From a virus, in IMG/VR virus record IMGVR_UViG_3300029309_000176, positions 1 to 32,572 of that record: a stretch of DNA of 32,572 nt. One strand, given 5' to 3'. Position 1 is the first letter of the stretch; the number at the start of each line of letters is the position of its first letter. Below the pieces are notes generated by a model. That model saw only the letters and a list, made by a program, of their open reading frames with translations. It made no database searches and had not been told where the DNA came from. Positions 1 to 32,572 of the stretch are shown here, one piece after another. Both the position numbers and the translations under genes were made by a program.

Positions 1-120
1 AAATATAACGCATTAAATAGTTCTTTTAACGAGCATATAATTATGCTTGAAAAACTTGAAAAACAATTAAATAAAATTGATATTTTACACGAACAGGCAC
101 AGGAAGGAGCAGGATTTTAA
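1..120 (+). CDS. Small hypothetical protein, C-terminal fragment
   Basis: Open from base 1 to TAA at 118-120. It encodes the last 39 residues of the same 94-residue protein found complete at 32219-32503. The two copies differ at one residue (Asn here, His at the right end). The tail is helical and charged. The gene is truncated only because the window starts inside it. Its TAA overlaps the ATG of the next gene. Function unknown. Confidence 0.85.
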   Translation, partial: KYNALNSSFNEHIIMLEKLEKQLNKIDILHEQAQEGAGF

Positions 121-189
121 TGACAGAATTAGGAATTGAATTTACAAGATTATTAATAATATTTTTTATTGTGTTCGGTATTTCACTTT
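1..189. repeat. Left copy of imperfect terminal direct repeat
   Basis: Bases 1-189 match 32384-32572 with six substitutions, at 28, 66, 114, 117, 155 and 179, and no indels. The repeat covers the end of one gene and the start of the next, so both are coding. It closes the genome into a unit of about 32,383 bases. Four of the six differences are silent third-position changes, which looks like strain variation rather than read error. Confidence 0.95.
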
Positions 190-344
190 TAATAGGTGCA
201 GGACTTGAAAAAGGTGCAGAAAAAATTGCACAAGTATTGGGCTTTGGTGATCAAAAAAAATTATCTTTTGTTTTAGATAATTTGTATCAAGATTTAGAGG
301 GTGGCCAAGCAATTAATGTAAAGGAGTATTTTGATGAGACTTAA
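120..344 (+). CDS. Small membrane protein, unknown function
   Basis: A 74-residue protein with one clear membrane segment at about residues 10-28 (LLIIFFIVFGISLLIGAG), followed by a soluble, acidic C-terminal half. The start ATG shares its A with the stop of the preceding gene, and GGAG lies about 14 bases upstream, so translation is probably coupled. The first 23 codons recur at 32503-32572 with a Leu-to-Phe change at residue 12. It sits in the early cluster of small genes. I do not recognise a family. Confidence 0.75.
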   Translation: MTELGIEFTRLLIIFFIVFGISLLIGAGLEKGAEKIAQVLGFGDQKKLSFVLDNLYQDLEGGQAINVKEYFDET

Positions 345-615
345 TATGAACAACCATTACAGAACGCAAAGTGTAAGCACAGACATTGAAGGTTTAACTG
401 ATGATATTGAATTACATATTAAGAAATTTAGTTTCAAAATTGCAAGGAGAGTATATTATAAAATTACTCTAAGACACAAAAATAATACTTCTACAATTTT
501 ACTTAATAGGTATCAATTGGAGGAATACTCAAAAAATTTAAGTAAATATATTGAGGAAAACAGGCACACAAAAAGAGTTGATAGCAAAGGCAGTGTTTTA
601 AAAGCAAAAATATGA
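334..615 (+). CDS. Small hypothetical protein
   Basis: A 93-residue basic protein. I chose ATG 334 over the in-frame TTG at 331 because AAGGAG at 321-326 is well spaced for it. It overlaps the end of the upstream gene by 11 bases and ends in an ATGA overlap with the next gene. The middle is rich in Lys, Ile and Tyr and would form alternating strands. No motif was recognised. Its place in a chain of overlapping small genes suggests an early, host-interaction or regulatory role, but that is inference. Confidence 0.65.
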   Translation: MRLNMNNHYRTQSVSTDIEGLTDDIELHIKKFSFKIARRVYYKITLRHKNNTSTILLNRYQLEEYSKNLSKYIEENRHTKRVDSKGSVLKAKI

Positions 616-848
616 AAACAAAATTAACTGATAAAGCACGCATAAAAAATTTACTTTTAAAAGCAGAAGGTCAGTGGATATGCAGTTCAGTTTTTTTTAG
701 AGAATTATTTGTTAAAGATTATGCACAAAGAATAAGTGAAATTAGAGCAGAAGGCTTGGATATTGAAAGTAAAGTATGTGATCAACATGGACACAGGCTT
801 TTTATGTACAAATATAATCGTATAATTACTCAGCAAAGTCTATTATGA
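612..848 (+). CDS. Winged-helix DNA-binding protein, HTH_39-like
   Basis: A 78-residue protein. Residues about 8-70 read as a small winged helix: an N-terminal helix (ARIKNLLLKAEG), a recognition region ending in the typical RISEIRAEGLDIES helix and turn, then a wing ending in GHRLFMYKY. This layout matches the phage HTH_39 type of small helix-turn-helix proteins, in which an R-x-x-E-I/L-R-x-x-G motif precedes the wing. It is linked by ATGA overlaps to its neighbours on both sides. A transcriptional or replication-related DNA-binding role is likely, but the target is unknown. Confidence 0.65.
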   Translation: MKTKLTDKARIKNLLLKAEGQWICSSVFFRELFVKDYAQRISEIRAEGLDIESKVCDQHGHRLFMYKYNRIITQQSLL

Positions 849-1018
849 AAAATTACCACGCAAGATTTAAGTATAAGTGTTATCAATGTGGGCAAATGCT
901 TGTTTTATATCATTTAAACTTTCAAGCAATTATGTGCATACATTGTAGAGCAGAGGTAAGTTTAAAAATGTTTAATAATAAAAATGTCGAGATAGAAGTG
1001 TATAGTGAAACTAACTAA
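845..1018 (+). CDS. Zinc-ribbon mini-protein (57 aa)
   Basis: ATG at 845 overlaps the preceding stop (ATGA), and the frame stays open for 57 codons to TAA at 1016. It has two Cys pairs, CYQC at residues 13-16 and CIHC about 18 residues later, spaced as in a treble-clef or rubredoxin-like zinc ribbon. The C-terminal third is an amphipathic strand region. It is probably a zinc-stabilised protein that binds a nucleic acid or another protein. No family name can be given. Confidence 0.65.
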   Translation: MKNYHARFKYKCYQCGQMLVLYHLNFQAIMCIHCRAEVSLKMFNNKNVEIEVYSETN

Positions 1019-1032
1019 AACAGGAGATAATT

Positions 1033-1518
1033 ATGTATAATCAAGAAAAAATTGTAATCTTTGAAAATGCAGTAAAGCATAGACAAAATATTTTTAAACT
1101 GACAAACAACAGGGGAGTAACAATAGAAACTGATGATGAAGTACTTCATATTCCTATCGGATATGATGAGTGGGTCTGTGATTTTTGTAATAATCCAATG
1201 CCTGTAAAGACAAAAGATGATGAATTTATAAGCATGCTTAGTTTAAATGGATCACATACTTTATGTAATGATTGTTGGCCAAGTATTTTGAAACAAGATC
1301 AGAGTTTATTTGATAATGTTTCTGTATGTAGTTGTTGCGATATCAAAGAGGATATTCATACTTATCTTACTTTACTTGATGAGAAAAAAGAAAATTGGGT
1401 AGGTTGGATAAGACTTCCAAACAAAGAACAAGCAAATAAATGGGGAAGGTTTCGTATGGAAGTCACAAATGAAGTATCACTTCCATTGGGTAAAATAAAA
1501 ATAAAAGATGAGGAATAA
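1033..1518 (+). CDS. Cys-rich, probably zinc-binding protein
   Basis: A 161-residue protein with AGGAGA about 8 bases before ATG 1033. A zinc-finger-like core lies between C49xxC52 and C78xxC81, followed by a second Cys cluster (C99, C101, C102). The C-terminal third is charged and lacks Cys. The stop overlaps the next ATG (TAATGG). Binding one or two zinc ions seems likely from the paired Cys, but the biological role cannot be read from the sequence. Marine phages often carry such proteins in early operons. Confidence 0.7.
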   Translation: MYNQEKIVIFENAVKHRQNIFKLTNNRGVTIETDDEVLHIPIGYDEWVCDFCNNPMPVKTKDDEFISMLSLNGSHTLCNDCWPSILKQDQSLFDNVSVCSCCDIKEDIHTYLTLLDEKKENWVGWIRLPNKEQANKWGRFRMEVTNEVSLPLGKIKIKDEE

Positions 1519-1748
1519 TGGCAGAAAATTTTGGTAAATATAAAGAGGAATTGCAAAAAAGAAGTGCAGAAACAAAGAAAAATGACACAAAAAACAGAAA
1601 AGTAATTGTGCAGGTTGATATTGAAATGGAGCTTCCTTACGATCAAACAGAACGAGAAAAAGTTCTTTATCATTTAAATAATTTATTTTTAAATACAGGT
1701 ATTGATTGGAAGTATAAAACTCACACTTCCTATAAATATTGGAATTAA
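1518..1748 (+). CDS. Small hypothetical protein
   Basis: A 76-residue protein. The N-terminal 35 residues are highly charged and helical, and the rest has a hydrophobic helix around LYHLNNLFLNTG and an aromatic tail. It is the last gene of the early run that begins at 31647 across the wrap point and is coupled to its neighbour by TAATG. It is followed by a 191-base non-coding stretch. No family recognised. Confidence 0.65.
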   Translation: MAENFGKYKEELQKRSAETKKNDTKNRKVIVQVDIEMELPYDQTEREKVLYHLNNLFLNTGIDWKYKTHTSYKYWN

Positions 1749-1766
1749 AACACCTAATATACGCAT

Positions 1767-1809
1767 ACTAGGATCGTGTATGTCGATAGCAAAAATGAGA
1801 GTTGATAGT
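1767..1809 (+). repeat. Two-box intergenic element, copy 1
   Basis: Box A (ACTAGGATCGTGT, 1767-1779) and box B (AGAGTTGATAGT, 1798-1809) start exactly 31 bases apart. The same two boxes with the same spacing occur at 31478-31520, in reverse at 26153-26195, and in a diverged reverse form at 28828-28870. All four copies lie between genes. This one is about 60 bases before a TTTGATTAA promoter. The rest of the gap 1749-1939 holds that promoter and nothing else I can name. Confidence 0.75.
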
Positions 1810-1871
1810 TCATTAACGATTAGAGATCAATTGAGTAGGGTATTCTGACTAGGAAAATATTAAAAAGGTAT

Positions 1872-1899
1872 TTTACAAATTTATAATCTTTGATTAAAT
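1872..1899 (+). promoter_or_regulatory. Promoter of the TTTGATTAA family, copy 1
   Basis: TTTACA at 1872-1877, a 16-base spacer and an extended -10 (TGA-TTAAAT) at 1891-1899. The core AATCTTTGATTAA recurs upstream of 24514 and 31647, and in weaker form upstream of 29543. The downstream GTCTTATAAAT and the leader GTTTTTTAGAAAGGAAC are also shared with the 24449 copy. It should drive the genes at 1940-2693. Confidence 0.6.
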
Positions 1900-1939
1900 T
1901 GGTCTTATAAATACAAATTGTTTTTTAGAAAGGAACAAA

Positions 1940-2140
1940 ATGAAAATTGCAGAAATCGAACTAAACGAACAGGAAACAGAGGCAATCCTTTATATTGATC
2001 AAAATACAGACTATACAAAGGACACACCTGCAAAGGAAATCCTCTACACACTTGATATCGAAACTGATATTAATACAAAATTAGTTAATTCAACAAATGT
2101 AAGAATTGCTCTAATGGTTATTGAGAAGGAGTTGGGATAA
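1940..2140 (+). CDS. Small acidic hypothetical protein
   Basis: A 66-residue, strongly acidic protein rich in Glu, Asp, Thr and Ile. GAAAGGAAC lies just upstream of ATG 1940, the same leader sequence as at 24514 and 31647. It is the first gene of a three-gene unit (1940-2693) driven by its own promoter. The stop overlaps the next ATG (TAATG). No motif recognised. A small acidic early protein could mimic DNA or bind a host protein, but nothing here proves it. Confidence 0.6.
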   Translation: MKIAEIELNEQETEAILYIDQNTDYTKDTPAKEILYTLDIETDINTKLVNSTNVRIALMVIEKELG

Positions 2141-2376
2141 TGACAGATTATTATCTTAAAATTACAACGATTAATAGTCGTGGTAAAAAACACACACAGG
2201 ATTTGGTTTCTCCTCTTAACCATATTCAAGGGGTTTTTAATATTGATCAAGCAGAAAAATATATTAAGTCTCATTATGTTAGGGGAGTTTTACAACAATT
2301 TAAAGGCAATATTCAAGTTTTTGTAAATGATAAAGAAGTATTATTTATGAATTTTTGGGGAAATGGAGCAAAATAA
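2140..2376 (+). CDS. Small hypothetical protein
   Basis: A 78-residue basic protein with a predicted strand-rich first half (YYLKITTINSRGKK) and a helix around DQAEKYIKSHYV. It is translationally coupled on both sides by TAATG overlaps. It belongs to the short early unit that ends at the terminator at 2718. No recognised family. GGAG sits about ten bases before the start. Confidence 0.6.
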   Translation: MTDYYLKITTINSRGKKHTQDLVSPLNHIQGVFNIDQAEKYIKSHYVRGVLQQFKGNIQVFVNDKEVLFMNFWGNGAK

Positions 2377-2693
2377 TGGCTGAATTTATTGAAAAAGTTG
2401 ATCAAGACAGGTTTGTAGAAATATTTAAGGCTTGGGAATATAATTCCTTTAGTGATGAAGCCTTAAGAAAAATCTATGATATTGAAACTGAAATAAACTG
2501 TGATAAAAACTTTATTACAATTGATAAAGTGGTTATTCAAGCAAGTTATAATGAGTATAAGGATTGGAAGGAATTTCTTAATGATTATTCTGATTATTGC
2601 AAAGATAATGAGATAATTGGTGTTCAAAAACTTGAACAATACCAAACAGTTTTTTATTTAGAAAATGAAGCGTTTCTGATAGTTCCTTTCTAG
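2376..2693 (+). CDS. Small acidic hypothetical protein
   Basis: A 105-residue acidic protein. I chose ATG 2376 because it overlaps the upstream stop (TAATG). The in-frame TTG at 2355 would need a long overlap and has no ribosome site. It contains helical N-terminal and aromatic-rich C-terminal parts and ends in a hydrophobic FLIVPF. It is the last gene before a strong terminator and hence the end of the early region. Function unknown. Confidence 0.6.
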   Translation: MAEFIEKVDQDRFVEIFKAWEYNSFSDEALRKIYDIETEINCDKNFITIDKVVIQASYNEYKDWKEFLNDYSDYCKDNEIIGVQKLEQYQTVFYLENEAFLIVPF

Positions 2694-2717
2694 CTTAACA
2701 CTGAAACGCAGGCAATT

Positions 2718-2740
2718 CCCCACCTTTTTGGTGGGGTTTT
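2718..2740 (+). terminator. Rho-independent terminator ending early region
   Basis: A perfect 7-bp stem (CCCCACC / GGTGGGG) with a TTTTT loop, followed at once by TTTT. It lies 25 bases after the stop at 2693. It separates early transcripts from the late structural operon, and its T-run overlaps the extended -10 of the late promoter. Confidence 0.9.
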
Positions 2741-2748
2741 GCTATAAT
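2740..2748 (+). promoter_or_regulatory. Late operon promoter, extended -10
   Basis: TGCTATAAT at 2740-2748 is a perfect TGnTATAAT extended -10. No good -35 is visible because the terminator stem occupies that place. Transcription should begin near 2755, giving a leader of only about 13 bases before ATG 2768 with no Shine-Dalgarno. Similar motifs precede 25081, 26322 and, on the minus strand, 29345. Confidence 0.6.
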
Positions 2749-2767
2749 TAGAGTAAAATTAGAACAC

Positions 2768-3196
2768 ATGGCAAATGAAAAACCTTATAAATTAATAGAT
2801 AATGAAATTCAAGAACGATTATTACAAGCAATAAGACTTGGTGCCTTCATTGAGCATGCTTGTTATTATGCAGGGATCAATTCATCTACTTTCAGGCAAT
2901 GGAGACAAAAAGCAAGTGAAAACATAGAGCCATACGCAAGTTTTTGGCTTAGAGTAAATGAAGCAGAAAGTGAAGCAATAATGAGAAGGCTTGCTCGTAT
3001 TGAAAATGCAGGTAAAGATGGATCGTGGCAAGCTGACGCATGGTATTTAGAGCGTAAATATCCTGATAAATTTGGTAGAAGGGATCGTGTTGAATTAGCA
3101 GGAGATCCAAATGCACCTGTTGAGATACAGTTAAATTGGGCTGACGGAAAATTAATTAACAGAAATAATGAAATAATTATGCAGGAGGAGGAATAA
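2768..3196 (+). CDS. Terminase small subunit
   Basis: A 142-residue protein that begins with a helix-turn-helix region (about residues 13-48, with GAFIEHACYYAGINSSTFRQW). It then has a helical oligomerisation region and the phrase WYLERKYPDKFGRRD, which is typical of phage small terminases that recognise the packaging site. It is the first gene of the late operon and lies upstream of the large subunit with three genes between. Family knowledge says it binds DNA near pac/cos and stimulates the large subunit. The start is very close to the promoter, so initiation may be nearly leaderless. Confidence 0.8.
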   Translation: MANEKPYKLIDNEIQERLLQAIRLGAFIEHACYYAGINSSTFRQWRQKASENIEPYASFWLRVNEAESEAIMRRLARIENAGKDGSWQADAWYLERKYPDKFGRRDRVELAGDPNAPVEIQLNWADGKLINRNNEIIMQEEE

Positions 3197-3249
3197 TGAG
3201 TTGGATTTATGATGAAATATTACTAGATGATCTTGATGATGAGTTATAA
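3196..3249 (+). CDS. Possible 17-residue acidic micro-ORF
   Basis: ATG 3196 overlaps the terminase small-subunit stop and sits behind a strong GGAGGAGGAA. It encodes MSWIYDEILLDDLDDEL, seven of whose 17 residues are Asp or Glu. Good ribosome site and coupling support translation, but length alone gives little evidence of function. It may simply relay ribosomes to the ORF at 3250, whose ATG follows its stop directly. Confidence 0.4.
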   Translation: MSWIYDEILLDDLDDEL

Positions 3250-3330
3250 ATGGATATATTATTGGTTGTTTTGGTAGTTTTTGGTATTAATTATCTTGCT
3301 TGGTGGCTAATTGAAAATGAAAAACTGTGA
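3250..3330 (+). CDS. 26-residue single-span membrane micro-protein
   Basis: ATG 3250 follows the preceding TAA directly. The product is almost entirely one hydrophobic helix (residues 3-21, ILLVVLVVFGINYLAWWLI) with a short charged tail. That pattern, in a packed late operon, suggests a real membrane micro-protein rather than chance, though non-coding origin cannot be excluded. Role unknown. Confidence 0.4.
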   Translation: MDILLVVLVVFGINYLAWWLIENEKL

Positions 3331-3366
3331 AAAAACACAAAAATAGCGATTAAAAAAAAGGAAAAT

Positions 3367-4293
3367 ATGAGCAATATTATTTGTTTTTGGTCTAAATATG
3401 ATAATGAAACAAACATTAATGATTGGTTATATAAAGAAATAGAGTTAAATGAGTTTCATAAATTCTCTTTGTTATCGCAGTTAAAGTACAACAAAAATGT
3501 GTATTTATACACTTACCAAAAGTTAAAAAATGTGCCTGAAGGTATTAATGTTGAGTATGCAGGAAAAATATTTAATGAAAATCTAGCTTTTCGATCATTA
3601 AAACTCGGCCACCATATTGCACACATAAGCGATATTGTGCGTATGCGTATGGCAATTATGCTAAATGGGGTAATTATGGATATGGATATGGTTGCTTTAA
3701 GACCTTTACCTGATATAAATGCGTTTTTTTCAACAGGACCTGCTAAATCAGAAGGAGCTATGGCTATAAAATGGAAGGATAACCACCCACCCTTTAATAT
3801 TGTTGATAATTCATGGGACGGAAAAGCGCTTAGCTTCTTCCCATGTAAAGTTGGTCTTGATATGGAAAAAGATATTTGGGTATTAATTGAAAGAATAAAA
3901 GAACAGTTATCTCGGCCACCAATTAAAAATACAAAGGGTTGGAATTATATAATGTGGAGTATAAAAGATATTGCTAATAAAAATCCTCATATTAAAGTGT
4001 TTCAGCCTTTATATTGTGGAGTAATACCTGTATGGAAAGGAAAAAACAACTGTTATTCTCTTGATTATCCAACAAAATTTGATGGATCAACAAAATTATT
4101 TGGTTATCGTATGCCTGATATTCAAGAAATACTTAATAATTCCTTTATTGTTGGTCATTATTTTGAAAGCGCTTTTAAAGGTTCAGGAAAATATAAAAAT
4201 ATTTGGGATAATATAAAAGAAGGAAGCCTACTTTATGCTGAATTAGAGCATGTACTTGGCCACCAATGGAAAGAAATATTAAATGGAAACTGA
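3367..4293 (+). CDS. Glycosyltransferase with DXD motif (GT32-like)
   Basis: A 308-residue protein. Residues 75-115 contain HISDIVRMRMAIMLNGVIMDMDMVALRPL, with the D105-M-D107 motif and the preceding helix typical of glycosyltransferases with the DXD sugar-binding motif (GT32/Gly_transf_sug type). Such enzymes bind a nucleotide sugar through a metal ion held by DXD. No membrane anchor is visible. AAAAGGAAA precedes the start and the end overlaps the large terminase by 11 bases, so it is part of the late operon. Capsid, tail or DNA glycosylation, or modification of host surface sugars, are all possible. The acceptor cannot be inferred. Confidence 0.75.
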   Translation: MSNIICFWSKYDNETNINDWLYKEIELNEFHKFSLLSQLKYNKNVYLYTYQKLKNVPEGINVEYAGKIFNENLAFRSLKLGHHIAHISDIVRMRMAIMLNGVIMDMDMVALRPLPDINAFFSTGPAKSEGAMAIKWKDNHPPFNIVDNSWDGKALSFFPCKVGLDMEKDIWVLIERIKEQLSRPPIKNTKGWNYIMWSIKDIANKNPHIKVFQPLYCGVIPVWKGKNNCYSLDYPTKFDGSTKLFGYRMPDIQEILNNSFIVGHYFESAFKGSGKYKNIWDNIKEGSLLYAELEHVLGHQWKEILNGN

Positions 4294-5551
4294 ATTATCG
4301 AACAGTAATATAAAACAATATAAAGTGACTTTACCTCAATTGCATGAAGGACAGTTAGAAGTTGCTTATTCAAATGCAAGATTTAAAGTACTTTCAGCAG
4401 GTAGAAGGTGGGGTAAAACAAGATTAGGTGTGTGGTTGTGTCTTGAGCAGGCTTGGAGAGGAAAAAGGTCTTGGTGGATCGCACCAACTTATTCAATGGC
4501 TTTAGAAGGTTGGAAAGATTTAAGAAATATTGGAGTTGAGTATGGAACTGTTGTAAAAGAAGGAGAAAAATCGATCATTACACCAACAGGAGGTATGGTA
4601 TCAATAAAATCGGCAGATAATCCTGATCGATTAAGAGGTGCAGGTCTTGACTTTGTTGTGTTAGATGAGTGTGCGTTTATGAAAGAAAATGTATGGGCAG
4701 AAGTTGTTAGACCAACTTTAACTGAACGCAGAGGTGGTGCTTTGTTTATATCAACTCCAAAAGGATATAATTGGTTCGAGAAACTTTTTAACAACGCACA
4801 AGATTTAGATGATTGGGAAAGGTGGCAACTTCCAACAACAACAAATCCTTTTGTGCCTCTTGATGAATTACAAGTAGCAAGAAAAGAAATTGGTAGTTTT
4901 TTATACAGTCAAGAATATGAAGCTCAATTTATTGAACAAGCAGGTGGTTTATTTGATCCCTCTTGGTTTAAATATTATACTCAAAATAATAGAAATATTT
5001 ATAATGAATATGGATATGAGGAAAATGAAAAATATATTAGATATAATAATTCAGAAGTATCGGTTAATGACTTACGAATTCTCACAAGCGTGGATTTGGC
5101 GACAAGCACAAAAGAAAGTGCAGATTATACAGTCATTACCACGATTGGTGTTAGCAAAGATCAAACAGTTTTTGTCTTAGATGTCATTAGAGCAAGGTTA
5201 GAAGCACCTGAAGTTTTAAAAACATTACAACAAACATATAATAAATGGACACCTGAAATAATTGGTATTGAAAGAGCAGGTTATCAACTTGCTTTTATAC
5301 AAATGGCACGATCACAAACAAACTTGCCGATAAGAGAATTAAGGGCAGATAAAGATAAATACTCACGAGCACTGCCTTTATCTGCTAAAATGGAGCAGGG
5401 TAAAGTGTTCTTTGACAAGCAAAGTGTATGGTACTTAGATCTTGAACGAGAAATGCTACAATTCCCTGCGGGAGAACACGATGATCAAGTTGATAGTTTA
5501 GCTTATTGTATATTACAATTAGCACGAAGGAATAGATTTGAGGCATATTAA
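4283..5551 (+). CDS. Terminase large subunit
   Basis: A 422-residue packaging motor. The N-terminal ATPase shows Walker A GRRWGKTR (40-47), Walker B VVLDE (125-129) and the coupling motif ISTPKG (156-161). The C-terminal RNase-H-like nuclease shows D271 in SVDLA, D281, and the late DDQVD acidic cluster (400-404). It cuts concatemers and pumps DNA into proheads using ATP. Length fits short siphoviral TerL proteins. The start overlaps the glycosyltransferase gene. A 72-base gap with a hairpin separates it from the portal gene. Confidence 0.95.
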   Translation: METELSNSNIKQYKVTLPQLHEGQLEVAYSNARFKVLSAGRRWGKTRLGVWLCLEQAWRGKRSWWIAPTYSMALEGWKDLRNIGVEYGTVVKEGEKSIITPTGGMVSIKSADNPDRLRGAGLDFVVLDECAFMKENVWAEVVRPTLTERRGGALFISTPKGYNWFEKLFNNAQDLDDWERWQLPTTTNPFVPLDELQVARKEIGSFLYSQEYEAQFIEQAGGLFDPSWFKYYTQNNRNIYNEYGYEENEKYIRYNNSEVSVNDLRILTSVDLATSTKESADYTVITTIGVSKDQTVFVLDVIRARLEAPEVLKTLQQTYNKWTPEIIGIERAGYQLAFIQMARSQTNLPIRELRADKDKYSRALPLSAKMEQGKVFFDKQSVWYLDLEREMLQFPAGEHDDQVDSLAYCILQLARRNRFEAY

Positions 5552-5560
5552 ATGCGAGTT

Positions 5561-5612
5561 GGCTTTGAGTGGTTTATTCCTTTTGGGTGTGTTCGGTAAA
5601 TCACTCTTAGCC
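5561..5612 (+). promoter_or_regulatory. Long hairpin before the portal ribosome site
   Basis: Bases 5561-5576 pair with 5597-5612: 16 positions with two U-U mismatches and one G-U pair, around a 20-base loop. The stem ends one base before GAAAGGAAG, the portal ribosome site, and no T-run follows, so a translation or RNA-processing role fits better than termination. Confidence 0.55.
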
Positions 5613-5623
5613 GAAAGGAAGTA

Positions 5624-7309
5624 ATGGCTGAAAGGCGTAAATTAAGCGATATAATTTTTAATCGAGACACAACAGTATATACAAACGAGCAAAAAAGATA
5701 CAGTTTTTTTCGTGATGATGACACGCTTTATAATAATACAAATTTTATACAGGGTTGGAATACAGGAGCAGGAAAGTTCGATGTATCAACAATGGGAAAT
5801 GGGGCTTCCAACTCTGCAGTTGTTGCTTGCCTACAGGTTTTAGGAGTAAGTTTTTCAGAGGCAGTTTTACAGGTAAAAGTCATGGACGATCAACTCGAAA
5901 AGGTCGTGCCTGACCACCCATTAACTTTGCTTATGAGAAGGCCAAATCCATATATGAGTGGAGATATTTTACAACAGTATATTATAAATGCCATGCATGT
6001 ATCAGGAGACGCATACATAATTAAACAAAAAAATAACGCAAATCAACTTGTTGCTTTATATCCTTTAATGCCTGAACAAGTCACTCCAAAAGGTAATAAT
6101 GAGCAACTTATAACACATTACGAATATGAAACACAAAATAAAAAAGTAATGATAATGCCTGAGGATATGGTGCATATAAGACTTGGTCTTGATCAAACAG
6201 ATCATAAAAAAGGCTTTGCACCATTAAGAAGTGTGCTTAGAGAAATATATGGAGATGAAAGTGCAGGGCAAATGGCAACTGCACTACTTGCTAATTCAGG
6301 CGTGCCTTCTGTAATGATCTCTCCAAAAGATGATTTTGGGCCAACAAAAGAGGAAGCAGAGCAAATTGCAAAAACATATCAGCAAAAAGTATCGGGAAAA
6401 AATAAAGGTATGCCTTTAATTCTAAGTGGATCAATGGAAATAAAGAAAATGGCTTTTAGTCCAACTGAACTTGATATAGGAACACTTCGTAGAGTTCCTG
6501 AGGAAAGAATATCTGCAGTCTTGGGTGTTCCTGCAATTCTAGCAGGTTTAGGTGCAGGACTTGAACGAGCAACTTATTCAAATGCAAGAGAATTAAGAGA
6601 ATTTTTTACAGAAAATAAATTAATTCCTTTATGGAAACAAGTTGGGGAGGAATTGACACAACAAGTTTTACTTAAAGATTATGAAACAAACAAAATGACA
6701 CGATCCGAATATAATTTTAGTGAAGTAAGAGCACTTCAAACAGATGTGGCTGATGTTTATAATCGAGTAAATATTGGAGTTCAAGGTGGTTGGATAACAA
6801 TTGCAGAAGCAAGAGAAAGTGTTGGGCTACCTGTAAGTGATCAGCAAAGAGTTTATTTACTTGATCAAAGCAAAATGCTTGTGCCTGAAAATAAAATAAA
6901 TACAGAAACTTCTACTGAAGCAACTGATAACGAGGTATCTTATGAAGGGCCTCAAATAGAAACAGAGGACGACGATAATGAAAAATCAGAGTTTAAGGTT
7001 ATAAAAGAAATTGATGATGAATTTTGTGTTATTTCAAAAACAGGAAAAAATATGGGTTGTTACCCAACAAGAAAACTTGCAGAAGCAAGATTAAGACAAA
7101 TTGAAAGATATAGCAGTTCAGAAAAAGCCGCAAATCCTGAGGATATATTTGACAATCCTGCAGAGGCTATGGAAAGATCAAGAGAATTATCTTGTGCAAT
7201 TGGAGTTCATACACATAAGCTAGATGACGGAAAAACTGTTTTTATGCCTTGTAAGTCTCACGAGGAATATGATAAAGCCATTGGAACAGATACAGACAAG
7301 CCTGAATAA
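5624..7309 (+). CDS. Portal protein, HK97 family, with C-terminal extension
   Basis: A 561-residue protein. Residues about 55-420 look like an HK97/SPP1-type portal: a clip/stem region with PDHPLTLLMRRPNPYMSG and the RRVPEERISAVLGVPAIL helix. It forms the dodecameric ring for DNA entry and tail attachment. Residues about 440-561 are extra: a linker rich in Asp and Glu, then FKVIKEIDDEFCVISK...GCYPTRKLAEARLRQIE, then a module with AMERSRELSCAIGVHTH and VFMPCKSHEEY. Such modules occur at the ends of head proteins in many marine phages. AAAGGAAG precedes ATG 5624, and the stop overlaps the next start. Confidence 0.9.
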   Translation: MAERRKLSDIIFNRDTTVYTNEQKRYSFFRDDDTLYNNTNFIQGWNTGAGKFDVSTMGNGASNSAVVACLQVLGVSFSEAVLQVKVMDDQLEKVVPDHPLTLLMRRPNPYMSGDILQQYIINAMHVSGDAYIIKQKNNANQLVALYPLMPEQVTPKGNNEQLITHYEYETQNKKVMIMPEDMVHIRLGLDQTDHKKGFAPLRSVLREIYGDESAGQMATALLANSGVPSVMISPKDDFGPTKEEAEQIAKTYQQKVSGKNKGMPLILSGSMEIKKMAFSPTELDIGTLRRVPEERISAVLGVPAILAGLGAGLERATYSNARELREFFTENKLIPLWKQVGEELTQQVLLKDYETNKMTRSEYNFSEVRALQTDVADVYNRVNIGVQGGWITIAEARESVGLPVSDQQRVYLLDQSKMLVPENKINTETSTEATDNEVSYEGPQIETEDDDNEKSEFKVIKEIDDEFCVISKTGKNMGCYPTRKLAEARLRQIERYSSSEKAANPEDIFDNPAEAMERSRELSCAIGVHTHKLDDGKTVFMPCKSHEEYDKAIGTDTDKPE

Positions 7310-8943
7310 TGGAAAATGAAAATAAACAAGTCTCTGCACAGGTAAGAGAAGCACTTAGAAAAAAAGTAGTTGCTCATAATGAAAAATATGGAGATGATCC
7401 AAGACGCAAAATAACACTTCGCATGCTTATTGCAGTATTCAGAAGGGGTGTAGGTGCATATAATACAAATCCTTCAAGCGTAAGGCCAAGTGTAAGGTCA
7501 AGCGATCAATGGGCATACGCTAGAGTAAATTCTTGGCTTCATGCAGTTAGAAATTTTAGGTTTAGATCAGGAAAATTTGATACAGATTTACTGCCTGCAA
7601 GCCACCCATTATCGAGTAAAAAGGCTTATGTAAAAGGTCTTTATGATGATTTAGATTTTTCAATTCCAAAGGGTGTAAAAGAGGAAGCACAAAGAGGATT
7701 AGATTGGGTAAAGGAATTTGATAGAGGTGGAACTTCTGTTGGCAGAAATTCTGCAAGATATTTATTAAATAATACAACTGCAGGACCTGAAAAAACAAGA
7801 CATATTGCAAAGTACTTCCCAAGACATGAAGTTGATAAAAGAGCTGAAGGATATAGACCTGGAGAAAAAGGTTATCCCTCAAATGGTAGAATTGCTTGGG
7901 CTTTATGGGGTGGCGAGGCAGGTAAAGTATGGTCTCAAAAACTTGTTCGTGCTATGAATAAACGAGACGAAAAAATGATTAGCGCTTTTGAATTGATCAA
8001 AAGAAGGAATATATTACGAGAACAAGATTGGGATACAAGATTAAATAAATTTCGAAGTGATGAAAAAAAAGATATTTTATATAAAGAACACGATAAATTA
8101 CTTACAAATTGGGAAAAGGTTTTACAAGATCTTTATTTTAATCTTTTACAAAAACAAGATAGACAAATACAAAAAATACTTAAACAATATCAACCAACGC
8201 AAAATGGTGTTACTTCTATTGTAGAAAACGCAATAGATGAAAATACAAAATCATGGAGTAGTCAAGTTTATGATTTTTACATAAGTTTAGTTAATGATTA
8301 TGCTTTTTATCAAGTTGATTTACTACTTCCAACAGAAAAAGAAATGCCTCACTCTATACCTTATTACACAAAAAGAACAGATCGAGAAATAATTGAACAG
8401 GGTTTTTTCTACAGGCTTGTTTCTATTGATGACTTCCCTTTAGCAAATGTTAGATCAAACAGAGAAGTTGCAGAATATATTACTGCACAAGTTGAAAATT
8501 TACTTCCTGCTTTATCAAATACAACAAAAAAAAGATTTAATAATTCATTAGTTAAAGCACTTGAGGAAGGGATTGCTTTGGGGTACACAGGAACTAAATT
8601 ACAGAATTATGTTGCAGGACTTGTTAAAAAAACTTTAAGCAAGCAAAATTTAACAAGGGCTTTAACAATATCAAGAACAGAGGGAAATAAATTAGCAAAT
8701 TATGGAAGGCAGGTAGGTGCAAAATCAACTAACTTGTTATATACTAAAGAGTGGATCTCTCAAAGAGACGGAAAAGTTAGAGACGCACATGTGTCTTTAG
8801 ATGGAACAGAAATTGATGAGGATAGTTTATTTGACTATGCAGGTAATAAGTTAGATTATCCCGGGGACAGTTCGCTTGGGGCAACACCTGACTTAACTGT
8901 TAATTGTAGGTGTTTTTTAAACTATCATGAGAAAAGGATATGA
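7309..8943 (+). CDS. MuF-like minor head protein with N-terminal fusion
   Basis: A 544-residue multi-domain protein. Residues about 5-100 form a basic helical domain, and about 170-220 contain GYPSNGRIAWALWGGEAGKVW, a module found with head proteins in other phages. The C-terminal part, about 440-544, is a phage Mu gpF-like head domain with SRTEGNKLANYG, WISQRDGKVRDAHVSLDG and the closing PDLTVNCRCF. Mu F-like proteins are injected or internal head morphogenesis proteins near the portal. The gene is coupled to portal (TAATGG) and overlaps the protease start, which supports a head role. Confidence 0.8.
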   Translation: MENENKQVSAQVREALRKKVVAHNEKYGDDPRRKITLRMLIAVFRRGVGAYNTNPSSVRPSVRSSDQWAYARVNSWLHAVRNFRFRSGKFDTDLLPASHPLSSKKAYVKGLYDDLDFSIPKGVKEEAQRGLDWVKEFDRGGTSVGRNSARYLLNNTTAGPEKTRHIAKYFPRHEVDKRAEGYRPGEKGYPSNGRIAWALWGGEAGKVWSQKLVRAMNKRDEKMISAFELIKRRNILREQDWDTRLNKFRSDEKKDILYKEHDKLLTNWEKVLQDLYFNLLQKQDRQIQKILKQYQPTQNGVTSIVENAIDENTKSWSSQVYDFYISLVNDYAFYQVDLLLPTEKEMPHSIPYYTKRTDREIIEQGFFYRLVSIDDFPLANVRSNREVAEYITAQVENLLPALSNTTKKRFNNSLVKALEEGIALGYTGTKLQNYVAGLVKKTLSKQNLTRALTISRTEGNKLANYGRQVGAKSTNLLYTKEWISQRDGKVRDAHVSLDGTEIDEDSLFDYAGNKLDYPGDSSLGATPDLTVNCRCFLNYHEKRI

Positions 8944-9776
8944 TGAAAGAATTTAAAGATAAAAGTTTATTACAAATAACTGATAATGGAACTGTTGAAG
9001 CAGTTTTTTCTGTATTTAATGAAATCGATAGTGACAATGATGTGGTACTTCCAAACGCAATTCGAAGTGGCTATGGAGAAAAAGGCGTGGTTATGTGTTG
9101 GGGTCATGATTGGAAGCAAATTATTGGTAAAGGAAAAATTGTTACTGATGAAAACAAAGCAACTTTTAAAGGTAAATTCAATATGACAACAAATGCAGGT
9201 AAGGAAGCTTACGAAACTGTAAAGGCCATGGAGGACATGCAACAATGGTCTTTTGGTTTTGAAGTTAATGATAGTGAAATGGGTAGTTTTACAAAAGACA
9301 GTGGAGAAAGCCAAGAAGTAAGATATTTAAAAGATGTTAAGGTTTGGGAAGTATCGCCTGTTATGGTTGGTGCAAATCAAAATACATATACTTTAGCGAT
9401 CAAAGAAGCTAAAGAACAAGATGAAATAATTGAACAAGAGGAAAATAAAGATTTAGGACTAAGATTTACAGATGAAGTAGATAACTTGCTTATCAAGATG
9501 ACTGCTTTGTTAAAAAGAAGTAAGGAGCTTACTGCCTTGCGACTAAGTAAAAATAAAACCTTATCTGAAGGTTCTATTGATGAATTGGAGAAATTGAAGG
9601 ACGCATTACAAGATATGCACCAAGATATTGACACACTTCTAAGCGTTGGAACTGATGATGAGGCACAAGTAATGGTAGCAGATGATCATTATGAGGAAGT
9701 TAATGATTTATTTAGAGAAACAAATGAATTGTTAAACGATACATTAATGATCGATTTAGGAGAAATAAATGAGTGA
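8943..9776 (+). CDS. Prohead protease, HK97 (S78) type
   Basis: A 277-residue protein from ATG 8943 (ATG 8940 is possible, but the AAAAGGA site suits 8943). The N-terminal half is an S78 serine protease: EAVFSVFNEIDSDNDVVLPNA, catalytic His in CWGHDW (residue 55) and catalytic Ser in QQWSFGF (residue 103), followed by KVWEVSPVMVGAN. It should trim the capsid delta domain and itself during maturation. The C-terminal 100 residues are acidic and helical and may act as a scaffold, as in protease-scaffold fusions. Its end overlaps the capsid gene by 8 bases. Confidence 0.9.
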   Translation: MKEFKDKSLLQITDNGTVEAVFSVFNEIDSDNDVVLPNAIRSGYGEKGVVMCWGHDWKQIIGKGKIVTDENKATFKGKFNMTTNAGKEAYETVKAMEDMQQWSFGFEVNDSEMGSFTKDSGESQEVRYLKDVKVWEVSPVMVGANQNTYTLAIKEAKEQDEIIEQEENKDLGLRFTDEVDNLLIKMTALLKRSKELTALRLSKNKTLSEGSIDELEKLKDALQDMHQDIDTLLSVGTDDEAQVMVADDHYEEVNDLFRETNELLNDTLMIDLGEINE

Positions 9777-11028
9777 TAAAAAAGCAAAACTTCACGAATT
9801 AAGAGAAGGCTTAGCTAATTTTGCTTCTGAAAAAGATTTTTCTGAATTTACTGCTGATGATAAGGAAAAATGGGCTCAAATGAACACAGACGCAAAAGAA
9901 CTTGCTGATGAAATCAGAGATGAGCAAATTTTTACAAAGCAAAAGGCAGAAAACGAAAAATTAATTGCAGAAGGAGCTGAAGTAAAAGCACTTCCAATTC
10001 ATGAGGAAAAAGCTCAACCAATAGAAACTCTTGGACAACAGATAAGTAATTCAAGAGCTTTTAAAGAGTATATGGAAAATGGGCAACTTAATATCTCATC
10101 AGAAATTAAGTACAACCCAATTCTTGAAAGTAAAACACTTGTAGATGAAGGCTCAGCCTATCCACCTGCAGTGACAAGAAGTGACCTATTGATCCCTACT
10201 GCACTAAGAAATCCAAATACTGTTATTGATTTGTTTTCGGTAATACCGACAACACAATTTCAATACAAGTATCTAGAGGAAACAACCTTCACAAATAATG
10301 CGGCTGAAGTCGCTGAAGGTGCGGCTTTTGGAGAAAGTGCTTTGGCTTTCACAGAAAAAACAGAAAATATCAGAAAATTTGGTGTTTCTATTCCTGTGAC
10401 TGAGGAACTTTTAGCAGATGTTGCTTCTGTAAATGGATATTTAGATAGCAGATTAAGAACAATGTTACAGTTAAGACTAGATGATGTCTTAATTGGTGGA
10501 TCAGGTGTAGCTCCAGTTATCAAGGGTATCTTAAATGTTTCAGGTATAAATACCTTTAACTTTTCAAGTTATTCAGGTAATTTGGGCAGAATTGGTCAAA
10601 TATATCAAGCAATTACTGAAATCAGAAAAGACGCATTTTTGGAGCCTGACGCAATATTAATGCACCCTTCAGATTGGAATGATGTAGTGACTGCGGTTAC
10701 TGCAGACTTTAATGGAGACGCAACTAAAGGTATCGCAGGTAAAGATCCTTTATTTGTTGGTGCAGGTATGTTCGGAAATGGTGTTACACCTTCCCTTTGG
10801 GGAGTTCGTGTAGTTCCTTCAACTGCAATTTCTGCAGGAACAGTTCTTGTTGGAGTTTTTGGTGGTGGATTAGCCGCACATATCGTCTCAAGAGAAGGTA
10901 TGGAAGTTGCTATGTCAGATAGCCACGATGACTTCTTTACAAAAGATAAAGTAATGATGAAAGCAAGTATGAGGTTAGGCTTCCCTGTCTATCGTCCTGC
11001 AGCTTTCTGTTCAATTACAAACTTTTAA
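9769..11028 (+). CDS. Major capsid protein, HK97 fold
   Basis: A 419-residue protein. Residues 1-95 form a charged coiled-coil delta domain, normally removed by the protease. The mature part begins near residue 100 and has the expected order for an HK97 fold: the VDEGSAYPPAVTRSDLLIPTAL N-arm, EEL/spine helix, the GGSGVAPVIKGIL loop and the P-domain region ILMHPSDWNDVV. The C-terminus holds the A-domain-like GTVLVGVFGGGLAAHIVSREGM. It builds the icosahedral shell. GGAGAAATAA before ATG 9769 gives a strong start, as expected for the most abundant protein. Confidence 0.93.
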   Translation: MSDKKAKLHELREGLANFASEKDFSEFTADDKEKWAQMNTDAKELADEIRDEQIFTKQKAENEKLIAEGAEVKALPIHEEKAQPIETLGQQISNSRAFKEYMENGQLNISSEIKYNPILESKTLVDEGSAYPPAVTRSDLLIPTALRNPNTVIDLFSVIPTTQFQYKYLEETTFTNNAAEVAEGAAFGESALAFTEKTENIRKFGVSIPVTEELLADVASVNGYLDSRLRTMLQLRLDDVLIGGSGVAPVIKGILNVSGINTFNFSSYSGNLGRIGQIYQAITEIRKDAFLEPDAILMHPSDWNDVVTAVTADFNGDATKGIAGKDPLFVGAGMFGNGVTPSLWGVRVVPSTAISAGTVLVGVFGGGLAAHIVSREGMEVAMSDSHDDFFTKDKVMMKASMRLGFPVYRPAAFCSITNF

Positions 11029-11039
11029 AAAGTAATTTT

Positions 11040-11077
11040 GATCTAGCACTTGTCTTATAAACAGGCAAGTGCAGATC
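11040..11077 (+). other. Hairpin after the capsid gene
   Basis: GATCT(A)GCACTTG at 11040-11052 pairs with CAAGTGCAGATC at 11066-11077: 12 base pairs with one bulged A and a 13-base loop. It lies 12 bases after the capsid stop. AAAAGG follows rather than a T-run, so it probably stabilises the capsid mRNA 3' end or partly attenuates transcription rather than ending it. Confidence 0.65.
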
Positions 11078-11093
11078 ATTAGAAAAGGAAAAT

Positions 11094-11282
11094 ATGAAAT
11101 TAAAAAAAGATTTATGGATCAATGAAGAAGGCGAATATGGGGAAGGTAAAGAAGGACTTCCTGATGGTTGGGCAAAAGGTAAGCTAGTTGCTCGTGCAGG
11201 TGCTGAAATCAGTGATTTAGAAGCTAAAAAATATGGCTTAAAAAAAGAAACAAAGGCAAAAAAACCTACTGAGAACAAATAG
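11094..11282 (+). CDS. Small conserved head-region protein
   Basis: A 62-residue basic protein with GWAKGKLVARAGAEISDLEAKKYGL followed by a Lys-rich tail. Short proteins of this style lie directly after the capsid gene in many siphoviruses, but the role is not established. AAAAGGAAA precedes ATG 11094, placed after the capsid hairpin. The minus-strand frame over it is a shadow. Confidence 0.65.
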   Translation: MKLKKDLWINEEGEYGEGKEGLPDGWAKGKLVARAGAEISDLEAKKYGLKKETKAKKPTENK

Positions 11283-11289
11283 GTTTTAA

Positions 11290-11916
11290 ATGGCACACTC
11301 GTATTACATAGATAAGGGAGATTTAAAGACTTATTTAGGTTTGAGTGGATCAGGTCAAGACACAAACTTAGATAATGCAATAAACAGTGCGTCAAGATTA
11401 ATTGATAAAATTACAGATAGATATTTTTATCAAGACGCAACTGTAAATGCACGATTTTATAATCCGACAAATGAGTTTAATTTATATGTAGATGACATAT
11501 CCACGACAACAGGTTTGGTTGTAAAACTTGACACAACAGATGACGGAACACATGAAAAAACACTTACACTTGATACTGATTTTATTTTAAAGCCTCTAAA
11601 TCCAACACCATACGAGGTTGAGGATAATGACTTTAACGCACCTTTTACAGAATTACAGATACTTGCAACACGATCAAGTGAAAGATTTGATCCATTAATA
11701 ATGCGTAATGTAAAAATTGAAGCAAAATTTGGCTATCCTGCAATTCCTGAGGCAATTAAACAAGCAACTTTATTGCAAGCAACAAGATTATTTAAAAGAA
11801 AAGATACACCCTTTAATGTTTTTGGAAATGAAGCAACAGGGACACAAGAATTATTTAGTAAATTTGATCCTGACGCAAGGGAACTTATAAAAGGATACAT
11901 AAAAAGGAGTTTATGA
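11290..11916 (+). CDS. Head-tail connector, gp6-like
   Basis: A 208-residue protein. The N-terminus (LKTYLGLSGSGQDTNLDNAINSASRLIDKITDRYF) resembles the helical first domain of phage head-tail adaptors of the HK97 gp6/SPP1 gp15 type. A beta region and a second helix (PEAIKQATLLQATRLFKR) follow. These proteins form a ring under the portal. Gene order after the capsid gene and before an HK97 gp10-like gene agrees. It overlaps the next gene by 4 bases. Confidence 0.75.
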   Translation: MAHSYYIDKGDLKTYLGLSGSGQDTNLDNAINSASRLIDKITDRYFYQDATVNARFYNPTNEFNLYVDDISTTTGLVVKLDTTDDGTHEKTLTLDTDFILKPLNPTPYEVEDNDFNAPFTELQILATRSSERFDPLIMRNVKIEAKFGYPAIPEAIKQATLLQATRLFKRKDTPFNVFGNEATGTQELFSKFDPDARELIKGYIKRSL

Positions 11917-12449
11917 GTTTTGATATTACAGGTGGCAGACATTTAAAAAAAAGGCTTGAATTAAATTCTTTAATTGGAGTGCCTTTACGAAATTATTTTT
12001 CTAAATATGGTCAAATGGTAGTGACAACTGCAAAAAAAGAAGCACCAAGATTTTCAGGTGATTTAAGAGGAAGTCTTACTTTTAAACATGTTAGAGATGT
12101 TAGTAATTTACCTTTGGGAATTGACATATTTTCTAGAGCAGACCACGCTTTATTTGTGCATGGGTTTTTCGATAAAGGTTTTAGATTAAGTAAGCCTTTT
12201 AGCAGAACAAAGCCTCATTGGCCACCAAAAAAGGCAATACAACCATGGGCAGACGCAAAAGGAATACCTGTATTTTTAGTTCAAAAGTCAATTGCAGAAA
12301 AAGGAACACCGATTATTCCATTTTTCAAAATTGCAATTAATAAAAATGAAAAGAAAAAAGAAGCACTTTTAAAAGGTACAGGCCTGCAAATAGAGGCAAA
12401 ATGGAAGGCAAGTAGAAGGCTTCCGAAAGGAACATTACCAAGTGGCTAA
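11913..12449 (+). CDS. Neck/tail completion protein, HK97 gp10-like
   Basis: A 178-residue basic protein. The phrase VVTTAKKEAPRFSGDLRGSL and the following beta strands match the HK97 gp10 (minor tail/neck) family. There, an A-P-x-x-T/S-G-x-L-R/K-x-S pattern comes after the N-terminal helix. It probably helps to join tail and head. ATG 11913 overlaps the connector stop (ATGAG after TTT). The C-terminus overlaps the next gene by 8 bases. Confidence 0.75.
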   Translation: MSFDITGGRHLKKRLELNSLIGVPLRNYFSKYGQMVVTTAKKEAPRFSGDLRGSLTFKHVRDVSNLPLGIDIFSRADHALFVHGFFDKGFRLSKPFSRTKPHWPPKKAIQPWADAKGIPVFLVQKSIAEKGTPIIPFFKIAINKNEKKKEALLKGTGLQIEAKWKASRRLPKGTLPSG

Positions 12450-12849
12450 TTTAACAAATATTAGAAATGAAATAAAAAATAATTTAGCAAATATATCAAG
12501 CTTAACTGTTATTGGCTTTGTGCCTGATAGTATTGAACCTCCAACTGCAGTTGTTGGGGTAATGGAGACAATTGAGTATGATCAGTCACTTCAAAGAGGT
12601 GCTGATAGATACGAAATACCTGTTTATCTTTATGTAAGCAGAGTTGATGCTCAAGACAGTCAAGAAACTTTAGATACTTTTTTAGCAAGTTCAGGTTCAA
12701 ATTCAGTTAAAGCACAGGTAGAAAGTGACACAACCTTGAACTCTCAAGCTCAATCTGTTAGAGTTATTAGTGCAGGTGGTTATGGTGTCTATAATATAAA
12801 TAATATTAATTATTTAGGAGTAGAGTTTATCGTAGAGGTAATAGCATGA
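12442..12849 (+). CDS. Tail terminator-like protein
   Basis: A 135-residue protein in the position of the tail terminator (between gp10-like and tail tube genes). The layout is typical: an N-terminal helix (LTNIRNEIKNNLANI), a strand with VPDSIEPPTAVVG, then RYEIPVYLYVSR, a helix ETLDTFLASSGS, and a C-terminal strand. It would cap the growing tail tube. The identification is by position and pattern, not by a signature motif. Confidence 0.6.
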   Translation: MANLTNIRNEIKNNLANISSLTVIGFVPDSIEPPTAVVGVMETIEYDQSLQRGADRYEIPVYLYVSRVDAQDSQETLDTFLASSGSNSVKAQVESDTTLNSQAQSVRVISAGGYGVYNINNINYLGVEFIVEVIA

Positions 12850-13061
12850 AGTATGAAATAAAAGAAAATTTGAATATTGGAGATAAAGAACTTAAAAAGG
12901 GATCAATTGTTGAGCATACAGATATTCCAAATAAAAGTGTTAAATGGTTAAAGGATCAAGGTTTAATTGTTAAAATAGATAACAATTATAAAGCAAAAAT
13001 GCTTGAGGAAGTTATTGATGATTATGATACTGAATTTGAGGAAGTTTTAGAGGAGGAATAA
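12846..13061 (+). CDS. Small acidic protein in tail region
   Basis: A 71-residue protein that starts with a short beta-type domain (GDKELKKGSIVEHTDIPNKSVKWLKDQGLIV), similar to small proteins with a K-x-G-x-x-V-x-L/H fold near phage neck genes. It ends in a very acidic tail (DYDTEFEEVLEEE). The ATG overlaps the upstream stop, and the stop is followed by a strong AGGAGGAATA for the next micro-ORF. Function unknown. Confidence 0.6.
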   Translation: MKYEIKENLNIGDKELKKGSIVEHTDIPNKSVKWLKDQGLIVKIDNNYKAKMLEEVIDDYDTEFEEVLEEE

Positions 13062-13141
13062 TGCCAAAGGGTACAGGCTACGGAAGTGGTGGAAAAAGAA
13101 CACGCAGATCAAGACGAGGAAGTAGGAGAGGAAAAAGGTAA
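13061..13141 (+). CDS. Arg/Lys-rich 26-residue peptide
   Basis: ATG 13061 has AGGAGG ideally spaced upstream and its A is shared with the preceding stop. The 26-residue product starts MPKGTGYGSGGKRTRRS and continues with more Arg, Gly and Lys; 12 residues are Arg or Lys. Many marine phages carry comparable tiny proteins that begin MPxGxGxYG and end in a basic stretch. It could bind DNA or RNA or be a minor virion component. The strong ribosome site and the place in a packed operon support real expression. Confidence 0.6.
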   Translation: MPKGTGYGSGGKRTRRSRRGSRRGKR

Positions 13142-13142
13142 T

Positions 13143-13181
13143 ATGGACTGTTGTGGATCAAGTTGTTGTGGAGGTAATTAA
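13143..13181 (+). CDS. 12-residue Cys-rich micro-ORF
   Basis: Codes for MDCCGSSCCGGN, with two Cys pairs. It starts one base after the previous stop, behind GGAAAAAGG, and its stop overlaps the tail-tube ATG at 13181. The GGAGGT that serves the tail-tube gene lies inside it. The Cys codons may matter, or the ORF may simply arise from sequence needed for that ribosome site and coupling. Confidence 0.35.
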   Translation: MDCCGSSCCGGN

Positions 13182-13891
13182 TGGCTTTTAAACACGGAAA
13201 AGATACAAAAGTTTTTGTAAATAATACTGATTTTTCAACATTTTTTAATAATGTTGATACAACAAGAACTGCAGATGTTGCTGAAAGTACAACATTTGGA
13301 AATAACGCAAAAACATATATTTCAGGAAATAAAGATGGTACTTTATCTATATCAGGATTTTTTGACGCAACCGCAGACGCAACACTTCAACCTTTGCTTG
13401 GAGGTGCTGACATGATAATTACAGTTGGAATTGACGGACTTGACGCAACTGATGGTTGTAGTTTTGGGCAAGGTAATATTACAAATTATGGTGTCAGTTC
13501 ATCAGTTGGAGATATTGTAGCCACTGCAATTGATATACAGGCAGACACAGGCTTATACAACGGAACAGTTTTAGAAAACAGTACAGTAACAACCACCACA
13601 ACAGGAACTGCACGAGATAACACAATTTCAACTGCAAATGGTGGTGCAGGTTTTCTAATAGTGTCTGCAAAAAGTGGTGGATCACCAACTTTAGACGCAA
13701 AAATTCAACACTCTGCTGATAATACAACCTATGCTGATTTAGTGACTTTTACACAAGCCACTTCAACAACAAGTGAAGTAAAATTAGTAAGTGAAGGAAC
13801 AACAGTAAATCGATATCTAAAAGCAATTTTAACAGTTGGAGGCTCAACACCTTCTTTTACTGCTATAATTGGATTTGGAAGAAATAATTAA
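13181..13891 (+). CDS. Major tail tube protein paralogue 1, with extra C-terminal domain
   Basis: A 236-residue protein. Residues 1-120 match the next gene's product: MAFKHGKDTKVFVNN, TADVAESTTFGNNAKTYISG and GFFDATADAT line up with MAFVHGKDSVFKLDN, TADVAETTTLGAGSKTYIVG and LWDATADAI. That region has the tail-tube beta-barrel pattern of siphoviruses. Residues about 135-236 are an added Thr/Ser-rich beta domain that may be displayed on the tail surface. GGAGGT and a stop/start overlap suggest high expression. It could be a minor tail-tube form or a decorated tube subunit. Confidence 0.75.
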   Translation: MAFKHGKDTKVFVNNTDFSTFFNNVDTTRTADVAESTTFGNNAKTYISGNKDGTLSISGFFDATADATLQPLLGGADMIITVGIDGLDATDGCSFGQGNITNYGVSSSVGDIVATAIDIQADTGLYNGTVLENSTVTTTTTGTARDNTISTANGGAGFLIVSAKSGGSPTLDAKIQHSADNTTYADLVTFTQATSTTSEVKLVSEGTTVNRYLKAILTVGGSTPSFTAIIGFGRNN

Positions 13892-13902
13892 GGAGAAAAG
13901 TT

Positions 13903-14313
13903 ATGGCTTTTGTACATGGAAAAGATAGCGTATTTAAGTTAGATAATGCAAGTGGATCACTTACAGATATATCTGCTTTCATAAATTCTATTGACTTCCC
14001 TGAAACTGCAGATGTGGCTGAAACAACCACACTTGGAGCAGGAAGTAAGACATATATTGTCGGATTAAAAGATAGTACAATTTCAGTAGCAGGTCTTTGG
14101 GACGCAACTGCTGACGCAATCTTTGGTGCAGTCGTAGGTCAGTCCGCAACTCTATCTTATGAATATTCGCCTGAAGGTACAGGATCAGGAAAGATCAAAT
14201 ATACAGGAGAGGCAATCTTGACAAGTTATGCTCAAAATTCTCCTGTTGGTGATGTAGTATCTTATTCAGCAGATTTTCAAGTTAGTGGTGCAGTGACTAG
14301 AGGTACGCATTAA
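13903..14313 (+). CDS. Major tail tube protein paralogue 2
   Basis: A 136-residue protein with the tail-tube pattern and clear similarity to the N-terminal 120 residues of the preceding protein. It lacks the extra C-terminal domain. AAGGAGAAAAG upstream of ATG 13903 is a strong ribosome site. Because it is the short form and lies directly before the tail chaperone and tape-measure genes, it is the better candidate for the bulk tube subunit, though which paralogue dominates is inferred. Confidence 0.78.
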   Translation: MAFVHGKDSVFKLDNASGSLTDISAFINSIDFPETADVAETTTLGAGSKTYIVGLKDSTISVAGLWDATADAIFGAVVGQSATLSYEYSPEGTGSGKIKYTGEAILTSYAQNSPVGDVVSYSADFQVSGAVTRGTH

Positions 14314-14335
14314 AAAATAGAGTAAAGGAACACAA

Positions 14336-14677
14336 ATGGATCTATTAAATTTAAAAGAATTAAATAATATACCTGATGTGCCTGTTAAAGATCTTGAAAT
14401 TCCTGAGTGGAACGCAAAGATACAGGTACAGGGTTTAACTAAAGCTAAGCAAGTTGAATTAGCAAGAATATCAACTGATGAGGATAAAGACGCATTTGAT
14501 TATCAGAAGGCTTTATTAAAAGCAAGTGTTATTAATCCTGAACTAGATGATGACGCAATTGATAAGTTATATCAAAAAGACGCAAAAATAATTGATCGAA
14601 TTTTTATTGAGATAAGTGATATAAACGGAATTGGAGGAGACGCACAGGCAGAAATGTCTGATGAGTTTCAAGAATAA
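14336..14677 (+). CDS. Tail assembly chaperone (gpG-like)
   Basis: A 113-residue acidic protein between the tail-tube and tape-measure genes, the standard place of lambda gpG-like chaperones. It has a short N-terminal strand region (IPEWNAKIQVQGLTKAKQVEL) and a helical C-terminal half. The downstream frame 14661-14855 overlaps it by 17 bases in the +1 frame and has no ribosome site of its own. A frameshift fusion is therefore likely, as in the gpG-gpGT pair. AAAGGAAC precedes the start. Confidence 0.75.
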   Translation: MDLLNLKELNNIPDVPVKDLEIPEWNAKIQVQGLTKAKQVELARISTDEDKDAFDYQKALLKASVINPELDDDAIDKLYQKDAKIIDRIFIEISDINGIGGDAQAEMSDEFQE

Positions 14678-14855
14678 TCCCGATACTTTTTTTCAATTCC
14701 GATTAGCTCGTGATCTATCCATGACAGTTGGAGAACTTCGTAGTAAAATGAGTTCGTATGAGTATAACCAATGGGTTGCGTTTTATGTTTATGAACAGAA
14801 CGAAAAAAATAAAGCAATTGCATTGGCTCAAGCTGAAAGTAAAAAAAGAAGGTAA
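14661..14855 (+). CDS. Tail assembly chaperone, T-like part (possible frameshift product)
   Basis: A 64-codon frame from ATG 14661 that continues the chaperone in the +1 frame. It encodes FFQFRLARDLSMTVGELRSKMSSYEYNQWVAFYVYEQNE, the typical helical sequence of the second tail chaperone (R-x-x-G-x-T-x-x-E-L-x-x-x-M-s-x-x-E). No Shine-Dalgarno lies close to this ATG. If ribosomes move +1 at UUU-C (14665-14668), the fused protein would be about 172 residues. Confidence 0.7.
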   Translation: MSFKNNPDTFFQFRLARDLSMTVGELRSKMSSYEYNQWVAFYVYEQNEKNKAIALAQAESKKRR

Positions 14856-14857
14856 AA

Positions 14858-17176
14858 ATGGGTAGAGGTGCAGATTTAATAATAAGAATTGCTACACGAG
14901 GCACTAAACTTGCTAAATCACAATTACAGGGAGTTGGAACACAAGGAACTGTTTTAAATAGCCAATTTAAAATGTTAGCAAAAGTTGGTATTGCAGGGCT
15001 TGCAGTTGCTTTCGCAGGCATGGCTAAGGCAGTTTTTGAAGGACTTCAGGCTTTTAAAGAGTTCGACAGTAAAATGACGCAATCTCTTGCAATTATGAAA
15101 ACAACTGTTCATCAGCAAGAGGCGATGAAAAGGGCGGCTCAAGAAGTTGCTATGGAAACAACAATTTCAGCAAATCAAAGTGCTGAAGCCTTCTTTTTCT
15201 TGGCTTCTGCAGGTTTAGACGCAGAACAGTCAATCGCGGCTTTACCACAAGTTGCAAAGTTCGCACAAGCAGGTATGTTCGATATGGCAACTGCAACAGA
15301 CTTAGCAACAGACGCTCAAAGCGCTTTAGGTTTAAGTGTTGATGATAGCCAAAAAAACTTAGATAATTTAACTCGTGTTACTGATGTCTTAGTAAAAGCA
15401 AACACACTTGCAAACGCATCAGTTCAGCAATTTTCAGAAGCACTTACTACAAAGGCAGGTGCGGCTTTAAAGGTTGTAAATAAAGATGTCGAGGAAGGTG
15501 TTGCAGTTCTTGCAGTATTTGCTGATCGTGGTGTAAAAGGTGCAGAGGCAGGAGATAAATTAAATCAAGTTTTAAGAGATATACCAAGAGCAACTGCAAA
15601 AAACAAAGAGGAGTTCGCAAAACTCGGTCTTGAAATGTTCGACGCAGAAGGCAATATGAAAAATGTTGCTGATATTATTGAGCAACTTGACGCAGTTTTG
15701 GGGCCAATGTCAGATGAATTAAAAGCAAGCACACTTGATCAATTAGGTCTTAATCGTGGTGTTGCAGACGCAGTAAAAATTCTTAGTGGATCAACTGAGC
15801 AGATTCGTATGTATGAAGAAGCACTTCGAAACGCTGCAGGGGTGACAGGAGAAATTGCAGATAATCAATTAGACACCTTACAGTCTGAATTAGATATTTT
15901 AAATAATAAATGGCAGATATTTTTATCTAATCTTGGAGAGGAATTTGAGGATCCTGCAAGAGAGGCAGTTGGTTTTCTTGATCGTATATTGTCAAAAGTT
16001 ATTGAATTACAAAATGCAACTGATGAAAGTGATTTAACCCCTTATGTTGGTCAAATCAGAGAAGTGACAACAAATATCGGTGGTGCAGAGGTTGTTGTAA
16101 AAAGACTTGTAAGAATAACTAGAGACTTATCAAACACTCATGATGACGAACGAGACGCAGTTGAAGCTTATAATGCAAGTTTAGAGGATTTAAGACCGAC
16201 ACAAGAGGAAGTAACACAACAAATAGAGGAACAAAATGAAAAAGAAAAAGAACTTGCAAAAACAAGACAGGAACAATCACTTGGGGCTTTACAAAATGTG
16301 TTAAGTGCTTATCAAAAATTACAGGCAATTCAAGATAAAATTGCACAATTACAAGATACAGAACGAGAAAAACAAGAAAAATTAAATAAAGAGCTTACAA
16401 AGAAAAAAGGTATTGAGGCAGAGCTTGAAAAGGCACAACAAGAGCTTGTAAAACAACAGGAATTATCTCAACAAGTCACTTTAGAAGAGGAACTTGCAAT
16501 AATTAAAGCAAATAATGCACTAGAGCAAGCAAAAGAAAAGTTAGACGGAACAAGACAAGCAGAAATAGAGTATGAACTTGCAAAGAAAGAAGTTGAAAAA
16601 GCAACAATTGCAAGCACTTCAGCAACTCGTGATGAGGAAGCGGCTTTACGAGCAGTTGAACAGGCAGAACAAGATTTAATTGATCAAAATGAGCGTGTTA
16701 AAAAAGCTCAAGATGAATTTAGAGAAAGTCAAGAAAAACTTGCAAAAGCAACTGAGGAAAATGTTGAAAACTTGCTTGAAATGGCTATTGCAAAAAAAGA
16801 ACTTGACAAAGCCATATCAGACGCAAATGCTATTGGAGCTTTAGAGGAAGGCCTTAATCAAATGGTTGAAAGTGTTGGTGGAAATCTAAGTGAATTAGCA
16901 AAACAATTTGGAGCAATATTTGATCTTAGTGGTGGAAGTGTAACAATGAAATCACTTACAGAAGGAGCAAAACAAGGTGTTGGTGGCCAAGTATTCCCTG
17001 CAACAGGTGGATCTCCTGTTGTAACAGATCTTGGTGGTGGCCTACAAAAAAGTTCTGCACACAATATTGTAACTGTTAATGTCGGCTCAGCTCTAAGCAC
17101 ACCACAAGAAATTGAAGAAGTAGTCGCTAAAGCACTTCAGGAAGGTGCTAAGCGAGGAATAAATGTGGCTTTTTAA
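14858..17176 (+). CDS. Tape measure protein
   Basis: A 772-residue protein. Residues 40-60 are hydrophobic (VGIAGLAVAFAGMAKAVFEG). Residues about 65-340 match the phage tail tape-measure (TP901-like) domain, with EFDSKMTQSLAIMKTT, METTISANQSAEAFFFLASAGL and AGDKLNQVLRDIPRATAKN. Residues about 430-670 are long coiled coil rich in Glu, Gln, Lys and Ala. It sets tail length by spanning the tube. At the usual 1.5 angstrom per residue this predicts a tail of roughly 115 nm. GAAGG precedes ATG 14858, and the stop overlaps the next ATG. Confidence 0.92.
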   Translation: MGRGADLIIRIATRGTKLAKSQLQGVGTQGTVLNSQFKMLAKVGIAGLAVAFAGMAKAVFEGLQAFKEFDSKMTQSLAIMKTTVHQQEAMKRAAQEVAMETTISANQSAEAFFFLASAGLDAEQSIAALPQVAKFAQAGMFDMATATDLATDAQSALGLSVDDSQKNLDNLTRVTDVLVKANTLANASVQQFSEALTTKAGAALKVVNKDVEEGVAVLAVFADRGVKGAEAGDKLNQVLRDIPRATAKNKEEFAKLGLEMFDAEGNMKNVADIIEQLDAVLGPMSDELKASTLDQLGLNRGVADAVKILSGSTEQIRMYEEALRNAAGVTGEIADNQLDTLQSELDILNNKWQIFLSNLGEEFEDPAREAVGFLDRILSKVIELQNATDESDLTPYVGQIREVTTNIGGAEVVVKRLVRITRDLSNTHDDERDAVEAYNASLEDLRPTQEEVTQQIEEQNEKEKELAKTRQEQSLGALQNVLSAYQKLQAIQDKIAQLQDTEREKQEKLNKELTKKKGIEAELEKAQQELVKQQELSQQVTLEEELAIIKANNALEQAKEKLDGTRQAEIEYELAKKEVEKATIASTSATRDEEAALRAVEQAEQDLIDQNERVKKAQDEFRESQEKLAKATEENVENLLEMAIAKKELDKAISDANAIGALEEGLNQMVESVGGNLSELAKQFGAIFDLSGGSVTMKSLTEGAKQGVGGQVFPATGGSPVVTDLGGGLQKSSAHNIVTVNVGSALSTPQEIEEVVAKALQEGAKRGINVAF

Positions 17177-18438
17177 TGAGTATATCCTTTGATAGTAATG
17201 TAGATATAACTGTTGAAATTGGTTTTGACAGTGATCCCTTTGATAATTCAATAAGTTTCACTGATGTCAGCCAATATGTAAGACAATTTAACACTTTACG
17301 AGGCAGGCAAAATGAATTAGGACAGTTCGTTGGTGGTCGAGCAAATATATTATTATCAAATGCAGATAACAGATTTAATCCAAATAATACCTCATCTCCA
17401 TATTTTGACACGACAAATAATATTACAAAAATACAACCTTATAAAGTTGTAAGAATAACTGCAGAACATGACGGAACTTCCTATCCAATTTTTCGTGGTT
17501 TTCTTGACACAGTTCCTGTTCAATATCCTGCACTTGGAGCTGATAGCACAGTTCAATTTAACTGTGTTGATGCTTTTAAAATATTTAATGCTCAAAATTT
17601 TGACAGTTCAGGTTGGAGATTAGGTAGAGCAGGTTTTAGTGAATTGGAATTAACAACAATTTTAAGCTATACAGATATACAGGAATTAAGTTCAGAAAGA
17701 GTAACAAGATTATTAAATTTAATTCAGTTCCCAAGTTCATTAAGAGATATTCAAACAGGTACAAATCAAGTTCAAAGTCAATCAAATCAAAATATATTAA
17801 CTGCACTTAGAGCGTGCGAACTTGCAGAAAACGCACAATTTTTTATGAGTAAAGATGGTAAAGCAACTTTTAGAAATAGAGATTACAGACTTTCAAATTC
17901 AAAAGCAACAACAGTACAAGCAACTTTTAGTAATGACGGATCAAACTTACCATATAAAAATGTTGTTACAAGTTTTGATTTAAACGAAGTTATAAATGTT
18001 TATGAGTGGTCAAGAAGAAATGGATCAACACAATTTACTTCTGATACTGAAAGTGTTTTAAAATACAGGCCAATATCAAGTTCGCAGACAACAATTAATG
18101 TGAGTGACGCAGATGTTTTAAGCTTAATAGAACAAAAAATTGCAGAAACTTCTATACCTATTGTTCGTATTGATCAACTTGTTGTTGATCCAAGACAAAA
18201 CACAAGTATATGGCCACAAGCACTTGGTTTAGAATTTGGAGATAGAATATCTGTAAAAATAGTAAATCCCGATAATTCAAGTTATACTGATGAGTTGTGG
18301 GTAGAAAGTATCAGCCACAATGTAAATGCAAGTCAGCAAAGTTGGGAGTGGGTTTTAACATTATCTCCTGCAAGTTCGAGTGCATGGATACTTGGTTCTG
18401 CTAGACTTGGAATTGGTACAAGATTTGCGTATAGTTAA
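17176..18438 (+). CDS. Tail tip/baseplate protein
   Basis: A 420-residue beta-rich protein directly after the tape-measure gene, where distal tail or hub proteins occur. The start (DITVEIGFDSDPF, then DVSQYVRQFNTLRGRQNELGQFVGGRANILLSNADNRFNP) is a common opening in siphoviral minor tail proteins of uncultured and actinobacterial phages. The end has VDPRQNTSIWPQALGLEFGDRISVKI and a beta domain. It likely links the tape measure end to fibres. The exact role (Dit, Tal or hub) cannot be decided. Confidence 0.7.
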   Translation: MSISFDSNVDITVEIGFDSDPFDNSISFTDVSQYVRQFNTLRGRQNELGQFVGGRANILLSNADNRFNPNNTSSPYFDTTNNITKIQPYKVVRITAEHDGTSYPIFRGFLDTVPVQYPALGADSTVQFNCVDAFKIFNAQNFDSSGWRLGRAGFSELELTTILSYTDIQELSSERVTRLLNLIQFPSSLRDIQTGTNQVQSQSNQNILTALRACELAENAQFFMSKDGKATFRNRDYRLSNSKATTVQATFSNDGSNLPYKNVVTSFDLNEVINVYEWSRRNGSTQFTSDTESVLKYRPISSSQTTINVSDADVLSLIEQKIAETSIPIVRIDQLVVDPRQNTSIWPQALGLEFGDRISVKIVNPDNSSYTDELWVESISHNVNASQQSWEWVLTLSPASSSAWILGSARLGIGTRFAYS

Positions 18439-18456
18439 TATAAAGGAGATTTAAAC

Positions 18457-19167
18457 ATGGCAGGAGCAGGTTGGAAGTCATATAGCACAGGAGATTTAAT
18501 TAGTGCAACTGAATTTCAGACTTTTATACAAGATCAAGTTGTTCAGGTATATGCAGACGCAAGTGCGAGAGATACTGCTTTGGGAACAAATGACGCAGAA
18601 GGCATGTTTTGTTTTCTTAAAGACAGTAATACACTTCAATTTTATGACGGATCTGCTTGGGTAAATTTTATTGGCGAAGGAGATATTACAGGAGTTACTG
18701 CAGGAACAAACCTTTCAGGTGGAGGTGCTTCAGGAGCAGTTACTTTAAATCTATCTATTGATGCAGAAGTAGATTTTAATGATCAAACTGCTAAAGAAAT
18801 TATTTTAAAAGATTATTCTGAAACTGATCAAGCGTTATCAAGTTCAAGTAATGCCTTAGCTATAAATTTAGCAAATGGAAATACAGGTTCAATTACTTTA
18901 ACTGAAAATATTACAGATATTGACTTTACAAATGTGCCTTCAAATGGTGTTTCAACTTTTACTTTACAAATAACGCAACACGCTTCAAGCTCAAAAACAG
19001 TTGCAATAAATCAAATTACAGTTAATGGTGGTGGCCATGTGACAGGAAAAACTGCAGGTGGTGGTGGATATACTGTTTCGTCAGGTGCTAACGCAATTGA
19101 CTTGATTACATTTTTATTTTTAGACGCAGGAACTCCATTAATAAACGCATTACAAGAATTTAGTTAG
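18457..19167 (+). CDS. Tail fibre-like protein
   Basis: A 236-residue protein. The N-terminal part (ASARDTALGTNDAEGMFCFLKDSNTLQFYDGSAWV) is a module often placed at the base of phage fibres. It is followed by a Gly/Thr-rich beta region (GDITGVTAGTNLSGGGASG) and a C-terminal jelly-roll-like segment. Such proteins form trimers that contact host surface structures. AAAGGAGA precedes ATG 18457. The preceding gene codes for the tail tip, and three fibre-like paralogues follow. Confidence 0.7.
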   Translation: MAGAGWKSYSTGDLISATEFQTFIQDQVVQVYADASARDTALGTNDAEGMFCFLKDSNTLQFYDGSAWVNFIGEGDITGVTAGTNLSGGGASGAVTLNLSIDAEVDFNDQTAKEIILKDYSETDQALSSSSNALAINLANGNTGSITLTENITDIDFTNVPSNGVSTFTLQITQHASSSKTVAINQITVNGGGHVTGKTAGGGGYTVSSGANAIDLITFLFLDAGTPLINALQEFS

Positions 19168-19176
19168 GAGTTCAAT

Positions 19177-19752
19177 ATGCCTTTAGGTGCAGCTAGATTT
19201 GGTCTAAGCGGAAGTGGCGTTCAAGATCTTGTATTAATACAAAGTCAGACACCAAGTGCAGTTGCAAACATAGATTTTACTAGCATTGATGAAAGTAAAT
19301 ACAATATACACTTTGTAACTTATACTCTTAAACCTGCAACAGATAACGCTACTTTAGGTTGTAGATTTATAGAAGGTGGAACTGTTGAAAGTAGTAGCGT
19401 TTATAAAGAAGGACATTTTGAAATATTATCGCAGGGTAATAATGAAGATAGTAACGCACAAATACATTACAGAAGTACAAGTCGTGATCATATTAGAGTT
19501 GGCGAAAATACAGGTAATTCAACAGGCGAGGGTGGAAGTGGTTATTTTTACATATACAATGCAGGAGATAGCAACATATTTACTTCACTAACTTGTCATA
19601 ATGCAGGACTAAATAATAGTAATAATTTGTTAAAAGCACATGGTGGTGGAACTATGAATCAAAAAAGCACAGTTGATGGATTTAGAATATTTGATAAGAA
19701 TAATGGTGGTAATCTAACAGGTAAGATTTCTTTATATGGGGTTACTTTATGA
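19177..19752 (+). CDS. Fibre/receptor-binding-like protein, paralogue 1
   Basis: A 191-residue beta-rich protein. With the next two genes it shares a pattern: an N-terminal strand block, a middle with Asn, Ser and Gly, and an ending in STVDGFRIFDKNN...TGKISLYGVTL. Marine phage tail-fibre tips often end in a K-I/V-x-L-Y-G-x motif. TTAGGAG precedes ATG 19177. The stop overlaps the next start by 4 bases. Together with its paralogues it may give several receptor specificities. Confidence 0.65.
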   Translation: MPLGAARFGLSGSGVQDLVLIQSQTPSAVANIDFTSIDESKYNIHFVTYTLKPATDNATLGCRFIEGGTVESSSVYKEGHFEILSQGNNEDSNAQIHYRSTSRDHIRVGENTGNSTGEGGSGYFYIYNAGDSNIFTSLTCHNAGLNNSNNLLKAHGGGTMNQKSTVDGFRIFDKNNGGNLTGKISLYGVTL

Positions 19753-20270
19753 GCGTAAAAAAAATAAAATCAGTTGAATTAACAACAGGTGTTCAATCTA
19801 TGCAAATAGATGACATATTTTCTAATGATTTTACTTTATATAAGATAGTTGGCGTTGGAATAGTTGGACAAAACTCAACTGATACTGCTACAAATATAAG
19901 ATTAGTAAAAGCGTCTGACGGTAGCGTTGAGAGCGGAAGTATTTATGAGTATGCAATATATAACTTAAAAGCCGATTCAAGTTTTTCTGATAGTGAAACA
20001 ACAAGCGATACTCGGTGGTTTAACACTTTTGGTGGCTCAGATGATAGTGGCAGGGCAGGTAATGGGGTTGTGTATGTTGGCAATCCATTTCAAGCGTTTT
20101 CATCTGCTTGTATTTGGGAAGCAACAGAATATAATTCAGACAATCACAGGTCAAGGTGGGGTATTGGTAGAATACAAAATACAACTTCTTATGACGGTAT
20201 TGTGGTTGATATGAACGAGAGTGCAAGTAGAATTGGTGGTGGGAAACTTGTGGTGTATGGAATATTATGA
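19749..20270 (+). CDS. Fibre/receptor-binding-like protein, paralogue 2
   Basis: A 173-residue protein of the same type as its neighbours. It begins with a different strand block (IKSVELTTGVQSMQIDDIF) but shares the ending TTSYDGIVVDMNESA...GGKLVVYGIL. Overlaps on both sides (TTATGAG and ATTATGAG) imply coupled translation in fixed ratio. The sequence is more diverged than its neighbours, as expected for host-recognition proteins. Confidence 0.62.
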   Translation: MSVKKIKSVELTTGVQSMQIDDIFSNDFTLYKIVGVGIVGQNSTDTATNIRLVKASDGSVESGSIYEYAIYNLKADSSFSDSETTSDTRWFNTFGGSDDSGRAGNGVVYVGNPFQAFSSACIWEATEYNSDNHRSRWGIGRIQNTTSYDGIVVDMNESASRIGGGKLVVYGIL

Positions 20271-20800
20271 GTAGTTTTGTTGAACTAAGTACGGCAACTG
20301 CTAGTAATAGTGGCTCTGTTACATTAACAGGAATAACAAGCGATTACAATGTTGCAGTTTTATTCTATTCTGATGTAGTTCCTGCAACAGACGGGGCAGA
20401 TTTAACAGGTAGATTTACGCAAAGTGGAAGTGCAAATTCAAACAGTAACTATGTTAGTGGAATTGCTTACGCAAGAAGTGATAGGTCTTTTATTTCGAAT
20501 TCAGGCGATAACTTAGGATTAGCAGGTAGAAGTTCTTTTAGTATGTCAGGCTCAACAGATAATTCAAGCACTTCAGGACATATTGGGGTTGCTTATATAT
20601 ATTCAGCAAATAATAGTAGCGATAATACTTATTTGGTTATGTATAACAATTATCTTTCTTCAGGAGGAACTCAAATAATGTTGGGACAATTTGAGGGAGC
20701 AATTTTAAAAGAACAAACAACTGTTGACGGAATAACTATTTTTATGGATACAGGAAACATTACAAAAGGTAATTTTGTTTTATATGGCTTAAAACAATAA
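20267..20800 (+). CDS. Fibre/receptor-binding-like protein, paralogue 3
   Basis: A 177-residue Ser/Asn/Gly-rich beta protein that ends TTVDGITIFMDTGNITKGNFVLYGLKQ, in parallel with the two proteins before it. Start overlaps the preceding stop. It is the last of the three tandem paralogues, followed by a 29-base gap. A receptor-binding or tail-tip decoration role is inferred from composition and position only. Confidence 0.62.
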   Translation: MSSFVELSTATASNSGSVTLTGITSDYNVAVLFYSDVVPATDGADLTGRFTQSGSANSNSNYVSGIAYARSDRSFISNSGDNLGLAGRSSFSMSGSTDNSSTSGHIGVAYIYSANNSSDNTYLVMYNNYLSSGGTQIMLGQFEGAILKEQTTVDGITIFMDTGNITKGNFVLYGLKQ

Positions 20801-20829
20801 CTTAGAAAATAATATGATAGGATAAAACA

Positions 20830-21132
20830 ATGGCAACAAAAGAACAACTACAAACATTAGCAGATCAAGAAATTGAGGACGCTAAACCTATTAACAAGTC
20901 AGTTAATGGTATTGTGTCAGAATTTTCAGATGAAGATTACGCACAAGCAAAAACTGATTTAGGTAATAAAAAGTGGAACGACCAACAATTTGGTTATATT
21001 GAAGCAAGACAAGAAGCATATTTACCAATTGCAGAACAATTAGATATGCAATATTGGGATAGTGTTAATGGCACTACTAATTGGGCAGACCATATAGCAG
21101 AAGTTAAATCTGCTAATCCCAAGCCAGAATAA
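20830..21132 (+). CDS. Small tail-associated protein
   Basis: A 100-residue acidic protein. The C-terminal half, YIEARQEAYLPIAEQLDMQYWDSVNGTTNWADHI, is a short module found after tail-fibre genes in many marine phages (often RQxxYPSIGEQLDMxYWD). Its function is not known to me; a fibre assembly or attachment role is possible. The stop overlaps the start of the next gene, which ties it to the lysis set. Confidence 0.65.
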   Translation: MATKEQLQTLADQEIEDAKPINKSVNGIVSEFSDEDYAQAKTDLGNKKWNDQQFGYIEARQEAYLPIAEQLDMQYWDSVNGTTNWADHIAEVKSANPKPE

Positions 21133-21731
21133 TGGAACTAAAACTTTATAGAATATCTAGTCAAAAAGATAGTACAAATGGAATTCTTTATATAAATAAC
21201 GAATTCGCTTGTTATACATTAGAGGACGAACAAAGAAAAATAAAAGTAAAACACGAAACTGCAATTCCACTTGGTATTTATGAAATTGAATTTAGAAAAG
21301 TTGGTGGGTTTCACAGTCGATATTTGAAAAGATATGGGGCTGATTTTCATAAAGGCATGCTTGAATTACAAGATGTGCCTAACTTTGAGTATATTTTGAT
21401 CCATACAGGAAATACAGATGAACATACTTCAGGTTGTATTTTAGTAATGGATAATCAAGAAAATAATCTTTTAATAAAAGATGGTTTTGGTGGAAAAAGT
21501 CGTCAAGCTTATGAAAGAATTTACCCAAAAATTGCTTCTGCACTAATAAATAATGAAAAAGTCACAATTGAAATTGTTGATTTTTTGGAGTTAGAAAAAG
21601 GCTTAAATGGAGTTAGTGATATAAAAACAGATGAAGTTTTTAATGCAGAAAAAATACAAAAAAAATTATCAGCGATTAATAGCGAACTGCAACTTCTTAA
21701 TGCTAAACTTGATAATAAGCGAATAATATAG
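21132..21731 (+). CDS. DUF5675-like protein, possible cell-wall enzyme
   Basis: A 199-residue protein. Residues 10-145 resemble DUF5675: FACYTLEDEQRKIKVKHETAIPLGIYEIEFR, then YILIHTGNTDEHTSGCILVMD. The arrangement of His in IHTGN and Cys in HTSGC recalls the catalytic His and Ser/Thr-x-Gly-Cys motif of L,D-transpeptidase folds. Residues about 165-199 form a coiled coil (AEKIQKKLSAINSELQLLNAKL). It lies directly before the holin, so a role in cell-wall cutting or remodelling at lysis is reasonable but unproved. Confidence 0.6.
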   Translation: MELKLYRISSQKDSTNGILYINNEFACYTLEDEQRKIKVKHETAIPLGIYEIEFRKVGGFHSRYLKRYGADFHKGMLELQDVPNFEYILIHTGNTDEHTSGCILVMDNQENNLLIKDGFGGKSRQAYERIYPKIASALINNEKVTIEIVDFLELEKGLNGVSDIKTDEVFNAEKIQKKLSAINSELQLLNAKLDNKRII

Positions 21732-21738
21732 GAGGTTT

Positions 21739-21858
21739 TTGGAGATCCCATGTCCTCTTTGCAAACACACCCTTATTTATGATCGAAACACTTGGAGGTG
21801 TTTAAATCGTAAATGTAAAAAATTTAATATAATACAGATTGGAATTGATAATGGCTAA
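21739..21858 (+). CDS. Zinc-ribbon mini-protein (39 aa), TTG start
   Basis: A frame from TTG 21739 to TAA 21856 codes for 39 residues with CPLC at residues 5-8 and CLNRKC at 20-25, a clear Cys4 zinc ribbon. AGGAGG lies three bases before the TTG, closer than usual, so the start is uncertain. It overlaps the holin start by 8 bases. The Cys spacing makes chance coding unlikely. Confidence 0.5.
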   Translation: MEIPCPLCKHTLIYDRNTWRCLNRKCKKFNIIQIGIDNG

Positions 21859-22069
21859 GAAAAATTGGAAGGCATATTGGAAATTTATGGTGGCAAAGGC
21901 TTTTAGAACAGGCCTTCAATCAGCAATATCTTTATGGCTTGCAAACTCAACAGGAATAATTGACGCAGAAATCTTGCAATTAATTGGAGTTGCGTTTTTA
22001 ACTTCTTTTATAACAGTAATTCAACACGCTTTGGAACAATACAAGCCGAAAGCGAATTTTGACGACTAA
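21851..22069 (+). CDS. Holin-like protein
   Basis: A 72-residue protein from ATG 21851 (an upstream in-frame TTG at 21839 lacks a suitable site). A basic N-terminus (KKNWKAYWKF) is followed by two hydrophobic helices, about 17-36 and 41-58 (IGVAFLTSFITVIQHAL), and a charged C-terminus. Size, topology and position next to lysis genes fit a class II type holin, which would permeabilise the inner membrane. The stop overlaps the next ATG. Confidence 0.7.
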   Translation: MAKKNWKAYWKFMVAKAFRTGLQSAISLWLANSTGIIDAEILQLIGVAFLTSFITVIQHALEQYKPKANFDD

Positions 22070-22281
22070 TGGAAGCAAAAGTTAATTTAGGACAAATCCT
22101 TCAGGGTGGTTTAGCGGCTTTAGTTGGTTGGTTGTTTAAGACTGTAAATGATATGCAACAGGAAGTAGCAACTTTAAAAGCACAAGTAAATGCTTATCAA
22201 GAAAGTATCGCAGGTTTTAATCAAAATCTTATTGTCATTGAGGAAGTAATTAGAGAAATTCTATTCAAAGTCGGTGGATAG
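22069..22281 (+). CDS. Small membrane/coiled-coil protein in lysis module
   Basis: A 70-residue protein with an N-terminal hydrophobic helix (about residues 7-25, LGQILQGGLAALVGWLFKTV) and a C-terminal coiled coil (MQQEVATLKAQVNAYQ). Coupled to the holin by TAATGG. It may be a second holin, an antiholin or a spanin-like helper. The stop overlaps a GTG micro-ORF. Confidence 0.6.
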   Translation: MEAKVNLGQILQGGLAALVGWLFKTVNDMQQEVATLKAQVNAYQESIAGFNQNLIVIEEVIREILFKVGG

Positions 22282-22343
22282 TGTGTAAATGCACGATCCT
22301 TTGTTGTGGCTGTAAAAAACACTGTAGCAATTATGGCAAATGA
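22281..22343 (+). CDS. 20-residue Cys-rich micro-ORF
   Basis: GTG 22281 overlaps the preceding stop (TAGTG) behind GGTGG. The 20-residue product has six Cys in the order CxC, CCxC, C and several Lys. Its end overlaps the next gene, whose ATG 22333 has no ribosome site, so this ORF could carry ribosomes to it. Six Cys in 20 residues is unusual for chance sequence in AT-rich DNA. Confidence 0.4.
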   Translation: MCKCTILCCGCKKHCSNYGK

Positions 22344-22515
22344 AAATTTTACACAAAAAGAAATGATAAAAGTTGTAATGGCTGATATTGAAAAAATCTT
22401 TGAAAAACTTGATCAAATACAAAAAGATTTAGCAACAAGACCAACAAGACAAGAGATTTATGGTTGGATAATTGCAGGAATATCAGTTGCTACTTTAATT
22501 ACTGTTTTAATGTAA
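22333..22515 (+). CDS. XhlA-like coiled-coil protein with C-terminal membrane anchor
   Basis: A 60-residue protein from ATG 22333. A helical region (KVVMADIEKIFEKLDQIQKDLATRPTRQEI) is followed by one C-terminal membrane span (WIIAGISVATLITVLM). This is the layout of XhlA-type haemolysin proteins that assist holins. I rejected the GTG at 22306 because no ribosome site serves it. It probably depends on coupling from the micro-ORF at 22281. A short AT-rich inverted repeat follows at 22527-22543. Confidence 0.6.
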   Translation: MANENFTQKEMIKVVMADIEKIFEKLDQIQKDLATRPTRQEIYGWIIAGISVATLITVLM

Positions 22516-22526
22516 ATTTTAAGATT

Positions 22527-22543
22527 TTTATTAAAAATCCTTT
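22527..22543. other. AT-rich palindrome after lysis genes
   Basis: GATTTTTATTAAAAATC is a perfect 17-base palindrome around a central T, 11 bases after the XhlA-like stop. It could form a 7-bp stem and may act as a weak terminator on either strand. There is no long T-run beyond the stem. Confidence 0.4.
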
Positions 22544-22555
22544 AAACTGAACTTA

Positions 22556-23731
22556 ATGACAAAAACACCAAAATCAGATTGGGGTAATAATTTCTATAAA
22601 TCAGGGTGGCAACCTTCAATTGAGGTAAATGAACAAACAGGAAAAGGAGAAATTACACATGTAAGTAATGATCCTAATTATTCTGACAAATATGATCAAA
22701 TATTAAGAACTTGGGGATATGATCCAAAAATATATGAAATTGAAGGTGCAGTAAGGACTTCATCGTGGGAAGTTCAGTTGAAAGGTGGGAGAACAGAAAC
22801 TTTTTATGCGTTTAAAGGAATTGTAAAGAAAAAAAATCCACGACACGATAAATATGTGGCCGAGTTGCTTAAACATACACGAAAAAAACTACCTTTAAAA
22901 GAAAAAACACTTGGAGGAGATACTGCCTTTATGTTTTTTATGGCTGATTGGCAAATTGGAAAAAAAGACTTTGGTGTAGAAAACACAATAAATAGATACG
23001 ATATTGCACTTCAAGACGGGATTAATAGAATTAGGGAACTTACTTCGCAGAAAATTTTAATAGATGAGATATATTTGGTTGGATTAGGAGATCTTACAGA
23101 AAATTGTACAAACGCATTTTTCGATAGCCAACCTTTTTCAGTCGAATTGTCACTAATTGAGCAATATGCACTTGCTAGAAGTATGATTATGAAAACAATT
23201 GACACATTTTTACCTTATGCAGATAATATAATTCTTGCAGGAATACCGGGCAACCACGGAGAAATGTCTAGAAGCTCAAAAGGGCAGGTTTTTACAAACA
23301 GACTTGATAATAGTGACATTATGCACTTTGAAATATGTAAAGAAATTATGGACGCAAATCCTGAAAGATATAAAAAAGTTAAGGTAAAAATACCTGATAA
23401 TTTTCATCAAGTTTTAGAAATAAAAGGTAAAAAAGTTGCTTGGACACATGGACACATGACAGGAAATTCAGGATCAAATCCTGAAGTAAAGATTGAAAAT
23501 TGGTGGAAGGGACAAATGTATGGTTTTCTACCTTCAGGAAGTGCTGAAATTCTTGTTACAGGTCATTATCACCATTTTAGAGCAAAATATCAGGGAGATA
23601 GAGCATGGTTTCAAGCACCTTCTCTTGATCGGAGCATAGATTTTACTGAAAGAACAGGATTATGGAGCCACCCTGCAGTTCTTAGCTTTACAATCAATGA
23701 AAAAGGTTGGGATAATCTTAAACTTCTTTAA
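22556..23731 (+). CDS. Calcineurin-like metallophosphoesterase
   Basis: A 391-residue protein. Metal-binding motifs appear in family order: ADWQ (D131, with Gln in place of the usual His at 133), GLGDLTEN (D179), GNHGE (about 235-239), THGHM and GHYHH near residues 302-345. These proteins use two metal ions to cleave phosphoesters, and phage members include nucleases. The first 110 residues are an N-terminal domain without known motif. It may process DNA or RNA. No obvious ribosome site precedes ATG 22556. Confidence 0.8.
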   Translation: MTKTPKSDWGNNFYKSGWQPSIEVNEQTGKGEITHVSNDPNYSDKYDQILRTWGYDPKIYEIEGAVRTSSWEVQLKGGRTETFYAFKGIVKKKNPRHDKYVAELLKHTRKKLPLKEKTLGGDTAFMFFMADWQIGKKDFGVENTINRYDIALQDGINRIRELTSQKILIDEIYLVGLGDLTENCTNAFFDSQPFSVELSLIEQYALARSMIMKTIDTFLPYADNIILAGIPGNHGEMSRSSKGQVFTNRLDNSDIMHFEICKEIMDANPERYKKVKVKIPDNFHQVLEIKGKKVAWTHGHMTGNSGSNPEVKIENWWKGQMYGFLPSGSAEILVTGHYHHFRAKYQGDRAWFQAPSLDRSIDFTERTGLWSHPAVLSFTINEKGWDNLKLL

Positions 23732-23732
23732 C

Positions 23733-23761
23733 TTGTTTTGTCATAAATAAAAGATTAAAAT
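23733..23761 (+). promoter_or_regulatory. Candidate sigma-70-like promoter
   Basis: TTGTTT at 23733-23738, a 17-base spacer and TAAAAT at 23756-23761. It starts right after the metallophosphoesterase stop and would transcribe the genes at 23776 and 23928. It matches the consensus moderately well and lacks the TTTGATTAA core. Confidence 0.4.
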
Positions 23762-23775
23762 AAAATTAGGTATAT

Positions 23776-23919
23776 ATGGCTAAAAAATTAGTTGGTATAG
23801 AAAATGACGGATTAAAAGCAAAAGTAATTTATATTGAAAATGATACTTGGTTTAGCGAGGATCTAAAAGTGGGTATAACAATGCTTAAAGATTTAATTCC
23901 TGAAAAAGATAACAAGTAA
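23776..23919 (+). CDS. Small hypothetical protein (47 aa)
   Basis: ATG 23776 is preceded by TTAGG and opens a 47-codon frame to TAA 23917. The product starts MAKKLVGIENDGLKAK and is mixed charged, with a likely strand followed by a helix. It is the first gene after the candidate promoter and before the lysozyme-like gene. No family recognised. Confidence 0.5.
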   Translation: MAKKLVGIENDGLKAKVIYIENDTWFSEDLKVGITMLKDLIPEKDNK

Positions 23920-23927
23920 ATTAGGTT

Positions 23928-24377
23928 TTGTTAGAAGGACTTATTTTAACTTGTGTTTTGTCATCTCCATTTACAATGGCTGAAGTAGATGAGTATAATT
24001 CTTGTAATGATCGAAACGAAATTATTTATTTTATGCAAAGTTATATTCCTGTTTTTAGCAAATATTTTGAGCCTTCTGATATTGAAACTGCTTTACGAAT
24101 TACTTTTTGTGAAAGTTCAGGTAATCCAAACGCAATAAATAAAAATAAAGATAATTCTTATGATAAGGGGCTTTGGCAGTTTAATGATCAAACATGGGAT
24201 TGGCTTATACCAAAGTTAAAAATTCAACAAGATAGATTTGATATAGAAACTTCTACTGCGGTGGCTAGTTGGCTTATTTATAATGATACTATCAATCATT
24301 GGTGGCCAAGTTCATCTTGTTGGAAAATCAATCTTAAGACATATACTAGCTTCGAGCTAGAGCGATTTTTAGACTAA
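23928..24377 (+). CDS. Lytic transglycosylase/lysozyme-like endolysin
   Basis: A 149-residue protein beginning at TTG 23928 (TTAGG lies upstream). A hydrophobic N-terminus (LEGLILTCVLSSPFTMA) resembles a signal peptide. The rest has the SLT/lysozyme-like order: FCESSGNPNAINKNKDNSYDKGLWQF, with catalytic Glu in CESSGNP and the G-L-W-Q motif, then helix TAVASWLIYND and WWPSSSCW. It should cleave peptidoglycan glycan strands during entry or lysis. It lies outside the main lysis block but close to it. With a signal peptide it could be exported independently of the holin. Confidence 0.8.
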   Translation: MLEGLILTCVLSSPFTMAEVDEYNSCNDRNEIIYFMQSYIPVFSKYFEPSDIETALRITFCESSGNPNAINKNKDNSYDKGLWQFNDQTWDWLIPKLKIQQDRFDIETSTAVASWLIYNDTINHWWPSSSCWKINLKTYTSFELERFLD

Positions 24378-24448
24378 CGGTTCATAACTATCAACGATCA
24401 AAGGTGGTTGAGTAGGCATTATCTACTGAGAAAAATATTTTAAGACTA

Positions 24449-24476
24449 TTGACATAAAATAAATCTTTGATTAAAT
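24449..24476 (+). promoter_or_regulatory. Promoter of the TTTGATTAA family, copy 2
   Basis: TTGACA at 24449-24454, a 16-base spacer and TGA-TTAAAT at 24468-24476. The core and the downstream GTCTTATAAATTG-TTTTTTAGAAAGGAAC are almost identical to copy 1. It should drive 24514-25044. The non-coding gap 24378-24513 also holds a degenerate part of the two-box element (ACTATCAACGAT at 24387-24398). Confidence 0.7.
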
Positions 24477-24513
24477 TAGTCTTATAAATTGTTTTTTAGA
24501 AAGGAACAACATA

Positions 24514-24687
24514 ATGAAAATATTTAAAGTTACACCAATAACTAAAGAAGGTAAAGATTTTATGGGTGGAGTATTTACTTTTCAAGAGTGGGATTATCAA
24601 AATTGGTTGCAAAATGTAATAGGAAATTCAAATATAAAAGTCGGAACAAAAGATTTTGAAGTTGAAGTACAAGAGGAGGTTAAATAA
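24514..24687 (+). CDS. Small hypothetical protein (57 aa)
   Basis: ATG 24514 follows AGAAAGGAAC, the same leader as at 1940 and 31647. The 57-residue product (start MKIFKVTPITKEGKDF) has beta-strand character and ends in an acidic stretch. The stop overlaps the next ATG (TAATG). It is the first gene of a short promoter-driven unit. Function unknown. Confidence 0.6.
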   Translation: MKIFKVTPITKEGKDFMGGVFTFQEWDYQNWLQNVIGNSNIKVGTKDFEVEVQEEVK

Positions 24688-24908
24688 TGAACTTAAATTA
24701 CTCAATTTTATTTGAAAAAACAGGTCTTGATCTAAATGATGACGAAAAAAAAGTTATCGAAGTCACTCACAGAGAAAACTTACCTTTATTAGATATTGGC
24801 TCTTTAGAGCACTTTATACACGAGTGCGATTATCAAAATATTCATTGGGGTAAAGTTGATAATGCGATATCAAAAATAAATAAAGAATTGAGAAAATATG
24901 CTTTGTAA
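24687..24908 (+). CDS. Small acidic hypothetical protein
   Basis: A 73-residue acidic, helical protein with GAGGAGG just upstream of ATG 24687. It has phrases DLNDDEKKVIEVTHREN and IGSLEHFIHECDYQNIHW without a known motif. It overlaps the following zinc-ribbon gene by 11 bases. Its place after a TTTGATTAA promoter suggests early expression. Confidence 0.65.
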   Translation: MNLNYSILFEKTGLDLNDDEKKVIEVTHRENLPLLDIGSLEHFIHECDYQNIHWGKVDNAISKINKELRKYAL

Positions 24909-25044
24909 TACCTGTAAAAGAAAATTACAAAAATTCTACCACCATATTATTGTTGAGGAACTTGAAAATGCAGGATCAATGGTACGACATATTTGTACAA
25001 AATGTTTTCTTGCAGAATTAGAAAATGACTTGGTTAAATCTTAG
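24898..25044 (+). CDS. Zinc-finger mini-protein (48 aa)
   Basis: A frame of 48 codons from ATG 24898 to TAG 25042. CNTC at residues 3-6 and CTKC at about 34-37 form a Cys4 site, with a helical segment between and after. It is the fourth small Cys4 protein of this genome. A nucleic-acid or protein-binding role is likely. No ribosome site is obvious, but the overlap with the upstream gene allows coupling. Confidence 0.55.
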   Translation: MLCNTCKRKLQKFYHHIIVEELENAGSMVRHICTKCFLAELENDLVKS

Positions 25045-25046
25045 AT

Positions 25047-25074
25047 TTGACAAGCCTGAGTTTTGTGTTATAAT
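25047..25074 (+). promoter_or_regulatory. Consensus sigma-70 promoter, likely leaderless start
   Basis: TTGACA at 25047-25052, 16-base spacer and TATAAT at 25069-25074, with the extended TGT at 25066-25068. Both hexamers match the consensus perfectly. The next ATG is at 25081, where transcription itself is expected to begin, so the mRNA probably has no 5' leader. Confidence 0.85.
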
Positions 25075-25080
25075 ACTAAT

Positions 25081-25884
25081 ATGGGGATAAATAAAAGAGT
25101 GAATAATACAGTTAGAAAACAACAAAATAAAGTCTATTCAGCAGAAGGAGTTTTAGAAACTACCTACAATTTGATTCCTAACCTTTGGAAAATAAATTCT
25201 GCAACTTTTACTGATCGACAACCAAATCCTAATTTTAGACTTATTGTTGATCAAACAGGTGTAATTACATCAATTCAACAAAGCAAGTTCAAAATACACG
25301 AAATTGACGAATACGATATTGAAAGGCCTGATAATTTTAATAATAGAGTTAATACTTACAGACAAATAATTACTTATGGAGCAAAAAACCCAAACAGACT
25401 TCCAAAAGATAAAGTAAATAAATTAGTAAATCAACAAGTAAAAAGAACAGTATATACAAAAGCCTTTTATAAAAAATATTTTGGGAACAGCCAACCAAAA
25501 ATTACCTGCGAAGGAAACACAGGATCTTGTTGGTATCACCCTGATAACACAATTACTTTAAAAAGTTGGGCAAGCGACGCAACAATATTGCACGAACTTG
25601 CACACCAACGCTCGAAAAAGCATGGAAAAATATTTGCAACAAATTACCTGTTATTAGTAGGCAGATTTATGGATCATGGGCAACAAGCAAAATTAGTGCA
25701 TAGTTTTAAAAAATGGGGTGTTGAATACAATGGAACTTTCAGACACACAAACAGGTGCTTACTTGATAATGGTGTTACTGATACTGAAATCTTAAATATG
25801 CCATACAATAATGATAAAAGGTGCTCACAAGGATCAACCAAACACTTCAACATTACCGAAAGACAATTACGCTTTGAAAGTTAA
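25081..25884 (+). CDS. HEXXH putative metallohydrolase
   Basis: A 267-residue protein from ATG 25081. I rejected the in-frame TTG 25063 because it lies inside the promoter. The motif ILHELAHQRSKKHGKIF (H171, E172, H175, H182) binds zinc. The pattern HExAHxxxxxxHGxxF followed by a helix YLLLVGRFM resembles the putative metallohydrolase family TIGR04338, known mainly from Actinobacteria and their phages. No membrane segment is visible. It may be a protease or zinc-dependent regulator; the substrate is unknown. Confidence 0.7.
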   Translation: MGINKRVNNTVRKQQNKVYSAEGVLETTYNLIPNLWKINSATFTDRQPNPNFRLIVDQTGVITSIQQSKFKIHEIDEYDIERPDNFNNRVNTYRQIITYGAKNPNRLPKDKVNKLVNQQVKRTVYTKAFYKKYFGNSQPKITCEGNTGSCWYHPDNTITLKSWASDATILHELAHQRSKKHGKIFATNYLLLVGRFMDHGQQAKLVHSFKKWGVEYNGTFRHTNRCLLDNGVTDTEILNMPYNNDKRCSQGSTKHFNITERQLRFES

Positions 25885-25886
25885 AA

Positions 25887-26138
25887 ATGAAATTTGAAAC
25901 ACCCCAAAAACCAATAAAAGAAAATGAATTTAGAAGTGATTACAAACAAAATATATATAACACTTTAAATCGTGGAGATTTTATTTGTAGCTTACAAAAT
26001 CCTGAAGCAAGAAAAACTATATTTGAAATAAAAACAAAATTAAATATGAATATTCAAAAACTGCACTGCGATTGTGAAAAGTTTTCTCGTATTCATATAG
26101 CATATTATTACGAGTGGGCAACTGAATTCAGGCAATAG
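25887..26138 (+). CDS. Small hypothetical protein
   Basis: An 83-residue basic protein two bases after the metallohydrolase stop, probably translated from the same mRNA. It has a helical middle (EARKTIFEIKTKLNMNIQKL) and two Cys (HCDCEKF) near the C-terminus. No motif was recognised. The downstream gap 26139-26321 contains a two-box element, a strong hairpin and the promoter for the ParB gene. Confidence 0.6.
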   Translation: MKFETPQKPIKENEFRSDYKQNIYNTLNRGDFICSLQNPEARKTIFEIKTKLNMNIQKLHCDCEKFSRIHIAYYYEWATEFRQ

Positions 26139-26152
26139 GCTTCCTTGCATAC

Positions 26153-26195
26153 ACTATCAACTCTACTTTTTAAATCGCTTAGACACGATCCTAGT
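26153..26195 (-). repeat. Two-box intergenic element, reverse copy
   Basis: Read on the minus strand, box A (ACTAGGATCGTGT, 26195-26183) and box B (AGAGTTGATAGT, 26164-26153) are exact and start 31 bases apart, as in the plus copies at 1767 and 31478. Here the element is also flanked by ACTATCA/TGATAGT as an inverted repeat (26153-26159 and 26194-26200). Confidence 0.75.
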
Positions 26196-26226
26196 GATAG
26201 TAAAAGTTCAACTAAAGCGCTACAAA

Positions 26227-26258
26227 GACAAAAGCCCATATATTTATGGGCTTATGTC
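26227..26258. terminator. Strong hairpin, possible terminator
   Basis: GACA-A-AAGCCCATA, loop TATT, TATGGGCTT-A-TGTC: 13 base pairs with one A-A mismatch. It lies between the gene ending at 26138 and the ParB promoter, so it would end the upstream transcript. The plus-strand tail is not T-rich, whereas the minus strand has TTTTGTCTTT, so it may act mainly as an RNA 3' end or in both directions. Confidence 0.6.
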
Positions 26259-26304
26259 TAACAGGGGATAAATTACTTTTTATCTATCTTATAATATCAT
26301 TTTT

Positions 26305-26313
26305 TGCTAAAAT
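26305..26313 (+). promoter_or_regulatory. Extended -10 promoter of the ParB cassette
   Basis: TGCTAAAAT at 26305-26313 resembles the TGnTATAAT motifs before 2768 and 25081. No good -35 is seen. ATG 26322 lies 8 bases downstream, near the expected transcription start, so this mRNA too could be leaderless. Confidence 0.5.
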
Positions 26314-26321
26314 ATAAAAGT

Positions 26322-27383
26322 ATGAACACAGAAAAGATACCAATTGACAACTTAAAATTTGATCTAAATAATGTCAGGAAGCATGATGATAACTCAATAA
26401 AAGCAATTGCAAATTCTTTATCAGCATTTGGCCAAAGAAAACCAATTGTAATTGATCAAAATAATACTGTTATTGCAGGGAATGGAACATTAAAGGCAGG
26501 TATTTACTTAGGCTTAAAAGAATTAGATTGTGTTAAAGTTCCTGATGATTGGAGTAAAGAAAAAATAAAAGCCTTTGCTATCGCCGATAATAAAACACAT
26601 GATTTATCAGAATTTGATAATGAACTTTTATTAAACACTCTACAAGAACTTAATGAGTTCGAAATAGAAGTAACTGGATTTGAGGCAGATGAACTTGAGG
26701 ATTTAATGATGTTCAAAAAAAATCCTTTCAAAACAATTAAAATTGATATAAATGAACTGAAACCACACCCGAAAAATTACCAAGAACACCCTGAGGATCA
26801 ATTAGAGCATATTATAAACTCAATAAACACACATGGCTTTTACAGAAATATAGTGATCGCTAAAGACTTTACAATTTTAGCGGGTCATGGAGTTGTTGAA
26901 GCAGTAAAAAAAATGGGCTCAATAAAAAGAGTTCCTGTAATTAAACTAAATATTGATAGCAACTCAGTTCAAGCTTTAAAAGTGCTTACTTCTGATAACG
27001 AAATTTCACAATTAGCACAGGTTAATGATAAAGCACTTACCAACTTGCTTAAAGAAATACTTGAACTTGACGACACAATATTAGGAACAGGATATAACGA
27101 GGATCAATTATCGGCTTTAGCTTATACTTCAACAACAAAAAACGAACTCGGCAATAAACAAGACGCAGATGATTGGGTAGGAATTTTTGAACACGAACAA
27201 AGACCTGAAGTTTTTAGTGTTGTTGTTAAATTTGAAAGCAACGAGGATAGAGAAAAATTTGTTGAGGAAAAAGGTATTGAGAACTTTCATAATCAAAGAG
27301 GAAATGTATGGAGCACATATTGGCCTTACAGAGATAAAGATGATGTCAGTAATCTTTTCTTAGTTGATGATGACGAAAATTAA
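26322..27383 (+). CDS. Double ParB-like domain protein
   Basis: A 353-residue protein from ATG 26322 (TTG 26304 would lie in the promoter). The first ParB N-terminal domain covers about 3-85, with RKHDDNSIKAIANSLSAFGQRKPIV and GNGTLKAGIYLGL. A second covers about 143-230, with LKPHPKNYQEHPEDQLEHI and the variant GHGVVEAVKKMG. The C-terminal 70 residues form another domain (FSVVVKFESNEDREKFVEEKG). In phages, ParB-fold proteins like this lie beside DNA methylases or base-modification genes and are nucleases or nucleotide-using enzymes rather than partition proteins. The neighbour below supports this view. Confidence 0.8.
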   Translation: MNTEKIPIDNLKFDLNNVRKHDDNSIKAIANSLSAFGQRKPIVIDQNNTVIAGNGTLKAGIYLGLKELDCVKVPDDWSKEKIKAFAIADNKTHDLSEFDNELLLNTLQELNEFEIEVTGFEADELEDLMMFKKNPFKTIKIDINELKPHPKNYQEHPEDQLEHIINSINTHGFYRNIVIAKDFTILAGHGVVEAVKKMGSIKRVPVIKLNIDSNSVQALKVLTSDNEISQLAQVNDKALTNLLKEILELDDTILGTGYNEDQLSALAYTSTTKNELGNKQDADDWVGIFEHEQRPEVFSVVVKFESNEDREKFVEEKGIENFHNQRGNVWSTYWPYRDKDDVSNLFLVDDDEN

Positions 27384-28263
27384 ATATCCAATATTTATAA
27401 TATCAAAAGGCAGGCATGATGTAGGTTATACTGCAAAAATGTTTTTAAAAGATAAAGTACCTTTTAAAATTGTTGTAGAGCCTCAGGAATTTGATGACTA
27501 TTCAAGATTTTTTGATGAAAAATTACTTATAAAAACTCCTTTTAGCAATTTAGGTCAGGGATCAATACCTGTAAGAAACTTTTGTTGGGATATGGCTGAG
27601 GAAATGGGAGCAGAAAGACATTGGGTATTTGACGACAATATACGATACATGCAGGCTTGGTATAAAGGAAAAAGACTTCATTGTCAAAGTACATTAGGAA
27701 TAAAGGCAGTTGAAAAATTTACTGATCGATATGAAAACATAGCAATATCAGGTATGAATTACAGTTTTTTTGTAGTTCCTAAACAAAATGTCAATATCCC
27801 TGCATATATTACAAACACAAAAATTTACAGTAATTTATTAATTAAAACAGATTTAGATTTTCGGTGGCGAGGAAGGTATAACGAGGACACAGACTTATGC
27901 TTACAAGCACTTAGTAAAGGATATTGTACAGTTCAAATTAATAATTTTATGATTCAAAAAAATCAAACAATGACTATGAAAGGTGGGAATATGAGTGAGC
28001 TTTATCAGGGAGATGGAAGGCTAACAATGAGTAAAAGTTTAGAAAAAATGTGGCCAAGAGTTGTTGTGACTTCAAGAAAATTTGGAAGGCCACAACACCA
28101 TATAAAGAAAAATTGGAGACAATTTAATACTCGATTAATACCAAGAAAAGATATAAATTGGGATAATATTGAACAGGAAAAACTAAACATAACTGCAACT
28201 GATCGAGGTATTGAAAGTGAATATTTAAAAAAATTTGTAGATGAGATAAATGATAAAAAATAA
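27367..28263 (+). CDS. Glycosyltransferase resembling TET-associated (TAGT) family
   Basis: A 298-residue protein. It opens YPIFIISKGRHDVGYTAKMF, continues PFKIVVEPQEFDDYSRF and IPVRNFCWDMAEEMGAERHW, and has the putative metal/nucleotide-sugar motif VFDDNIRYM. These blocks resemble the TAGT glycosyltransferases proposed to add sugars to oxidised or hypermodified DNA bases. A later WRGRYNEDTDLCLQAL fits the acidic catalytic region. It overlaps the ParB gene by 17 bases. No TET/JBP oxygenase or cytosine methylase is present in the window, so the acceptor base or other acceptor is unknown. Confidence 0.7.
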   Translation: MMTKIKYPIFIISKGRHDVGYTAKMFLKDKVPFKIVVEPQEFDDYSRFFDEKLLIKTPFSNLGQGSIPVRNFCWDMAEEMGAERHWVFDDNIRYMQAWYKGKRLHCQSTLGIKAVEKFTDRYENIAISGMNYSFFVVPKQNVNIPAYITNTKIYSNLLIKTDLDFRWRGRYNEDTDLCLQALSKGYCTVQINNFMIQKNQTMTMKGGNMSELYQGDGRLTMSKSLEKMWPRVVVTSRKFGRPQHHIKKNWRQFNTRLIPRKDINWDNIEQEKLNITATDRGIESEYLKKFVDEINDKK

Positions 28264-28792
28264 TAGAGAATTTGATATTAAAGAAAATGAAAGTTATACA
28301 GAGTGGAAAATAAGAAAAAGTCAAGAAAATAATTTACCTTCTAGCATGAGTCAAAGAAATAGCAGTAAAAACTCTATTGGTCTTTGTAAGAATACAAATG
28401 AAAAGAAAAATATTTGTAAATGTAAAGCTTGTATTGCAAGAAGGAACAGAAACAAAGGACGCAGAAAACAAAATCAAGCTCGTAAATTACTTAAAATACC
28501 TTCAAACAGATTTGCAGGTGCAGACGCACACGAGGAAAATTGGAGCACAGGTATTCGTGTTGAAGTAAAATCAGGAAAACAGGTTAAGCCTTTTGCTACG
28601 GCTTTTTACAAAGGTAAATTACAAAGTGACACAAACCATAAGGCGATAGGTACAGGATCAAAGCCTTTTGCTTATGTTGCTATGCCTGACGGAAAAAATA
28701 CAGGTATTATTGCACTTGAAATAAAAGATTTAGAAAATTTTTGTTTAGAAGTTTTAAAAAATTTTGGATATTCATTAGATTATGAACAGTAA
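28250..28792 (+). CDS. PD-(D/E)XK nuclease, Holliday-junction resolvase-like
   Basis: A 180-residue protein overlapping the previous gene by 14 bases. A Cys cluster (NICKCKACIARRNRNKGRRKQ) lies at about 53-73, then a basic helix and the nuclease core ENWSTGIRVEVKSGKQV, whose V-E-V-K-S is the (D/E)xK part of the PD-(D/E)XK fold. Similar Cys-plus-ExK proteins in actinophages are annotated as resolvases. It may cut branched DNA during recombination or packaging, or act on modified DNA together with the ParB protein. Confidence 0.65.
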   Translation: MIKNNREFDIKENESYTEWKIRKSQENNLPSSMSQRNSSKNSIGLCKNTNEKKNICKCKACIARRNRNKGRRKQNQARKLLKIPSNRFAGADAHEENWSTGIRVEVKSGKQVKPFATAFYKGKLQSDTNHKAIGTGSKPFAYVAMPDGKNTGIIALEIKDLENFCLEVLKNFGYSLDYEQ

Positions 28793-28827
28793 AAAGTCAA
28801 TAAGTTCAACACTTTGAAGGTTGATAG

Positions 28828-28870
28828 TTATTCAACTCTACTTTAGAAATTGCTTAAACTCGAAGGTAGT
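28828..28870 (-). repeat. Two-box intergenic element, diverged reverse copy
   Basis: On the minus strand it reads ACTACCTTCGAGT (box A, four changes) and AGAGTTGAATAA (box B, first eight bases exact), again 31 bases apart. The middle, TTAAGCAATTTCTAAAG, is close to the copy at 31478. It occupies the gap between the convergent genes ending at 28792 and 28878. Confidence 0.6.
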
Positions 28871-28877
28871 GCATGTT

Positions 28878-29345
28878 TTAAGTATTAACTGTATTCCATG
28901 CGTTAAATTCACCTAAATAAAACCCTTTTTTATCGGAATACCAAGTATAAGGAACTGCAGGAATATCAGAAAATTGATTATAAAAAATGGGATCTTTTCT
29001 GTATAAATTTGACTGATGACTTCTGTGAAGCCAAAAGTTACCAAGCCAAATAGGCTTATTTTCAGGATAAAGATTTCGATATTGACTGTATTGACTTGAT
29101 ACTTGATCCCAAACAGTATCTTTGTAGCCTTTTTTTATCCAAGTTGTACAAATTACTCTTGTATATTCGTAAAGCCAATTTTCTGAGTCTCTCCACATAT
29201 TAATAATGGGGTGGTGTCTCCAACCTGTGTCTTTTGTAATTGCGTTAAATATTTGTAAGCACTCAACTCTTTGCTTGCCTAATCTTTTATTATCAAGAAC
29301 TTTAGCACTTTCATAAAAATCCTCGTATGGTAAAAATGTCTGCAT
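28878..29345 (-). CDS. Pyrimidine-dimer DNA glycosylase
   Basis: A 155-residue protein and the only gene on the minus strand. It starts MQTFLPYEDFYESAKVLDNKRLGKQRVECLQIF and continues GWRHHPIINMWRDSENWLYEY and WIKKGY, the hallmark order of the Pyr_excise family. Related enzymes (T4 endonuclease V and its mycobacterial relatives) remove UV-made thymine dimers using an N-terminal amine. AGGAGA precedes the start and an extended -10 (TGTTATAAT) lies at 29378-29370. Having its own promoter and direction marks it as a separate repair cassette, useful to a phage in sunlit water. Confidence 0.88.
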   Translation of the reverse strand: MQTFLPYEDFYESAKVLDNKRLGKQRVECLQIFNAITKDTGWRHHPIINMWRDSENWLYEYTRVICTTWIKKGYKDTVWDQVSSQYSQYRNLYPENKPIWLGNFWLHRSHQSNLYRKDPIFYNQFSDIPAVPYTWYSDKKGFYLGEFNAWNTVNT

Positions 29346-29369
29346 ATTTATCTCCTGTTATTTTTAAGT

Positions 29370-29378
29370 ATTATAACA
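29370..29378 (-). promoter_or_regulatory. Extended -10 promoter for the glycosylase
   Basis: TGTTATAAT read on the minus strand from 29378 to 29370 is identical to the motif before 25081. It precedes ATG 29345 by about 25 bases, with AGGAGA in between. It is divergent from the plus-strand promoter at 29385-29412, so both may be controlled from the same site. Confidence 0.6.
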
Positions 29379-29384
29379 ACATGA

Positions 29385-29412
29385 AGGACAAATATTTAAT
29401 TTTTGATTTAAT
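29385..29412 (+). promoter_or_regulatory. Promoter of the TTTGATTAA family, copy 4 (variant)
   Basis: AGGACA at 29385-29390, 16-base spacer and TGA-TTTAAT at 29404-29412. The core TTTTTGATTTAATTTGTC resembles the other three copies less exactly. It would transcribe the recombination/replication genes from 29543 with a leader of about 120 bases. Confidence 0.5.
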
Positions 29413-29477
29413 TTGTCGTGGTAATATATTAATATAATTTTTATGTATCGCATTATGAGTGCGTTATAACATACCCT

Positions 29478-29529
29478 TGGTGTTGGAGGCTAGAACAGGC
29501 AACTGCAAAAGCCTCTTGCACCTTTTATT
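29478..29529 (+). ncRNA. Structured leader RNA or attenuator
   Basis: GGTG-TT-GGAGGC (29479-29490) pairs with GCCTC-TT-GCACC (29511-29522). Inside is a small CAG-GCAA-CUG hairpin with a GNRA tetraloop (29497-29506). The outer stem is followed by TTTTATT, so it could act as an intrinsic terminator or attenuator. It lies in the long leader before the HTH gene. I do not recognise it as a known riboswitch. Confidence 0.55.
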
Positions 29530-29542
29530 AGGAGAAGTAAAA

Positions 29543-29785
29543 ATGAGTGAAGTTAATACTTACTTTGATCCTGTATCTAATGCAGAGATCGCAGACATTA
29601 TGGGAGTAACAAGACAAAAAGTTTCGTCTTTACATTTTCATAATAAACTTCCTGAGCCATACAAAGTCTTAAAATGTGGGCCTTTGTGGGATAAAAAAGA
29701 AATTACAAATTGGCTACAAAATAATAATATGATCAAAACAGGAGATAATTATGAACCCAAGACTACAACAAATAATTCTGTCTAA
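29543..29785 (+). CDS. Excisionase/AlpA-like HTH protein
   Basis: An 80-residue protein from ATG 29543 (AGGAGAAGT upstream; the longer frame from 29459 covers the structured leader). Residues 12-52 form a MerR/excisionase-type helix-turn-helix (VSNAEIADIMGVTRQKVSSLHFHNKLPEP), then GPLWDKKEITNWL, the usual wing and closing helix. It probably regulates this operon or acts in DNA recombination. No integrase was found, so excisionase in the strict sense is unlikely. Its end overlaps the Rad52-like gene by 35 bases. Confidence 0.7.
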   Translation: MSEVNTYFDPVSNAEIADIMGVTRQKVSSLHFHNKLPEPYKVLKCGPLWDKKEITNWLQNNNMIKTGDNYEPKTTTNNSV

Positions 29786-30362
29786 ACCATGGAATAAAAA
29801 ATTAGTAAAAAAACTTAATAAAGGCTTTGGAGATATTGACTATGTTGAGCATACTCAAGTTACTCAAAAGCTTATTGCAGTAAGTCCTGATTGGCACTTT
29901 GACATTAATGAATATATTAAAGACACAGTGGAGGACATGAATGGTATTCAAAGAACTTTTATTACAGGAGTTCAAGTAACTATTCAAATGAAAATAGATG
30001 GACAGTATCTAAGTAGAAGTGAGGTTGGTATGTGTGACAAGCCTTTCTTTCACAGTGATCCTTCAAAAGTTTATAACAATGGACAAAGAGCTAAAGAGTG
30101 TGTATCAGACGCAATTAAAAGATGTGCTATGAGATTTGGTGTTGGTATTGAATTATATGACACAGACGCATGGATAAGCGATTGGCTTTCTAAGGAAAAT
30201 ATTGAAAGTCAAGAACATGCTGATTATTTACAGGACTTACAAAATGATGAACAACAAGCAAGTGATCAAGAACTTTTAGATGAATTGAATAATTCTGATG
30301 AAAATAAAAATATATATAAAATAATGGAGGAAATAGAAACAAAAGTCATGGAAGAAGAATAA
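29751..30362 (+). CDS. Rad52-like single-strand annealing protein
   Basis: A 203-residue protein. Residues about 25-140 match the Rad52/Sak type: DYVEHTQVTQKLIAVSPDWHFDI, a central beta sheet (RTFITGVQVTIQMKIDG), and AKECVSDAIKRCAMRFGVGIELY, the family's signature helix. It would bind single-stranded DNA and anneal complementary strands. The acidic C-terminal tail (QQASDQELLDELNNSDENK) is typical of proteins that touch partner factors. AGGAGA precedes ATG 29751. Next to an initiator-like gene, it suggests recombination-dependent replication. Confidence 0.82.
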   Translation: MNPRLQQIILSKPWNKKLVKKLNKGFGDIDYVEHTQVTQKLIAVSPDWHFDINEYIKDTVEDMNGIQRTFITGVQVTIQMKIDGQYLSRSEVGMCDKPFFHSDPSKVYNNGQRAKECVSDAIKRCAMRFGVGIELYDTDAWISDWLSKENIESQEHADYLQDLQNDEQQASDQELLDELNNSDENKNIYKIMEEIETKVMEEE

Positions 30363-30371
30363 AATTCTACC

Positions 30372-31112
30372 ATGAAAATTGTTTCTGAATTCCCACATTT
30401 TAGTATTGTGCCTGAGTGGCTTATTGAAAGTGAAGTAAGCGACAATGCAGTTCGAGTGTATGCAACGCTTTGCAGATATGCAGATAAAATTGATGGAACT
30501 TGTTGGCCTAGTATTTCAACAATTGGAAAAAGGTGCGGTAAAAGTCCTTCATCTGTAAAGCGTGGAATTAAAGAACTTAAGGATATTGGTGCTATCGAAG
30601 TAAAACCACGCTTTCTTGAGGATAATGCAGGTCAAACAAGTAATTTATATATAATTAAATTTAATCCTGCATACAAAACTGACCTCATACCCCATATCAA
30701 AAATGAAACAGGGGGTAGTTCAAATAAGGTACGCAAACCAAAGTCAATTAACCAAAGTCATATTATAAAAGATCAAACAAATAGAAATGAAATTTATAAA
30801 GCACTTACAGATAATTTATATGAACCTCAAACAAAAAATGAAATATCGAGCTTTAATAAAGTTGCAAAAGATTTATCTGATATAAACGCAACTTATAAAG
30901 ATGTTGAGGAAAGAATAAATATTTACAAAAAAAAATGGTCAAACATGACATTAACAGTATTTGCGTTAAGTAAAAATTGGTCTTTACTTGGAGAAATGAG
31001 TGATCAATACAAACCAAAAAAATTAAGAGATTGTAAAACAGAAGGCCATAATTATATTGATTTAGGTGTAATTCTTTACTGTCAATTCTGCAAAGATGAA
31101 AAAACAAAGTAA
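30372..31112 (+). CDS. Winged-helix replication initiator-like protein
   Basis: A 246-residue protein. Residues 10-95 form an HTH_36-type winged helix (NAVRVYATLCRYADKIDGTCWPSISTIGKRCGKSPSSVKRGIKEL) seen in phage and plasmid initiators. A flexible Asn/Lys-rich linker follows. The C-terminal third has VEERINIYKKKWSNMTLTVFALSKNW and then a Cys/His cluster (CKTEGHNY...CQFC) that could bind zinc. In related phages such proteins initiate replication or load helicase. With no polymerase or helicase in the genome, this is the best candidate for steering host replication proteins. Confidence 0.72.
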   Translation: MKIVSEFPHFSIVPEWLIESEVSDNAVRVYATLCRYADKIDGTCWPSISTIGKRCGKSPSSVKRGIKELKDIGAIEVKPRFLEDNAGQTSNLYIIKFNPAYKTDLIPHIKNETGGSSNKVRKPKSINQSHIIKDQTNRNEIYKALTDNLYEPQTKNEISSFNKVAKDLSDINATYKDVEERINIYKKKWSNMTLTVFALSKNWSLLGEMSDQYKPKKLRDCKTEGHNYIDLGVILYCQFCKDEKTK

Positions 31113-31470
31113 AATAGAAAATATGGAAACAGACATAAATTTTGGAGCGTTAAGCGTAAGATATTATCTTGAACAATATAATGAGATATTAGATTTAACT
31201 TATGATTTTGGTACTTTAAATCCTGATATTGACAGTCAAGGTGGTTGCGGATTTAAACTTTATGGACATACTTTTTTAATTACACTTGACACAATGAATA
31301 GTTTTTCTTGTGCAGTAATTACTACAAACCACGATCTAATTTTTGTTAATTTTGGAGACACCAATGAATTTATATCTTTTCTTGATTTATTAAAAATGAA
31401 TATTTTACTTTATAATCAAAATTTTATGCCTGATAGCACTTTTGATAGTTTTTTTAATATTGGTGACTAG
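31096..31470 (+). CDS. Hypothetical protein
   Basis: A 124-residue protein that overlaps the initiator-like gene by 17 bases. ATG 31123 is an alternative start, and neither has a clear ribosome site. It is aromatic-rich and strand-rich, with alternating hydrophobic blocks (GGCGFKLYGHTFLITLDTMN and SCAVITTNHDLIFVNFGDTNEF) and a helical end. It might be a small fold that binds a partner. No family recognised. Confidence 0.65.
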   Translation: MKKQSKIENMETDINFGALSVRYYLEQYNEILDLTYDFGTLNPDIDSQGGCGFKLYGHTFLITLDTMNSFSCAVITTNHDLIFVNFGDTNEFISFLDLLKMNILLYNQNFMPDSTFDSFFNIGD

Positions 31471-31477
31471 TCCATAT

Positions 31478-31520
31478 ACTAGGATCGTGTTTAGCAATTT
31501 TCTAAAGCAGAGTTGATAGT
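31478..31520 (+). repeat. Two-box intergenic element, copy at 31478
   Basis: Box A (31478-31490) and box B (31509-31520) are identical to copy 1 with the same 31-base spacing. The middle TTAGCAATTTTCTAAAGC contains a TTTAG/CTAAA inverted repeat. Downstream, CCTAGT at 31546-31551 can pair with ACTAGG of box A. The element lies about 60 bases before a TTTGATTAA promoter, the same arrangement as at 1767. Confidence 0.75.
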
Positions 31521-31582
31521 ACCTGCATAGAAGCAGACCATTTAGCCTAGTCAATCTACCTAGTAAAATATTAATTTATTAA

Positions 31583-31610
31583 TTGCTAATATTAAATCTT
31601 TGATTAATAT
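31583..31610 (+). promoter_or_regulatory. Promoter of the TTTGATTAA family, copy 3
   Basis: TTGCTA at 31583-31588, a 16-base spacer and TAATAT at 31605-31610, within AAATCTTTGATTAATATTATCTTATGAAC. It should drive the early unit that starts at 31647 and runs through the wrap point to 1748. The leader before 31647 ends in GAAAGGAAC as in the other two units. Confidence 0.55.
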
Positions 31611-31646
31611 TATCTTATGAACACATTGAATATTGAAAGGAACGAC

Positions 31647-31937
31647 ATGGATATTTATGAGGTTATAGTAAAAGACTTGAATAGAAACTTAGAAGGTTTT
31701 TCAAGTGCAAAAAGACAATCACAAAAAACTGAATTTGCTTTTACAGTTATTGGACAATTAGAAGTATTAAACAGTCTTAATAATGAAGGTCTAATTGATT
31801 TTGACAGTTTAGTTGATGATAATTGGAAGGGAGTTGATAATCTACTTATACAAGATGTTTATGATCACACCAACCACCTTAAAGAATTACAAAAAAGAGC
31901 TGATATAAGAGCTTGGAATAAGAAAAATTTGTCATAA
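31647..31937 (+). CDS. Small acidic hypothetical protein
   Basis: A 96-residue acidic protein. I chose ATG 31647 because GAAAGGAACGAC precedes it, as in the sister units at 1940 and 24514. The in-frame ATG at 31617 lies in the leader close to the promoter. It is helical, with phrases VIGQLEVLNSLNNEGLIDFD and YDHTNHLKELQKRADIRAW. First gene of the early run. No family recognised. Confidence 0.65.
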   Translation: MDIYEVIVKDLNRNLEGFSSAKRQSQKTEFAFTVIGQLEVLNSLNNEGLIDFDSLVDDNWKGVDNLLIQDVYDHTNHLKELQKRADIRAWNKKNLS

Positions 31938-31970
31938 GGACAAATTAATATATTCAAAGGGAGATAAATT

Positions 31971-32216
31971 ATGGATATAGAAGTAAATCAAAAAGAAGTT
32001 AATGAGACATTAACTTGGAAGCAAGTAGTTAAAAAATATCACAACAAAGATATTTATTTAAAATTAAGTCGAAACCCTTTTTGGAAATGGGCTGATCGAG
32101 ATATTCCTGAATTTACCATTAGTCATACTGCAACAAAATGTCTTGAAAACTTTATGACTTCTTGGGAATGGCAAGATTATTACTCTAAACAGGGTATAAG
32201 TCTTTTTAAGAGGTAA
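31971..32216 (+). CDS. Small hypothetical protein
   Basis: An 81-residue Trp-rich basic protein (seven Trp-containing blocks such as NPFWKWADRDIPEF and SWEWQDYY), with AGGGAGAT before ATG 31971. It sits two bases upstream of the next gene. Aromatic clusters suggest a compact fold or binding surface, but no motif is known to me. Confidence 0.65.
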   Translation: MDIEVNQKEVNETLTWKQVVKKYHNKDIYLKLSRNPFWKWADRDIPEFTISHTATKCLENFMTSWEWQDYYSKQGISLFKR

Positions 32217-32218
32217 AA

Positions 32219-32503
32219 ATGTTAAATATACCCAATATTAAAGTTGATAATTTAAAAGACTTTCTTGATCCTTACACTTTGATCGATTTATTAAAGGCAG
32301 GATATAAAGAAAGTATAAGTCAAAATGACTACACAAAAAAACTGCTTAATCGCAATGGTGGTATGAGTGATTTACACTTTGCTAAATATAACGCATTAAA
32401 TAGTTCTTTTCACGAGCATATAATTATGCTTGAAAAACTTGAAAAACAGTTAAATAAAATTGATATTTTACACGAACAGGCACAGGAAGGAGCAGGCTTC
32501 TAA
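32219..32503 (+). CDS. Small hypothetical protein (94 aa)
   Basis: Complete copy of the gene cut at the left edge of the window. It has 94 residues: N-terminal DNLKDFLDPYTLIDLLKAGYKES and a helical C-terminus (IIMLEKLEKQLNKIDILHEQ) of coiled-coil type. AAGAGG precedes ATG 32219, two bases after the previous stop. The stop overlaps the next ATG. Function unknown. Confidence 0.7.
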   Translation: MLNIPNIKVDNLKDFLDPYTLIDLLKAGYKESISQNDYTKKLLNRNGGMSDLHFAKYNALNSSFHEHIIMLEKLEKQLNKIDILHEQAQEGAGF

Positions 32504-32572
32504 TGACAGAATTAGGAATTGAATTTACAAGATTATTTATAATATTTTTTATTGTGTTCGGAATTTCACTTT
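32384..32572. repeat. Right copy of imperfect terminal direct repeat
   Basis: Partner of 1-189 with six substitutions. It ends at the window edge, so the true overlap may be longer. Because the two copies cover the same genes, the genome has one copy of each and the window reads slightly more than one full turn. Confidence 0.95.
32503..32572 (+). CDS. Small membrane protein, N-terminal fragment
   Basis: First 23 codons of the membrane protein that is complete at 120-344. It runs off the right edge. Leu-12 of the left copy is Phe here, and one other codon differs silently. The membrane segment starts inside this part (FIIFFIVFGISL). It is broken only by the window end. Confidence 0.8.
   Translation, partial: MTELGIEFTRLFIIFFIVFGISL

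Follow-up and report, generated by a model that had tools for sequence, protein, structure and literature searches.

TAGT glycosyltransferases take their family name from an association with TET/JBP-JGT (base J) systems, and the known chemistry of TAGT and JGT enzymes is transfer to a primary CH2OH group, either that of hmU or that of glucose. In the T-even phages, the TAGT (beta-glucosyl-HMC-alpha-glucosyltransferase) acts after hmC synthesis and after an alpha-GT. The T2 and T6 enzymes put a second glucose on glucosylated hmC in DNA (PMC13216743; PMC13390438), and glycosylation in these phages thus decorates a base that has already been modified (PMC13390438; PMC13216743). A 2026 survey of 753 phage genomes found a TAGT but neither alpha-GT nor beta-GT in 288 of them, and suggested that novel transferases are involved (PMC13216743); ParB is never mentioned in the text of that survey of solitary TAGTs (PMC13216743). 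The ParB_N fold, for its part, is common to chromosome and plasmid ParB, Noc and KorB. In the ParB-methyltransferase fusions of phrog_498 and of Verrucomicrobia phage P8625 (gp03), a homologue of the ParB module shares a chain with an enzyme presumed to modify DNA, and IbrA-IbrB-like pairs combine a ParB-like protein with a neighbouring PAPS reductase, a possible modifying enzyme with a function that is also putative. Both arrangements resemble the locus described here, in which a ParB-like protein is encoded beside a TAGT, and both differ from it in the chemistry of the enzyme, which here is a glycosyltransferase.

The locus lies in the genome of a marine phage with head and tail genes of siphovirus type, which we analysed over 32,572 bases (the whole of this stretch is referred to as the window). 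The genes at the two ends of the window sit adjacent to one another in the relatives L005 and L006, suggesting that the genome is close to complete; this gives weight to the absences reported below, since it is improbable that absent genes are encoded beyond its ends. Three genes on the + strand occupy positions 26322-28792 and overlap by 14-17 nt, in agreement with the gene calls of the original prediction. The ParB gene stops at 27383 and the TAGT gene starts at 27367 or 27370; likewise, the TAGT gene stops at 28263 and the third gene starts at 28250. All three genes are under purifying selection when compared with those of close relatives (dS 0.46-0.92, dN 0.05-0.06). They had also been placed on one promoter, a claim that we could not uphold, since 10 sigma-70-like sites were found against 15.6 expected in shuffles. 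Just upstream of the ParB gene, a 9-bp inverted repeat (AAGCCCATA/TATGGGCTT) at 26232-26253 would form a stem-loop that is terminator-like on the minus strand; 1 terminator-like stem-loop was found against 0.9 expected by chance.

The middle gene (27370-28263, + strand) encodes a protein of 297 aa from the ATG at 27370, with the TTG at 27364 and the ATG at 27367 as possible alternative starts. This protein matches PF20691 over the full length of the profile (E 2.9e-35; 122.5 bits against a cut-off of 27.5; positions 1-205 of 205) as well as phrog_842 (5.6e-42). The SKGR, RNF...ERHW and FDDN motifs from which it had been called a TAGT-type glycosyltransferase are indeed present. Among 113 relatives, the R of SKGR, the W of HW and the catalytic DDN (27631-27639) are each conserved in 113, as is D173 of the catalytic ED pair (27883-27888), with E172 conserved in 112. 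A sequence search against solved structures gave no significant match. An AlphaFold model calculated from an alignment of 113 sequences (mean pLDDT 87.8, pTM 0.88) has its best PDB matches in the GT-A glycosyltransferases COLGALT1, LARGE1, heparosan synthase 2 and GT6; the PDB matches, at E values of 6.5e-5 and weaker and at modest TM-scores of about 0.3-0.5, are nearly all GT-A enzymes. The model thus falls with the GT-A glycosyltransferases, so the structural test that had been named as able to refute the original prediction did not refute it, and the published model of the T6 TAGT is likewise GT-A (PMC13216743). PF20691, the GT-A fold and the active-site residues are common to the window TAGT and the T-even TAGT. 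Judged from its sequence, 27370-28263 is a full-length TAGT with its catalytic residues intact, and it is predicted to transfer sugar to DNA.

The first gene (26322-27383, + strand) encodes 353 aa from the ATG at 26322, or slightly more from an alternative TTG at 26304. Pfam and PHROG profile searches matched PF02195 (ParB_N, 3.8e-8) and phrog_620 (5e-63), each over two stretches, which confirms a double ParB-like protein with ParB_N domains at about 26322-26738 and 26739-27137. We also observed a profile match to Spo0J (6sdk, 3.2e-14), and the AlphaFold model of the protein matches CTP-bound ParB (7bnr/7bnk, 1.5e-7). In contrast to chromosome and plasmid ParB, Noc and KorB, however, the window ParB has a different C-terminal domain and has no ParA to work with, none being found in Pfam and PHROG scans of the scanned ORFs of the window. 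The window has GNGT and GHGV in place of the CTP motif GERR, and among 65 window-type ParB homologues the fourth residue of this motif is V in 38 cases and R in 18. Because the GERR arginine has been lost in most ParB partners, canonical CTP use and clamping by window-type ParB proteins is doubtful.

The C-terminus of the window ParB consists of a previously undescribed domain of about 70 aa (27153-27374, + strand) with a W-V-G-M/I ... F ... P motif, which we refer to as the companion domain. A homologous stretch forms the N-terminus of TAGTs without a ParB, including those of T4-like phages (hhalign probability 97.6, E 4.7e-12). Thus, T4-like relatives have the same domain fused to TAGT, whereas in the window it is on ParB. 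When 8,127 ORFs were searched, 132 of the 140 companion-domain matches were fused to a TAGT or directly upstream of one, and the domain was found joined to ParB, joined to TAGT, or as a stand-alone protein just upstream of TAGT.

A survey of gene neighbourhoods in relatives, a check that had been proposed along with the original prediction, was carried out with a TAGT profile search, which gave matches on at least 591 contigs of viruses and at 49 loci in bacterial or archaeal genomes. The query was built from the window TAGT and its kin, and the sample is therefore tilted towards relatives. For 137 loci the sequence upstream of the TAGT extends over at least 700 nt. Among these, ParB is adjacent in 99 and fused in 1 (100 of 137 in total), and the companion domain occurs without ParB in 32 more, either joined to the TAGT or as an upstream ORF, leaving only 5 loci with neither (132 of 137 with one or the other). 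ParB, companion domain and TAGT form a single reading frame in L100, and likewise in L062, where a second TAGT is joined to them. The distances among ParB proteins and among TAGTs covary (Mantel r 0.545, with 0 of 2000 permutations as high), and the window TAGT falls in a supported clade with 35 members, of which the 34 classified rows all have ParB. The commonest gene families downstream are terminases, and an N6/N4 methyltransferase is hardly a regular companion of the pair (2 of 40). As judged from gene order, the conserved unit is a ParB-TAGT pair with a small companion domain, and consists of two genes rather than three. Neither the TAGT family nor the ParB fold is new. Our searches of the literature on ParB-TAGT, ynaK, LL-Ku and HHTV-2 DNA modification found nothing direct. 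Part of the ParB association may already have been noted by Iyer et al. in 2013, and priority for the bare association is uncertain; that work apart, the partnership of ParB, companion domain and TAGT, its breadth and its lack of a recognised hydroxylation route are absent from the literature that we searched.

A second, very distant TAGT clade is likewise paired with ParB, with overlapping genes. Its members include Lactobacillus phages c5 and phi jlb1, Nocardia phage NTR1, P. gingivalis phage005 and the archaeal virus HHTV-2; their TAGT identities were confirmed, and in most of these viruses the terminase genes follow immediately after the pair. Rac-type prophages of E. coli belong to the same clade. 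We found pair-like DNA in 1,575 of 5,426 complete E. coli genomes, with at least 80% covered in 887, and the gene order in E. coli strain 7/2 is trkG-ParB-TAGT-orf-TerS-TerL. Over the stretch tested, K-12 shares only 391 bp with strain 7/2, and the first 86 aa of K-12 YnaK match the intact ParB at 99% identity. By this comparison, K-12 ynaK is a ParB remnant of the pair, and K-12 has lost the TAGT. The ydaY gene was considered as a TAGT remnant in K-12 and was ruled out by its absence of similarity to TAGT. The Rac prophage ParB (ynaK) locus thus has a ParB-TAGT pair as the window does, but it differs from the window in its position in the distant second clade and in its ParB, on which no companion domain was detected.

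For the chemistry known from TAGT and JGT enzymes the acceptor must carry a hydroxyl, which none of the recognised enzymes here would install. Tet_JBP was not found in the window, nor over the cut-off in 57 records, in a search that had no positive control, which sets these viruses apart from TET/JBP-JGT (base J) systems. A TET-dependent system was therefore rejected, the lone weak match, in L046, being a PF13640 oxygenase. This L046 virus has three neighbouring 2OG-oxygenase-like ORFs, one of which was confirmed by Pfam (4.4e-17); among 37 ParB-TAGT records a single one has PF13640, and the window has none. The absence of TET/JBP and methylase genes from this phage, already remarked on in the original prediction, is supported, as is the suggestion made there that the glycosyltransferase uses another route or another acceptor. 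A recognised hmC pathway, as in the T-even phages, is missing from the window. Neither an alpha-GT nor a beta-GT was seen in Pfam and PHROG scans of its scanned ORFs. The thymidylate-synthase/dCMP hydroxymethylase family is found in 0 of 37 ParB-TAGT records, the window included, and in 6 of 6 tested TAGT phages larger than 100 kb, a contrast that is confounded because genome size differs; two Vibrio phages of about 47 kb that have no ParB also have no gene of this family. A PAPS-reductase-like or MT-A70 gene lies between TerS and TerL in L010 and L014.

As for the sugar, a gene of the nucleotide-sugar dehydratase/epimerase family is present in 10 of 37 ParB-TAGT records, often adjacent to the pair, and the L049 gene has a match at 1.1e-118 to human UDP-glucuronate decarboxylase (UDP-xylose synthase). 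These genes support the view that the TAGT is a true sugar transferase, and in some phages the sugar is possibly a pentose. The window has no gene of this family, so a donor made by the host would serve. Elsewhere in the window, a GT32-like gene at 3367-4293 gave only a weak match (0.012) and nothing significant among solved-structure sequences.

The original prediction had taken the cassette and the avoidance of motifs as suggesting two layers of anti-restriction. ACGT avoidance is real: we observed 0 occurrences in the window against 35 expected, and ACGT is nearly absent in several relatives too. However, the relative L016 carries the same pair and has 16 occurrences against 16.2 expected. 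Because L016 has the pair and no avoidance, ACGT avoidance is separable from the ParB-TAGT pair, and we set motif avoidance aside as a sign of modification. The two layers of anti-restriction are no more than putative.

The third gene (28250-28792, + strand) has an ExK motif, E-V-K at 28562-28570, and a CxC..C stretch. E105-V-K107 is invariant in 6 homologues of its product, so the motif from which an ExK nuclease had been predicted is present, but the nuclease family is not recovered: sequence searches found no nuclease profile in Pfam or NCBIfam and no significant match to a solved structure. The product is a possible nuclease, the motif by itself being weak evidence. Could the three genes form one modification-plus-nuclease cassette, in which the third protein cuts competing DNA that is unmodified? 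The overlap of the reading frames and the retention of the genes together in 13 close relatives are consistent with such a cassette. The gene is confined, however, to 14 loci, all close kin in the lineage of the window, and no copy of it stands beside the pair at L010, L011, L014, L021 or any of the more distant ParB-TAGT loci. Rad52-like and replication genes adjoin it, which would fit a recombination nuclease equally well, so that we weigh a part in recombination equally with a role as partner. We consider a cassette of this type improbable, and its lack of a nuclease profile match adds to the case against it. Of the original three-gene proposal the pair holds, whereas the third gene, limited as it is to close kin, was rejected as part of the core; it is probably a lineage-specific neighbour.

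The pairing, the natural fusions, the covariation of ParB with TAGT and the shared companion domain argue for a partnership, and our favoured reading, to which we give a probability of roughly 0.55, is a two-subunit DNA glycosyltransferase in which the ParB-like chain holds the TAGT on DNA and the TAGT glycosylates the phage DNA. Together, the two gene products would make up a single enzyme that modifies DNA. The TAGT, through its GT-A fold, would take sugar from a nucleotide sugar made by host or phage and transfer it to a base of phage DNA, while the ParB-like half would bind the TAGT via its C-terminal companion domain and keep it there. The companion domain would be the physical link, on ParB here and on the TAGT N-terminus in phages with no ParB, and the ExK-motif gene downstream would adjoin the pair as part of the recombination region. 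On contextual evidence, the acceptor is likely to be DNA, because related ParB modules are fused to a methyltransferase and lie beside PAPS-reductase-like enzymes (Taranis, L338C) and, in Microbacterium phage Busephilis, beside a different glycosyltransferase and a UDP-glucose-dehydrogenase-family gene, and because the pair has terminase neighbours. In other phages, ParB-like modules appear to hold fused methyltransferases on DNA. We infer a physical ParB-TAGT complex, DNA as its acceptor and protection from restriction. Three observations weigh against the two-subunit DNA glycosyltransferase: no recognised enzyme makes the acceptor hydroxyl, the strong ACGT avoidance suggests that ACGT sites are unprotected, and the loss of most GERR arginines makes canonical CTP clamping doubtful.

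One version of this explanation fixes the acceptor as a hydroxylated modified base that comes from the host or from an unrecognised phage enzyme, with ParB-TAGT only decorating it in the manner of the T-even phages. It matches known TAGT and JGT chemistry, and the oxygenase-like ORFs of L046 and the genes between TerS and TerL in L010 and L014 would fit it, but the oxygenase family occurs so rarely among ParB-TAGT records, and very different bacterial and archaeal hosts would all need to supply the base, that we hold it as tentative. It is unlikely, in our estimate, that the pair is self-sufficient and places sugar directly on an unhydroxylated base, with the ParB-fold subunit as a DNA-loading or base-presenting factor; under that reading the sugar would in some phages probably be a pentose, by way of the adjacent UDP-xylose synthase. 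The acceptor might also be something other than DNA, such as a structural or host protein, RNA or a cell-surface polymer, with the adjacency of ParB reflecting regulation or a scaffold. The nearest structures, COLGALT1, LARGE1 and heparosan synthase, act on protein or polysaccharide, although this is generic to GT-A; the pair is often beside head-packaging genes, and no route to a modified base was seen. Given that TAGTs with published activity act on DNA, that this type of ParB partner is repeatedly attached to enzymes resembling those of DNA modification, and that natural fusions put the TAGT on the ParB chain, we regard a non-DNA acceptor as rather doubtful. We consider it very improbable that the ParB serves in partition or transcription as a normal ParABS- or KorB-like factor and is a chance neighbour of the glycosyltransferase: its fold does match ParB, Noc and KorB, but the absence of ParA from the Pfam and PHROG scans of the window, the loss of most GERR arginines and, against chance adjacency, the fusions, covariation and shared companion domain all oppose it.

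These data give many solitary TAGTs a partner, a candidate docking domain and, in some phages, a sugar donor. Cultured test systems exist in HHTV-2, in Lactobacillus phages c5 and phi jlb1 and in the Rac-type prophages of E. coli. A self-sufficient pair, if that reading is true, would mean glycosylated DNA that arises with no hydroxymethylation, across phages of bacteria and archaea and in E. coli Rac prophages. If DNA is the acceptor, the ParB-TAGT pair may be among the most widespread arrangements for phage DNA glycosylation.

Genes that may bear on sugar donors lie beside the ParB-TAGT pair in several of the other virus and genome records that we compared with the window. A nucleotide-sugar dehydratase-family gene with a YDEGK motif was observed next to ParB-TAGT at L049:1323-2279, L046:4383-5312, L058:6885-7847 and L031:1321-2250; the product of the L049 gene has a match to human UDP-xylose synthase (1.1e-118). 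The virus of L046, itself a ParB-TAGT carrier, also has three 2OG-Fe(II) oxygenase-like ORFs side by side (L146:1135-2956), one of which is confirmed by Pfam.

Within the window as a whole, counting of 4-mers revealed no ACGT where 35.2 were expected and an excess of GATC (136 versus 88.6 expected). ACGT is likewise missing or rare in L005, L006, L008, L010, L012, L014 and L015, while L016, unlike the window, has it at normal frequency. A pyrimidine-dimer DNA glycosylase of the DenV family (28878-29345, minus strand; PF03013, 9.6e-23; no PHROG match) is kept in L005, L006, L008 and L009. Between TerS and TerL lies a candidate GT32-like glycosyltransferase of 308 aa (3367-4293), with a weak PF04488 match (0.012) and a conserved DMD motif; in its place, relative L010 has a PAPS-reductase-like ATPase (L010:14038-15006) and relative L014 an MT-A70 methyltransferase (L014:12872-13414). 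Three successive ORFs of ~175-190 aa each (at 19177, 19749 and 20267; span 19177-20800) appear, from cross-matches in relatives, to be paralogues and are probably tail-associated.

The pair itself also occurs in bacterial genomes, and related arrangements are seen in other phages. YnaK of E. coli K-12 (L168:4878-5141) is the truncated ParB of an intact Rac-type ParB-TAGT pair (L169:5001-6717); among 5,426 complete E. coli genomes, 887 carry this intact pair with coverage of 80% or more. Microbacterium phage Busephilis (L150:3462-5637) carries consecutive ParB, GT and UDP-glucose-dehydrogenase-family genes, a similar ParB-GT layout but with a different GT, for which there is no Pfam match. The companion domain, which in the window is at the ParB C-terminus, has in T4-like phages a second copy that stands alone downstream of the TAGT gene (L163:2903-3100; L165:2849-3025). 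Elsewhere TAGT is doubled, in tandem or as a head-to-tail fusion (L031:2924-4654; L043:437-2118; L063:5225-6885; L135:8016-9865), which might reflect sugars being added stepwise.
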